Positions 1-51,722 of a DNA stretch of 51,722 nt are shown in pieces. The DNA comes from Chloroflexota bacterium (GTDB taxonomy: Bacteria > Chloroflexota > Limnocylindria > Limnocylindrales > CSP1-4). A program made the position numbers and the translations under genes. The stretch covers positions 14,143 through 65,864 of the forward strand of contig PMBR01000065.1 of the NCBI GenBank assembly GCA_003152995.1. The letters run 5' to 3'. Below the pieces are notes generated by a model that worked only from the letters and a program-made list of their open reading frames with translations, was not told the DNA's origin and did no database searches. Every line of letters starts with the position of its first letter. Position 1 is the first letter of the stretch.

Positions 1-129
1 CTGCTGGTTCTTGGAGCTGCCGGAGCGTCGCCCGGCGGCGAGGATGCGCCGGAGGTGCTCGGTTTCGAGCGGGCGGTCGGTGAACTTGCGGATGGCTCGC
101 GTGGTGTCGATCGCTTGCCAGGTGTCCAT
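1..129 (-). CDS. Nitroreductase family protein, N-terminal fragment
   Basis: The first 43 residues are visible; the rest lies beyond the left edge. The start reads MDTWQAIDTTRAIRKF, followed by TDRPLETEHLRRIL and a Ser-Lys-Asn segment. This is the usual opening of FMN-dependent nitroreductases: an 'R-x-I-R-x-F' FMN-phosphate contact, then a helix ending in 'A-x-x-S-x-S-x-x-N-x-Q'. Such proteins reduce nitro, quinone or flavin substrates with NAD(P)H as cytoplasmic dimers. A GGAG sits about nine bases before the ATG, so the start is well supported. The substrate cannot be inferred. Confidence 0.8.
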   Translation of the reverse strand, partial: MDTWQAIDTTRAIRKFTDRPLETEHLRRILAAGRRSGSSKNQQ

Positions 130-198
130 TTGCTTTGCTCCAGTTGGGCGAGAGGTGGGCCGACGACGGTCGGCGGTATCGGTCGGTCGACGACCGGA

Positions 199-1329
199 TC
201 AGTCGCGGGGCGGCCGGCCCGCTTCTTCGCGGGCCTCCCGGCGAGCCCTTTCGCGGATTACGGCTTCGGCCGCGACGGCTGTGCTCGCGGCGCCGAAGCC
301 GTAAACGGGATTCTCGGGACGCGCGACGACGCAAGCCGCGGCCAGCTCGCCGGCCTGGTCCGGCGCCACCGGACCGCCGAGTTCTTTGGCGAAGAATGAC
401 GCCGTTCTCCGGCGGGCCTCCGCGTCCTCGTACAGCCAGCGATGGCCATATCCGGGCAGGATCAGCGTCTCGACCGGCGCGGAGCCCGGGTCGGTTCGGG
501 CGCGTCGAGCTGCCTGCGCTATCAGTCCGAGATGCTCCACTGGCACTCCGCGATCGTCCTCGCCGTGCATGAGCAGCAGCGGCCCTCGATAGCGGGTCGC
601 GGCGACGGAGGCGCTGGCGTCGTCGATGGAATGGCGTCGCGGGATGAGCAGGACGGCGGCCGTGAGGTAGGCGAGGGGAGTGGCAATCGCGCCCGGTACC
701 TGCAACTCGGCCATCTCGAAGGTCTTGCGGGTCATTCGGACCAGGTCTGCCGGCGACGACAGCGCCACCACAGCCGTCACGGCCGGTTCGGCGGCTGCGG
801 CCACGATCACGCCCGCGCCGCCCATCGAATGTCCGAGCAGACCCACCGCCGAAACCTCCGGCCGGGCCGCCAGCCAGCGGGCGGCGGAAGCGGCATCCTC
901 GCCGAATTCGGGCACGTTCACCGGCAGCGCCTCGGGCGGATTGTCGCCGTGGCCGCGTACGTCGATGACCAGGCAGTGGAACCCGGCCGCGTGCAGGTAG
1001 CGGATGTGGGCCATGGATCGGCCGCGGTTCGACTCCCAACCGTGGACGATCGCGACCGCGGGCCCAGGCCGGATCGGGTCGCTGTCATTCGAACCCTCGG
1101 CCGGAACGAACCACGCGGCGAGGCGGGCATCTCCCGACGGGATCTCGACCGATTCGAACGCCAGTCCGAAGTCGGCCGGGCTGCCCTCGACCGGGCTTCG
1201 ATGGGGCTGGCCCACCCGTTCCCTGTACTTCAGCGCAAATTGATACGCGAGGCCGACGGAAACGGCCGTGACGACGCCCGCAGCCAGCGCGAGCCTCTTT
1301 GGTCTTGGGAAGAGCGGAGAGGATGGCAT
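199..1329 (-). CDS. Membrane-anchored alpha/beta hydrolase
   Basis: A 376-residue protein with an N-terminal membrane helix (about residues 13-33) and an alpha/beta-hydrolase domain. The nucleophile elbow is GHSMGG with Ser168. An upstream 'VIDVRGHGDN' loop, an acid-loop candidate 'GEDDRG' and a late 'GYGHRW' histidine complete a plausible catalytic triad. The family includes esterases, lipases and peptidases; the substrate is unknown. I chose the ATG at 1329 because translation upstream becomes Arg/Pro-rich with no domain content, and a membrane helix follows directly. No Shine-Dalgarno is visible; a TAACCT lies only one base before the ATG, so the exact start is uncertain. It diverges from the J-domain gene. 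Confidence 0.85.
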   Translation of the reverse strand: MPSSPLFPRPKRLALAAGVVTAVSVGLAYQFALKYRERVGQPHRSPVEGSPADFGLAFESVEIPSGDARLAAWFVPAEGSNDSDPIRPGPAVAIVHGWESNRGRSMAHIRYLHAAGFHCLVIDVRGHGDNPPEALPVNVPEFGEDAASAARWLAARPEVSAVGLLGHSMGGAGVIVAAAAEPAVTAVVALSSPADLVRMTRKTFEMAELQVPGAIATPLAYLTAAVLLIPRRHSIDDASASVAATRYRGPLLLMHGEDDRGVPVEHLGLIAQAARRARTDPGSAPVETLILPGYGHRWLYEDAEARRRTASFFAKELGGPVAPDQAGELAAACVVARPENPVYGFGAASTAVAAEAVIRERARREAREEAGRPPRD

Positions 1330-1493
1330 GAGGTTAGGGGACGGCACTGCGGCCGTCCTGTCAAGAGCGGTGGCTCCGGGCGATGGGTCAGGGGAATCGC
1401 CACGTCGGTCCTCCAGGCGACGAGTGCCGCGACCTGGCCGTGCCGCAGGCGCCGGAGGGCCGGAGGCGCGGGAGTGCCTCACGCCCGGCCAGT

Positions 1494-1499
1494 TAGACT
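1494..1499 (+). promoter_or_regulatory. -10 element for a leaderless J-domain mRNA
   Basis: TAGACT ends six bases before the ATG at 1506 and no Shine-Dalgarno is present. The spacing places the transcript start at or next to the start codon. This matches several other genes in the window. Confidence 0.55.
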
Positions 1500-1505
1500 G
1501 ACCAG

Positions 1506-2258
1506 ATGCCCCGCGATCCCTTCGCCGTTCTCGAGCTGCCGCTCGACGCCACCTCAGATGCCATCAAGGCGGCCTGGCGCCGCCTCGCCCGCCAGCATCA
1601 TCCTGACGTGGCGAGTGGCGATCCCGGTGTCGAGCGTCACGCGAATCGCCGCATGGCGGAGATCAATGCCGCGTATCACGAGCTGAGCGACCCGGAGCGG
1701 CGGCAGCGGCACCGCGAAGCGGCGGCCCGGGCGGCCCGTGGCGCCTACTCCGGGGAGTGGCCCGGAGGACCTGCTCCAGCCGAGACCTATGGAACCCCGG
1801 ACAACCACTCCGGCCGCCCTGGGAGGTCTCGTTCCGGACGGCCGGTCACGGCCCGGATAGATACCACCGCGCTCCTACGGCCGCGCAACTCGACCCTGCA
1901 TCCCCTCGATCGAAGTCCGCTGCCGGGGCACCCGCCGCGCCCACGCTCGGCCGACGAACGCGAACCGCCGCGCGCCTCGACTCCCAGCGGGCCGACGCAT
2001 CGGCGACCCGGCCCAAGCCTGGAAGGCGAATTGCCCGCCCTGGTGGACGCGCTGGAAACTCGCCTGACGTTCGGGAAGTTCGAAGGGCTGACGCTGGCGG
2101 ACGTGGCTGAGTTGGAGCCAACCTACGTCGAGTGGATGGTGCGCACCATCGGCCGCGAGCCGGGGCTGTTGATGGCGGCGCGCGTCGTCCTGCGTTACCT
2201 GGAACGCTCCGGCGCACTCCGCCGGCGGCGGCTGGACGGGGAGTTGCCTCCGCGTTGA
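1506..2258 (+). CDS. J-domain protein with ExoX-C-like C-terminal domain
   Basis: A 250-residue protein. Residues 4-70 form a J-domain with the catalytic HPD at 32-34, which stimulates DnaK ATPase. No G/F region, zinc fingers or CTD of classic DnaJ follows. Residues 75-180 are Pro/Arg/Ser-rich and probably disordered. Residues 187-236 contain 'LTFGKFEGLTLADVAE' followed by 'PTYVEWM', the pattern of the small domain found at the C-terminus of ExoX-like exonucleases (F-G-K-x-x-G-x-x-L ... Y-x-x-W). I infer a DnaK co-chaperone with a client- or nucleic-acid-binding tail. The gene at 28018 has the same two-end architecture. The leaderless promoter signal supports this start. Confidence 0.8.
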   Translation: MPRDPFAVLELPLDATSDAIKAAWRRLARQHHPDVASGDPGVERHANRRMAEINAAYHELSDPERRQRHREAAARAARGAYSGEWPGGPAPAETYGTPDNHSGRPGRSRSGRPVTARIDTTALLRPRNSTLHPLDRSPLPGHPPRPRSADEREPPRASTPSGPTHRRPGPSLEGELPALVDALETRLTFGKFEGLTLADVAELEPTYVEWMVRTIGREPGLLMAARVVLRYLERSGALRRRRLDGELPPR

Positions 2259-2528
2259 GAGGAGTGGGGCCGCCGATCGAAGGGTCATGCTGGCCGATTA
2301 TCCGTGGTTGCTCGGTTCGTGGTCGGGGCTTGCGACCTCCTGTACGACGCCCGGTCGTCTCAAGGTGGCGGTAGCGATCGTCCCGGCCCGTATCCGACGC
2401 CCCTGACCTCTTCGTACTCCGGTCATCGGCGGCCAATGCCACCGTAGCGCGATATCGGCGCCGGGCTATGGCCCGTCCGGGTGTACCTAGGACAGTCAGT
2501 AAGTCCGGCGCGCCAATGCACCGGGCGG

Positions 2529-2534
2529 TAGGAT
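2529..2534 (+). promoter_or_regulatory. -10 element for a leaderless DinB-like mRNA
   Basis: TAGGAT is followed by exactly six bases (CTGCGC) and then the ATG at 2541. No ribosome-binding site is present. The roughly 280 bases between the previous gene and this site show no coding signal. Confidence 0.55.
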
Positions 2535-2540
2535 CTGCGC

Positions 2541-3029
2541 ATGTATGCCGACGGTCTCTCTTTTCTCGAAGAAGAACGCGAAGCCTGGCGTCCGTTCGAG
2601 GCCCTGCTCGATCTCACCGACGAACAGCTGGAGCAGCCCGTGGAGGGGATCCACGGCTGGACGGGTCGCGACTTGATGTCGCATCTCGGCGTCTGGCTCG
2701 ATTGGTGGCTGACCATCGCGCGGGAACTGGCAGTTGGGCCGCAGAGCGAGGGCTATGACCGACTGGAGGCCATCGGCAAGGACTGGGAAGCGCAGGGCGA
2801 CGTCCTCAACGCGCGCTATCGGGCCGAATGGGCGGCTCTTCCGATGGCCGAGGTCAGGCGTCGTTTCGCGACCCTTCCGGGTGAGCTCCGCGGTTACCTG
2901 ACCGTGGTGCCCGAAACCCGCTGGTTGAAGGACTCGGCTCACCTCAAGTCGCTGCTCGGGAACACGACCGAACACTACGACGACCACACGGCGGATCTCG
3001 GGGCCGTCCTGGCTGCAGCCGGGCGCTGA
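2541..3029 (+). CDS. DinB / maleylpyruvate-isomerase-like four-helix protein
   Basis: A 162-residue, mostly helical protein. It opens with a long helix, then 'GWTGRDLMSHLGVWLDWW' (first metal-site His) and ends with 'GNTTEHYDDHTADL' (second and third His). That triad spacing is typical of the DinB/MDMPI metalloprotein fold, whose members are thiol-dependent transferases or uncharacterised stress proteins. The length fits the family. The exact reaction is unknown. A single gene, apparently with its own leaderless promoter. Confidence 0.7.
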   Translation: MYADGLSFLEEEREAWRPFEALLDLTDEQLEQPVEGIHGWTGRDLMSHLGVWLDWWLTIARELAVGPQSEGYDRLEAIGKDWEAQGDVLNARYRAEWAALPMAEVRRRFATLPGELRGYLTVVPETRWLKDSAHLKSLLGNTTEHYDDHTADLGAVLAAAGR

Positions 3030-3064
3030 TCGCGTACGGTATTCGCGAGGAGGCGACCGACCGT

Positions 3065-3439
3065 ATGAACGACGACCGAACGCACAACGGGCACACTGAA
3101 TCGCCGAGCCTGGGCGAGGCGATCGATCGGCTGGCCGACGAGCTGGACGAGATTCATCGCCATGAGTCGGGGAAGGTCGTCGAGTACGTTCGAGGGTCGA
3201 CCGTCTTCGCCGTCCAGCAAGCGCTGATCGTCAGCTTCCGCCTGCGATCCGAGGTGGTCGAGGCGGCTCTCCGAACGCCCGACACCGTCCGTTCCTCTCG
3301 TGGACCAGACTGGATCACGCTCCAACCGCGGGCCGTGGACGGATTCGCGCTGGACCGAGCTCTGGCCTGGTTCGAGAGCGCCTGGCGGCTGGCCGGCGAT
3401 TCGCCCAACGACCGGCCCCAGTCTCCGCTGCTCAACTGA
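3065..3439 (+). CDS. Hypothetical 124-residue protein
   Basis: I do not recognise this family. The N-terminal half is a charged amphipathic helix (about residues 15-45: 'IDRLADELDEIHRHESGKVV'). A more hydrophobic segment with 'FAVQQALIVSFRLRSEVVEAAL' follows, then a Trp-containing C-terminal half. No signal peptide or membrane helix is seen. GGAGG lies 11 bases before the ATG, and a TACGGT -10 candidate at about 3036 gives a short leader. A strong two-hairpin terminator follows. The coding call rests on the ribosome-binding site, length and position; function is unknown. Confidence 0.55.
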   Translation: MNDDRTHNGHTESPSLGEAIDRLADELDEIHRHESGKVVEYVRGSTVFAVQQALIVSFRLRSEVVEAALRTPDTVRSSRGPDWITLQPRAVDGFALDRALAWFESAWRLAGDSPNDRPQSPLLN

Positions 3440-3542
3440 AAGCGAGCCTGGGATCCCGCGTCGCGGCGCCGATTCCGGCCCGGCCTAACGGTTCGCGGAG
3501 TGGCGGTTGGCCGCTTTTGGGAGGCGAATCCCGCACAAAACA

Positions 3543-3574
3543 CGACCCCGGCCTGAGGGGGTAGGCCGGGGTCG
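3543..3574. terminator. Bidirectional terminator hairpin A
   Basis: A perfect 12-bp stem (3543-3554 with 3563-3574) and an 8-base loop. Read on the minus strand it is followed by a G-T-G-TTTT run, so it can end the thioredoxin transcript. It lies between convergent genes. Confidence 0.8.
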
Positions 3575-3578
3575 CTGG

Positions 3579-3605
3579 ACGGGGCCGAGGGGGAGGCCCC
3601 GTTTT
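3579..3605 (+). terminator. Terminator hairpin B
   Basis: An 8-bp stem (3579-3586 with 3595-3602, including GGGGCC/GGCCCC) that runs into TTTT at 3602-3605 on the plus strand. It would stop transcription from the 3065 gene. Confidence 0.75.
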
Positions 3606-3638
3606 GGGATATTCGATTCTAGAGCGGTCGTTCCACGC

Positions 3639-3980
3639 TCAGGTCTTGGCCGTAGCGTACTGCGAAAGCCCGAAGCTTGCCTCGAACTGTTCCGCGGACC
3701 GAGCCCCGATTACAGCCATTGGCTGCTGGCCCGGACGGAAGAAAGCGACCGTCGGCAGGTTCATGATCTGGAGCGCCTGGGAGACGGCCGGGTTGGCGTC
3801 GACATCCATCTTCACGACATCGATGACGCCGGCGTACTTCTTCGCGATCCGCTCGAGTTCGGGGGCGACCATCGCGCAGGGGCCGCACCAGGTGGCCCAG
3901 AAGTCGACGATGATCGGCCTCTCGGCGTTGAGGACGACCTGTTCGAATGTCTCGTCCGTGACTTGTGTTACGTCGGCCAT
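3639..3980 (-). CDS. trxA: Thioredoxin
   Basis: A 113-residue classical thioredoxin: 'VDFWATWCGPC' with the redox pair Cys32/Cys35, a buried Asp before it, and the cis-proline motif 'NLPTV'. It reduces protein disulfides in the cytoplasm. The length is standard, with no signal peptide or extra domain. The ATG at 3980 begins the canonical 'MADVTQVTDETF' sequence; an AAAGGA lies about 12 bases upstream. It is 52 bases downstream of an ArsR-type regulator on the same strand, so the two are probably cotranscribed and this thioredoxin is likely induced by the regulator's signal. Confidence 0.95.
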   Translation of the reverse strand: MADVTQVTDETFEQVVLNAERPIIVDFWATWCGPCAMVAPELERIAKKYAGVIDVVKMDVDANPAVSQALQIMNLPTVAFFRPGQQPMAVIGARSAEQFEASFGLSQYATAKT

Positions 3981-4032
3981 CTGGCGGATGGTCCTTTCTC
4001 CGTGCTGGTTTGACGGTGAGTGCGAAAGCGAC

Positions 4033-4326
4033 TCAGCCGGATATGGATTGGAGCAACCGGCAAGCCTCGAGGATTCGCGTATCCGCAAGGCGATAGTAGA
4101 TGACATTACCGTCGCGCCTGGTCAGGACCAGGCCCGAGTTGCGCAGGACTGCAAGGTGCTGACTCATGTTCGGGACGTGGCATCCGACTCGATCGGACAG
4201 ATCCCGAACGGACAACTCACCCTCGCCGAGACATTGAAGGACGCACAGCCTCTTGGCGTCGGCCAGAGCCCTGGCCACCGCGGCCGACCGCTGTTGCGTT
4301 GCCTCCAGATCGCTCAGTTCGAGCAT
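4033..4326 (-). CDS. ArsR-family winged-helix repressor
   Basis: A 97-residue winged-helix protein. The central region has 'LCVLQCLGEGELSVRDLSDRV', a recognition helix 'HVPNMSQHLAVLRNSGLV', and the wing 'RRDGNVIYYRLAD', typical of ArsR/SmtB repressors. The classic 'ELCVCDL' metal box is replaced by 'ELSVRDL', but Cys residues remain before it (two in 'LCVLQC') and at 'VGC' in the HTH, so a thiol, redox or metal sensor is possible. It is the first gene of a two-gene unit with thioredoxin, and an inverted repeat overlaps its own promoter. Confidence 0.9.
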   Translation of the reverse strand: MLELSDLEATQQRSAAVARALADAKRLCVLQCLGEGELSVRDLSDRVGCHVPNMSQHLAVLRNSGLVLTRRDGNVIYYRLADTRILEACRLLQSISG

Positions 4327-4332
4327 GTGAAT

Positions 4333-4361
4333 ACTCTACAATAGGTTGCGCAACTACGCAA
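4333..4361 (-). promoter_or_regulatory. Promoter and putative operator of the ArsR-thioredoxin unit
   Basis: On the minus strand, TTGCGT (4356-4361) and TAGAGT (4333-4338) are separated by 17 bases. The spacer holds a perfect 10-base palindrome GTTGCGCAAC at 4345-4354. An operator between -35 and -10 suits autorepression by the ArsR protein. The assignment is inferred from position. Confidence 0.55.
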
Positions 4362-4526
4362 GTAGCTGCGTCGGCTGGCCGGGTCAAGCCGGACGCGCCG
4401 TCGATCCGTCAGCCGTGGCGCCTGCTGCCTCCCTCCGGCCGGGCGAGTCCACAGGCACGGGTGCGTCCCTCCGGCCGGGGCCGCGCCTGGCCCGGGCCCG
4501 GCCTGCGGTGCCGTGGCATGGCAGCC

Positions 4527-4585
4527 CGCCGCCTCGAATCGGCTTCGGCCTACGACAGACGCCGCCTCGAATCGGCTTCGGCCTA
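4527..4585. repeat. 26-bp tandem direct repeat
   Basis: Two exact 26-base copies (4527-4552 and 4560-4585) with a 33-base period. They contain CTCGAATCGGCTTCGGCC and lie in the 256-base gap between arsR and the membrane operon. The second copy touches the stop codon of the next gene. A second pair of 14-base copies (TCCCTCCGGCCGGG) lies at 4430-4443 and 4466-4479. No ORF is supported in this gap. Confidence 0.8.
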
Positions 4586-5176
4586 GGAAGTGGACCGCTT
4601 CAGATCGGCCGACGCGTCAGTCGAGCCCTCCTCCGACCGCAGACGCCAGGCGAGTGCCGCCGCTACGGCGATCAGGGCCGCCACGGCCAGCAGGCCCGCG
4701 ACGGTGAGTTCCACGCCGACGGTCGGGGCGGCGAAGAGGTTCAGCTCCGGAACCAGCGACAGGACGACCGAGGAGCCGACGAGACCCGCCGTCGTCGCCG
4801 CGCGCCGGACGTAGACCGACCTCGAGTTGGTCCCTGCCGCTTGGAAGTCGAGCGACCAATAGGCCATCTCCGCGACCGCCAGCAGCCAGCCGCCGGCAAG
4901 GGCGGTGAGAGATCGCCAGGTGCTCGATCCAGGCCCCAGGAGCCAGGCCGCGCCGAGCAGGGCGAGGGCGGCCATGATAGGGCCCGGGCGGGCGAAGCGC
5001 AGCCCCACGACCAAACACGCCAACGCCCCGAGCGACAGGCCCCCGGGGATCATCCAGGCCGAACGTCCCGCGGCTGCCGCCAGGCTCGTGGGGTCGGTGG
5101 CGACCGCGGTCGACACGGCCCCGAGGACCGAGGCGCCGCAGAGCGCCAGGCCGGCCGTGGTCAGACGCGGAGCCAT
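4583..5176 (-). CDS. Multi-pass membrane protein, last gene of the MoxR operon
   Basis: A 197-residue hydrophobic protein with about five to six membrane segments (for example 'LALCGASVLGAVSTAVA', 'GLSLGALACLVVGL', 'IMAALALLGAAWLL', 'LTALAGGWLLAVAEMAYW', 'VELTVAGLLAVAALIAVAAALAW') and a short charged cytoplasmic tail. No family is recognised. The start overlaps the end of the DUF58 gene by 16 bases, which indicates translational coupling. I infer a membrane partner for the MoxR/DUF58 system. Confidence 0.75.
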   Translation of the reverse strand: MAPRLTTAGLALCGASVLGAVSTAVATDPTSLAAAAGRSAWMIPGGLSLGALACLVVGLRFARPGPIMAALALLGAAWLLGPGSSTWRSLTALAGGWLLAVAEMAYWSLDFQAAGTNSRSVYVRRAATTAGLVGSSVVLSLVPELNLFAAPTVGVELTVAGLLAVAALIAVAAALAWRLRSEEGSTDASADLKRSTS

Positions 5177-6435
5177 CTGTTCTGCCTCCCGAATTCCCTC
5201 TCCCGGGCAAGTGGGCCAGCCAGTGGCTCGCCAAGGCGCCACTGAGCGATTGGTACGCCGAGACGGCGATAGCGCAGCCGCGTTGCCGTACGCTCGAGCT
5301 GCCATATCCGATGGGCAAGGCGGGCAGCGTCGCTCGGCCGCTGGACCGTGAACGGCTCGGCCATGATTTCCACGACGGCCAGGTCGAAGCCCCGTGCCCG
5401 CAGGTCCAGCAACGCGTCGACGGTCCGGTCGTCCATCATCGGGGTCAGGGCGACGACGAGCGACTTCGGCGGCAACGTGCGAGGTGGAATGATCTCGATA
5501 CCACGCCAGTTGTAGGTGAGCAGGACCTCCGAATCGATCAGCGTGTCCACGATCCGATAGATCTGGGTCGAGCCCATATCCGGCTTGAGCCAGCGCAAAG
5601 CGCCGCCGAAGCCGATGATCCCGACCCTGTCGCGCCGGGCCAGATAGTACGAGGCCAGCGATGCGGCGGCTCGGACCGCGAAGTCGAGGGTGCCCTGGCC
5701 GCCGGACCGCACGTCGCTGAAGAGGTCCAAGAAGATGACGACGTCGGCATTCCGTTCGGGGTGCATCTCGTTGACGTGGAGCTGGCCGGACCGCGCGCTC
5801 AGGCGCCAGTTGATGCGTCTGGGCCTGTCTCCGGCCACGTATGGCCGAACGTCGGCGAACTCGATGCCATCGCCTCGAACCCGGGACAACTCGTTTCCGC
5901 TGAACATCTGGGTCTCGGCCGGTGAGAGGGCGCGCCGGAGCGTCTCGGGCCGCGGGTAGATGCGCAGGGTTCGGTTGAGGTCGATCGAACCCTCGAAGCG
6001 GAAGAAGCCTAGGCGGTCGTGGGCCCGGAGGAGAGGGTTCGGGAGCGGCAGGACGCCCCATCGCGCCGTACTTAGGTCTGTTTCCAGGACCGCCGACCGT
6101 TCCGCAGCGAGTCTCACCCCGAGGATGTAGCGGCCACCGCGAGCCGCGAGGCCCTGGGGTACGTGCCACGCGATCTGCAGCCACGGCACGTCCGTGGTCG
6201 AGCGGACCGTCACGGCGACATGCACGTCTTCACCCTCGAGCAGCCTGTCGCGGTCGACTTCTACCGACGCCCGCAGGTTTGGGCGCTCGACGAGCGCCAG
6301 GCCGGCCAAGACGGCAACGATGAAGGGCAGCCCGAGCACCGCCGCTTCCGGGAGACCGCTGACGAGGGCGACGAGGAGACCTGCAGCTCCGAGAGCCGCA
6401 TAGCCGCCGAGCTTGGGCGAGGCGGTGAGGGTCAA
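5161..6435 (-). CDS. DUF58 (vWA-like) membrane-associated protein
   Basis: A 424-residue protein with two N-terminal membrane helices (about residues 10-50), a beta-rich domain, then the DUF58 signature 'YVAGDRPRRINWRLSARSG'. A vWA-like C-terminal region follows with 'VVIFLDLFSDVRSG' in place of the metal-site motif. DUF58 proteins pair with MoxR AAA+ ATPases, probably in metal insertion or envelope complex maturation. The start is a TTG that overlaps the moxR stop as TTGA, matching the other overlaps in this operon; the next methionines are internal. Function is inferred from family and neighbours. Confidence 0.85.
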   Translation of the reverse strand: MTLTASPKLGGYAALGAAGLLVALVSGLPEAAVLGLPFIVAVLAGLALVERPNLRASVEVDRDRLLEGEDVHVAVTVRSTTDVPWLQIAWHVPQGLAARGGRYILGVRLAAERSAVLETDLSTARWGVLPLPNPLLRAHDRLGFFRFEGSIDLNRTLRIYPRPETLRRALSPAETQMFSGNELSRVRGDGIEFADVRPYVAGDRPRRINWRLSARSGQLHVNEMHPERNADVVIFLDLFSDVRSGGQGTLDFAVRAAASLASYYLARRDRVGIIGFGGALRWLKPDMGSTQIYRIVDTLIDSEVLLTYNWRGIEIIPPRTLPPKSLVVALTPMMDDRTVDALLDLRARGFDLAVVEIMAEPFTVQRPSDAARLAHRIWQLERTATRLRYRRLGVPIAQWRLGEPLAGPLAREREFGRQNRWLRV

Positions 6436-7424
6436 CTTCGAATCGGCGCCGCTTCATCCGCGCTGGGCGTCGGCACGCTCTCGAGGACGCGGCGGACGAG
6501 GTCGTCGGTCCGGATGCGTTGGACCCAGACCTCAGGCTTGAGCATTATCCGGTGCGCCAGCGCGGGCACCGCGACTGCCTTGACGTCCTCGGGGATGACG
6601 AAGTCACGGCCGGCGAGCGTGGCCCGCGATCGGGACAACTTTAACAGCGCGAGTGACCCGCGCGGACTGGCCCCGACCTGGACCATGGGGCTCGAACGCG
6701 TGGCCTGGACCAGGTCCACGATGTAGGCCGCGATGCTGGGAGAGACGTGCACGGCCTCGGTCACGCCCTGCATCCAGCGCAGCGTGGCGGGATCGACCAC
6801 TTCACGCAGCTCGAGCTCGTCGGTACGGCGAGCAGCCCTGCGCTCGAGCATCTCGATTTCGTGTTTGCGCTCCGGGTGGCCGACGGAGATGCGGACCAGG
6901 AACCGGTCAAGCTGAGCTTCCGGCAGCGGATACGTCCCTTCTGCCTCGATCGGGTTCTGCGTCGCGATCACGAGGAACGGCCGCTCCAGCGGACGAGTGA
7001 GTCCGTCGACCGTGACCTGGCGCTCCTGCATGGCTTCCAGCAGGGCGGCTTGGGTCTTGGCCGGGGCCCGGTTGATCTCGTCGCCCAGCAGGAGGTTGGC
7101 GAATATGGGCCCGGGTCGAAAGACAAACTCGCCGCTGCGCTGGTCGTAGATCGCGGCCCCGGTGACATCGGAGGGCATCAGGTCCGGCGTGAACTGGATA
7201 CGGGAGAATCGGAGGTGGATGACGCTGGCAAAGGAGCGGGCCATGAGGGTCTTGGCCAGGCCAGGTAGGTCCTCGATCAGGATGTGGCCGTCGGCCAGCA
7301 GGGCGAGCAGCACGAGCTCCAGGACGGACCTCTTGCCGACGACGACGCGCTCGATCTCGTCGAGAACGCTTCCTGCCAGCTCCGCGGCGCGGAGAGTGTC
7401 GTTGACGCCGGAGTCCGTGCTCAC
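6432..7424 (-). CDS. MoxR-family AAA+ ATPase
   Basis: A 330-residue AAA+ protein with 'VVVGKRSVLELVLLALL', a Walker A-like loop 'EDLPGLAKT', Walker B 'LLLGDEINRAPAKTQAALLE', sensor 1 'VIATQNPIEAEGTYPLPEAQ' and an arginine-finger helix 'DRFLVRI'. The Walker A reads GLAKT rather than GxGKT, as in many MoxR proteins. A GTG start at 7424 is chosen: GGAGG lies just upstream and the start overlaps the previous stop as GTGA. It probably acts as a chaperone remodelling a complex with DUF58 and the membrane partners encoded beside it. Confidence 0.93.
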   Translation of the reverse strand: MSTDSGVNDTLRAAELAGSVLDEIERVVVGKRSVLELVLLALLADGHILIEDLPGLAKTLMARSFASVIHLRFSRIQFTPDLMPSDVTGAAIYDQRSGEFVFRPGPIFANLLLGDEINRAPAKTQAALLEAMQERQVTVDGLTRPLERPFLVIATQNPIEAEGTYPLPEAQLDRFLVRISVGHPERKHEIEMLERRAARRTDELELREVVDPATLRWMQGVTEAVHVSPSIAAYIVDLVQATRSSPMVQVGASPRGSLALLKLSRSRATLAGRDFVIPEDVKAVAVPALAHRIMLKPEVWVQRIRTDDLVRRVLESVPTPSADEAAPIRS

Positions 7425-8236
7425 AATGCCTCCAATAGGTCGACGGCGCGCCTGATGGTTGCGCGCGAAATGCCACGGGCCTGGTGCGTTCGAATCCGAT
7501 GGGTTGCCGGCCGGGCTGGGGTCTCGGCGGCTGCCGGAGTGGCGGCCCGGGCGGCCTCGTCCGGGCCGTAGGCCCCAGGCCCGACCAGCGCCCAGAGCTC
7601 GTCGCCGAGGATTCGATGGGCGGCCGCCGGCTCGGTCTCCAGATCGACCTGGTAACGCTCGATCAGGCGAGCTGCGGCGATTCTCCGGAGGAGAGGGCGA
7701 AGACGGAACTCCACTCCGCGCCAGCTCCACTCGGCATCCAGGATCACTCCAACGATTGCCTTCACCTCGCGTAGCTCAGACGGCGGTTCGAGTGGGCGGC
7801 CGCGCACCGAGTCGAACTCCGTGGCTGCGGCGGTGGGCAGTGCTGCGGCGAGGGCGCGCCAGCAGGTCCACACCAGTAACCCGCCGATTGTCAGCAGCCA
7901 CGCGTTGACGGCCCCGCTACGCACCTCCTGGAGCGTCGCGAGGGCGACGGCGAGGGCGATCGTGGCGAGAACGGCGAGCGCGGCAGGCGGCCCGGCGAGG
8001 CGCGCGATAAGGGTAAGGTAGCGAAGCAACGGCCGTCCCGGGCCGGACCGGGCGGGACGCGTCGAGCGCCCTTGCCGGGTGCCTGTCGCGGCCTTTGCGG
8101 ACCGCGACCTCGGCATCGCGGCCGGCGCGACGGGGGCGCCGGAGCCGTCCGCGTTGGGACTGGCCGCGGCGGCGGCGGTCGCGGGCGCCTCTCGGCCGCG
8201 TTGAACGTTGCGAGAGTCGCCGCCCGGCTCGCTCAC
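7421..8236 (-). CDS. Two-helix membrane protein of the MoxR operon
   Basis: A 271-residue protein. The N-terminal 60 residues are Ala/Pro/Arg-rich and probably disordered. Two membrane helices follow ('ALAVLATIALAVALATL' and 'AWLLTIGGLLVWTCW'), then a cytoplasmic, mostly helical domain with 'RPLEPPSELREVKAIVGV'. The start is GTG overlapping the DUF4129 stop as GTGA; the end overlaps moxR the same way. Unknown family; proteins of this layout often sit between DUF4129 and MoxR genes in actinomycetes and relatives. I infer a structural partner of the MoxR complex. Confidence 0.7.
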   Translation of the reverse strand: MSEPGGDSRNVQRGREAPATAAAAASPNADGSGAPVAPAAMPRSRSAKAATGTRQGRSTRPARSGPGRPLLRYLTLIARLAGPPAALAVLATIALAVALATLQEVRSGAVNAWLLTIGGLLVWTCWRALAAALPTAAATEFDSVRGRPLEPPSELREVKAIVGVILDAEWSWRGVEFRLRPLLRRIAAARLIERYQVDLETEPAAAHRILGDELWALVGPGAYGPDEAARAATPAAAETPARPATHRIRTHQARGISRATIRRAVDLLEAL

Positions 8237-9069
8237 GCCGGCTCCGCAAGCTCGGCTCGGAGCCGTCGGACCGTATCGACAGCGTCGTCGCGCATTGCCG
8301 GAGTCACGGCATGTTCGCTGAAGCGAGCGTATTCGTACAGGCCGACGAGGTTGTCCAGAGCAGCAGACGAGCTCGGGGCCACCTCCAGGACGCGGGACAG
8401 GTACTCTGTCGGAGCCTCGTGCGCGCGCCTGGCCCAGCCTCGACGGGCCATCGCCCGCTCCATCGCCACGTAGGCGGCGATGACTGCCTTGCGGGGATCG
8501 TGTTCGGCCAGCAATGTATCGAGGCCTTCGTCCATTATTGCCGCGATCGATTCTTGCTGAGCATTCTGGACGAGCCGGGTGGGCTTGCGTGTCCGGAGCA
8601 GCGCCGCGGCGACCAGGGCGCTGACCACGCCGACCGCGATGCATGCCAGGACTATGTTCCCGTCGCCCGCGACCGCCGCCCAACCCGAGGCATCCAAAGC
8701 TGGGGCGCGGAGGGGGCCCGAACGCTGACCGCCGTCGGCGAAGCGCCCTGTCGAGGCGAGCACGAACGCGAGCACCATGAACGGCGACAGGACCATGACC
8801 AGCCGCAACTCCCACGGGATCCGCGACTTCTTGCCTTGCGGCGGGACGTCCGCGAGGAGCGGGCCGAAGATCGGGATCCGGTTGGAACCCACAAGCAGAC
8901 CGATTCCGGCGGCCAGGACAAGCAGCGCCAGGACTGCCACCTCGCCCGGCTGCGGCGTCGAAAACGAGATGTCCGGCAAGTGCGGGCGGCTGGCGGCGCC
9001 GATGGCGATGGCGGACACAAGGACAAGGGCCCCGACAGCAGCAAGCCGGAACGCGCGAGAAGCATTCAT
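8233..9069 (-). CDS. DUF4129 membrane protein
   Basis: A 278-residue protein with four predicted membrane helices (near residues 7-25, 43-62, about 88-106 and about 137-158). The C-terminal cytoplasmic DUF4129 region has 'DPRKAVIAAYVAMERAMARRG' and 'EAPTEYLSRVLEV', the conserved 'D-P-R-x-A-V-x-x-x-Y' and 'T-P/A-x-E-Y-L-x-R' pattern. DUF4129 often accompanies transglutaminase-like or MoxR/DUF58 genes. It is the first gene of a five-gene overlapping unit running to 4583. A GGAG lies ten bases before the ATG. It diverges from the gene at 9360. Confidence 0.85.
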   Translation of the reverse strand: MNASRAFRLAAVGALVLVSAIAIGAASRPHLPDISFSTPQPGEVAVLALLVLAAGIGLLVGSNRIPIFGPLLADVPPQGKKSRIPWELRLVMVLSPFMVLAFVLASTGRFADGGQRSGPLRAPALDASGWAAVAGDGNIVLACIAVGVVSALVAAALLRTRKPTRLVQNAQQESIAAIMDEGLDTLLAEHDPRKAVIAAYVAMERAMARRGWARRAHEAPTEYLSRVLEVAPSSSAALDNLVGLYEYARFSEHAVTPAMRDDAVDTVRRLRAELAEPA

Positions 9070-9347
9070 CCCGCGGCGTCTCCGGTTCCAAACGGTCGGC
9101 CGTTTCGACTGAGCAACCTGAGAGCCTCCGCCGTAACAGGGGTCGGGCCCTCGTCCTGATCGTGCGGTGCCGGCGCTCTCGGACTATCGTCGGCCAGCCC
9201 CGGCTATCATAGCGGTCCGGCCCGCGCGACGACCTAAGGACTTCGCTGACTGCGTGTGCGGCGCAGACGGTAGGGCGCGCCTCAGAATGGTGCCGGGATA
9301 TCGAGCCCGGGTGCCGTCCTGGCGGCGCGGGTTCCTCTATGTCCGGC

Positions 9348-9353
9348 TACGAT
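9348..9353 (+). promoter_or_regulatory. -10 element deciding the start at 9360
   Basis: TACGAT is followed by six bases and then ATG at 9360. Because transcription should begin next to that ATG, the in-frame upstream codons cannot be translated from this promoter. Confidence 0.55.
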
Positions 9354-9359
9354 GGCGCC

Positions 9360-11069
9360 ATGGACAACTCCGACGGAGGCGACACCCGAGATCCACGGAA
9401 AATGCTCAACCCGGCGGATCTGCAGGGTCTGGCAAGCATGCTGGGCGTGCCCCAGCAGCGGCGGGACGCCCGCGATCCAAGAGGCCCGCTGGGCCCGAGC
9501 GGGCGCGACTCGCGTGACCCGCGCGAGGAGGGTGGGGGCGGTCGGACGGTCAGGGACGGCCCGGCTCCGACGACCGAGGTGGTCGAATACGTCGGTCAGG
9601 CTCGACCTGCAGGGCCGGGCACAACCTCGGCGACAGCCAGCCTCAAGCTCGACGAAACCGGGCTTGCTCTCGAGGTCGGCGGTGGGCGACCGATCCGCGC
9701 GGGCTACCGCGATCTCAGCCTCATTGCCATCACGCAGTCGACCGTGCTCATCGTGCTGGGCGACGGCCCCGATGCGATGCGCTGGATGCTCGAGAAGTTC
9801 GGCGACAAGCTCGGGCCGATAGTGCGTGAGTTGCGCGAACGACGGCTCAAGCAGCGCCTCACCGACGGCCTCGTGAAGGTGCCCGACGCTCCGGCCGAGT
9901 TGATCGAGTTCGATTGGAAGCCGACGACCGCCGAACTCGGCCCCGGACCCGACGGACCGGCCGCCCCGACGGTAGGCGTCGGTCAGTTCGTGATCCATCC
10001 GTGGGGTTTCGTGATCTGTCCTGTGGACGAACGGGCCACGTGGATCCACTACCGGCGAGCATCCATCTCGAAGGTGACGGTGACTTCGCCCGGCGAGGTC
10101 ACCGTCGAAGGAGAGCCCGGCACGCTGACGCTACGAGGGCTCGGGCAGGCTGCTACGCGGCTGCACGACACACTCGAGAAGCTTCGGGACGGCGCATTCG
10201 ACGATGCAGCAGGTTTCGTGGAGCAGCTTCTCCCCGACGCGCCTTTCGGACTGCGCCAGAAAGCCGGCGAGCTGCTGGTGGATGGGCGGCCCACGCGACC
10301 GCAGGAGTTCGGCGATTCGGGCTGGCCGATCGTCGAGACGGCGGTCCTGGGCGAGCCCACCTTCGCCGATAGCTACGACTCGCTCTGCCAGACCGCCGGT
10401 GCGGCCGCACCGCGATGGGTCGCCATGTCGCCGGTGGACCCGGGCGGCGCCGAGCCGAAGATCTGGTTCCTGATCGCGATGCCGGGCAACCTGGTCGCGC
10501 TGGAGCTGGTCACGGCCGGCGCCCACGCGACGTACTTCTTCCGCGTCATGGCACGGGTGCAATACAAGGGCGAGTCCCCGCAGAAGCTGGGCATCGCGGC
10601 GGAGCAGGCGGTCCGGGACGTCAGCGAGGCGCTCGTCGACATGCGGTTCCTGCGCGAGCCGATGGCGCTGCCGGCCGACCAGCTACGGCTGCCGAAATAC
10701 CTGAACTACCGGCTCGCGCTGGCGGTGCTGCCGAGCGTGGCCTGGGCGCGCGCCCGTTTCGTGGCTCGGATCGTCCATCGCAGCCCGGCCAGCTGGTCGA
10801 CGGCCGTGGCGGACCTGATCCGCTGGCATGGCACGGCGCGCGACGAAGCGGCCGAGTGGCCTGGCCGCGCGGCGCAGGAATCGCAGATTTCCGCGGCCGG
10901 TGGTGACGGCGCCGACGATGGCGATGCCGCCGACGATGGCGATGCCGCCGGCGAGATCGACACCGCCGTTGCCCCAGACGCCGTCGACTCCGCTTCGGAC
11001 GGAGAGGCCGGCGGCGCTGCGGACGAGACCACGGCAAAGAAGAAGAAGCCTTCGGGCACCTCAGGCTGA
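9360..11069 (+). CDS. Conserved-looking 569-residue protein of unknown function
   Basis: I do not recognise this family. Residues 1-75 are polar and probably disordered with several 'RDPR'-type motifs. Residues 80-170 form a beta-rich module ('SLKLDETGLALEVGG', 'IAITQSTVLIVLGDGPDAMRWMLEKFG') that resembles a PH-like or small sensor fold in pattern only. Then come a second beta/alpha region and a domain near residues 340-460 with 'AEPKIWFLIAMPGNLVALEL' and 'YFFRVMARVQYKG'. The tail is acidic with repeated 'DDGDAA' and ends in a lysine run. No signal peptide or membrane helix is seen. It is 12 bases from a zinc-ribbon gene with its own AGGAG, so the two probably act together. I chose the ATG at 9360 from the -10 spacing. 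Confidence 0.7.
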   Translation: MDNSDGGDTRDPRKMLNPADLQGLASMLGVPQQRRDARDPRGPLGPSGRDSRDPREEGGGGRTVRDGPAPTTEVVEYVGQARPAGPGTTSATASLKLDETGLALEVGGGRPIRAGYRDLSLIAITQSTVLIVLGDGPDAMRWMLEKFGDKLGPIVRELRERRLKQRLTDGLVKVPDAPAELIEFDWKPTTAELGPGPDGPAAPTVGVGQFVIHPWGFVICPVDERATWIHYRRASISKVTVTSPGEVTVEGEPGTLTLRGLGQAATRLHDTLEKLRDGAFDDAAGFVEQLLPDAPFGLRQKAGELLVDGRPTRPQEFGDSGWPIVETAVLGEPTFADSYDSLCQTAGAAAPRWVAMSPVDPGGAEPKIWFLIAMPGNLVALELVTAGAHATYFFRVMARVQYKGESPQKLGIAAEQAVRDVSEALVDMRFLREPMALPADQLRLPKYLNYRLALAVLPSVAWARARFVARIVHRSPASWSTAVADLIRWHGTARDEAAEWPGRAAQESQISAAGGDGADDGDAADDGDAAGEIDTAVAPDAVDSASDGEAGGAADETTAKKKKPSGTSG

Positions 11070-11081
11070 TAGGAGCGGACG

Positions 11082-11483
11082 ATGCCGACTTTCAAGCACC
11101 CGTGCCCGTACTGCGGCAAGCTCGTCGATCGGATCGTCGCGGCGTGCCCGTACTGCGGCCAGGTGGAGCCGTTTTCCCCAAAGCGCTGCCAGAACTGCCG
11201 GAAGATCGTCGAGGACCCGGCCTGGGTCGTGTGTCCAACCTGTGGAGCGTCACTGACGATGCCTGTGGCAGCGGTCGCCGGTTCGGGAGCGGGGAAGGCC
11301 GGCGCTGCTTCGACCCCGGCCACGCCGCCGGCCGCCGCGGCACAGGCTTCGGCGCCGGCCCAGCCGGAGCGTCAGCCGCTTCCGGTGGCTGCTCCGGCGC
11401 CCGCCGGCAAGTGCTCGGGCTGCGGTGCGCCGCTGCCCGCCGGCGCTCGCTTTTGCACGATCTGCGGGACGATGGCCGGCTGA
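11082..11483 (+). CDS. Double/triple zinc-ribbon protein
   Basis: A 133-residue protein with three Cys4-type knuckle pairs near the N-terminus: 'CPYCGKLV', 'CPYCGQVE' and 'CQNCRKIV' with 'CPTCGASL'. An Ala/Pro-rich linker (about 58-108) leads to a final ribbon, 'CSGCGAPL' with 'CTICGTMAG'. These short ribbons bind zinc and usually mediate protein or nucleic-acid contacts. It follows the 569-residue gene at 12 bases and probably forms a transcript with it; the next gene is convergent and also ends in zinc ribbons. Confidence 0.8.
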   Translation: MPTFKHPCPYCGKLVDRIVAACPYCGQVEPFSPKRCQNCRKIVEDPAWVVCPTCGASLTMPVAAVAGSGAGKAGAASTPATPPAAAAQASAPAQPERQPLPVAAPAPAGKCSGCGAPLPAGARFCTICGTMAG

Positions 11484-11598
11484 GGCCTGACCGCCCCCTC
11501 GAGGGACGCCGCGCCTCCTGCAACGCGAGGGTCGACGGCTCGTGCCGTCAGCGACTCGGGTGTGAGCCCGACTACTGTCGGCCTGGCGTGTCCGACTA

Positions 11599-12216
11599 TC
11601 AGACCTTGTTGCCGCAGTTGCCGCAGAAGCGAGTTCCGGGGGCCACCTCGGCGCCGCAGCTCGGGCATTTCGCCGTGCCGAGGGCCTGACCGCAGTTGCC
11701 GCAGAACTTCTCGCTGCCGACCGGCTTGCCGCAGTTGGGGCATTCGGTGGCACGAGCGCTCGTGTCTCCCGAGAAGACCTTCGTGCCCTGGACTGCTTCG
11801 CGCATCTGGCTGATCTCGACGGAGGAACGCTCCGCCTCCATCTCCGCGGCCAGGTTCGGGGCGCAATTGACGCACAGCCCGCGGGCTTTGTTGAAGCAGG
11901 TTTCGTCGACCCAGTTGTTGCACCGAACGCAGCGGTGGAACAACGGCATGATCTCGTTGGAGGCCTTCTGCAGGGCCTTGTCCCGGGCGTCGCGGTCGGT
12001 GATCTGCTGCGCGGAGTCGGCCACGTTGCGGGCGCCCCAGAGCCCGCCGATGAGATTGCTTGCGCCGCCGAGGATCGATGCGCCAGTGCCGAGCAGGTTC
12101 TTCTGATACTCACTGCGGTAGCCGCTGCCGCAGATGTCGCAGCGGAACTCGAACTGGTATCCCTGGTTGGTCGAGAGGTCCTGGTAGTTGCTGGTGAACG
12201 GGGTGAAGCCCGGCAT
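11599..12216 (-). CDS. Zinc-ribbon protein with central glycine-rich helix and tandem C-terminal ribbons
   Basis: A 205-residue protein. A first Cys pair 'CDICGSGY' is followed by a Gly/Ala-rich segment ('GTGASILGGASNLIGGLWGA'), a second pair 'CVRCNNWV', 'CFNKARGLCVNC', and two C-terminal ribbons: 'CPNCGKPV' with 'CGNCGQAL', and 'CPSCGAEV' with 'CGNCGNKV'. The glycine-rich stretch could insert in or lie on a membrane. The ATG at 12216 is preferred over the GTG at 12225 because GGAG lies eight bases before the ATG but overlaps the GTG. It is convergent with the 11082 zinc-ribbon gene. Confidence 0.8.
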   Translation of the reverse strand: MPGFTPFTSNYQDLSTNQGYQFEFRCDICGSGYRSEYQKNLLGTGASILGGASNLIGGLWGARNVADSAQQITDRDARDKALQKASNEIMPLFHRCVRCNNWVDETCFNKARGLCVNCAPNLAAEMEAERSSVEISQMREAVQGTKVFSGDTSARATECPNCGKPVGSEKFCGNCGQALGTAKCPSCGAEVAPGTRFCGNCGNKV

Positions 12217-12315
12217 TCGACCCACTCCTGAGTGGCTGCGGCTGACCAGCGGCGCGGCTGGTGACGGTGTGCCCGCATGTTACCGCCACCGGGTTGGCGC
12301 CGGAGGCCGAGTTGG

Positions 12316-14760
12316 CTACGGGGTAGCCGCCTCGAGGATGGCCAGGATGGTCGTGCCATGGACGAGGTACAGGCCATGGACGGCGTGGACGGACTCCTTC
12401 GATCCGAAAATCTGATAGGCGTCGTTGGGCTGGACGTATTGGGCGACTACCTTCGAGTCGGACGGCCAGAGGCTCCTCATGTGCATCCAGTCGACCCAAT
12501 CCGAGGTGAGCAGGGAGTATTCGCAGACGGTGCTGGGCGGCTCAGTCGGCAAGGTGTCGCAGTCGTTCGCCCAGTCGAGCCAGGCGTCCACGATCAGGAA
12601 GCGATCGCCCGAGTTGGCGGCCGACTTTACGAGCTGGTCGAGCATGAAGACGTAGCCGTTCGTCGGCACGGCAATCTCGCCGACGACGGCCAGCTTGCCG
12701 TCCGTCCCGACGCTGACAGCCCAGTAGTGGCCGTCTGCGGCGATCTGGCCGTCGAGGATCGCGATGTGGCACGGTGGCGGCGAGATCCCCGCGTCGGCCG
12801 CACCGGCGGACCAGCATTCGAAGCCGGTCGGGACGGGTCCCTTCACGATCGCTATCCGGCCGGCGAGGTGCGCGGGATCGGCGGCCCACAGCGTCGCGAA
12901 CTCGCCCTCGGTCAACGGGCGATTGCCGGGCCCGAGCAGCCCGAGCGGGGACGCCGCGGAGCCCGATGGCGGCACGACCGGCGTCGCCGGCGGAGCGGTG
13001 GTGAGCGTCGGAACGGCGGCCGGTGTCGGGGGCTCGAACTCCGCCACCACCGTGGACAGGCCGCCGGCGGCGGCAATCTGGATCAGGAGCAGACCCTGGG
13101 CCGGCGGGTAGACGCCGTTCGCGGCGGCCCCGGCGCGCGGCAGCTCGTAGTCCCCGGGTTTCAGTGCCAGGTCTTGCTTCGTTCCATCCCCCGAGAGCCA
13201 GACGAAGTCGTGCGGCGGGCACGGGCTATTGGGCGACAGCGAGAGCAGATCGCACGAGCCACTCGGGCCCGTGTTGATTTCCGCCAGCAGCCACCCGTAA
13301 ACGAGGTAGAACTGGCTACCCCCGCCGGCCGCTCTCCAGGCGGCATATGCCCCGGCAGGGTCGAACACGACGCCGTTGGAATTCGAAACGGGATTCGGTG
13401 CGACTTCGCCGAGGACATCGAACATTCCGTCGCTGCCGATGCGCACCGCCCAGGTGCCACCCCCCTTGACCAGATTCTGGAGAATGAGGCACGGGACCGG
13501 CGACGGCGCCGGAGTCGCGTCGCCGCAAACGATCCCGCTGCCGAAAGGCGCCTGGAGAATGGCGACCCGGTTGGCGAGGTGGCTGGGATCGGCGGCCATC
13601 AGCTGCCCGAGCGCGGCCTGGGTCAGGGGAAAGTCCAACTCTCCGATCACTCCGAACGGCGCGTCGGGTGGCCTGATCGGCGCGCTGGTAATGGTCGGCG
13701 TCGGCGCCGGCGGCGTCGGCGACACGGGCCTCGGACTCGATTGTTGTAGCGAGACGTCGGCGACCTTCGCCAGAACGCGCCACGCGCTGCAGCCCCTGGA
13801 GGACTGCGGAGGATCGCCCGGGCACGGTCCGACGATGCTTCGGACGACGTAGGCCCCGAGGGCAGAGGAGGCGTGATCGATCGAATCGATGATCCGGACG
13901 CCCTCGGCCTGGACCAAGCGTGCCTTCCCGTACAGCTTCAAGGCGTCGGCTCCGGACCCGGCGCCGGCAGTCGAGGAATCGGGCGTAGGCGTGGGAGGTT
14001 CCTGGACCGGAGGCGTGTCGTCTGCGCTCAGCCAGTTCGTGTAGCCGCAGCCGCTGTCCCCGTCCGGCAGGAGCACGTCGCCCGCCGTCGGAGCGTAGAT
14101 GCAGGACTCGTTGTTCCGGGTCGAACCCAACCAGCCTTGGACCGTGAATGTCTGGCCGGTCAGCGGCCAGTCGTCGGCGACATGGAAGGCGAGCCGCGAC
14201 GAGGATGCCGGCGCGATCTGGCCGAGCAACCCCAGAGATCTCTCGCCGAGAAAGCGGAACGCGAAGGTGCCGGTGACGGACGTGACGCGCTGCACCCCCG
14301 GGATCACGCCCATGATGCATACCTGGGGGTCGATGCCGTTGATGACTCCGACGGTCTGATAGCGATCCATCGGGCAGATGTCATTCCTGAACACGATGCT
14401 GGCCGACACAATCAAGGTCGTGTTCGTCGCCAGCGGCGTCCCGGCCAGCAGAGCGGCCAGCTCGGCGGTAGTGAGGGCTCGATCCGCCGGGTAGCCCGCG
14501 AGTGGGGCGGCCGGTGCCGGAGTGAATGCCGGCAAGGCGATCGCCACCGCGAGAATGGTTACGAGCGCCACACCGAAGCCTGCGGCGGCAAGTCGCGGCG
14601 AGCGCCGGAGCGGTCGCCACCCCAAACCGGCCCGAGGCGCGGGCACCGAGTCCAGCGCCGTGGACACGTCGGCGAACAGCCCTTCGGGCAGCCGCCCGGC
14701 CGAGCGTCGGGCCAGATGCTCGCGCAGGTCGGAGTCGATCGGGGGAAGCTGGCCGCTCAT
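12316..14760 (-). CDS. Anti-sigma-like membrane protein with three repeated extracytoplasmic modules
   Basis: An 814-residue protein. Residues 1-55 are cytoplasmic and polar, residues 57-79 form one membrane helix, and the rest is predicted outside. The ectodomain holds three related modules starting near residues 96, 373 and 613. Each begins 'LT-x-A/G-E/A-L/F ... L-A-x-R/T-x-A/L-I' and includes a 'GEVA/GEIA' strand, a 'gWL/aWL' motif and paired Cys residues, with Pro/Thr linkers between. Its start overlaps the ECF sigma gene stop as ATGA, the usual sigma/anti-sigma arrangement. The short N-terminus would bind the sigma factor, although no HXXXCXXC zinc motif is seen. The ligand is unknown. 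Confidence 0.75.
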   Translation of the reverse strand: MSGQLPPIDSDLREHLARRSAGRLPEGLFADVSTALDSVPAPRAGLGWRPLRRSPRLAAAGFGVALVTILAVAIALPAFTPAPAAPLAGYPADRALTTAELAALLAGTPLATNTTLIVSASIVFRNDICPMDRYQTVGVINGIDPQVCIMGVIPGVQRVTSVTGTFAFRFLGERSLGLLGQIAPASSSRLAFHVADDWPLTGQTFTVQGWLGSTRNNESCIYAPTAGDVLLPDGDSGCGYTNWLSADDTPPVQEPPTPTPDSSTAGAGSGADALKLYGKARLVQAEGVRIIDSIDHASSALGAYVVRSIVGPCPGDPPQSSRGCSAWRVLAKVADVSLQQSSPRPVSPTPPAPTPTITSAPIRPPDAPFGVIGELDFPLTQAALGQLMAADPSHLANRVAILQAPFGSGIVCGDATPAPSPVPCLILQNLVKGGGTWAVRIGSDGMFDVLGEVAPNPVSNSNGVVFDPAGAYAAWRAAGGGSQFYLVYGWLLAEINTGPSGSCDLLSLSPNSPCPPHDFVWLSGDGTKQDLALKPGDYELPRAGAAANGVYPPAQGLLLIQIAAAGGLSTVVAEFEPPTPAAVPTLTTAPPATPVVPPSGSAASPLGLLGPGNRPLTEGEFATLWAADPAHLAGRIAIVKGPVPTGFECWSAGAADAGISPPPCHIAILDGQIAADGHYWAVSVGTDGKLAVVGEIAVPTNGYVFMLDQLVKSAANSGDRFLIVDAWLDWANDCDTLPTEPPSTVCEYSLLTSDWVDWMHMRSLWPSDSKVVAQYVQPNDAYQIFGSKESVHAVHGLYLVHGTTILAILEAATP

Positions 14761-15320
14761 CGCGACTCCTTTGCGAGCGCCGACTCGAGCGCCGCACGGG
14801 CGCGGTGGAGTCGGGACTTGATCGTTCCCTCGGGCGAGCCGAGGGCCGCTGCGATCTCGGCGACGGGTCGCTCATGGAGGTGGTGGAGGACGAGCACGGC
14901 GCGATCGTCGACCGTCAGTCGGGCGAAGGCTCGGTCGAAGACGTCGGCCGCGGCCGTTCGGTCATCGAGCGCCCGGCCGGTCGAGGCCGGTTCGGGGCCG
15001 TCTTCGGGGTCGAGCAGCGGTATCTCCCGGACGCTGGTTCGGCCCCGACGGCGAAGCTGCGCCCGGCAGGCATTCAGATTTATCCGGCCGAGCCAGGCGT
15101 CGAAGAGGTCCGGGTCGCGAAGCGCCTCGCGGTGGCACCACGCCGAGACGAATGTCTCCTGCGTGGCGTCGGCGGCGTCGGCCTGATTGCCAAGAATTGC
15201 GAGCGAAGTGCGGTACACGGCATCGATCCGGGTGCGGACGAGGGCATCGAAGGCGGCGCGATCACGGGTGTCGGGCGTTGGCCCGACACCTCGGGCTCTC
15301 TCGACGAGTGCTCGCTCCAT
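14757..15320 (-). CDS. ECF-type RNA polymerase sigma factor
   Basis: A 187-residue sigma-70 family protein. Region 2 has 'DAVYRTSLAILGNQADAADATQETFVSAW', region 4 has 'AFARLTVDDRAVLVLHHLHE' and an HTH 'VAEIAAALGSPEGTIKSRLHRAR'. This length and lack of regions 1 and 3 are typical of ECF factors. The ATG at 15320 has a GAGGG seven bases upstream. It is translationally coupled (ATGA overlap) to the 814-residue membrane protein, which is likely its anti-sigma. It diverges from the deaminase gene at 15464. Confidence 0.93.
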   Translation of the reverse strand: MERALVERARGVGPTPDTRDRAAFDALVRTRIDAVYRTSLAILGNQADAADATQETFVSAWCHREALRDPDLFDAWLGRINLNACRAQLRRRGRTSVREIPLLDPEDGPEPASTGRALDDRTAAADVFDRAFARLTVDDRAVLVLHHLHERPVAEIAAALGSPEGTIKSRLHRARAALESALAKESR

Positions 15321-15451
15321 CTGCCGCCCTCTTGTGGCCTCTACCTGTATCGATGCTCGGAGCGGGCTCCAGGTTGCATCGAAGTCCCGCCGAGTCGCGG
15401 GCCGGCGGGTGCCGGCGGGCCCATCTGCCGCCCGGCGTCGCCGTCCCGCGC

Positions 15452-15457
15452 CATACT
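15452..15457 (+). promoter_or_regulatory. -10-like element for a leaderless deaminase mRNA
   Basis: CATACT ends six bases before the ATG at 15464 and matches the A2/T6 core of a -10 box. No Shine-Dalgarno is visible. It is weaker than the TANNNT examples elsewhere. Confidence 0.4.
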
Positions 15458-15463
15458 TCCGCA

Positions 15464-16486
15464 ATGCCCGACCGTATCGTCCCGCTCGAGAGATTCCATG
15501 AAGCCCGGCGCGTTCTCGACGGACGCATCGATCGCACGCCCATTCTGGCCTCGTCGACGGCGGCCCGGGTGCTCGCGGCGCGCGGCGTGCACGTGGCCGA
15601 CGGGCGCATCTACGCCAAGGCGGAGCATCTCCAGAAGACCGGTGCGTTCAAGATCCGCGGCGCGCTCAACAAGATGGCGGCGTTGTCCGAGGCGGAACGG
15701 GCGGCCGGGGTCATAACCCTCTCCGCGGGAAACCACGCCCAGGGAGTGGCGCTTGCCGCGCACGAGGCCGGCGTCAACGCGGTGGTGATGATGCCGTCCG
15801 GCGCGGTTCGGTCGAAGGTCGACGCTTGCCGCGGCTACGGCGCCGAGGTGATTCTCTTCGGCGAGCACGTGGGAGAAACCTGGGCGCGGATGGAGGCGGT
15901 CCAGGCAGAGCGCGGGCTGACGTTCGTGCCCCCGTTCGACGACCCGTGGATCATCGCCGGTCAGGGGACCATCGGCCTCGAGATCCTCGACGACCTGCCG
16001 CAAGTGGATGTCGTGGTGGCTGGTATCGGCGGCGGGGCGCTGTGCACCGGTACCGCGGCGGCGATCAAGGAAACGCGGCCCGGCGTCCGCGTCTACGGGG
16101 TGGAGCCCGAGAAATCCAACGCGCTATCGCTGGCTCTGGATCGCGGCGAGATCGTGCCGATCCAGCCGGTCTCAGTCGCCGACGGCCTGGGCGCTCCGTT
16201 CGCCGGGGAGTGGACGATGGCCATGGGGCGGCGCTATCTCGACGGTATCGCGCTCCTTGACGACGCCACGATTCTCGCGGGAATGCGCTTCGCCCTGGAG
16301 CGGATGAAGCAGCTCGTCGAGCCGGCCGGGGCAGCGGCGCTCGCGGCCGTGCTGTTCGGCCACGTCCCGATCCACGACGGCGAACGGGTCTGCGTCGTCT
16401 TCAGCGGCGGCAATGTGGAGATGGGGCGGCTCGGCGAATTGCTGGCGGGCGCGGCGCCACTCGAGATTCCGCCGGCGGTGGAGTAG
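15464..16486 (+). CDS. PLP-dependent threonine/serine dehydratase
   Basis: A 340-residue fold-type II PLP enzyme. 'KTGAFKIRGALNKM' holds the Schiff-base Lys63, 'SAGNHAQGVA' contacts the substrate, 'VVAGIGGGALCTG' is the phosphate-binding glycine loop, and 'VVFSGGNVEMG' is near the ring. It should deaminate L-threonine (or serine) to a 2-oxo acid and ammonia. There is no C-terminal ACT domain, so it lacks the regulatory part of full-length IlvA; a short catabolic-type or unregulated enzyme, or a related racemase/dehydratase, is possible. No pathway partner lies next to it. Confidence 0.9.
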   Translation: MPDRIVPLERFHEARRVLDGRIDRTPILASSTAARVLAARGVHVADGRIYAKAEHLQKTGAFKIRGALNKMAALSEAERAAGVITLSAGNHAQGVALAAHEAGVNAVVMMPSGAVRSKVDACRGYGAEVILFGEHVGETWARMEAVQAERGLTFVPPFDDPWIIAGQGTIGLEILDDLPQVDVVVAGIGGGALCTGTAAAIKETRPGVRVYGVEPEKSNALSLALDRGEIVPIQPVSVADGLGAPFAGEWTMAMGRRYLDGIALLDDATILAGMRFALERMKQLVEPAGAAALAAVLFGHVPIHDGERVCVVFSGGNVEMGRLGELLAGAAPLEIPPAVE

Positions 16487-16533
16487 GGGAGGGCGGTATC
16501 GGGTCGGCCGCGATCCACCGGGTCCCTCCGACC

Positions 16534-16953
16534 TCAGTCCACGCCCAGGTCGTGGAGGCGGTCCTCGTCGATGCCCATGTAGTGGCCGAGTTCATGGAGG
16601 ACCGTGACTCGGACCTCGTGCTCCAACTCGAGCGGATCCGGGAAGTCCTCCTCCAGCGCAAATCGAAAGAGCGTGATCCTGCTCGGGACCATCGCCCAAT
16701 CGGCGGCCCACTCGGTCCGGGGCACTCCCTCGAAGAGTCCGTATAGGTCGTCGTCCGGCGCGAGGCCGGATTCGCGACGGTGGGCCGGTGAAAGATCATC
16801 CTCGACCACGACGGCGACTTCGTCGAGCGCCCGCGAGAACGGCGCGGGAATGGAATCGAGGGCGCGCTCCACAAGGGTCTGGAATTGGTTCTCGGTCATG
16901 AAGCCATCGGCCGAGCGCCGCCGGCGCCAGCTTCCTTTCCGCGAATTTGGCAT
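16534..16953 (-). CDS. Minimal zincin metallopeptidase family protein
   Basis: A 139-residue protein ending with the metal motif 'HELGHYMGIDEDRLHDLG'. This is the HExGHxxGxxED signature of the small MMP-like (DUF1025/zincin_1) family found widely in actinomycetes and Chloroflexi. The preceding 'DPLELEHEVRVTVL' helix and 'ITLFRFALEEDF' strand fit that family. Members bind zinc; their substrates are unknown. I chose ATG 16953 because a TAGCAT -10 box ends seven bases upstream. The alternative ATG at 16899 (MTENQF) begins closer to the conserved domain and cannot be excluded. Confidence 0.85.
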   Translation of the reverse strand: MPNSRKGSWRRRRSADGFMTENQFQTLVERALDSIPAPFSRALDEVAVVVEDDLSPAHRRESGLAPDDDLYGLFEGVPRTEWAADWAMVPSRITLFRFALEEDFPDPLELEHEVRVTVLHELGHYMGIDEDRLHDLGVD

Positions 16954-16960
16954 GGCGCAT

Positions 16961-16966
16961 ATGCTA
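16961..16966 (-). promoter_or_regulatory. -10 element for the zincin gene
   Basis: On the minus strand TAGCAT ends seven bases before the ATG at 16953, with no ribosome-binding site between. It is part of the leaderless pattern. Confidence 0.45.
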
Positions 16967-17050
16967 CGGCCCCGCGACCGGGCGAACGGCGCGGCGCGTG
17001 ACAGCCGCGACTCCGTCCGCGACGTACGATGGGGCCGAAGGAGCCAGCCG

Positions 17051-17770
17051 ATGCCCACCGACAAGCCCAACTCGACCGATCTAGGTGACCCGGCAGCCCA
17101 TGTGCGCCGGCTGGTCGAAGAGATCGAGTCCGGCGGGGGTGGTGAACCGACCGAGGAGGCCGGCAGCGCGACGGACAGCGCAGACACATCGCTGATGAAT
17201 GCCGAAGGCGGCATCGAGCGAGCCGTCCGCCATATCCTTCTCGAAATCGGTGAGGATCCGGAGCGCGAGGGGCTGCTCCGCACGCCCGAGCGGATGCACA
17301 AGATGTGGCTCGAGCTCACGTGCGGCTACCGCGTCGATCCTGATCGGCTGATCAACGGCGCCGTCTTCGATGTCGGCTACAGCGAAATGGTCGTGATCAA
17401 GGGGATTCCGTTCTACTCGCTATGCGAGCACCACATGCTCCCGTTCTTCGGCAGCGCGTCGGTCGGATACTTGCCGCGCGGACGCGTGATCGGGCTGTCG
17501 AAGATCCCGCGCATCGTCGAGATGTACGCGCGACGGCTGCAGGTCCAGGAGCGCATGACCCAACAGATCGCGGACTTCCTTCAGCAGCGGTTGAACCCGT
17601 ACGGCGTGGGCGTCGTCATCGAGGCGGAGCACCTCTGCCTGGCCATGCGCGGCGTCCAGAAGGGCGGGGCGACGATGGTTACCAGCAGCGTCCTCGGAGC
17701 GTTCCGGACGACCAAGGAAACACGGGACGAGTTCATGGCTCACCTGGAGCGGGCGGTTCCGCGGGTCTGA
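17051..17770 (+). CDS. folE: GTP cyclohydrolase I
   Basis: A 239-residue enzyme that converts GTP to dihydroneopterin triphosphate, the first step of folate and pterin synthesis. Signatures are '[14 protein letters not shown]' with zinc ligands Cys125 and the following His pair, '[23 protein letters not shown]', and '[14 protein letters not shown]' with the third ligand Cys. The first 55 residues are an acidic, poorly conserved extension. GGAG lies seven bases before the ATG and a TACGAT -10 box lies 20 bases before it, giving a short leader. It appears to stand alone; the zincin gene diverges from it. Confidence 0.97.
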
Positions 17771-17796
17771 GCGCTCAATCAGGCGGTCGGCGCCGC

Positions 17797-17802
17797 TATC
17801 AT
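17797..17802 (+). promoter_or_regulatory. -10 element for a leaderless B12-binding protein mRNA
   Basis: TATCAT ends six bases before the ATG at 17809. With folE ending at 17770, this gives the next two genes their own start rather than read-through from folE. Confidence 0.55.
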
Positions 17803-17808
17803 TCGGGC

Positions 17809-18213
17809 ATGACTGATAGACCGCTCAAAGTGCTAATCGCCAAGCCCGGGCTCGACGGGCACGATCGCGGCGCCAAGGTTCTGGCGCGCGGCTTGCGCGA
17901 CGAGGGTTTCGAGGTCGTCTACACGGGCCTGCGCCAGACGCCCGATATGATCGTGACCGCCGCGCTCCAGGAAGATGTCGACGTCGTCGGGCTGTCGATC
18001 CTGTCCGGCGCGCACATGACTCTGCTGCCCCGGATCTGCGCCCTGCTCCACGATCGCGGCATGGACGACGTGCTGGTGGCCGCGGGCGGGATCATCCCCG
18101 ACGACGACGTCCCGGCTCTCAAAGCGGCGGGCGTCGCCGCTATCTTTGGGCCAGGAACGACGATCGCACAGGTGGCCGATTTCCTGCGCGCCAACGCCAG
18201 GCCGCGGGACTAG
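17809..18213 (+). CDS. Stand-alone cobalamin-binding domain (methylmalonyl-CoA mutase C-terminal type)
   Basis: A 134-residue B12-binding domain. The base-off motif '[10 protein letters not shown]' has the cobalt-binding His18 (DxHxxG), followed by '[14 protein letters not shown]' and '[15 protein letters not shown]'. These are the three signatures of acyl-CoA mutase cobalamin domains. In split mutases such a domain partners a separate large catalytic subunit, which is not in this window. It is 10 bases upstream of a MeaB-type GTPase, which loads and protects mutase cobalamin, so they probably serve the same enzyme. Confidence 0.92.
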
Positions 18214-18223
18214 CGCGACCGGG

Positions 18224-19438
18224 ATGGCCGACTCGCCGAAGTCGAAGGCGGCCGAACGGTCGGCGGCCGAACGGTCGGCGGCCGAACTGCTGAAGGCGGC
18301 CGACCGATCGGTCGGGGAAATGGCGGAGCGCCTCTGCGACGCCGCGCTGGCCGGAGATCGGCGGTCCCTGGCGCGGTTGCTGACGGCGGTCGAAAACCGA
18401 ACTTCGCTGGCCGAGCGCGCGTTGCGGCGACTCTATCCGCTCGCGGGCCATGCTCAGCTCATCGGCGTGACCGGACCGCCGGGCGCGGGCAAGAGCACGC
18501 TCGTGGCGGCGCTGATTGCCGAGCTCCGTCGCGCCGGCCGACCCGTAGCCGTCGTCGCCGTCGACCCTTCGAGTCCCATCACCGGCGGCGCCGTTCTGGG
18601 CGATCGAGTTCGGATGCAGGCGTACGCCGACGACACCGACGTCTTCATCCGATCGATGGCGTCACGCGGGCATTCCGGCGGCCTTTCCTCCGCGACGACG
18701 GCCGCCGCCGCAGTCTTCGATGCCGTCGGCTTCGACGTGGTCCTGATCGAGACCGTGGGTACAGGGCAGAGCGAGGTCGAAGTCGCAGCCGCCGCCGACA
18801 CGACGATCGTCGTCGAGGCGCCCGACATGGGCGACGAGATCCAGGCCATCAAGGCGGGCCTGCTCGAGGTGGCCGACATCATCGTCGTCAACAAGGGTGA
18901 CCGCCCTGGCGCGCATCGGACGGCGGGCCAGCTCCACGCCATGCTCGCCGACACTCCCCGCGAGTCACGGCCGGGGCGGCCCGCGCCCAAGCATCCGGAA
19001 GTGCTCGTGACCACCGCCGCCACCGGCGACGGAGTTTCCGAGCTCCTCGCCGCGATCGACCGTCACCGTTCCGCCGCTCGTGGATCGGACGGCGAGGCCG
19101 TGCGTCTCAAACGGGCCGAGGCCCAGGTCTGGGCCGTGCTGGTGGATCGGCTGCACACCCGCGTCCTTGAGCTGGAAGGCGCCGAGGACCTCGTCGCCGC
19201 GCTGCCGGACGGAGCCCCGGCCGCCGTCTTACCGCCTGTCGCCACGCCAGGGTCCGCTCCCCGGCAGGTCGCGCCACGCCGCACCGGCCCGCTTGCCGCC
19301 GATGAGTTGCTTCGTTCCGTGGCGTCTCACGAAATCGACCCATATGCCGCCGCCGACGCAATCCTGGATCGGCTCGTCGGCCGCGCGGCTGGATCCGGAC
19401 GCGGCGACACGCAGTCGCGGCGCGGGCGGGCGGACTAG
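18224..19438 (+). CDS. meaB: MeaB/ArgK-type G-protein chaperone of a B12 mutase
   Basis: A 404-residue SIMIBI GTPase. The P-loop 'GVTGPPGAGKST' is at residues 81-92; 'VDPSSPITGGAVLGDRVRM', 'FIRSMASRGHSGGLS', 'IETVGTGQSEVEV' and 'VVNKGD' are the switch and base-recognition motifs of the MeaB family. It gates cobalamin transfer into and repair of acyl-CoA mutases. The first 30 residues are an Ala/Glu/Arg repeat ('AAERSAAERSAAELLKAADR') encoded by short tandem DNA repeats. The last ~60 residues after the GTPase are Pro/Ala-rich. Its stop codon overlaps the stop of the convergent kinase gene (shared CTAG). Confidence 0.95.
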   Translation: MADSPKSKAAERSAAERSAAELLKAADRSVGEMAERLCDAALAGDRRSLARLLTAVENRTSLAERALRRLYPLAGHAQLIGVTGPPGAGKSTLVAALIAELRRAGRPVAVVAVDPSSPITGGAVLGDRVRMQAYADDTDVFIRSMASRGHSGGLSSATTAAAAVFDAVGFDVVLIETVGTGQSEVEVAAAADTTIVVEAPDMGDEIQAIKAGLLEVADIIVVNKGDRPGAHRTAGQLHAMLADTPRESRPGRPAPKHPEVLVTTAATGDGVSELLAAIDRHRSAARGSDGEAVRLKRAEAQVWAVLVDRLHTRVLELEGAEDLVAALPDGAPAAVLPPVATPGSAPRQVAPRRTGPLAADELLRSVASHEIDPYAAADAILDRLVGRAAGSGRGDTQSRRGRAD

Positions 19439-22400
19439 CGACCCTTGCTCTCGGCGTCCTGTGCCGACTGCATCGCCTCGCGAACGACCCGAATGACGGC
19501 GTCGATGTCGAACGGTTTGGCGAGCAGCCTGATGCCGCGCTTCGTTGCGAAGCCGCGCAGGTCCGGGTTGAGCACGTCGCCGCTCATGAACACTGCGCGC
19601 CTGGCCAGTTCCGGCCTGGATTCGATGGCGGCATCGTAGAACTCGGTTCCGCTCATGCCCGGCATCCGGTGGTCGATCAGCATCACGTCATAGGTTGTGT
19701 CACGCAGACCCTCGAGAGCCTGAGCGCCATCCTGATACGGGTCGCAGTCCATTCCTGCCGACGCAAGGACCTTCTTGAGGAACGCCCGGATCGACGGCTC
19801 GTCGTCGAGGGCCAAAATTCGCGACCGAGCAGTGGGCGACGCATCCGGCTCGCGTGCAACGGCTCGAGGCTCAATAGGCCCGGCGGCGGGCAACGCTGAG
19901 GGCCTGGCGACAGAGCCGGACTCATCAGCCACGGCCGTGGTTGGTGGGGGAGTTGATTCGGCCGGTGCCGCGGCAGAATCGGCGGCGGCGCGGGCACTGG
20001 TACCGGCGGCTCTTTGGCCGCCGTCGGGCGATGAGCCTTCGGGTGGCGCCGCCTTGCGCCGGCTCTTCGCAGGCCCGGACTGGGCCGGCTCCACTGCCAC
20101 TGGTTCGTCCGCGGCCGGCGTCGCGCCAGAGGTTTGGGCGGAGCGCCGATCGCCCGCCTCCGGAGCGGCAGCAAGCCGTCGTTCGTTCATCGGTTTGGCC
20201 CGAACCGGCAGCTCGATCATGAAGCAGCTTCCGAGATTGCCCGGGCCCGGTTCGTACCAGAGGTGCCCGTCGTGCGAGGCGACGATGCCGAAGGACACCG
20301 ATAGCCCGAGGCCGGTCCCTTCGCCCGGCTGTTTGGTGGTGAAAAACGGATCGAACAGTCGCGCACGAGCGGCTTCGGGAACGCCTGGGCCGTCGTCGCG
20401 AATGGTGATTCGGACGCGCTCCTGGCCGTCGCTCAGCTTCTCGGCCTTGGGACCGCCCGGTCCGCGGGTCGCCGTCGCGACCGTCGCGCTTACCCACAGG
20501 TGCGCCTGAGAGGTCCGGTCGCGATTCCGGAAAGCCTGAATCGCATTGATGGTCAGGTTCAGGAGAACCTGCTGCATCTGGGCGCGGTCGAGGTCCACCT
20601 CGGGCAGATCCTCGGGGATCTCGACGGCGACCTGAACTCGGTTCGTGCTCAGGGCGTAGGACTGGAGTTCCAGCACGCTGCGGACAAGCGTGGATATGCT
20701 CGTCTGGCGCCGCTCGGGCGGGCGCTGGCGGGCGAAGTCCAGCAGGTTCTGGACGATGCGCCTGGTTCGGTCGGCCTCCTGCACCAGCAGCCCGGCGTCG
20801 TGTTTCATGTCTTCGGGGAGACGCTGATCGCCGCGGATCAGCTGGCTGAAGGCGATGATGGCCGCCAGCGGGTTGTTGAGCTCGTGCGCTACCCCGGAAA
20901 CGAGCTGACCGATCGCCTCCATCTTCTGAGCCTGCACAAGCTCGCTGGTCAGGCGTTCCTGGTCAGACAGATCGCGGACGAGCGAGAGGAAGCGCCGCTG
21001 ACCGCCCAACTCGACTACCCGCACCTCGACTTCGACGGAGAACTCCGAGCCGTCGGGGCGGCGGCCGCGATCGCCGAAGGTGCCCCTGCCCTGGGCCCAG
21101 ACGATCTGGCGGCGGCGGGCCATCTCGCGCTCGTCGGCAGAGATGAGCTGGCCGAAATAGCGGCCCAGCACCTCGCCCCTGTTGACGTGGTAGAGGCGCA
21201 CCGCCGCCTCGTTGGCATCGAGGACCGTGTGGTCGAGCGCCGACACGAAAAGCGCGTCCGGTGACTCCTCGAACAGGGTCCGATACCGCTCCTCGGACGA
21301 TACGAGGCGCTCTCGCAGACGGAAGTTGGCCAGAGCGATGCCGCCGATCCGCGCCACCGAATCGAGCGCCGCCTCGTCGATGGGCAGGGCCGTGGAAGTC
21401 TGCTCGAAGAAGCACAGCAGCGCCCCGGCCAGTTCCTCCCCGGTGCGGATCGGGATCGCGCCGAACGACTTGAAGCCCGTAGCCCGAGCCAGCGGGAGGA
21501 CGCGCTCGTTGACCTGTGTGGCGACGAAGTCGCCCAGGACGCTGCCGCCGCCGGACAGCAACACGCCGCCGCCCGGAGCCTCCTTCGCGGGCACGCCCTT
21601 GAGCCACATCCGGAAGGCGCCGGTTTCGCCGGCCACGGCGTGCGTCTCAAAGTGGTGTCCGGGTTCTATGAGCAGGTAACACACTCCCACCGCACCGAGC
21701 GCCTCGCGTACCAGGCTCACAGTTCGATGAGCCAGCTCCTCGAATGAGCTGGCTTCTTCTCCGATCCGCGTCAACTCGTCCAGGGTATCGAGGCGATGGC
21801 CGAGGGCGCGTTGCGAGGCGGCGCGATGTACCAACTCGGACCGCAGACGGAAGTTGGTCAGCGAGATGCTGCAGATGCGGGCGATCGGCTCGAGGAAGTG
21901 GTCGTCGAACTGCTCCACCCGCGGTGAAGCCGACCACTCGAGGTGCAGCACGCCGGCCAGTCTCTCGTCGACGCGGAGAGGCAACACGGCCTGTGCGCCG
22001 GCCTCCATCTCGCCGCCTCCGGTGGGCTCGCCGGTCCCGCTCCCCCGGGAAAGCCAGACGCCCTCCTCGGACCCGAGGCGTTCGATCGGCGGCCAGTCGG
22101 CGGGAATGGTCGGAGTCTCGCCCATGGCTGCCCAGCTACGGCTCGATTGCCCGACCCACACGATTGGATCCACTTTCGAGGTCGTTGGATCGAGCAGGAT
22201 GTAGCCTCCGCCGGCCGCCCCAGTCGACACGACGACAGATTCGATGGTCTCCTGCGCAAGGCGCGCCAGATCGTCGGTGGCCGCACCTAGGAGGGTCAAC
22301 TCCTGCAGCGCGCGCAGTTCGGCCGTCAGGCGGCGCTCGTGTTCGGCAGCTTCGTTGAGCCCCTCGCTCATTCGCACGTTGGCGTACGCGATCGATATGA

Positions 22401-25083
22401 TCCGGCCCACTGCGTCGATCGTCCGGTCGTCTGCTCCGGCGTCCGCCTTCGCTGGATCGCGGAAGTAGCACAGGAAGGCCGCGATGACCCGGTCGCCGTC
22501 TCTCACCGGGAAGACCGCATACGAGGTCACTCCGTCTCCGACCATTGAGCTGGTCAGTCCGTCTTCGCCGGCAACCTCGGACATGAGCTGATGGAACGGC
22601 CCAGCGCCCGGCTGATTCGTCAGGCGCCGCCAGAAGTGAAACTCGTCGGCCGCCTGGACCTTGAGCGGTGCGGACATGCTGGGTGGCATACGGTGCGCGG
22701 CAACGATTCGAAGTCCGGCGTCGCCGGTTCTGACCGCCACACCGCCGTCTGCGCCGAGAGCGCTGATGACCCGCTCGAGAAGGAGCTGCGACAGAGTGGT
22801 CTCGTCTATCTCGCCTTGAGGCAGCAGGGTCAGGCCCATCAGTGTCTCGAGCTGGGCCGTGAGCCTTCGTTCCTCCTTGAGGCCTTGCTCGAGTCGCTCC
22901 ATCAGTCGGGCGTTCTCCAGGGCGCTGACGACCTGGGCGGCGGCCTGGAGAATGGCCTCGTCGCTGGGACGGCCCCAGGCCGGGCGGCGTGCGCCCAGGG
23001 CAAGGAAGCCGGTCGACTGGTCTCGGCTCCGCAGGTCGACAAGGAAGCCGGTCGTAAGCCCCTCTTTGGCGAACTGCCCGGCCAGCCCGCTGCCGTTGAG
23101 CAGGGACCCCAGGCTCTCGAAGGCGATGACCGTGCCGGGAGTCCCAAGGGCGGCGCTGAGCCCCGGCATGTCCGCGTCGCGGATGACGTCGAGGAATTCC
23201 TGGCTCAACCCGCGACTGGCCTCGATGGTGGTGGCGCCCTTGTCGCCCCACGTCACGATGATGCCGATGTCGGCCATCGAGGCTTCGCACAATCGCTCCA
23301 GGGCCGCTTCGCCAACTTCGTGGCGGCTTCGCGCCCGCCCGGTCGCCATGGCCAGGGAGCCGAGAGCGGCCGCCTCCGATTCGAGGTGGGCGGAGGTGGC
23401 GACCTCCTTGCACATCGCAAGCAGGCCCGCAGGCTTGTGGTGGTCGTCTCGCAAGGATGTCAGCGACAGGTCTACAACGACATGCTGGCCGGATAGGCTG
23501 CCCATGAGAGGTCGATGGACGACTCGACCGTGCCAGTAGCCCATGGAACCCGCTTCGGCCGTCGCCTCCGTGCCCAGCGGCGAGCCGTCGAGTCGTAGCT
23601 GCTCGATTGCTTCGTCGAGGCGCTGCCCGACGGCCTCTTCCTCCGAGAACCCGTACAGGCGCTCGCCGGCCGGGTTGACGGCCGTGATCCGGCCCTTCTT
23701 GTCGGTCGTCACAACCGCATCGGTCATCTGCTCGACGATGACTCCTCCGATGCGGGCCGATCCGGCCAGGCTCTCCCGAAGCTCTGCGTCGCGCCGCATC
23801 TTCCAGCGCGCCTGGGCATTGCCGATTGCCATTCCGACGTGACGCCCGATCTCCTCGAGGCGAGCGCTGCGGAGAGATTGCGGTGGATCGCCGGCCCAGA
23901 GCAGGACCATCGTCCCGAGGCGGCGTTCGTCCTGCCAGAGTGGCGTCGCACGTAACGAGCAGAGTCCGAGCGCTTTCGTCCGCTCGGCCCAGGCGGGCGA
24001 GGCGGGATCGCCCAGATCCATCTCGAACGGCGCATTCGCAGCCTTCACGAGCAGGGCAAACGGCGAGCGAGCCGGGTCCATGCCGCCCAGCGTGGCCCGA
24101 ATCGTCTCGGGAGTGCTCGACCCGGCGATGAGCGCGAAGCCCGACGGACCGTCGAGGAGGGCGACGGACGCAGTCGCGGACCAGTCGGCCGCGACGATCT
24201 CGAGAGCCCGTTTCGCGACCTCCTCGACCTCGAGAAGCCGGTCGCCCGGTCGCCCAAGAGCGACGAGGCTGTTCACCAACCGTTCCAGTCGATCCTCATG
24301 AGTCGTGTCGCGCACTCGAATCAGGGCATACCCTCCGGCCAGCGGCGCTGCCAGCGAGAGGATGAACTCGCCTGGGAATGGTTCGCCCGACACTGGCTGG
24401 ACGGGACCGTGGCGAATCATCGAGCCGACGGCCAGCAATTCAGCCCGAGCCGCGTCGGTGTCTGCGTCGGTCCATCCGACCACGTAGCGGCCAAGCGGCT
24501 TTCCGACCAGATCCTCTGGCGTCGTGCGCATGGTGGCCGCAGCAACATCATTGGCGTCGACGATGATGCTCTTGAGGTCTGTAAGGAAGAGGGCCTCCGG
24601 CGAGCTCAAGAAGAGATCTCGATAGGGAAGTTGCGCCGCGTCCGGCCCGGATACCGCCGCATCTGGACCCTCGCCAATCCAGAACATAGCCGCGACGCCG
24701 GGCTGGCCGTCGAACTCGGCCAGGCTGATCGGTTGCACGTGCGCCCGGAGCCACATCGTGCGACCGTCGCGCGTGCGCACCTGAAGGGGGCCGTGCCAGC
24801 CGCCCATCTGGAGAATCTCTACACGCATCGTGGCGCCGCCCGTGTCGTCCCCGCGAATCAGGGTCAGGCAATCGGCCCACCGGCTTCCGACGGCGTCGCC
24901 GGCCGCGAGGCCGAGGATGCGTGCCGCGTCCTCGTTCCAGAGCACGACCCGACCGTCCGGATCGACGATCGCCAATCCGGCGCCAAGCCGCTCCAGCAGC
25001 TCGAGATCCGCTCCAGACAAGGCCTGCACCACGCTTATCGCCCCGGGCGCGATTGTCCCTCCGAACTCACGTCGGGCCTCCAT
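19435..25083 (-). CDS. Giant soluble hybrid histidine kinase: 4 PAS, 5 GAF, HisKA, HATPase, REC
   Basis: About 1882 residues without membrane helices. Approximate order: PAS 15-130, PAS 150-270, GAF 275-430, PAS 440-560, four GAFs (565-720, 745-900, 920-1075, 1090-1250), PAS 1257-1385, then HisKA 'VSGVAHELNNPLAAI' with phospho-His1400. HATPase follows with N box 'QVLLNLTINAIQAF', 'IRDDGPGVPEAAR' and 'GEGTGLGLSVSFG'. A 130-residue Ala/Pro-rich linker precedes a C-terminal receiver with 'MLIDHRMPGM' (Asp1804). It should integrate several small-molecule or redox signals in the cytoplasm. ATG 25083 is preferred because a TACGAT box lies ten bases before it; an upstream ATG at 25122 is possible. 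No response regulator gene is adjacent. Confidence 0.92.
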   Translation of the reverse strand: MEARREFGGTIAPGAISVVQALSGADLELLERLGAGLAIVDPDGRVVLWNEDAARILGLAAGDAVGSRWADCLTLIRGDDTGGATMRVEILQMGGWHGPLQVRTRDGRTMWLRAHVQPISLAEFDGQPGVAAMFWIGEGPDAAVSGPDAAQLPYRDLFLSSPEALFLTDLKSIIVDANDVAAATMRTTPEDLVGKPLGRYVVGWTDADTDAARAELLAVGSMIRHGPVQPVSGEPFPGEFILSLAAPLAGGYALIRVRDTTHEDRLERLVNSLVALGRPGDRLLEVEEVAKRALEIVAADWSATASVALLDGPSGFALIAGSSTPETIRATLGGMDPARSPFALLVKAANAPFEMDLGDPASPAWAERTKALGLCSLRATPLWQDERRLGTMVLLWAGDPPQSLRSARLEEIGRHVGMAIGNAQARWKMRRDAELRESLAGSARIGGVIVEQMTDAVVTTDKKGRITAVNPAGERLYGFSEEEAVGQRLDEAIEQLRLDGSPLGTEATAEAGSMGYWHGRVVHRPLMGSLSGQHVVVDLSLTSLRDDHHKPAGLLAMCKEVATSAHLESEAAALGSLAMATGRARSRHEVGEAALERLCEASMADIGIIVTWGDKGATTIEASRGLSQEFLDVIRDADMPGLSAALGTPGTVIAFESLGSLLNGSGLAGQFAKEGLTTGFLVDLRSRDQSTGFLALGARRPAWGRPSDEAILQAAAQVVSALENARLMERLEQGLKEERRLTAQLETLMGLTLLPQGEIDETTLSQLLLERVISALGADGGVAVRTGDAGLRIVAAHRMPPSMSAPLKVQAADEFHFWRRLTNQPGAGPFHQLMSEVAGEDGLTSSMVGDGVTSYAVFPVRDGDRVIAAFLCYFRDPAKADAGADDRTIDAVGRIISIAYANVRMSEGLNEAAEHERRLTAELRALQELTLLGAATDDLARLAQETIESVVVSTGAAGGGYILLDPTTSKVDPIVWVGQSSRSWAAMGETPTIPADWPPIERLGSEEGVWLSRGSGTGEPTGGGEMEAGAQAVLPLRVDERLAGVLHLEWSASPRVEQFDDHFLEPIARICSISLTNFRLRSELVHRAASQRALGHRLDTLDELTRIGEEASSFEELAHRTVSLVREALGAVGVCYLLIEPGHHFETHAVAGETGAFRMWLKGVPAKEAPGGGVLLSGGGSVLGDFVATQVNERVLPLARATGFKSFGAIPIRTGEELAGALLCFFEQTSTALPIDEAALDSVARIGGIALANFRLRERLVSSEERYRTLFEESPDALFVSALDHTVLDANEAAVRLYHVNRGEVLGRYFGQLISADEREMARRRQIVWAQGRGTFGDRGRRPDGSEFSVEVEVRVVELGGQRRFLSLVRDLSDQERLTSELVQAQKMEAIGQLVSGVAHELNNPLAAIIAFSQLIRGDQRLPEDMKHDAGLLVQEADRTRRIVQNLLDFARQRPPERRQTSISTLVRSVLELQSYALSTNRVQVAVEIPEDLPEVDLDRAQMQQVLLNLTINAIQAFRNRDRTSQAHLWVSATVATATRGPGGPKAEKLSDGQERVRITIRDDGPGVPEAARARLFDPFFTTKQPGEGTGLGLSVSFGIVASHDGHLWYEPGPGNLGSCFMIELPVRAKPMNERRLAAAPEAGDRRSAQTSGATPAADEPVAVEPAQSGPAKSRRKAAPPEGSSPDGGQRAAGTSARAAADSAAAPAESTPPPTTAVADESGSVARPSALPAAGPIEPRAVAREPDASPTARSRILALDDEPSIRAFLKKVLASAGMDCDPYQDGAQALEGLRDTTYDVMLIDHRMPGMSGTEFYDAAIESRPELARRAVFMSGDVLNPDLRGFATKRGIRLLAKPFDIDAVIRVVREAMQSAQDAESKGR

Positions 25084-25353
25084 CGCGCCGCCTATCGTAG
25101 TCCCCCGCGGGGTCCTGGCCATACCTGTCGAGGGTCCCGATCCGTACTAGTTCGTTCTGGTGAGCCCGGACGGAGGCCAATTTGCGCTGGCCGGGGCGGG
25201 CCGCCAGGACCCTGGACCTGGCAGGGACGGGCAAGATAGCCGAGGGCCGCCTGCGCGATGCTCGCTGCGGAGCTTCCGATCCCGTGTCCGTATCCTTCGC
25301 GGCCGCGGCCCGAAGCTCAACGGATGGCCCGAGGTGCCCCGGCCAGTCCAGCC

Positions 25354-25383
25354 ATGACAGACTTGGCCCGAGTCCTCTACAAT
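25354..25383 (+). promoter_or_regulatory. tRNA-Lys promoter
   Basis: ATGACA (25354-25359) and TACAAT (25378-25383) are 18 bases apart, and the tRNA begins seven bases after the -10 box. This is the clearest two-box promoter in the window. Confidence 0.7.
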
Positions 25384-25390
25384 CCGCCGT

Positions 25391-25465
25391 GGGCCGGTAG
25401 CTCAATGGTAGAGCAGCAGACTCTTAATCTGCTTGTTGCGGGTTCGAGCCCCGCCCGGCTCACCA
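25391..25465 (+). tRNA. tRNA-Lys (anticodon CTT)
   Basis: A complete cloverleaf. The acceptor stem GGGCCGG pairs with CCGGCTC with one G-T pair; the D arm is GCTC/GAGC; the anticodon stem is GCAGA/TCTGC around the loop CTCTTAA; the T arm is GCGGG-TTCGAGC-CCCGC. The 3' CCA is encoded. It reads AAG codons. A 14-bp stem-loop follows at 25477. Confidence 0.97.
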
Positions 25466-25476
25466 ATTTGCCCACA

Positions 25477-25512
25477 TAAATACCCCTTCTGGCTCGTCAG
25501 AAGGGGTATTTA
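25477..25512 (+). terminator. Terminator-like stem-loop after tRNA-Lys
   Basis: A perfect 14-bp stem (25477-25490 with 25499-25512) around an 8-base loop GGCTCGTC, 12 bases after the tRNA. The right arm ends GTATTTA, so the U-tract is short. The stem is A/T-rich at its base, unlike its surroundings. Confidence 0.75.
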
Positions 25513-25547
25513 GCTTATGTTGGCCTCTGAACTCGATATTGCTCCGC

Positions 25548-25588
25548 TCGGCTACAGCAGAGGACTAATCGGCTACAGCAGAGGACTA
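25548..25588 (+). repeat. 20-bp tandem direct repeat
   Basis: Two exact copies of a 20-base unit (TCGGCTACAGCAGAGGACTA) at 25548-25567 and 25569-25588, separated by one base. It lies in the gap between the tRNA and the gene at 25680, in DNA of visibly lower GC content. Confidence 0.85.
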
Positions 25589-25679
25589 CTCCTCTTGTTC
25601 AGGATGACGAGCTAACGTCCCCGCCCGGCGGCCCCAGGGCTCGGTTGACTTAGCCAGTGGTGCCTGCAACAGTCCTCAC

Positions 25680-26312
25680 ATGAAGAACACTGGCCCTATG
25701 AGCGAAGCAGAACTGGTCGGTTCGGGCATCGAGGACGGCCTCGCCCCGTCCGCGGTGATCCCGGCGTTTCTACAAGCCTGTCCCTCTCTTGCTGAGCCAT
25801 GGCGTGAGCATCTGGTGTCTTGGGGCGACGACGAGCGAGGCATCTACAACGATGCCTCAGTTGTCGCTGGCTATCTTGTCGATCTGCTTGTGGCCGGTAA
25901 CCATGGGGAGCTGTCGGCAGCATTCGCCGCGGTCGAAGGGCTGTTGGCAATAGGTGATCGCGACACTCGCGCGATGCTCATCGTTGGGGTGATCGAGGAC
26001 ACCCAGAACATCAGCCTAAATCGGGGTCGCAATCCGGGGGACTTTGGCCCTTTCCTTGGGCCTGAGACAGCTGCGGCATGGGATCGTGCGCAGCGGTACT
26101 GGCAGGCGATAGGCGCAACCAGCCTGGCCGACGTGGTCCGTTGGGAGCGAGGCGTAAGCGCCGCCAGCCGACCTGGCATCGATCCCGCGACCATCTCCGA
26201 TCCGGGGCTTCGCCGCATCGCAGAGAGTCTCCAGCGGCCTTCGCCACCGAAGCCGCCGTCGAAGCGTGGGCCTCTCAGGCGGGCGCTGGCCAGACTGCAT
26301 TTGGGCGGGTAG
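25680..26312 (+). CDS. Hypothetical 210-residue protein downstream of tRNA-Lys
   Basis: Not confidently recognised. It is a soluble alpha-helical protein with 'FLQACPSLAEPWREHLVSWG', a helix 'VVAGYLVDLLVAGNHGELSAAFAAVEGLL', 'VGVIEDTQNI' and 'FLGPETAAAWDRAQRYWQAIG'. This pattern resembles small immunity-like or DUF7674-type proteins, but I cannot verify that. The C-terminal 30 residues are Pro/Arg/Lys-rich. A second ATG at 25698 is an alternative start; neither has a good ribosome-binding site. It is an isolated gene in a lower-GC stretch and a candidate for horizontal acquisition. Confidence 0.6.
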   Translation: MKNTGPMSEAELVGSGIEDGLAPSAVIPAFLQACPSLAEPWREHLVSWGDDERGIYNDASVVAGYLVDLLVAGNHGELSAAFAAVEGLLAIGDRDTRAMLIVGVIEDTQNISLNRGRNPGDFGPFLGPETAAAWDRAQRYWQAIGATSLADVVRWERGVSAASRPGIDPATISDPGLRRIAESLQRPSPPKPPSKRGPLRRALARLHLGG

Positions 26313-26351
26313 ATCCCTCGACCTGTAGGTCGCGGATTGGAGCCCGCCCAA
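26301..26351 (+). other. Nested inverted repeats at the end of the 25680 gene
   Basis: A 9-bp perfect stem TTGGGCGGG/CCCGCCCAA (26301-26309 with 26343-26351) encloses a second hairpin CGACC-TGTA-GGTCG at 26319-26332. The left arm is also the last three codons of the gene. There is no T-run. The right half resembles the T-arm and acceptor end of a tRNA, but no full cloverleaf can be drawn. Possible terminator-like structure or decayed tRNA 3' end. Confidence 0.45.
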
Positions 26352-26616
26352 CTCACGGACTGTTTTGCGGAGCCCGGGGACGCCGAAGCGTGATCTCGGA
26401 GTGGAGGTCCCTGACCATTTCGCCGGGGTCCTCTTCGAGAGCTACGGCCAGGCGGCAGAGATTTACCTACAGATGGTCTGGAGGGGCATTTAGTTATGTA
26501 CCCGTTCTTGGCGCGACGACTGACGCAGGCCGACCACGAGTTCGCGCGCCGTGATCTGGGCCCGACTTGGGTTCAGCTTTGGAATCCCTGCGGGCGGACC
26601 AGATCCTGGGTGCCGC
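26352..26616. other. Non-coding gap with a short protein-like remnant
   Basis: No complete gene is supported. A 30-codon open frame at 26401-26493 on the plus strand (VEVPDHFAGVLFESYGQAAE and ten more residues) looks protein-like and could be the remnant of a gene. A second short frame from the ATG at 26496 soon runs into the end of the GGDEF gene. Low confidence throughout. Confidence 0.3.
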
Positions 26617-27561
26617 CTATTCGACGATCGCGATCCGATTGCGGCCGTCGCGTTTGGCAGAGTAAAGGGCTCCGTCGACACGCTCGAAGAGAACCTCGGC
26701 CGAATCGTCGCGCGAGGCCAGCGAGCCGCCGACCGAAACCTGGACCGTCACCACCTTGTTGTCATGGCGGACCTCCGATTGCCCCACCAGAGCGCGCACT
26801 CTCTCCGCGGTCTCGCCGAGGCCGGCCACGTCCGAGGCCTCGACCAGCACCGCGAATTCCTCACCACCCCATCGGGCCACCATGTCGCCGCCGCGGACGG
26901 CGCCCTGAAGTGTCTTGGCGACGCCCGCCAGAACGGCGTCGCCGAAGGCGTGCCCGAACTGGTCGTTCACGGCCTTGAACAGGTCGATGTCCACGACCAG
27001 CAGCCCGAACTGCCAGCCGTAACGGCCGAGATTCTCCAGCCGGCCCCTCAGCGCTGCGTCGAACATCCGGCGGTTGGGCAGGCCGGTGAGTTCGTCGGTC
27101 AACGCCTCGAGTCGAGCCCGATCCGCGGCCTCGGCCGCCCTCACGACGGCCGATGCGTCGGAGAAGGTTTCAACGCCGCCGATGATCGCGCCGGCTTCGT
27201 CGCGGACCGCTGCCGTCCTTACGCGCACCGGCTTGCGGTAGCCCTCGCGGTGGCGCAGCCATATGGTCACGTCTCGCGACTCGCCGTCGCTCATCGACGC
27301 GGCGAGCGGACAGGTCGAGTGGCACAGCGAGTTCCCCTGGGCGTCGACGTGGGCGAGGATGTTGTCGTAGCAATGCCGGCCCACGAGATCCGGGGCTTGG
27401 TAGCCCGTAAGTCTCTCGGCCCCGCGGTTCCAGTATCTGATCGTACGGTCCGGCTCGACGAAATACACACCGTCGGCCAGATTGTCGACGATCGATTTGT
27501 GCAGTTCGTCCGGAAGTTGGGTATCGGGCCTTGGCGTATCGGGCCTTGGGGCATCGGGCAT
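26617..27561 (-). CDS. PAS-GGDEF diguanylate cyclase with a Cys/His motif in the PAS domain
   Basis: A 314-residue protein. After a repeat-like N-terminus ('PDAPRPDTPRPDT'), residues 20-140 form a PAS domain with 'GVYFVEPDRTIRYWNRGAERLTGY'-type features. Residues 64-84 contain Cys64, His71, Cys80, His81 and Cys84, a cluster that might bind a metal or sense redox state. The GGDEF domain has the active-site GGEEF at 232-236 and the inhibitory RxxD I-site at 223-226, so it should make cyclic di-GMP and be product-inhibited. No membrane helix. A GGAG lies ten bases before the ATG at 27561. It stands alone. Confidence 0.93.
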   Translation of the reverse strand: MPDAPRPDTPRPDTQLPDELHKSIVDNLADGVYFVEPDRTIRYWNRGAERLTGYQAPDLVGRHCYDNILAHVDAQGNSLCHSTCPLAASMSDGESRDVTIWLRHREGYRKPVRVRTAAVRDEAGAIIGGVETFSDASAVVRAAEAADRARLEALTDELTGLPNRRMFDAALRGRLENLGRYGWQFGLLVVDIDLFKAVNDQFGHAFGDAVLAGVAKTLQGAVRGGDMVARWGGEEFAVLVEASDVAGLGETAERVRALVGQSEVRHDNKVVTVQVSVGGSLASRDDSAEVLFERVDGALYSAKRDGRNRIAIVE

Positions 27562-27749
27562 TTGGCTGGTACTCCGGGCGCACGGACACCACTGCGGACA
27601 TGTGGCGCCCTCTTCCCACTCTACTCCGCGGGAGAGGGTAGACGCTGGCCTGGTCGTCACTGCCGCCAGGCGAGACGCCAGTCGGTCTGAAGCCATCGCC
27701 GGGAGGGGGCGACCGGCCCGGTATTGCCGAATGGCTCGCCGGAATCCCC

Positions 27750-27786
27750 ATTGCCGCGACAGATTGCCGCGACAGATTGCCGCGAG
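27750..27786. repeat. 13-bp tandem repeat, nearly three copies
   Basis: ATTGCCGCGACAG occurs at 27750-27762 and 27763-27775, then a partial third copy at 27776-27786. It lies upstream of the GGDEF gene in non-coding DNA. Confidence 0.85.
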
Positions 27787-28004
27787 AACCTGACGTTGCC
27801 AGGTTGGCTCGCCTGGCCACCGGGCGTGGCTCCCGCGAACCTGTAACTTCCGCTGGCACCTGTACCGCGTATGCAGCGAGATGACCGTGTGCGGGGTTGC
27901 CGAGAGACGCCCGAGCACAGGGCGCGCTTACGGCCGACGGAGTAGTTGTAGATATCCGATCCCGCGAGCGTCAACGCCGAGGGCGCCGGGCGGCTCCGAG
28001 GATG

Positions 28005-28010
28005 TACGCT
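28005..28010 (+). promoter_or_regulatory. -10 element for the second J-domain gene
   Basis: TACGCT ends seven bases before the ATG at 28018, and no ribosome-binding site is present. Confidence 0.45.
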
Positions 28011-28017
28011 CTGGGCC

Positions 28018-28572
28018 ATGCCCGACTTCTACGAAGTTCTCCAGGTCAGCCCGCGCGCCGAGCCGGAGGTCATTCGGGCCGCGTACCGAACGCTTGCGCG
28101 CAAATACCACCCCGACCACGGCGGCGACGCACGTCGAATGATCGATCTCAACGACGCCTGGGACGTGCTCGGAGACCCGATCAGGCGAGCGGCCTATGAT
28201 GCATCGCGGACCGCTTCTCGTATCGAGGTCCGCCGGCCGCCGGCGCCCGCGTCGCCGACCCAGCCGACGTCGCCGACCCGCCCGCCAACCCCAACTTCGC
28301 CGACCTGGCCCCAGCCCGCCACACCGCGAGAAGCCGGGGCGACCCATGCAGGGCCGCCTCCGGGCAATCCGTCAGGGACAGTCCTGGACTTCGGCCGATA
28401 TGCTGGCTGGTCCCTTGGCGAGATCGCCCGTCGCGACGTGGACTACCTTGAATGGCTCCAACGGGCGACATTCGGACGAAAGCTGCGCGCCGAGATCGAT
28501 GCGCTCCTGAGGCAGCGCACTTCGACCGCCGGACGGACGCCGTTCGGCCAGCAGGGGAACAAGCGCCGCTAG
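28018..28572 (+). CDS. Second J-domain protein with ExoX-C-like C-terminal domain
   Basis: A 184-residue protein. The J-domain spans residues 2-65 with HPD at 31-33 and 'RRAAYDASR' at its end. Residues 70-115 are a Pro/Thr/Ser repeat linker ('SPTQPTSPTRPPTPTSPTW'). From residue 123 the motif 'LDFGRYAGWSLGEIAR' plus 'VDYLEWLQR' matches the ExoX-C-type domain also seen in the 1506 gene. Like that protein it lacks the zinc-finger and substrate-binding parts of DnaJ. The two are probably paralogues with the same kind of client, though the linkers are unrelated. Its own leaderless promoter suggests an independent transcript. Confidence 0.8.
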   Translation: MPDFYEVLQVSPRAEPEVIRAAYRTLARKYHPDHGGDARRMIDLNDAWDVLGDPIRRAAYDASRTASRIEVRRPPAPASPTQPTSPTRPPTPTSPTWPQPATPREAGATHAGPPPGNPSGTVLDFGRYAGWSLGEIARRDVDYLEWLQRATFGRKLRAEIDALLRQRTSTAGRTPFGQQGNKRR

Positions 28573-28659
28573 AAGGACGGGGAGCGCTTCGACCCGCGAG
28601 GAGCGCCCGAAACGGCGCCGGCGGCCTCGATCTGCCGCGCTCAACGGGTGCGCCTGCGT

Positions 28660-29691
28660 CTAGCTTCGCGCTCGAACGAACTCGATCAGTTCCGGCAGGT
28701 AGGCGTGGGCGAGGCAGACGACGGTGTCGGCTCCGCCGTAGTAGACAGTCAGGCGGCCGGTCGGTCCGTCGAGCAGGGCCGCGCACGGAAAGGCGACGTT
28801 CGGAACGTCACCGACCTGTTCGTACGGCACCTGAGGGGACAGCAGGTAGTCGCGACTGCGCGCGATCACTTTCCACGGCTCGTCGAGGTCGAGCAGCGCC
28901 GCGCCCATCGAGTAGACGAACCCGTTGCAGGAGGTCAGGACGCCGTGGTAGATCAGCAACCAGCCCTCGGGCGTCTCGATCGGCGTGGGACCGGCGCCGA
29001 CCTTCGTCGACTCCCAGGTCCAGCGTCGGGTGGTCATGACCTGACGGTGACGGCCCCAGTGGACAAGGTCCGGGCTCTCCGACAGGTAGATGTCACCGAA
29101 CGCGGTGTGGCCGTTGTCGCTCGGGCGCGAGAGCATCAGATACACGCCGTTGACGCGGCGAGGGAAAAGCACGCCGTTGCGGTTGAATGGCAGGAACGCA
29201 TTGTCGAGCTGGTGGAATGACTTGAAGTCGTGCGTGTAGCCAACGCCGATCGTCGGGCCGTGGTAGCCGTTGCACCAGGTCACGTAGTAGCGATCCTCGA
29301 GCCACGTGACTCGCGGGTCATACGCATGTTCGAAGGTCTCCTGAATCTCACGAACTCGCGGATCGGTTGCGATCCACTCGATCGTGGGCTGCTCGATCTT
29401 CCAGTCGACTCCGTCGCGGCTGAACCCGGCGTGGATGTTCATGACTCGGGTGGTGTCGTCCACGCGGAAGACACCGGCGAACGCGTCCCCGAACGGCACT
29501 ACCGCCGAGTTGAAGATGCTGTTCGACCGTTCGATCTGGTCGCGCTTGATGATCGGGTTTCGGCTGTCACGCCAGAGAACGCCGCTCGAGCCGTCCGGAC
29601 GGTCCTCCCAGGGAATGTTCGGCAGAGCGGTCGCCGGCCCAGTCGGCTTAGCACCGGCGGCGGTTCGTTCCTGGTCGTTGACGGAGTCCAT
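28660..29691 (-). CDS. GH130 beta-mannoside phosphorylase
   Basis: A 343-residue five-bladed-propeller enzyme. '[20 protein letters not shown]', '[18 protein letters not shown]' (the Asp of the D-P-R motif is the expected proton donor), '[19 protein letters not shown]' and '[18 protein letters not shown]' match GH130, closest in pattern to 4-O-beta-mannosyl-glucose phosphorylases. It would split Man-beta-1,4-Glc with phosphate to mannose-1-phosphate and glucose. AAAGGG lies five bases before the ATG. It diverges from the ROK regulator, and with the GH94 enzymes points to gluco-manno-oligosaccharide use. Confidence 0.9.
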
Positions 29692-30078
29692 GAGAACCCT
29701 TTCGTTGATTCGGAGGCTGTGTTTGTCCGGGCGTCTGCACTGCGTAATCCGGCTGCAGCACAGGATCATCGACTCGGCCGATGCGAACCTCGCGGGATCC
29801 GGCCGGCCGGAGCGTTCGCCCGGCGGACTCGTCGTTGAGGCGGCGTCCGGATTGCGTCGGTCAGGTGATTGGGGCCGCGGTCCGCTCTCTCTGGTTCTCC
29901 GAGCCTCGGCCGGCGACTCCAGGCCGGGAACATGCTACCAGCAGCGGTCGCGGAGAGTAGTGCAAATACAGGCGCGTCAGGGCTGTTTTGTTGTACGCTT
30001 CACGAAACGGTCGGTTTCCGCCCGCCGGCTCGGTCGACTCCGTTGTCGGGTATGGTCCAATGAAGGAAACGCCACCCG
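29692..30078. other. Divergent regulatory region between GH130 and ROK genes
   Basis: 387 bases without a supported gene. A 5-5-5 inverted repeat, GAAAC-N5-GTTTC, lies at 30004-30018; it is a candidate ROK operator, by position only. TATGGT at about 30051 and an AAGGAAA before the ATG at 30079 would serve the ROK gene. Confidence 0.45.
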
Positions 30079-31368
30079 ATGGGTATTCGAGGCGAAATCG
30101 AAGGCGCCCAGGCTGAGATACGGCGCCGCAACCTCAGCAGGATGCTGCGGGAACTGCACGTCAGCCGGCCCCTGTCGAGGTCCGAACTGGCGGCGCGGCT
30201 TCGCGTGGATCGAAGCACCGTCGCGTCCCTGGTATCGGATCTGGTTGCCCGCGGCGTCGTACGGGAGCGTCGTCGATCGACGGCCATACCACAGTCTCCT
30301 GGACGTCCTTCGCCGGTCGTGGAGTTGCGCCAGGACGGTCCGGGCGCCCTTGCCATAGACCTCGCCACTGACTGGATCGGGGCTGCGGTGGTGGGTCTGG
30401 GCGGCAAGGTCATCGCCTCGACTCGGCGCGACGTTTCTCTCTGCGGCACCAGGCCCGAGAAGGTCGTGGAGGACCTGGAAGGTCTCGTCCGGCCGCTCCT
30501 GGCGGGACTCGAGAACGGGCCACGGATCGTGGCCATCGGCGTCTCGGTGCCGGGCCTCGTTCGGGCCGAGGATGGGCACCTTCACGTGGCGCCGGCCCTG
30601 GGCTGGCGGGACGTCCCGATGGGTCAGCTCGTCAAGACCCAGTTCATCGACCTCAATGTCCCAGTATTCGTAGGCAATGACGCCGATTTGGCTACTTCTG
30701 CCGAACATCTTCGAGGATCGGGCAGGGGAACGACCGATTTCATCTGTATATGGGGCGAAGGCGGCCTGGGCGCCGGCATCGTGGTCGACGGTCGGCTGCT
30801 CGTCGGATCGGCGGGTTACGCCGGCGAGGTGGGGCACGTCATGGTCGATCCAGACGGCGACCTCTGCCACTGCGGCGCGCGCGGATGCCTGGAGTCGGTC
30901 GTGGGCGAGGAAGCCCTGCTTCGTCGGTCTGGCCGGGACCCTCTGGGAGGTACGTCGGCGCTGGAGGACCTGATCGCGGCCGCGGACCGCGGCGACCCTC
31001 TGGCTCTTTCGGCCCTGGCGGAGTCGGGTCGCGGTCTCGGGATCGGCATCTCCGGCCTGGTCAACATCTTCAACCCGAACAGGGTTGCGTTGGGCGGCCT
31101 GTACGCCCGCGTGTATCCCTATGTTCGAGCTCCCATCCTGCGCGAGCTGGAAGGCCGGGCTATGCCGGCACCACGAGCGATGGTCGACCTCGTGACCGTT
31201 CGCCTCGGGGGCAACGCCCTCTTGCTTGGCGCGGCCGAGCTTGCGCTGGCCCCGACGCTAAACGACCCGGCGATCTTGCCTTTGGAACAAGGGCCGGCTC
31301 CTGTCGAGGCGAACGAACCGACCGAGGCCGTCCTGTCGCCGGCATCGAGCCTGTCGGCGCAGGGTTGA
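30079..31368 (+). CDS. ROK-family transcriptional repressor
   Basis: A 429-residue NagC/XylR-type regulator. Residues 12-85 are a winged helix ('SRSELAARLRVDRSTVASLVSDLVARG'). The sugar-kinase-like ROK domain follows with 'IGVSVPGLV', 'VFVGNDADLATSAEH', 'GGLGAGIVVDG' and 'GEVGHVMVDPDGDLC'. The zinc motif has His253 with Cys263, Cys265 and Cys270. Such proteins bind operators and release them when a sugar is bound. It stands between GH130 and the transporter/GH94 genes and is the obvious regulator of both sides. The C-terminal 40 residues are low complexity. Confidence 0.93.
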   Translation: MGIRGEIEGAQAEIRRRNLSRMLRELHVSRPLSRSELAARLRVDRSTVASLVSDLVARGVVRERRRSTAIPQSPGRPSPVVELRQDGPGALAIDLATDWIGAAVVGLGGKVIASTRRDVSLCGTRPEKVVEDLEGLVRPLLAGLENGPRIVAIGVSVPGLVRAEDGHLHVAPALGWRDVPMGQLVKTQFIDLNVPVFVGNDADLATSAEHLRGSGRGTTDFICIWGEGGLGAGIVVDGRLLVGSAGYAGEVGHVMVDPDGDLCHCGARGCLESVVGEEALLRRSGRDPLGGTSALEDLIAAADRGDPLALSALAESGRGLGIGISGLVNIFNPNRVALGGLYARVYPYVRAPILRELEGRAMPAPRAMVDLVTVRLGGNALLLGAAELALAPTLNDPAILPLEQGPAPVEANEPTEAVLSPASSLSAQG

Positions 31369-31778
31369 CAAGCTATGGAGTTTGTTGGATGCTGCAATGA
31401 ATTCAGCAGCGGACGCTCCGTCACCCGCGGTGTTTGGAGCGAAGGCGGGCCGAGTTGCGCCTGATCCCCGCCCAGGGTCCCGAACTGATGGAGTCCGGGA
31501 AAACGCAGGCGCACGAGCATAGGAGGTGAGGAGACAGACACGGTTCCAGGTGGGGGAAGCGGTCGCCTGGCATGGCCTGATTGGCCGGAGGACCGACTGG
31601 TTGTAGCCAGGTCTACCCTGCCGAGGTCTACCGTCTTCCTCTCGATGCCCTGCCTCCACGTCTTGGGGGCATCCGGAGTCACCTTAGTCCATTGCCATGG
31701 GGGCGCCGAGCGTCCGTTTGAGGGTTCGCGAAAACTCTCGCGCTAGTGGCGTTTCCCAATGGGGAAGTGAGGAATGGG
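31369..31778. other. 410-base regulatory gap before the transporter operon
   Basis: No gene is supported. An imperfect stem at 31390-31410 (TGCTG...CAGCA) follows the ROK gene. A TTCCC-AATG-GGGAA inverted repeat at 31753-31766 lies just before the solute-binding gene and could be an operator. No clear promoter pair stands out. Confidence 0.4.
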
Positions 31779-33536
31779 ATGCAACAAGGAAAGACCAGAG
31801 TCCTGAGCCTGCTCGCGGTTCTCACGATTGCCGCGTCTGCAACGGCTTGCGGCACGGCGACCACGACGCCGAACGCGTCAGGTGGGGCCTCCGCTGCTCC
31901 GGACCAGACATATCCGCGCGCGGAGACGCTTTACACCACGGGCAAGCAGTGGGGCGCCCCGTCCACCTGGAACCCGCTCGATCCGAACGCCGCCATGGGC
32001 GTGGTTGGTCTCCAGTACGAGACCCTTTTCCTGTATGACCCACTAAAGGACGTCTACACCCCGTGGCTCGCGGCCAGCGGAACCTGGGACACCGCCAAGA
32101 CGACCTACACGATCAAGACCCGCGATGGCGTGAAGTGGAGTGACACCCAGGCCTTCACGGCCGACGACGTCGCCTTCACCATCAACCTCGCCAGCATCAA
32201 GGCCGTCGGCTCGAACCTGTTGAGCTACGTCGACAGCGCGACCGCGTCGGACGCCTCGACGGTCGTGGTCAAGTTCAAGGCCAACCCGGCGTACCAGGAA
32301 TGGCAGCAGTGGCTTTACAACAGCCCGATTCTGCCCAAGCACATCTGGTCGTCCAAGGCCGATGAGAACATCCTCAAGGACACCAACGCCAATGGCGTCG
32401 GCACCGGCCCGTACATGTACAAGACGGCCTCCGCCGACCGCATGGTCTGGGTTCGCAACGACGCGTGGTGGGGCGCAGCCACCAACCCCGTCAAGCCCAA
32501 GTACATCGTTGACATCGTCAACGGCGCCAACAGCGTCGCGCTCGGCCAGCTCCTCGCCGGCAACATCGACCTGAGCAACAACTACTTCCCGGGCATCTCC
32601 CAGATCGTCAACGGCGGCTACGGGATCACGACCTACTTCAAGTCGGCCCCGTACATGCTCGCCGGCAACACGGCCGTTCTGGTCCCGAACCTTACCAAGC
32701 CCGCCCTCAAGGACGCAGCTTTCCGCAAGGCTCTCGCGACGGCCATCAACCCCGACGACATCGTCACCAAGGACTACGGCGACATCGTCCAGAAGGCCGA
32801 TCCCTCCGGTCTCCTGCCGATCTTCGACAAGTACATCGACAAGACCCAGAACGCGCCGCTGAACTACTCCTTCGATACGGCCAAGGCCAAGCAGATGCTT
32901 GCCGCCGCCGGCTACAAGGCTGGCAGCGACGGCATGGTCACCAACCTGGACGGCTCGCCGCTCAAGCTGACGCTTGAGGTTCCGGATGGCTGGTCCGACT
33001 GGATGGCTGCCGAGAACATGATCGCCGCCAGCGCACAGGCTGCCGGTATCAATGTCGTGGCCACGCATCCGGACTTCAACACCGTCGTGGCCGACCGGAA
33101 CCGCCCGGACGACGCAACGGCCCCCAAGTTCGACCTGATCATCAACAACGACGTCCAGGTTGGTAACACCCCCTGGACCTGGTACGACTACGTCTTCCGC
33201 CAGCCGCTTCCGAGTGGCGCCGGCGAGAACCGGAACTACGAAGGCTACAAGAACGACACGGCCTGGGGCCTCGTTCAGCAGCTCGACAAGACCCCGGTCG
33301 AAGACCTGACCACGATGAAGAGCCTCTGCTCGCAGCTCCAGAAGATCCAGCTGACCGACCTGCCCGTTATCCCGCTTTGGTACAACGGCGTCTGGTCTCA
33401 GGTTAGCAACTCGGTCTGGACCAACTTCCCGTCTGACACGGGCAACCAGGTCATGCCGGCCACTTGGAACGGCTACTGGCAGATGGGTGCCATCAACATG
33501 CTCACCCAGCTCCAGGCAGTTCCGCCCGCCAAGTAA
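31779..33536 (+). CDS. Lipoprotein solute-binding protein of an oligosaccharide ABC transporter
   Basis: A 585-residue family 5 (DppA/OppA-like) binding protein. It has a lipoprotein signal 'LLAVLTIAASATAC' with the lipidated Cys24 and a Ser/Ala linker. The two-lobed domain follows with 'WSDTQAFTADDVAFTINL', 'NGVGTGPYMYKTASADRMVW' and 'RKALATAINPDDIV'. Family 5 proteins bind peptides, but a large subgroup binds cello- and manno-oligosaccharides, which suits the GH94/GH130 context. GAGG lies six bases before the ATG. Codons here are more regular (C-ending, few rare codons) than in neighbours, suggesting high expression. Confidence 0.92.
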   Translation: MQQGKTRVLSLLAVLTIAASATACGTATTTPNASGGASAAPDQTYPRAETLYTTGKQWGAPSTWNPLDPNAAMGVVGLQYETLFLYDPLKDVYTPWLAASGTWDTAKTTYTIKTRDGVKWSDTQAFTADDVAFTINLASIKAVGSNLLSYVDSATASDASTVVVKFKANPAYQEWQQWLYNSPILPKHIWSSKADENILKDTNANGVGTGPYMYKTASADRMVWVRNDAWWGAATNPVKPKYIVDIVNGANSVALGQLLAGNIDLSNNYFPGISQIVNGGYGITTYFKSAPYMLAGNTAVLVPNLTKPALKDAAFRKALATAINPDDIVTKDYGDIVQKADPSGLLPIFDKYIDKTQNAPLNYSFDTAKAKQMLAAAGYKAGSDGMVTNLDGSPLKLTLEVPDGWSDWMAAENMIAASAQAAGINVVATHPDFNTVVADRNRPDDATAPKFDLIINNDVQVGNTPWTWYDYVFRQPLPSGAGENRNYEGYKNDTAWGLVQQLDKTPVEDLTTMKSLCSQLQKIQLTDLPVIPLWYNGVWSQVSNSVWTNFPSDTGNQVMPATWNGYWQMGAINMLTQLQAVPPAK

Positions 33537-33550
33537 TCGTCCATTGACAG

Positions 33551-33586
33551 AGCCCCTCCCTCCGAGCAACCCCGGAGGGAGGGGCT
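33551..33586 (+). terminator. Intra-operon stem-loop after the binding-protein gene
   Basis: A perfect 14-bp stem (33551-33564 with 33573-33586) and 8-base loop, 14 bases after the stop codon. The following ATTCTCT is only a weak U-tract. It probably acts as a leaky terminator or as an mRNA 3'-stabiliser that makes binding protein more abundant than the permeases. Confidence 0.75.
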
Positions 33587-33623
33587 ATTCTCTGACCGAG
33601 AAGGTCGGCGACCAGGAGATCGC

Positions 33624-34622
33624 GTGCGACGCTACTTCGGGCGAAAGCTCCTAACCTACACGCTCACGCTGTTCATAGCGGCCACGATCGACTGGCTGAT
33701 CCCGCGCTTCATGCCGGGCGACCCCGTGTACGGGCTGATGTCCAGGATGGGCAACAACTCGAGCCCGGAGGCAGCCAAAGCACTGTCCGACTACTACTAC
33801 AACCTCTTTGGACTCAACCAACCGATCTGGCAGCAGTACCTGAACTTCTGGGGGGGTTTGCTGCACGGTGATCTGGGCCGGAGCGTCTTCGAGCACGGCC
33901 AGCCGGTCACCGACGCGATCATGGCCGCCGTGCCCTACACGCTGGCTCTGCTCATCCCGGCCATCTTGCTCAGCTGGTGGGCCGGCAACAGCTTCGGGGC
34001 TCTGGCCGCCCGGCGGAAGTGGCTGGACAACACTATGCTGCCCGTCGGGTACATCCTGACCGCCACTCCGTATATGTGGCTCGGGATCGTGCTCGCCTTC
34101 GTCTTTGGCTTCACGCTCAAGATGTTCCCGTTCGCGAACAGCTACGGCCTCAACCTCGAGCCGAGCTTCACCTGGCTCTTTTTCACCGATCTCGTGGCGC
34201 ACTGGATGCTGCCCTTCCTGTCTCTCTTCCTTGTCATGTTCGGCGGCTGGGCGATCGGTATGCGCAACATGATTATTTACGAGCTCGATGCGGACTACAG
34301 CCGCTACCTGGAAGCGCTTGGCGCGCCCCAGCGGCTGGTTCGGAAGTACGCGTTCCGAAACGCGATGCTCCCGCAGATCACGGGCCTGGCCCTGCAGCTG
34401 GGCGTGATCGTGGCCGGCTCCCTCGTAACAGAGATCGTCTTTTCATATCAAGGCGTCGGGCTTCTGCTCTTCAACGCCATCAAGAGCGAGGACTACTTCC
34501 TGCTCCAAGGAATATTCTTGTTCGTGATCGTCGGCGTACTGGCTGCGAATTTCCTCGTCGACATCGCCTATGTCATCGTTGATCCGCGGACCAGGGTCGG
34601 AATGCGGGGAGGTACCGCGTGA
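33624..34622 (+). CDS. ABC transporter permease 1 (DppB-like)
   Basis: A 332-residue permease with about six membrane helices. It starts 'FGRKLLTYTLTLFIAATIDWLIPRFMPGDP', and the family loop 'EALGAPQRLVRKYAFRNAMLPQITG' contains the EAA coupling helix that touches the ATPases. GTG start with AGGAG five bases upstream. It overlaps the next permease by GTGA. Its first-helix 'PGDP' and the C-terminal 'DPRTRVG' are typical of DppB/OppB proteins. Confidence 0.93.
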   Translation: MRRYFGRKLLTYTLTLFIAATIDWLIPRFMPGDPVYGLMSRMGNNSSPEAAKALSDYYYNLFGLNQPIWQQYLNFWGGLLHGDLGRSVFEHGQPVTDAIMAAVPYTLALLIPAILLSWWAGNSFGALAARRKWLDNTMLPVGYILTATPYMWLGIVLAFVFGFTLKMFPFANSYGLNLEPSFTWLFFTDLVAHWMLPFLSLFLVMFGGWAIGMRNMIIYELDADYSRYLEALGAPQRLVRKYAFRNAMLPQITGLALQLGVIVAGSLVTEIVFSYQGVGLLLFNAIKSEDYFLLQGIFLFVIVGVLAANFLVDIAYVIVDPRTRVGMRGGTA

Positions 34623-35569
34623 GCAGCGTCATCGCCAGCGAGCCCAAGGCGGAGCAGGCCCCGCAGTCGCCGGGGGCGGCGGCCGCCGTGCCTACGCCGA
34701 AGCCCCGGGGTGAGTTCCTGTACTTCGCGCTGCGCTCCAGGAAGTTCCTGATCGCCTCGACCATTCTGTTGATCCTGGTCGGGATCGCCGTCCTCGGACC
34801 GATTATCGACAGCACGAATCCAAATGCTCAGGACGGACTGATGAACCAGGGGCCGTCGCTGAAAGCCGGCTATTGGATGGGCTCGACTTCGTTCGGCGAA
34901 GACGTGTTCTCTCAGTTCGCGAATGGGTTGCGCGCGACCTTCTTCGTCGGTCTGTTGGGCGGCGGCCTCGCGGCTCTGGTTGGAATGGCCATCGGCTTCA
35001 CCGCGGGCTACCGGGGCGGCTGGATCGACGAGATCCTGAACATGGTGACCAACGTGTTCCTGGTCATCCCGACTCTTGCCCTCCTCATCGTCATTGCTTC
35101 CTACTTGCAGAGGTCCTGGCCCGAGGCCAGAGGAATCCTCTTCGAAGCGATTTTCGTCGGCTTGACCTCGTGGCCATGGGCGGCGAGGGCCATCCGAGCC
35201 CAGACTTTCACACTGAGGTCGCGGGACTTCATCGACCTCGCCAAGTTGAGCGGTAGGCGCGGCTGGAAGATCATCCTCCAGGAAATCGCGCCCAACATGA
35301 GTTCGTACCTGTTTATGACTTTCATCCTGCTGTTCGGTGGCGCGATCTTGATCGCTGCCAGCCTGGACTTCATCGGCCTCGGTCCCACGAATGGGATGTC
35401 GCTCGGCTTGATGATGTACAACTCGTTGAACTACGGCGCCGCCCTGTTCCTCGGCCTGTGGTGGTGGTTCATTCCGCCGGGCATTGGGATCATGGCCACC
35501 GTCGGGGCGCTCTACGTGATGAACGTCGGCCTCGACGAGATCTTCAACCCAAAGCTCAGGGAAATCTAA
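34619..35569 (+). CDS. ABC transporter permease 2 (DppC-like)
   Basis: A 316-residue permease. A ~45-residue polar N-terminus precedes six helices. 'MGSTSFGEDVFSQFANGLRAT' and 'IRAQTFTLRSRDFIDLAKLSGRRG' (EAA loop) mark the DppC/OppC family. The usual 'GTDxxGRDV' reads 'GSTSFGEDV' here. It starts with GTG inside the stop of permease 1, and only one base separates its stop from the next start, so the four transport genes form one tight unit. Confidence 0.93.
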   Translation: MSSVIASEPKAEQAPQSPGAAAAVPTPKPRGEFLYFALRSRKFLIASTILLILVGIAVLGPIIDSTNPNAQDGLMNQGPSLKAGYWMGSTSFGEDVFSQFANGLRATFFVGLLGGGLAALVGMAIGFTAGYRGGWIDEILNMVTNVFLVIPTLALLIVIASYLQRSWPEARGILFEAIFVGLTSWPWAARAIRAQTFTLRSRDFIDLAKLSGRRGWKIILQEIAPNMSSYLFMTFILLFGGAILIAASLDFIGLGPTNGMSLGLMMYNSLNYGAALFLGLWWWFIPPGIGIMATVGALYVMNVGLDEIFNPKLREI

Positions 35570-35570
35570 C

Positions 35571-36533
35571 GTGAGCCTCCAGGTCTCAGACCTCAAGGTC
35601 TACTACCGCACACTGGCCGGAGACGTCAAAGCTCTCGACGGCGCAACGTTCTCGATTGCCGACAAAGAAATCATGGGTCTGGCAGGCGAGTCCGGATGCG
35701 GCAAGTCGACGCTCGGAAACAGCTTGATCCGACTCGATGGCCGGATGAGGTACGTCGGCGGCAGCGTGAATCTCGACGGCAACGAGTTGCCCGTGTGGGA
35801 CAACCAGGGCATGAACGAGTTTCGATTCAGAGACGTGTCCGTGATCCCGCAGTACGCGATGAGCGCCATGAACCCGACCCGCAAGATCGGGACTATGACG
35901 GCCGAGCTTCTCGAATCGCGCGGCGAGAAATATCGAGAGATCAAGCCCGAACTGCTGCGCCGGATCGACCTCGTCGGTCTGGATCGCGACGTGCTGGGCC
36001 GCTACCCGATCGAGCTGTCGGGCGGCATGAAGCAGCGCATGGTCATGGTCATCTCGACGCTACTGGATCCGTCGCTCCTGATTGCGGACGAGATCACCTC
36101 GGCCCTCGATGTGTCGACTCAGCGGGCGGTTGCGGAAACCCTCGTCAGCTTCCGGGACCACGGTTTCGTCAAGAGCATGATCGTGATCACCCACGATGTC
36201 TCGATCCTGTACCAGACCGCCGACACGATCCTGATCATGTATGCCGGCAAGCTGGCGGAGAAGGCTCCGACCAAGACGATCATCGAAGGCGCGATGCATC
36301 CGTACACGAAGATGCTGATCTCATCGCTCCCGGAGGTCGGTGTCCGGTACGCGAACAAGAAGCTGTCGGGCATCCCCGGCAGCCCTCCTTCGCTCCTGAG
36401 GCCTCCGGTAGGCTGCCGCTTCCGGGCGCGTTGCCCGCTTGCCTTCGACAAGTGCGTCGAAGAGCCGCCCTTCGTGAAGGTCGCCCGCGACCATATGGCC
36501 GCTTGCTGGAAGGTCACCGGATCAGATGCTTAG
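35571..36533 (+). CDS. ABC transporter ATPase 1 (DppD-like)
   Basis: A 320-residue ATPase with Walker A 'GESGCGKST' at residues 39-47, signature 'LSGGMKQR' near 150, and Walker B 'LLIADEITSALD'. The residue after the catalytic Glu is Ile instead of the common Pro. The C-terminus has the oligopeptide-transporter extension with Cys residues ('GCRFRARCPLAFDKC' and a final 'AACW'). The GTG start lies one base after the permease stop. It powers import with the ATPase encoded next. Confidence 0.93.
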   Translation: MSLQVSDLKVYYRTLAGDVKALDGATFSIADKEIMGLAGESGCGKSTLGNSLIRLDGRMRYVGGSVNLDGNELPVWDNQGMNEFRFRDVSVIPQYAMSAMNPTRKIGTMTAELLESRGEKYREIKPELLRRIDLVGLDRDVLGRYPIELSGGMKQRMVMVISTLLDPSLLIADEITSALDVSTQRAVAETLVSFRDHGFVKSMIVITHDVSILYQTADTILIMYAGKLAEKAPTKTIIEGAMHPYTKMLISSLPEVGVRYANKKLSGIPGSPPSLLRPPVGCRFRARCPLAFDKCVEEPPFVKVARDHMAACWKVTGSDA

Positions 36534-37512
36534 CCTCAACCGAGTCTCCAAGTACTACAAGGTCGGCACCTTCGGCGGGAAAGAGCTGGCGGCGGTTCGC
36601 GACGTCAGCTTCGATGTCGACGCCGGCGAGGTCGTCTCGCTGATCGGGGAGAGCGGAAGCGGGAAGACCACGATCGGCAAGATGGTGCTCAAGCTGATCG
36701 ATATCAGTCGCGGGTCGATCACCTGCGACGGCCAGGATGTGACGGGGCTGCACGGCGGGGCCGTGAAGTCGTACTACCGTCACGTCCAGGGCGTCTTCCA
36801 GGATCCATTCAGCTCGTACAACCCGATCTTCAAGGCGGATCGCGTGCTGACGATGATCCGCAGCGAGTACTTCTCCGACATGGCTCGCTCGGAGTGGAAC
36901 GACAAGGTGGACGCCGCGCTGCGAGCCGTCACTTTGGATCCGGGACAGGTACTCAACAAGTACCCTCACCAGCTCAGCGGCGGTCAGCTGCAGCGGCTGC
37001 TCGTGGCGCGGGCTCTGCTCCTGGACCTCAAGATCCTGGTTGCGGACGAGATCATCAGCATGCTCGATGCCTCGACCAGGATCGACGTCCTGAACCTGCT
37101 TGCCGAGCTCAAGGGCCGCGGCATGGGGATCCTTTTCATCACCCACGACCTGTCGCTGGGCAACTACATCAGCGAGAAGACGGTCATTCTTCGCCACGGC
37201 GTCATCGCGGAGATGGGCGCCACCGACAAGGTCTTCGGCAACCCGACCCACCCATACACGAAGGCGCTCATCTCCTCTGTTCCGCAGCTTCACAAGAAGT
37301 GGGCCGACGTAGACGCTGAGATCCTGGCTCGCGGTGGCGCCGACACTGGGACCTGCCTGTTCCATCAGGCCTACCCGCCAACGGCGCCGGTGACAGGCAA
37401 GGGGGCGGTCAAGCAGGACAGCTCCGACCTTCCGCCGACGCTGGTCAAGGTCGAAGACGATCACTACGTGGGCTGCTTCGACCTCGGCGCGGCGACCTGC
37501 CAGGTCGCCTGA
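36526..37512 (+). CDS. ABC transporter ATPase 2 (DppF-like)
   Basis: A 328-residue ATPase with Walker A 'GESGSGKTT' at 41-49, Q-loop 'GVFQDPFSSYNP', signature 'LSGGQLQR' near 150, and Walker B 'ILVADEIISMLDAS'. As in its partner, the usual Pro after Glu is Ile. The C-terminal extension keeps only part of the Cys pattern. The start overlaps the end of ATPase 1 by eight bases. The two would form the heterodimer driving uptake. Confidence 0.92.
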   Translation: MLSLNRVSKYYKVGTFGGKELAAVRDVSFDVDAGEVVSLIGESGSGKTTIGKMVLKLIDISRGSITCDGQDVTGLHGGAVKSYYRHVQGVFQDPFSSYNPIFKADRVLTMIRSEYFSDMARSEWNDKVDAALRAVTLDPGQVLNKYPHQLSGGQLQRLLVARALLLDLKILVADEIISMLDASTRIDVLNLLAELKGRGMGILFITHDLSLGNYISEKTVILRHGVIAEMGATDKVFGNPTHPYTKALISSVPQLHKKWADVDAEILARGGADTGTCLFHQAYPPTAPVTGKGAVKQDSSDLPPTLVKVEDDHYVGCFDLGAATCQVA

Positions 37513-37644
37513 GGCGGGTCGCAGGTACGTTCGAGGGATCGTGACGCGCCCATCAACAGGGCCCTCGGGGTCACGTTGAATCGCGGGTCGACGATCTTCA
37601 GGTAGTTCCATCCGATAGGATTTCCAGGGCCCAGGAGGAAAGTC

Positions 37645-40095
37645 GTGCGCTTCGGCCACTTCGACAACGAAGAGCGCGAGTACGTGATCACTCGGCCGGA
37701 CACGCCTCTGCCCTGGATCAACTATCTCGGCAGCGAGGCCTACTTCGGGATCATCTCGAACACGGCCGGCGGCTACTCCTTCTACCGCGACGCGCGGCTC
37801 CGGCGTCTGACCAGGTACCGCTACAACGACGCGCCGCTCGACCTCGGCGGAAGATACGTCTATCTGAGGGACGACGACACCGGCGACTTCTGGAGCCCGA
37901 GCTGGCAGCCGACCCAGCGCGATCTCGAGGACTACAGCTGCCGGCACGGCCTCGGGTACACGATCATCGGTTCACGTTACAAAGGCATTCGTGCCGAGAC
38001 CCTCTACTTCGTCCCTCTCGGCGAGAACCTCGAGATCTGGCGTATCCGCGTCACGAACGAGCGCTCGGCCACGGCCAAGGTCTCGCTCTTCGACTCGGTC
38101 GAGTTCTGCCTGTGGGAGGCGCTGGAGGACAACACCAACTTCCAGCGAAACTACTCGACGGGACAGGTCGAGGTCGAAGACGGCGTCATCTATCACAAGA
38201 CCGAGTACCGCGAACGGCGCGATCACTTCGCCTTCTTCGCCTGCTCGGCCCCCCTGGCCGGCTTCGACACTCAGCGCGACGCGTTCCTGGGGCCCTATCG
38301 CGGGTGGGATCGGCCGATCGCCGTCGAACGCGGCCAAGCGACCGATTCGGTCGCCCACGGCTGGCAGCCGATGGGCTCTCACCACGTCCGGCTCGAGTTG
38401 GCGCCCGGCGAGACGAAGGAAGTCATCGTCCTGCTCGGCTATCAGGAGAACCCGAGGAACGACAAGTTCGATCCACCGGGCTCTCAGACGATCAACAAGA
38501 AGCGGGTCAAGCCGATCATCGCCCGCTACCTGACGCCGGCCGCCGTCGAGAAGGCCTTCACCGACCTGCGCGACCACTGGACCGCTATGCTCGGCATCCT
38601 GCAGGTCCAGACCGGTTTTGAGCACGTCGATCGAATGGTCAATATCTGGAACGCGTACCAGTGCATGGTCACGTTCAACCTGTCCCGCTCGGCTTCTTCT
38701 TTTGAGTCCGGCATCGGCCGGGGCATGGGCTTCCGCGACTCGAACCAGGACCTTCTGGGCTTCGTCCACATGGTCCCAACGCGCGCCCGCGAGCGGATCC
38801 TCGACATTGCCGCCACCCAGCTGCCGAGCGGTGGTGCCTATCACCAGTACCAGCCGCTCACCAAACGCGGGAACAACGATGTCGGCAGCGGCTTCAACGA
38901 CGACCCGGCCTGGCTGGTCCTCGGCGTGGCGGCCTATCTCAAGGAGACCGGCGACGCGTCGATCCTGGACGTACCGGTCCCGTACGACAACGCGGCGGGC
39001 ACCGACACGCCGCTGTACGAGCATCTCCAGCGCTGCTTGGGCTACACCCTCGATCGGCTCGGACCCCACGGGTTGCCGCTCATCGGCAGGGCCGACTGGA
39101 ACGATTGCCTGAATCTCAACTGCTTCTCCGAGACGCCCGGCGAGTCGTTCCAGACCACAGAGAACAAGGCGGGCGGCGTCGCCGAGTCCGTCTTCATCGG
39201 CGGGCTCTTCGTCCTGGCCGCCAAGGAAATGGCTCAGATCGCCGGGTTGCGAGGCGATTCGGTCGAGGTTGCTCGGTCGATCGGGACGGCGGCCACCATG
39301 ACAAAGGTCGTCGAGACGGCCGGCTGGGATGGCGACTGGTTCCGGCGCGCGTACGACTACTTCGGCAGGGCCGTGGGCTCGGCCCAGAACGCCGAGGGCC
39401 GGATATTCATCGAGCCGCAGGGGATTTGTATCCTGGCCGGGATCGGCCTCGAGAATGGGTTCGCCGCGAGGGCCCTGGCTTCGGTCCGCGAGCAACTGGC
39501 CACTCCCCACGGCATCGTCCTGAACCAGCCCGCCTATACCTACTATCACCTCGAACTGGGCGAGATCTCGACCTATCCCGAGGGCTACAAGGAGAACGCC
39601 GGCATCTTCTGCCACACCAACCCGTGGCTGATGATCGCCGAGGCGATGGCCGGCAACGCCGAGGGCGCGCTGGACTACTACATGCGGATCAACCCCTCGG
39701 CGCGAGAGGAGATCTCGGAGATCCATCGCTGCGAGCCATACGTCTACGCCCAGATGATCGCGGGCAAAGACGCGCCGACCCACGGCGAAGCCAAGAACTC
39801 GTGGCTGAGTGGCACGGCCGCATGGAACTTCGTGGCCATCAGTCAGTGGATTCTCGGCATCCGAGCCGAGCACGACGGCCTGCGCATCGACCCTTGCGTG
39901 CCGGCCGACTGGGGCGATTTCACGGCCACGCGCGGGTTCCGCGGAGCCACCTACCAGATCACCGTTCACAAGCCGAAGGGGGCTTCCGGGCGCGTCACCC
40001 GCCTCGAAGTCGACGGACGCCCCATAGCCGGCAACCTCGTGCCGTTGCCTGCCGCCGTTGGTCAGGCGATCGAGGTTCAGGCCTTCGTCGAGTGA
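37645..40095 (+). CDS. GH94 phosphorylase, cellobiose phosphorylase type
   Basis: An 816-residue enzyme. The N-terminal beta-sandwich opens 'FDNEEREYVITRPDTPLPW'. The (alpha/alpha)6 catalytic domain includes 'FESGIGRGMGFRDSNQDLLG' and 'GRADWNDCLNLNCFSETPG' with the expected general acid Asp484, followed by 'GESFQTTENKAGGVAESVF'. The latter resembles cellobiose phosphorylases, which convert cellobiose and phosphate to glucose-1-phosphate and glucose. The length fits. No signal peptide, so it acts in the cytoplasm on imported sugar. GTG start with AGGAGG upstream; 132 bases separate it from the ATPase gene. Confidence 0.92.
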   Translation: MRFGHFDNEEREYVITRPDTPLPWINYLGSEAYFGIISNTAGGYSFYRDARLRRLTRYRYNDAPLDLGGRYVYLRDDDTGDFWSPSWQPTQRDLEDYSCRHGLGYTIIGSRYKGIRAETLYFVPLGENLEIWRIRVTNERSATAKVSLFDSVEFCLWEALEDNTNFQRNYSTGQVEVEDGVIYHKTEYRERRDHFAFFACSAPLAGFDTQRDAFLGPYRGWDRPIAVERGQATDSVAHGWQPMGSHHVRLELAPGETKEVIVLLGYQENPRNDKFDPPGSQTINKKRVKPIIARYLTPAAVEKAFTDLRDHWTAMLGILQVQTGFEHVDRMVNIWNAYQCMVTFNLSRSASSFESGIGRGMGFRDSNQDLLGFVHMVPTRARERILDIAATQLPSGGAYHQYQPLTKRGNNDVGSGFNDDPAWLVLGVAAYLKETGDASILDVPVPYDNAAGTDTPLYEHLQRCLGYTLDRLGPHGLPLIGRADWNDCLNLNCFSETPGESFQTTENKAGGVAESVFIGGLFVLAAKEMAQIAGLRGDSVEVARSIGTAATMTKVVETAGWDGDWFRRAYDYFGRAVGSAQNAEGRIFIEPQGICILAGIGLENGFAARALASVREQLATPHGIVLNQPAYTYYHLELGEISTYPEGYKENAGIFCHTNPWLMIAEAMAGNAEGALDYYMRINPSAREEISEIHRCEPYVYAQMIAGKDAPTHGEAKNSWLSGTAAWNFVAISQWILGIRAEHDGLRIDPCVPADWGDFTATRGFRGATYQITVHKPKGASGRVTRLEVDGRPIAGNLVPLPAAVGQAIEVQAFVE

Positions 40096-42500
40096 AGCCG
40101 GACGAGGGACGCGTTGGCGCCAACGCCTACGGCTACTTCGATGAGACGGCTCGCGAGTACGTGATCACCCGACCGGACACGCCGGCGCCGTGGATCAACT
40201 ACATCGGCGAAGGCCGCTATGGCGGCATCGTCTCCAACACCGGGGGCGGCTACTCGTTCGACCGCGACCCGCGCAACCGCCGCGTCACTCGCTACCGCTA
40301 CAACGCCGTCCCCGCCGACCAGCCTGGTCGCTACGTCTATCTCCGCGACCAGGAGACGGGCGAGTACTGGAGCCCCACGTGGCAGCCGGTCCGGTGCGAC
40401 CTCGAGAGTTACGAATGTCGTCACGGCGCGGCCTATACAACTATCCGCAGCACGTGTCACGGCATCGCCGCCGAGATCACTTACTTCGTCCCGCCGAGCC
40501 CTGCCGACGAGCCGGTCCCATGCGAGCTGTGGGTGCTCCGTCTCCGGAACACCGGCACTTCTCGGCGTCGACTGCGCAGCTTCAGCTACGCCGAGTTCAG
40601 CTTCTTCGACGCCAACCAGGACACGGTCAACCTCGACTGGGCCCAGCACATCGTCTTCAGCTCGTGCGAGGGAGGCGTCATTCGGGTTCGGACGAAGTTC
40701 AACCCGCTCGTCTACTTCTTCGGTTCGAGCGAGGAGCCGGCCGGCTACACCTGCGATCGGGAGGATTTCGTCGGCCGCTGCCGCGACCTGGCCGACCCGG
40801 TGGTCGTCGAGACGGGCGAGCCTTCCAACGCCGCTTCTCCACGGGGCAACAGCGTGGGGTCGCTGACCCACGACATCGAGCTGGGTCCCGGCGAGGAGCG
40901 CCAGATCGTCTACGTCATGGGCGCGACGGAGCGACCGGCCGAGATCGCCCGCACCGTCGCCCGGTTTGCGGTCCCGGCCGAGGTCGATGCCGCGTTCGCC
41001 GCTCTGCGTGACGATTGGGACGCCTACCTCTCGCGTTTCACGGTCGCAACGCCGGATGCGGACACGAACGCGATGCTCAATTTCTGGAACCAGGTGCAGT
41101 GCCGGACGACCCTCTACTGGTCGCGCTTCGTCTCCGGGTACGAAACCGGCATGGGTCGCGGCATGGGCACTCGCGACAGCGGCCAGGACACTCTCGGGAC
41201 GATGCACACCGCCCCGGATCATGCCCGCCGGATGCTGACCCAGATCTGGGGAGTGCAGTTCGCCGACGGCCACACTTGGCACCAGTTCTATCCGCTCACC
41301 GGCGAGGGTGGGCCGGGGCTGGCCGCCGAATTCCCGGACTGGCCGCAGTGGTTCTCCGACGATCACCTCTGGCTGATCATCGCCGTATGCGCCTACCTCC
41401 GGGAGACGGGCGATTTCGCGTATCTCGACCAGCGCGTGCCCTTTGCCGATAGTGGAACGGACACGGTCTGGGTGCACATGCTCCGGGCGGTCGAATTCAC
41501 CCTGGCGCACCGCGGCCCGCACGGTTTGCCGCGCTCCGGCTTCTCGGACTGGAACGACACCCTCAACATCGATCACGGATCGGGTAAGGCGGAGAGCGTC
41601 TGGACCGGCATGCAGTTCTGCCGGGCGATGCTCGATCTGGCCGACCTGTGCCGGCACGCCGGCTGCGGGCCCGAGGGCGCCGAAGCCGGGCGATTCGAGA
41701 AGCTGCACGCCGAGATGGCCGCGATCATCAACTCGTGTGCCTGGGACGGGGCCTGGTACGCCCGCTCCTTCGATGACGACGGCCTGCCGATCGGCATCTC
41801 GGGCGCACCGCACCACGCCATCGACCTTATTCCGCAGAGCTGGTCCGTGATCGGAGAAGTCGCGCCGCCCGAGCGGGCCGAGAAGGCGATGAGCTCGGCC
41901 GACGATAAGCTCGACACGAAGTTCGGGCTGGCGCTGATGTGGCCGCCCTACGACGGCGCGGATCCACGCGTCTGCGGCATGGCGACGTTCGTGCCTGGAG
42001 CCAAGGAGAACGGCGGCATCTTCTGCCACTCCAACCCGTGGTCCATGGTGGCCGCCACGATGCTCGGCCATGGCGACGATGCGTACCGTTATTACCGCCA
42101 GGTCCTGCCGATGGCCCGGACCGACTCGGACGTCTACAAAGTCGAGCCGTACGTCTACCCGCAGAACATCTGCGGGCCGGCCCACCCGTCGTTCGGGATG
42201 GCCCGCAACGCGTGGCTGACCGGGGCGGCGGCGTGGACCTTCGTCGCGGCGACGCAGTGGATTCTCGGGATCCGGCCGACCTTCGAGGGCTTGCGCGTGG
42301 CGCCGGTGCTGCCGGCGGCATGGTCCGGCTTCACGGCCCACCGCGAGTTCCGCGGCGCGGCGCACGAGATCTCGGTTCGCCGCGATGGTCCCGGGAACGC
42401 GGTTTCGCTGGTCGTCGATGGGGTGCCCGTGGAGGGCGATGTCGTTCCGCTGCCGGCGCCCGGCACGGCGTCTGTCAAGGTCGAGGTGATCTTGCGCTAG
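40092..42500 (+). CDS. Second GH94 phosphorylase, specificity unclear
   Basis: An 802-residue paralogue. Its N-terminus ('AREYVITRPDTPAPWINYIG') is close to that of the upstream enzyme, but the active-site region differs: 'SGFSDWNDTLNIDHGSGKAES' with general acid Asp486 and none of the 'NLNCFSETPGESFQT' insertion. The 'GYETGMGRGMGTRDSGQDTLG' helix is conserved. It may act on a longer cellodextrin, laminaribiose or another beta-glucobiose. GTG start inside the stop of the first GH94 gene (GTGA), so the two are translated together. Confidence 0.9.
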   Translation: MKPDEGRVGANAYGYFDETAREYVITRPDTPAPWINYIGEGRYGGIVSNTGGGYSFDRDPRNRRVTRYRYNAVPADQPGRYVYLRDQETGEYWSPTWQPVRCDLESYECRHGAAYTTIRSTCHGIAAEITYFVPPSPADEPVPCELWVLRLRNTGTSRRRLRSFSYAEFSFFDANQDTVNLDWAQHIVFSSCEGGVIRVRTKFNPLVYFFGSSEEPAGYTCDREDFVGRCRDLADPVVVETGEPSNAASPRGNSVGSLTHDIELGPGEERQIVYVMGATERPAEIARTVARFAVPAEVDAAFAALRDDWDAYLSRFTVATPDADTNAMLNFWNQVQCRTTLYWSRFVSGYETGMGRGMGTRDSGQDTLGTMHTAPDHARRMLTQIWGVQFADGHTWHQFYPLTGEGGPGLAAEFPDWPQWFSDDHLWLIIAVCAYLRETGDFAYLDQRVPFADSGTDTVWVHMLRAVEFTLAHRGPHGLPRSGFSDWNDTLNIDHGSGKAESVWTGMQFCRAMLDLADLCRHAGCGPEGAEAGRFEKLHAEMAAIINSCAWDGAWYARSFDDDGLPIGISGAPHHAIDLIPQSWSVIGEVAPPERAEKAMSSADDKLDTKFGLALMWPPYDGADPRVCGMATFVPGAKENGGIFCHSNPWSMVAATMLGHGDDAYRYYRQVLPMARTDSDVYKVEPYVYPQNICGPAHPSFGMARNAWLTGAAAWTFVAATQWILGIRPTFEGLRVAPVLPAAWSGFTAHREFRGAAHEISVRRDGPGNAVSLVVDGVPVEGDVVPLPAPGTASVKVEVILR

Positions 42501-42576
42501 AGCCTGTACCCGACACGGCTCCGTGGCGACGGGCGGCCCGGGCAGGTCGCGGTCGGCGCATCTGCCGCCGTCGTCA

Positions 42577-42582
42577 TAGGAT
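42577..42582 (+). promoter_or_regulatory. -10 element for a leaderless LLM oxidoreductase mRNA
   Basis: TAGGAT ends six bases before the GTG start at 42589. It separates this gene from the GH94 operon and shows that leaderless starts here may use GTG. Confidence 0.5.
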
Positions 42583-42588
42583 TCGAGC

Positions 42589-43473
42589 GTGATCAAGTTT
42601 GGGTTGGCGTTGCGGAACACTGGACCAGGGTCGAGCGCGGAGGCGATCGAGGCGGGTGCGGAGACCGCCGAGCGCCTTGGCTGGGAGACCGTCTGGACGA
42701 CGGACCACGTCCTCGTCCCTCGATCTGCCGGGGCCGAATACGGCCGAGCCTTCGAGGCGATCGTGACGCTCGCCTGGGTCGGGGCGCGCCATCCGGGCTT
42801 GAGGCTCGCAACCAGCGTCATCGTCGTTCCTCAGCGCAATGCCGTCCTGCTGGCCAAGGAGCTCGCAACCCTGGATGCGCTCAGCGAGGGACGCCTCATC
42901 GTCGGCGTGGGTGTTGGATGGAACGAGACCGAGTTCGCCAACGTGGGGGCGGCGGACCGTTTCCACCGTCGCGGCGCCTATCTCGACGAGACGATACGGC
43001 TGTGGCGGCATCTGTGGTCGGGCGCTTCGGAGCCGTTCGCGGGCGATTTCCACAGCTTCAGCGATTTCGTCTTCGGACCGCTGCCAGCACAGCGCGGGCT
43101 CGTCCCTATCGTCGTGGGTGGATCGTCTCCGGCGGCGCTGCGGCGTGCCGGGGCACTCGGCGACGGCTATCACCCCACCCGGACCGGGCCCGAACTCATG
43201 GCCCAGCGGATCCCGGCGATCCGCGCCGCCGCCGAAGCGGCGGGTCGACCTATGCCGCGGCTTTCGGCCCGGGTTGCCGTGAAGGCCGAGCGCGTCGAGG
43301 GAGGCGGGTACTCGCTCTCGGGAGATCCTCAGGCGATGGCCCGCGACATTCGAGCCTTCGAAGGCCTCGGCGTCGACCACCTGGCCCTGGTCTTCGACGC
43401 GACCGAACCGGCGCAGCTCGTGGCGGCCATAGAGCGGTTCGACAGCGAAGTCGTCAGAGCCGTCGGCGGCTGA
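42589..43473 (+). CDS. F420-type LLM-class flavin oxidoreductase
   Basis: A 294-residue TIM-barrel protein of the luciferase-like family: 'IEAGAETAERLGWETVWTTDHV', 'LRLATSVIVVPQRNAVLLAK', 'LDALSEGRLIVGVGVGWNETEF' and 'PIVVGGSSPAALRRAG'. The pattern is that of F420-dependent members, which use F420 or FMN for hydride transfer. The substrate is unknown. GTG start chosen from the -10 spacing. It lies 88 bases after the sugar operon on the same strand but probably has its own promoter. Confidence 0.9.
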   Translation: MIKFGLALRNTGPGSSAEAIEAGAETAERLGWETVWTTDHVLVPRSAGAEYGRAFEAIVTLAWVGARHPGLRLATSVIVVPQRNAVLLAKELATLDALSEGRLIVGVGVGWNETEFANVGAADRFHRRGAYLDETIRLWRHLWSGASEPFAGDFHSFSDFVFGPLPAQRGLVPIVVGGSSPAALRRAGALGDGYHPTRTGPELMAQRIPAIRAAAEAAGRPMPRLSARVAVKAERVEGGGYSLSGDPQAMARDIRAFEGLGVDHLALVFDATEPAQLVAAIERFDSEVVRAVGG

Positions 43474-43825
43474 CCGCTCTCGTCCGGGGACTTGGGCGGT
43501 GCCGACCGTCGACCTTCCTCCCGGCAGGACCGCGTGGGAGGACCGAAACGAGCTCGGAATCTGAAGCGAGGCTCCTGTCGCTGCGTGCGTGAAACAGAAA
43601 AACAAGCGGCCCGGGGAGGGAGACCCGGACCGCTTGATCTGGCGAAGACACCCCGTCACTGGCGTCCTCGGAGTTAGGTTCTAGCGGAGAATAGGCGCCT
43701 GAGCCTGAAGAGACCCTGAAACACTTTCCGCGACTCTGGAGCCGGTATCCCGGCCGCGACTCGCAGTTCGCGCCGGGCGCCGGTCCGATCGGACACCGCG
43801 CGACCCGGACCGGGCGCGGAAGAAA
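43474..43825. other. 352-base gap without a gene
   Basis: No coding region is supported. It holds a minus-strand terminator at 43588-43636. The remainder (43637-43825) would be the 3' untranslated part of the small membrane-protein transcript. Confidence 0.5.
43588..43636 (-). terminator. Terminator for the 54-residue membrane protein gene
   Basis: A 12-bp stem with one mismatch (43603-43614 with 43625-43636). On the minus strand it is followed by TTGTTTTTCTGTTTC, a proper U-rich tail. It is 190 bases downstream of the small gene at 43826. Confidence 0.7.
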
Positions 43826-43990
43826 TCAGATGAGGAAGGAGAGGAACCCGAAGAACAGGCCAAGGTCGGTCCAGTCGATCTTGTCGGTCGTGACGATCCC
43901 GGTCCCGGTGAGCACGGCGATCGCGAAGCAGATACACGCCACAAGGAGCAGGAGCGATCTGTTGCTACTGAACATTCCGTTGCGAGCCAT
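43826..43990 (-). CDS. 54-residue two-helix membrane protein
   Basis: A small protein beginning MARNGMFSSNRS. Helix 1 is about residues 12-28 (LLLLVACICFAIAVLTG) and helix 2 about 42-54 (DLGLFFGFLSFLI), with a polar connector 'TTDKIDW'. GGAG lies about seven bases before the ATG and a U-rich terminator lies downstream, which support a real gene. The second helix ends exactly at the C-terminus. No family is recognised. It diverges from a cassette of small unknown genes. Confidence 0.7.
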   Translation of the reverse strand: MARNGMFSSNRSLLLLVACICFAIAVLTGTGIVTTDKIDWTDLGLFFGFLSFLI

Positions 43991-44251
43991 CAGAGTCTCC
44001 TTCGTTGGGCCGGCCCGCTCCGCAAGGCGCGGTCAGAGCTGGCGCCCGCCCCGTTGAGTTTGTGCGGAATCTCGCACAGGCCGCGAGGATGAATACCCTC
44101 CCATGCCGGAGTCGGCGCTCGTGCGGAGGACCGGTCAGCGGGTCGCCGATTGCGTTCGAACCTGCGGAAGCGCATGCTTGTAACCTGTCCGACCCCCGTG
44201 CCGATGCCTCGGGCCCCGAGACTGCGTCAGGCCGGCAGCCGGAAGGAATCA

Positions 44252-44470
44252 ATGCATCCCCTGATGTTGTTTCTGTGTGCGCTGGCCGGGGCGGTGCTGA
44301 TTCAGGCTTCCATGCGGATGCTCACGGTGCGGGCAGAGCAGCCCGTCGCGTCGACACCCGCGGCGAGCGTGCGACGGCCGGTCCCGGGTCAAGCGATAGG
44401 GGACTGGGAGAATGGGTGTGGCTCGCTTGCGGCCCGCTCTCGGCACCATTCCAAAGGAGCGACGCGATGA
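44252..44470 (+). CDS. Small single-helix membrane protein
   Basis: A 72-residue protein with one N-terminal hydrophobic helix (residues 3-17, 'PLMLFLCALAGAVLIQ') and a polar tail. It could be a secreted or membrane-anchored peptide. AAGGA lies upstream of the ATG, and its stop overlaps the start of the next gene as ATGA, the main reason to accept it as real. TAACCT near 44180 is a possible -10. Function unknown. Confidence 0.5.
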   Translation: MHPLMLFLCALAGAVLIQASMRMLTVRAEQPVASTPAASVRRPVPGQAIGDWENGCGSLAARSRHHSKGATR

Positions 44471-44886
44471 CGACCCCACGAACCACCGGCGTCTGGATTT
44501 CCTCCGAATCGGCGACTGTCTTGCGTTGGGGCCCCGAGGGGGTCACTGTCCGCGAACAGATCGACTCTCTGGTTCCCAGCCGCCACCGCTCCACCGGGCG
44601 TCCGCCGACGGAAGACCACCCGGCCGGCGAAGGTCACCGCGACGAGCACATGCGTGCCTTCTTCGCCCGGGTCAGGGCCGCCGTCCACCTTGACGACGAC
44701 CTTCTCCTCTTGGGCGACGGCGAAGTCGTGGATCATTTCGCGCGCCAGATTCAGGAAGACGACCACGGCCACACGACGGGCCGGCGCGTCGAGGTCGAGA
44801 AGAGCGGCCCGATGACCGAACCCCAGTTACTTGCCAGAATACGAACATTCGCTGGCCTGCCGGCCAGACGCACCCTGCCGAGTTGA
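44467..44886 (+). CDS. Unknown protein, host-attachment/eRF1-like pattern
   Basis: A 139-residue soluble protein. It begins 'TGVWISSESATVLRWGPEG' with later 'RAAVHLDDDLLLLGDGEVVDHF' and 'SGPMTEPQLLARIRTFAG'. This order (strand with W-I-x-x-x-x-A, basic His-rich middle, 'L-L-L-G-x-G' strand, 'T-x-x-x-L-x-A-R-I-R' helix) resembles small 'host attachment'/BaeRF-type proteins of the eRF1-domain fold, which are poorly understood. AAAGGAG lies seven bases before the ATG. It sits between two other small genes in a probable operon. Confidence 0.55.
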   Translation: MTTPRTTGVWISSESATVLRWGPEGVTVREQIDSLVPSRHRSTGRPPTEDHPAGEGHRDEHMRAFFARVRAAVHLDDDLLLLGDGEVVDHFARQIQEDDHGHTTGRRVEVEKSGPMTEPQLLARIRTFAGLPARRTLPS

Positions 44887-44902
44887 CAAGGAAAGACCAG
44901 CG

Positions 44903-45136
44903 ATGACTCTCACCGCGAGCCAGTCCACGAATCTCCGCCGCAGCGATGCCGACCTTCTGAACGACGATCTTCTCAATGACGAGTTTCATGCTCTCCTGCG
45001 AGATGCCGCCGAGAAGCGGGAAGGGCGAGCACTCGTCCAGTCGGCGGAGGACACCGCCGCGGCCCGGCAGGAGTCGGCCGAACTCCTGGCCCTCGCCCGT
45101 GGCCGACGGATCGGGCGGCCGCCAGCCGAGCGTTGA
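44903..45136 (+). CDS. Small hypothetical protein, third gene of the cassette
   Basis: A 77-residue, highly charged, probably helical protein with an internal 'LLNDDLLND' repeat and a basic C-terminus 'ARGRRIGRPPAER'. AAGGAAAG lies 9-16 bases before the ATG. The gap to the previous gene is only 16 bases. No family is recognised; it could be a nucleic-acid-binding or adaptor peptide. Confidence 0.5.
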   Translation: MTLTASQSTNLRRSDADLLNDDLLNDEFHALLRDAAEKREGRALVQSAEDTAAARQESAELLALARGRRIGRPPAER

Positions 45137-45338
45137 GTCGCCACTCCGGCGGCATCGCGTTGCGGGGTGGCGCCGTGGCCGCCGTCCCGGCCGCTGATCA
45201 GCCGGCGAGTGCAGTGGGCTGCTGACGGGCGCAGCACCCATGCCGAGCGATGACATGCACGGAACGGCACGGGCCGGTCTGATCGGCAGGCCTCCTCCTC
45301 CGTCGTGCCCTTCGTGATAACCTACCGCCAACCTTTCC

Positions 45339-45410
45339 AGCCGGCCGTGAGACCGGCTCCCGGTCCTGTGAGTCCGGCGTACCGGTCCAGAGAGACCGGG
45401 AAGGAGGTCC
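45339..45410 (+). promoter_or_regulatory. PyrR-type leader RNA of carA
   Basis: After a short hairpin AGCCGG/CCGGCT (45339-45344 with 45353-45358) comes the sequence GGTCCAGAGAGACC with CAGAGA in the loop of a CCGGTC/GACCGG hairpin (45382-45387 with 45394-45399), then GGGAAGGAGG. TCCAGAGAG plus a downstream AAGGA is the known PyrR-binding pattern (Rfam PyrR element). A lower stem CCCGGTC/GACCGGG (45359-45365 with 45394-45400) is an alternative fold. The AAGGA is also the Shine-Dalgarno of the leader ORF. UMP-bound PyrR should therefore lower carA expression. PyrR itself is not in the window. Confidence 0.75.
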
Positions 45411-45521
45411 ATGGTCGCCTGCAATGAGAACCACCGCGCCAGTTCGGCCGGTGGCTTTTTTCCGAGCGCCGCCCGCCACTGCTCCGCGCGTCGCTGCGCC
45501 GCCGGTCGAGCCGGCGCGTGA
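45411..45521 (+). CDS. 36-codon carA leader ORF
   Basis: An ATG three bases after AAGGAGG opens a 36-codon frame (MVACNENHRASSAGGFFPSA and 16 more residues) rich in Ala, Arg and Gly. It passes right through the terminator hairpin (the T-run encodes two Phe) and ends with TGA sharing one base with the carA ATG (TGATG). The position, ribosome-binding site and stop/start overlap suggest it couples translation to carA. The peptide itself is probably not functional. Confidence 0.6.
   Translation: MVACNENHRASSAGGFFPSAARHCSARRCAAGRAGA
45431..45461 (+). terminator. Intrinsic terminator (attenuator) inside the carA leader ORF
   Basis: Stem CCACCG-(bulged C)-GCC pairs with GGC-CGGTGG (45431-45440 with 45446-45454) around a 5-base loop, followed by TTTTTT at 45456-45461. 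It lies between the PyrR element and carA, so it can stop transcription before carA. Confidence 0.8.
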
Positions 45522-46777
45522 TGGAAACTCCACGACCGTTGAAGCAGCCACCGTTCCCGCGGTCCAGCGCCGTCGTCGACCCGCGGGTCGGCGACTACGG
45601 TCCGGCGCTCCTGGCCCTCGAGGATGGGCGGCTGTTCCCCGGCGTCGCCTTCGGCTCGCAGCGCTCAGGCCAGGGCGACCTCGTCGTAAACACCAGCCAG
45701 ACCGGCTACCAGGAGATCGCCACCGATCCCAGCTACGCCGGCCAGCTCGTTGTCATGACCTACCCGCTGATCGGCAACTACGGCCGCGTCCGCTACGACG
45801 ACCAGTCGGAGCGGCCGTGGCTACGCGGCCTGATCGTGGCCAACGCCACCGCCGCCGTGCTCGACGATGCCCGCCAGCTCGCGACGATGCTGCGCGAGGC
45901 CAGCATTCCGGCGATCGCCGGCGTCGACACGCGAGCCCTCGCCCGACACCTCCGATCGAGCGGCTGCCTGCGAGCCATCGTTACCGCGCCGGGACAGACG
46001 GATCCGGAGGAAGCTCGCGCGCTCGCTCGAGCCGTGCCGCGTTGGGAGGACCAGGATTTCGTGGCCGAGGTCTCTCCCGCGGCGGCGCGCGACGAAGGCG
46101 ATCCGTCTGAAGGCGGCCCATTGGTGGTGATCCTGGACTTTGGGCTCAAGACGAACATCGTTCGGAGCCTCCGGCGGCGGGGAGCGCGGATACGGATCCT
46201 TCCTCATACAGCCACTGCCGACCAGGCGCTGGCGCCCGAAGTGGACGGGGTCGTCTTCTCGCCCGGACCCGGCGATCCGGCTCGACTGGACGGACCAGTG
46301 GCGCTGGCTGCCGCCGCTATCGAGGACGGACGGCCGCTTCTCGGCATTTGCCTGGGCCACCAGATCATCGGCCGCGCGGCCGGGGCGAACACGCGGCGCC
46401 TCCCCTTCGGTCACCACGCCGCGAACCATCCGGTCAAGGACCTGGAGACCGGCCTGGTTCAGGTCACCGCCCAGAACCACGAAGTGACCGTCATCGGCGA
46501 GACGCTTCCGCAGGCGAGCGGCTTCGTCGTCAGCCAGATCGACCTCAACGATGGCTCCGTAGAGGGTCTGCGCCACCGCACGCTGCCGATCGAGACAGTG
46601 CAATACCACCCGGAGGGCGGCCCGGGGCCGCTCGACGCACTGGCGGTCTTCGACAGGTTCGTCTCGGCCGCCCGCGCGCGGCACGGCGGCACGGAGCCCG
46701 AAGCTACGATCGGCAAGGTCGAACCCGTCCACCTCGAGGCGGCCGAGCTGGCGAAGCGACTTCGGGGGATGGTCTAG
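45521..46777 (+). CDS. carA: Carbamoyl-phosphate synthase small subunit
   Basis: A 418-residue glutamine amidotransferase subunit. It has 'ALLALEDGRLFPGVAFG', the N-terminal 'GYQEIATDPSYAGQLVVMTYP' and 'IPAIAGVDTRALARHLR' signatures, and a class I GATase domain with 'GICLGHQIIGRA' (nucleophile Cys277) and 'VQYHPEGGPGP' (His/Glu). It supplies ammonia from glutamine to CarB for pyrimidine and arginine synthesis. The ATG is preceded by an extra ~25-residue N-terminal stretch and overlaps the leader stop. carB is not adjacent within the window. Confidence 0.97.
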   Translation: METPRPLKQPPFPRSSAVVDPRVGDYGPALLALEDGRLFPGVAFGSQRSGQGDLVVNTSQTGYQEIATDPSYAGQLVVMTYPLIGNYGRVRYDDQSERPWLRGLIVANATAAVLDDARQLATMLREASIPAIAGVDTRALARHLRSSGCLRAIVTAPGQTDPEEARALARAVPRWEDQDFVAEVSPAAARDEGDPSEGGPLVVILDFGLKTNIVRSLRRRGARIRILPHTATADQALAPEVDGVVFSPGPGDPARLDGPVALAAAAIEDGRPLLGICLGHQIIGRAAGANTRRLPFGHHAANHPVKDLETGLVQVTAQNHEVTVIGETLPQASGFVVSQIDLNDGSVEGLRHRTLPIETVQYHPEGGPGPLDALAVFDRFVSAARARHGGTEPEATIGKVEPVHLEAAELAKRLRGMV

Positions 46778-47125
46778 AGGCCGGCGGCTGTTCCAGGTTC
46801 GCCGGCTACCTGAAGCCCACATCGCCGTCCTGCGCCAGGGCTCCGAACTGGACTGTTCGGTAACCGGGTCGCGGCCGATGGCGACGGCCCGGGTGGGGCC
46901 GATCGGCTCCATCTGTGAATCTGCGGGGCGTTGGACTAGCATGGCCGCGTCATTTGCCGCGGTCCGACGAATCCCGTCCCATTCGGCCCTCCGCGGAGCG
47001 CGGACTCACCCGGCCCGGCTCGAGCGGTGTCCCCATCGCGGCCCGTCGGCGGTCGTGGGCGTACCGGATAGGTAGGAGTGAGGCGATCGACGGCCGCCGG
47101 CACCCGGCGGCCCATGGAGGGTATC
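46778..47125. other. 348-base gap between carA and the Ig-repeat gene
   Basis: I see no gene. A TAGCAT at about 46938 could be a -10 element. GGAGGG at 47116-47121 serves the start of the next gene. Confidence 0.4.
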
Positions 47126-49399
47126 GTGGTTACACTCGGGTTATCCCGGGACCGCAGGCGGGGCCGTCTTTCGCTCCTGCCCGCCGTCGCCGTCGCCTGT
47201 GCAGCTTTCGCCGTCCCGTACCTGGCCGCGGCTCCCAGCGTCCAGGCGGACTCCGCCAGCCAGCTCGAGATCGCCACATTCAGTGACACGGGCGTGCCGA
47301 CCGACGGCGTTCCGTTGCAACTGGCGGTGATCCCGGCCGATGCGAACGGCAATACGGACACTTGCTTCGACGACAAGATCCATTACAGCGATCCGTTCGC
47401 GATCGTCCCGCCCGACTACACGTTCAATCCCATCAACTGGGGCATCTTCTGCACGGGCGACGACACATTCTTCCATGGCTTTCAGATGACGCCGTTACGC
47501 CCGGGCCCCCAAACGCTGACCATAGGCGACCTGAACCACACGTCAATAAAGGGGACGTTCACGATCGACGTGTTGCCGGGTCCCGCGAGCAGCTTCGTCT
47601 TTTCCGCGCTGCGTCCGAGCGCGACGCTCGGCAGTGAGGCCGACTTCAGTCTCACGATCAAGGACCTCTTCGGCTACACCGCCACCAACTACACGGGGAC
47701 GGTCCATTTCACGAGCACGGATCCCGCGGCGACGCTCCCGTCGAGCTACACGTTCAACGCTTCCGACGCGGGTACCCACATCTTCCCCGTCACGTTCAAC
47801 GACACCGGCAGCCGATCGGTCACGGTGACGGACACGGCCAATCCGTCGGTGCATGCGACGGCGACGACGACCGTCTCCGCCGCACCACATTTCGAGATCT
47901 GGACGGGCGGCACCGCAGAGGCGGGGTACATGACTCAGTGGGACATCGACGCGACGAAGGCCGACGGGACGCCGGACACCTCATACACCGGGACTGTCCA
48001 CCTGACCAGCACCGACCCGAAAGCCGACCTCGGCGGGGCAGACATCAAGTTCGCCGGAGGTGGATCGCAGATGGTCGAGCCCACGTTCTTCGCCGCGGGC
48101 ACCCAGACGCTCACTGCGACCGACACGCTCAACCCGGCCATCAGCGGGACCGCGACCATCGAGGTGCTGGGTGGCGACGCGGTCTCTGCCGCGATCTCCG
48201 GGTTGTCTGCAGCGATGATCGCCGGGCCAGTCGCGGTCACGGTGACGGAGAAAGACGCGTATGGCAACAACGCCTCTTCGGGCGCGATCAGCTTCACGAG
48301 TTCCGATCCGAAGGCGATCCTTCCGGTCGGGCTCATCTACTTCCACCCGACCAACTACGGCACGCGCCAGTTCTCGATCACGATGGAGACCGAAGGCTCG
48401 CAAACGGTCACCATCACCGGCGCTTCGGGCGGCTCCCAGTTCCAAGACACGCAGCCAGTTACGGTGCTTCGCGGCCAGACCACCCATTTGTCGGTTAGCA
48501 CCGCCAGCTCCTATGTCGCCGGCGTCGCCCATAGCGTTACGGTGAAGGCCCTCGACGCCTACGGCAACACGGATTCCAGCTACCAGGGGGCAGTTCACTT
48601 CACGAGCACGGACACGAAGGCGGCGCTGCCCGCCGATTACACCTTCCTGGGGTCAGATGCAGGCTCCCACGTCTTCGCCGTCACTCTCAAGACTGCCGGC
48701 ACGCGGTCGGTGACCGCTACAGATACGGTCACAGCCTCGATCAAAGGCAGCCAGAGCGGGATCGTCGTCACGCCGGCCGCGGCAAAGACGCTCGTCGTCG
48801 CGGGCATGACGACGCCACGGACCGCCGGAACTACGGGCAGCATCCGAGTCACGGCTGCTGACCTGTACGGCAACCGCGTTACGGGCTATCGGGGCACGGT
48901 TCGCTTCACGAGCACAGACAAGCGGGCCAGCCTGCCCGCCGACTACGCCTTTGTGGCGGCGGACAACGGTACCCACGTCTTCGTTGCGACCGTGATCCTC
49001 AAGACAGTCGGCACCTGGTCCGTGACCGCGACCGATAAAGTCACGGCCTCGATCAAAGGCACGCAGGCGGGGATTGTCGTGAACGCCGCGGCCCTCTCCA
49101 TGCTGGTCGTTTCGGGCATGACGACGCCACGGACCGCGGGTTCCACCGGCAGCATACGGGTGACCGCGACCGACACGTACGGCAACCGCATTCATGGCTA
49201 CCTTGGCACCGTCCACTTCACTTCGACAGATCCAGCCGCGAGCCTGCCGGCGAACTACACCTTCACGGCCGCGGACGCCGGCACGCACGTCTTCGTGGCA
49301 AACGTGATCCTCAAGACAGCCGGCACCTGGTCTGTGACCGCGACCGATACCGTGACCGTCTCGATCAAGGGTTCGCAGACCGGGATCGTCGTCAACTGA
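47126..49399 (+). CDS. Secreted protein with tandem Ig-like repeats
   Basis: A 757-residue protein. A signal peptide (residues 1-42; basic start, 'LLPAVAVACAAFAVPYLAAA', cleavage near 'VQA-DS') is followed by a variant first domain and at least six Ig-like modules of about 98 residues. Each has a strand like 'GTVHFTSTDPAATLP' and a later 'DAGTHVF' turn and 'SVTVTDT/SVTATDT' strand. The family occurs as cell-surface or exported stalks that bind proteins, sugars or surfaces. The last repeat ends at the stop, with no sortase motif, membrane anchor or SLH domain. I chose GTG 47126 because of the GGAGGG just before it; GTG 47078 and ATG 47114 are alternatives. Confidence 0.88.
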   Translation: MVTLGLSRDRRRGRLSLLPAVAVACAAFAVPYLAAAPSVQADSASQLEIATFSDTGVPTDGVPLQLAVIPADANGNTDTCFDDKIHYSDPFAIVPPDYTFNPINWGIFCTGDDTFFHGFQMTPLRPGPQTLTIGDLNHTSIKGTFTIDVLPGPASSFVFSALRPSATLGSEADFSLTIKDLFGYTATNYTGTVHFTSTDPAATLPSSYTFNASDAGTHIFPVTFNDTGSRSVTVTDTANPSVHATATTTVSAAPHFEIWTGGTAEAGYMTQWDIDATKADGTPDTSYTGTVHLTSTDPKADLGGADIKFAGGGSQMVEPTFFAAGTQTLTATDTLNPAISGTATIEVLGGDAVSAAISGLSAAMIAGPVAVTVTEKDAYGNNASSGAISFTSSDPKAILPVGLIYFHPTNYGTRQFSITMETEGSQTVTITGASGGSQFQDTQPVTVLRGQTTHLSVSTASSYVAGVAHSVTVKALDAYGNTDSSYQGAVHFTSTDTKAALPADYTFLGSDAGSHVFAVTLKTAGTRSVTATDTVTASIKGSQSGIVVTPAAAKTLVVAGMTTPRTAGTTGSIRVTAADLYGNRVTGYRGTVRFTSTDKRASLPADYAFVAADNGTHVFVATVILKTVGTWSVTATDKVTASIKGTQAGIVVNAAALSMLVVSGMTTPRTAGSTGSIRVTATDTYGNRIHGYLGTVHFTSTDPAASLPANYTFTAADAGTHVFVANVILKTAGTWSVTATDTVTVSIKGSQTGIVVN

Positions 49400-49600
49400 G
49401 CGGGTCGGAGGCCGCCGCCGCGTGTCGAAAGCGGTCACGGCCGGCGCCAGATCAGCTGTGCCCACGGTAAGCCTTCGGCAGAATGGACGGCCGGCATCCG
49501 TTGGCAGACGGCGGACGCGCCCTCCCTCCGTCGCCGGCTTCCGCTCGGAGTCGTCGCGCCGGGACAATGGGGATTGCCGTCTCACGGCCGCGGGCCAGCT

Positions 49601-50140
49601 TCATCGACCCGACGGCAGGCCGGCCGCGAGTGAGACCGCTGCACGAAGGTCCGCCATCAACAGGAGCAGGTGGAGTGGATCGGTCGGGGACTGCTCGAAG
49701 CCGGGGTCAATGTGGCGATAGAAGTCGGAGGCTCGCGGCGACTCACAGTGGATCAGCAAGGCTCGGACCCCGACCCGATCAGAAACGGCGACCGCCTGCC
49801 GAAAAGCATCCTGGACGAGCGCAGACCCGAGGCCGTGGCCCTGCTCCGCCAGATCGACTCCCAATCGGGTCAGCAGAATCACCGGCACCGGATACCGGCC
49901 GACGCCCTTGAGCACGCGCGGTGGAGCCGCTTCGTGGCTGACAGCCCCGGCGGCCAGCGCGTAGTAACCCACAACCGCAGGTTCGTTTCGCCGGCAGACC
50001 ACGTAGACCTTGCACGTATCCGATCGATGGGCTTGCAGGGCGTGCCGACGCAACCACGTGGATTGGACCTCCGAGCCGCAATCGAAGGCGTCGGTCTGGT
50101 ACTTTGGCGCGAGCGGCTCGATCTGGCCGTAGCGGCCCAC
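49601..50140 (-). CDS. tacT: TacT-type GNAT acetyltransferase toxin
   Basis: A 179-residue GNAT protein. Its acetyl-CoA motif is 'LGVDLAEQGHGLGSALV' (residues 93-109) and a late 'DFYRHIDPGF' holds Tyr141, the usual proton donor. This family acetylates aminoacyl-tRNAs and blocks translation when not held by its DUF1778 partner. The GTG start shares one base with the antitoxin stop. The length matches TacT homologues. Whether it is active here is not known. Confidence 0.88.
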   Translation of the reverse strand: MGRYGQIEPLAPKYQTDAFDCGSEVQSTWLRRHALQAHRSDTCKVYVVCRRNEPAVVGYYALAAGAVSHEAAPPRVLKGVGRYPVPVILLTRLGVDLAEQGHGLGSALVQDAFRQAVAVSDRVGVRALLIHCESPRASDFYRHIDPGFEQSPTDPLHLLLLMADLRAAVSLAAGLPSGR

Positions 50141-50442
50141 TACTCGTCGAGAACGCTTCGTCGGGCCAGGAATGCGGCCAGCCCCGGCATGGGCCGAGGA
50201 TCGCGATCGAGCATCGTGACGAACGTGTTCCAGCGCTCCGGCGGCAAGACGAAGCTGGTGCGATCTGCGAGCAAGTCGCGAGCAGCGTCGGTTGCGTGAC
50301 TGAGCACAAAGGCGCTCACGCTCATGCCACTGGTGGCCGCAGCCTCGTCCAGGATGCGACGCTCTTCCTGGCTGATCCGGAGTTCCAGGCGGTCGTTCTT
50401 GCGCTTGTTGGTTGGAGCGTGCGAGGCGGTTTCCATGGCCAT
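50140..50442 (-). CDS. tacA: DUF1778-type antitoxin of the GNAT toxin
   Basis: A 100-residue protein. The N-terminal ribbon-helix-helix 'DRLELRISQEERRILDEAA' would bind DNA and the C-terminal half ('LLADRTSFVLPPERWNTFV') neutralises the toxin. It precedes and overlaps tacT by one base. The start is either ATG 50442 or ATG 50436; a TACACT -10 (50446-50451, minus strand) places transcription start beside them, so translation is probably leaderless. Confidence 0.88.
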   Translation of the reverse strand: MAMETASHAPTNKRKNDRLELRISQEERRILDEAAATSGMSVSAFVLSHATDAARDLLADRTSFVLPPERWNTFVTMLDRDPRPMPGLAAFLARRSVLDE

Positions 50443-50447
50443 ATCAG

Positions 50448-50468
50448 TGTACGTGCAATGTCCGTACA
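50448..50468 (-). promoter_or_regulatory. Inverted-repeat operator of the TacAT promoter
   Basis: TGTACG (50448-50453) and CGTACA (50463-50468) form a 6-9-6 inverted repeat lying between a TTGTAT -35 candidate and the TACACT -10. It is a likely autoregulatory binding site for the antitoxin. Confidence 0.55.
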
Positions 50469-50529
50469 TACAAGATGGCGGCGGCGATGGACCCATGCTA
50501 CGAGAGGCCGCTTACGTGCGGCTTACCTC

Positions 50530-50637
50530 GAAGGGCATCGCGATCAGGGGTGTCGTATACGCTTCGACCGGTATCGCGTCTGCTTTCGCTGGACTGCTGC
50601 CGGCGCTGAAGGCGTCGAGATCGTGGATTACCACTAG
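50530..50637 (+). pseudogene. C-terminal remnant of a HigB-type toxin
   Basis: The last 36 codons read 'GCRIRFDRYRVCFRWTAAGA' and 'EGVEIVDYH' before the stop at 50635-50637. This is the conserved C-terminus of HigB/RelE-type toxins ('INDRYRVCFRW ... IVDYH'). The upstream frame is open but has no toxin-like sequence; it runs into the TacAT promoter. So about 60 N-terminal residues are missing, and the toxin is inactive or truncated. Confidence 0.7.
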
Positions 50638-50642
50638 GACGA

Positions 50643-50951
50643 ATGAAGACGACGACGACATTGCCACCCGTGACTCCGGGTGAACTGCTTCTGGAGGAGT
50701 TCCTGCGCCCGATGGGCATCTCGCAGTACCGGCTGGCCAAGGAGATCGGCGTTCCGGCTCAGCGAATTGGCGAGATCGTTGCCGGCAGGCGGTCCGTCAC
50801 CGCAGACACCGACCTTCGGCTGTGCCGGTTCTTCGGTCTGTCCGATGGCTACTGGCTTCGTGCCCAGGTCGCCCACGACACCGAGGTCGCGCAGAGCCGG
50901 TTGGCAGTCGAACTCATGAAGATCCGGCCGTGGACTGGTTCGGCGGCGTGA
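50643..50951 (+). CDS. higA: HigA-family antitoxin
   Basis: A 102-residue XRE helix-turn-helix protein: 'PGELLLEEFLRPMGISQYRL', 'IGVPAQRIGEIVAGRRSVTA' and 'RLCRFFGLSDGYWLRAQVAHD'. This is the HigA/VapI antitoxin family. It follows the toxin tail by five bases, the normal higBA spacing. Because the toxin is broken, it is probably an orphan DNA-binding protein that may still act as a regulator. Confidence 0.93.
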   Translation: MKTTTTLPPVTPGELLLEEFLRPMGISQYRLAKEIGVPAQRIGEIVAGRRSVTADTDLRLCRFFGLSDGYWLRAQVAHDTEVAQSRLAVELMKIRPWTGSAA

Positions 50952-51033
50952 GGGCTCGCATGTGGATCGCCGAGCGCCTCGAGCGCAAGGCGTCGCAGGA
51001 GCCCTTCGATTGAGATCGTCCGAAGGTTCGGTG

Positions 51034-51722
51034 ATGAGAAAGGACCCATTCGGTGCCTTCTACCGCGACCTGAACTGGGACGCCCCACGAGGACCGCGCC
51101 GCTGCCACGAGTGCACTCTCGGCTCGCCTGTCGCCGGCGCCTACCCGAGCGCCCTCTGCCATTTCGAGGAAGCGCTCGGCGAACTGGACGCACCGCGGAG
51201 CCGAGCGAGGGTCCTCTTCCTTCTGCTGGAACCCCGAAACGGCGAGACCAACTTCGGACTGGCTCCGCCCGAACTGGCGGCGTCGGATCGTTCGGTTGAG
51301 GAACATCGCTACTTCTGCCTCACGCCGGTGGCCTGGCACTCGCTGTCCCTCGATAGGAGCACGGGTTCCGCGACGCCGCGCTGGCCCGATGCGGACACCG
51401 CCCATCACTATCTGCGCCGGTACCTTTCGTCCGGCGGCTCATGGTCGTATGACGGTTTCCTCGCCTACTTCATCTGGCTCTTGCGACCCGAGCAGGCGGC
51501 GGTCACAGATCTGGCGATGTGCCACTTCGGCGATTTGCAGGGACCGGGTGTCTACGCCCGCTGCGCCGAGACCAGACTCAGCCGACAGATTGAGCTCATC
51601 GCTCCCAACATGGTCGTATCGTTCACATCCGCCCTGAACGATCGGTTCATCTCGGACCACCTGTCGTCGCTCGTTGGGCTGCCCCGCCTGACATTGCTCC
51701 ATCCAGCGGCGCACGGCGGCCG
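51034..51722 (+). CDS. Uracil-DNA-glycosylase-fold-like protein, cut by the right edge
   Basis: At least 229 residues with no stop before the window end. It has a CxxC at residues 24-27 ('RRCHECTLG'), a strand 'RVLFLLLEPRNGETNFG', 'AVTDLAMCHFGD', 'LIAPNMVVSFTSAL' and 'LTLLHPAAHGG'. That order is like the UDG superfamily (glycine/proline-rich motif A, then a 'P-x-x-V-V-x-x-G/S' strand and a late 'H-P' motif). The match is from motif pattern only and the catalytic loop is not clear. It could be a distant DNA-repair-like protein or an unrelated enzyme. Confidence 0.5.
   Translation, partial: MRKDPFGAFYRDLNWDAPRGPRRCHECTLGSPVAGAYPSALCHFEEALGELDAPRSRARVLFLLLEPRNGETNFGLAPPELAASDRSVEEHRYFCLTPVAWHSLSLDRSTGSATPRWPDADTAHHYLRRYLSSGGSWSYDGFLAYFIWLLRPEQAAVTDLAMCHFGDLQGPGVYARCAETRLSRQIELIAPNMVVSFTSALNDRFISDHLSSLVGLPRLTLLHPAAHGG

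Follow-up and report, generated by a model that had tools for sequence, protein, structure and literature searches.

The carA leader of a Chloroflexota genome carries tandem PyrR-type hairpins, a short leader ORF and an intrinsic terminator, and is probably an attenuator under PyrR control whose antiterminator RNA is replaced by a translating ribosome, a reading that draws on the comparison of related leaders. The parts, their conservation among relatives and the presence of pyrR in the genome are established here. All positions refer to the window, i.e., the whole stretch of 51,722 nt that was analysed. The source genome is incomplete (3.05 Mb, 140 contigs, completeness 73%), and its close carA relatives with named records are Chloroflexi MAGs; one carA relative has a finer name, Candidatus Aquidulcis (67% identity), and is placed by NCBI in Candidatus Limnocylindria. 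The features of the locus are as follows.

45315..45323, + strand: extended -10 promoter-like element TGATAACCT, from the sequence; predicted transcript start at about 45330
45332..45338, + strand: anti-Shine-Dalgarno (anti-SD) tract CCTTTCC, predicted to form the 5′ arm of the lower stem by complementarity with the SD region
45340..45357, + strand: PyrR-type hairpin 1, loop CCGTGAG, from sequence and folding
45360..45377, + strand: PyrR-type hairpin 2, loop CTGTGAG, stem with one U-U mismatch; weak match (11.9 bits) to covariance model R1
45382..45399, + strand: PyrR-type hairpin 3, loop CAGAGAG, adjoining the SD; R1 45.1 bits with the SD (training row)
45400..45407, + strand: putative purine bulge and SD, GAAGGAGG, from the sequence
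45411..45521, + strand: leader ORF, ATG at 45411, 36 codons and TGA at 45519-45521; hairpin frame kept in 33/33 same-genus modules
45431..45454, + strand: terminator hairpin CCACCGCGCCAGTTCGGCCGGTGG within the leader ORF, 24 bases, -15.3 kcal/mol, by folding and strict scan
45456..45461, + strand: six-T tract of the terminator, from the sequence
45518..46777, + strand: carA from its probable start, coding for the small subunit of carbamoyl-phosphate synthase; 367 bits against NCBIfam TIGR01368 (cut-off 307)

The initial annotation had described a PyrR-like sequence containing the SD of a 36-codon leader ORF, and TCCAGAGAG..GAAGGAGG can be read directly at 45387-45407, followed by the ATG at 45411. 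The ORF also crosses a hairpin with a six-T tail (45431-45454, T at 45456-45461), as had been noted. The claim that it ends on the carA ATG holds in part: its TGA touches ATG 45521, but the start of carA is probably GTG 45518, because the usual junction in relatives is NTGA, the gene start preceding the leader stop by a single base (42 of 44 overlapping carA/carB leaders). ATG 45521 is the alternative, and the TGA overlaps both codons. No SD belonging to carA itself was seen. A generic scanner reported neither a terminator nor a promoter before carA, with no sigma-70 consensus site; TG[CA]TAACCT or a close variant lies at the same position in same-genus leaders (by eye). Downstream of carA is a large ORF (47078-49399) of repeated units that appear Ig-like or invasin-like by eye.

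A pyrR gene, with pyrB after it, was found in the genome. Its product scores 250 bits against the NCBIfam PyrR model (cut-off 138); among solved chains it is closest, with 236 bits, to 1ufr, a chain from Thermus. When plasmids were searched for PyrR, neither Thermus nor Deinococcus appeared among the named organisms. The expected covariance match did not appear: RF00515 of Rfam had no hit in the window at the gathering threshold or at E values up to 10, and none across the genome, while 3 of 14 control genomes were positive (B. subtilis, Lactococcus lactis and Thermus composti). The best relaxed Rfam match (M23, minus strand) scored 24.6 bits against a gathering threshold of 41.2 and was attributed to palindromes. 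Still, the leader has the PyrR core motif, and relatives conserve it in front of carA, carB and pyrR. Because there is no RF00515 match, the carA-leader element is better labelled PyrR-like than a member of that family. R1, which was built in this analysis from 31 training rows, reaches its 45.1 bits at the window with the window sequence among those rows; the unbiased match comes from the genome's own pyrR leader, which lies outside the training set (27.1 bits, E 0.0013). Seven weaker R1 matches inspected in the genome are followed by no pyrimidine gene recognisable by eye.

The element is larger than first described. The core was correctly recognised, but the window leader holds three tandem PyrR-type hairpins with the loop CNGNGA, preceded by the CCTTTCC tract at 45332-45338; the initial annotation had neither the multi-headed element nor the anti-SD tract, nor the carB module and the Thermus proposal discussed below. 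Hairpin 3 is GGUCCAGAGAGACC, which by eye fits the consensus ARUCCAGAGAGGYU, as given in the accessible part of PMC7430163, at 11 of 14 positions. Its core, UCCAGAGAG followed by purines, is the PyrR motif of the same text, where B. subtilis pyr attenuators are described with a UCCAGAGAG loop and a purine-rich bulge, PyrR stabilising the hairpin that permits termination. The window element likewise has this loop and a putative purine-rich bulge. The loop positions C, G, G, A and G are invariant across the 31 training rows, and GAAGGA follows the last head.

Among carA loci with 60% identity or more, 52 in number, 50 carry the PyrR motif with its SD; some of these loci are copies of one genome, and 42 distinct leaders remain after identical ones are merged. 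The same regular expression found none at 58 more distant carA loci, and R1, run on 53 of these, gave one match (L072). That locus comes from a MAG labelled Desulfovibrio, and its carA leader (2330-2440) combines a PyrR site with a hairpin that resembles a terminator and has seven T. The leaders of relatives that were compared number 90 (46 carA, 16 carB and 28 pyrR); L017, whose contig begins within the leader, and L056, whose extracted stretch ended early, were left out. The relatives are not independent, so all counts overstate the number of events. Heads were not parsed in five of the 90 leaders (L012, L014, L019, L031 and L205), and the script found no start in L143, L167 and L200.

Among the 85 parsed leaders, two heads are counted in 38 carA and 14 carB leaders and one head in all 28 pyrR leaders, the three-headed window itself being entered as two-headed. 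The parser assigned a single head to the remaining five carA/carB rows: it overlooked further heads in L008 and L010, the single head of L173 looks genuine, and L151 and L164 make up the rest. The last two, both carB leaders, have a long extra hairpin-like insert between their two heads. A third head is visible by eye in only some relatives (L008, L010 and L012). For the first head of two-headed leaders, which corresponds to hairpin 2 of the window, 97.1% of stem cells are paired compared with 90.3% in shuffles, and seven cells are changed on both sides; the pairing and the double changes were each equalled in 0 of 500 shuffles. The last head is nearly invariant and gave no covariation. In five carA leaders (L008, L010, L012, L014 and L019) the PyrR loop of at least one head is interrupted by a palindrome some 22 bases long, GCGACCG..CGGTCGC. 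It was rejected as a genomic repeat, having 3-5 forward places in each of the five genomes searched.

Of the 85 leaders, 79 have a pyrimidine tract complementary to the SD no more than 16 bases upstream of their first parsed head, against 41 of 239 control windows; the count rises to 84 with a wider stretch searched for L005, L008, L010, L151 and L164, and L171 is without the tract. Covariation in the closing helix does not reach significance, since swapping scores as high at the variable positions in 417 of 2000 cases (26 distinct sequence pairs), and the duplex energy of the helix does not differ significantly between native and swapped flanks (27 of 200 as low), a test in which third heads and several pyrR leaders were mis-parsed. 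Three of the pairs are pre-selected by the tract pattern, which leaves the presence of the tract as the one informative feature, and it is this conservation that suggests a helix closed between anti-SD tract and SD. The region 45330-45475 folds more stably than 200 of 200 shuffles (z -4.2). The lowest-energy fold in the window is not the three-headed form (-44.9 versus -27.8 kcal/mol for the heads with the closing helix), which would need to arise during transcription or through PyrR. Among ten relatives' leaders that were folded, L028, L030 and L135 gave two heads and the closing helix, and L007, L015, L022, L126 and L128 folded otherwise, mostly into one long hairpin. In family f2 (L030, L032, L033, L034 and L228), a tRNA-Lys (ctt) gene ends directly 5′ of the anti-SD tract upstream of carA, and L056 carries the upstream tRNA as well; the leader in this family may be cut from the tRNA transcript.

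The whole module also stands before carB in 16 genomes of the window's genus, in which carB lies apart from carA; in other genera carB closely follows carA (by eye). A CarB query of the window's own genome gave a single match of 49% identity, taken as no carB orthologue in this incomplete assembly. In carA and carB modules of the genus, 33 in all, the 5′ arm of the terminator hairpin keeps the same frame relative to the leader ORF in every case, and the hairpin begins 21 bases after the leader start in 32. Conservation of leader frame and hairpin, which the initial annotation had named as a check, is borne out, the frame in 33/33 and a strict terminator in 32/33. The carB leader L138 has a terminator loop shorter by one base than that of L151; its frame differs after the loop, and its leader stop falls a few bases past the gene start.

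Overlap between leader stop and gene start was counted by script in 44 of the 61 carA/carB leaders, those of the genus included (mean 6.8 and maximum 16 after block shuffling, i.e., shuffles of two-base blocks and not true dinucleotide shuffles). Another 13 carA leaders are fused in frame, with carA starting directly at the PyrR-linked SD; overlap or fusion together (44 + 13 of 61) compares with a shuffled mean of 18.2 and maximum of 28. The script takes the start codon as its anchor and is blind to overlaps at pyrR, so the pyrR leaders were read by eye: 21 of 28 overlap and 7 start pyrR directly. It also mishandles L010, L131, L138 and L055, which were re-read by eye with the script counts left unchanged. 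The peptide shows no sign of being kept, because codons 2-6 differ by 714 non-synonymous and 120 synonymous single-step pairwise changes (30 distinct sequences), and no shared run of regulatory codons, of the amino-acid attenuator type, was seen in the leader peptides by eye. From this we infer that the act of translation, and not the peptide, matters.

The terminator was assessed with a strict scan, which replaced a loose one that proved uninformative (43 of 61 native versus 21.9 shuffled). Strict terminators occur in 37 of 61 carA/carB leaders (shuffles 1.3, maximum 4); the window terminator is on the list, and within the genus they are found in 16 of 17 carA and 16 of 16 carB modules. They are absent from 24 of the 45 carA leaders scanned, where control would be translational only. 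In L052, L053 and L205 the terminator sits inside the N-terminal coding part of the carA fused to the leader, as it does in L173 by the loose scan. The leaders that lack a terminator bring to mind pure translational repression of the M. smegmatis type: PyrR would occlude the SD, translation of carA would depend on coupling, and hairpin and T-tract would matter little for transcription. The missing terminators agree with this, as do the 13 carA and 7 of 28 pyrR leaders (by eye) that start their gene directly at the PyrR-linked SD and the Nonomuraea pyrR leader, which by eye has a single head and no terminator. For the window's genus we nonetheless think this explanation unlikely, as a strong hairpin and T-tract are kept, in a translated stretch and in one frame, in 32/33 carA/carB modules, and other classes again have terminators, built on different stems.

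A second device that combines a PyrR hairpin and a terminator in one leader is Bacillus-type attenuation, where the ORF would be incidental and an antiterminator RNA would compete with the terminator, as described for B. subtilis in the accessible part of PMC7430163. In B. subtilis the antiterminator excludes the terminator, whereas none is detectable in the carA leader. Tested jointly, the 33 same-genus modules showed no antiterminator: complementarity between the terminator 5′ arm and upstream sequence averaged -11.6 native and -12.0 shuffled, and the value of the window itself was equalled by 80 of 100 shuffles. The sole outlier in the genus was L160, with 2 of 100 shuffles as low. As a positive control, a strong antiterminator was found in all three pyrR leaders of family f10 (L235, L247 and L248; 0-3 of 200 shuffles as low), which are Chloroflexota leaders of Bacillus-like layout, without a leader ORF by script. 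Of 12 other Chloroflexota pyrR leaders, L244 was clear (2/200) and L224 (13/200) and L240 (15/200) were borderline; L160 and L244 could carry an antiterminator. A Bacillus-like layout is represented in the same phylum, but the lack of excess complementarity and the conserved open frame with its stop/start overlap make it improbable for the window leader. The comparison, i.e., no antiterminator in 33 same-genus modules versus three in the Bacillus-like layout, favours what the initial annotation had proposed, that PyrR would block leader translation and that the lack of ribosomes would let the terminator form.

A leader ORF that runs through a terminator is also the arrangement of E. coli pyrBI, where ribosomes prevent termination and control depends on UTP-sensitive pausing and not on PyrR. 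If the carA leader worked in this way, polymerase pausing would be the sensor and PyrR would act elsewhere. Beyond the shared layout there is little to recommend this: PyrR-type hairpins are conserved on the leader SD, and no conserved U-rich stretch was seen by eye before the terminator, so that we give it very little credence. Less credible again is that the T-tract doubles as a -1 frameshift site producing a leader-CarA fusion. No stop interrupts the gene frame between T-tract and gene in 31 of 33 modules, among them that of the window (45456-45590), and 13 carA leaders are already fused in frame; however, L009 has a stop in that frame (the other exception, L131, is a possible parsing artefact), short distances favour openness, and the stop/start overlap already accounts for coupling.

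The ribosome-gated attenuator would then operate as follows. At high UMP, PyrR-UMP would bind the CNGNGA hairpins and stabilise the pairing of the CCUUU tract with the SD. With the SD closed the leader ORF would be untranslated, and without ribosomes the terminator in the ORF would fold and transcription would end before carA, which would receive no ribosomes either. At low UMP, ribosomes would enter at the SD, traverse the terminator region, stop at the TGA on the carA start and restart there, leaving the leader peptide as a presumed by-product. The gate on the leader SD would have two outputs: in the absence of a ribosome, the terminator would leave no transcript and coupling would yield no CarA. 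Timing would be demanding, because the hairpin begins just 21 bases after the leader start. PyrR binding, the response to UMP or uracil, termination and reinitiation are the predicted steps of this scheme, deduced from the arrangement and conservation of its parts.

R1 matches 55 of 251 genomes drawn from the phylum. Outside the window's class, 17 pyrR leaders were chosen by their R1 matches and are not a random sample; 14 of them were parsed, the 17 including L235 and L247 (no site by regular expression) and L248 (no start). L238 and L241, with no gene match, were unused, and the R1 match G294 was left out. By script, the leader ORF spans the terminator in 11/17, so that a peptide passing through the terminator, which the initial annotation had considered uncommon, is not rare among these R1-selected Chloroflexota leaders. 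Among the 14 parsed leaders the ORF ends on the pyrR start in nine, and a terminator is present in 12 (shuffles 1.6, maximum 5). Judged from these sequences, ribosome-read and antiterminator layouts both occur in Chloroflexota. In six pyrB leaders (L217, L219, L233, L234, L237 and L246) the PyrR site lies right at the pyrB start, with a T-run between SD and ATG.

For the pyr leader of Thermus ZO5, Van de Casteele et al. are said to have proposed in 1997 (J. Bacteriol.) that PyrR acts without an antiterminator, a translating ribosome preventing the terminator from forming. The carA leader fits this type, defined by a PyrR site on the leader SD, an ORF through the terminator and no antiterminator, and the role of the ribosome would be the same. 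The Thermus leader reportedly has one site, before pyrR, whereas two or three heads are found here, at carA and carB, and the Chloroflexota module brings comparative evidence across a phylum. In Mycobacterium smegmatis, PyrR reportedly represses translation from a site on the SD (Fields and Switzer are said to have described this in 2007), and leaders of this repressor type are not known to have a terminator. A PyrR-type site covers an SD in the carA leader too, but this SD belongs to a leader ORF and the terminator lies inside that ORF. The carA leader resembles E. coli pyrBI in its ORF through the terminator and differs in having PyrR in place of pausing. The pyr leaders of B. subtilis have one head each. 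Since a similar proposal for Thermus reportedly dates from 1997, the Chloroflexota leader is a variant of known pyrimidine switches and not a new kind. The accessible part of PMC3766115, which covers 211 RF00515 sites in 255 genomes, contains no description of the carA-leader layout. Among the matches listed in a literature search (titles and the starts of abstracts, with subscription papers mostly uncovered), none described the layout in Chloroflexota or tandem PyrR hairpins.

Taken more broadly, these leaders may represent a phylum-wide class of PyrR attenuators, unmatched by Rfam in the window's own genome. In this class one to three hairpins would share one SD-closing stem as a graded or cooperative receptor and the ribosome would serve as antiterminator, and lineages would have swapped between this, direct translational control and a Bacillus-like antiterminator; we put the chances of this wider proposal at about even. 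Annotation with Rfam only would miss such sites, because there is no RF00515 match in this genome. With leaders of one, two and three heads, whether PyrR acts cooperatively on RNA could be tested directly. If the proposal is true, one RNA-binding protein would have three interchangeable readouts within one phylum, i.e., antiterminator RNA, direct SD occlusion and a ribosome-gated terminator, and these leaders would offer natural intermediates for the evolution of attenuators.
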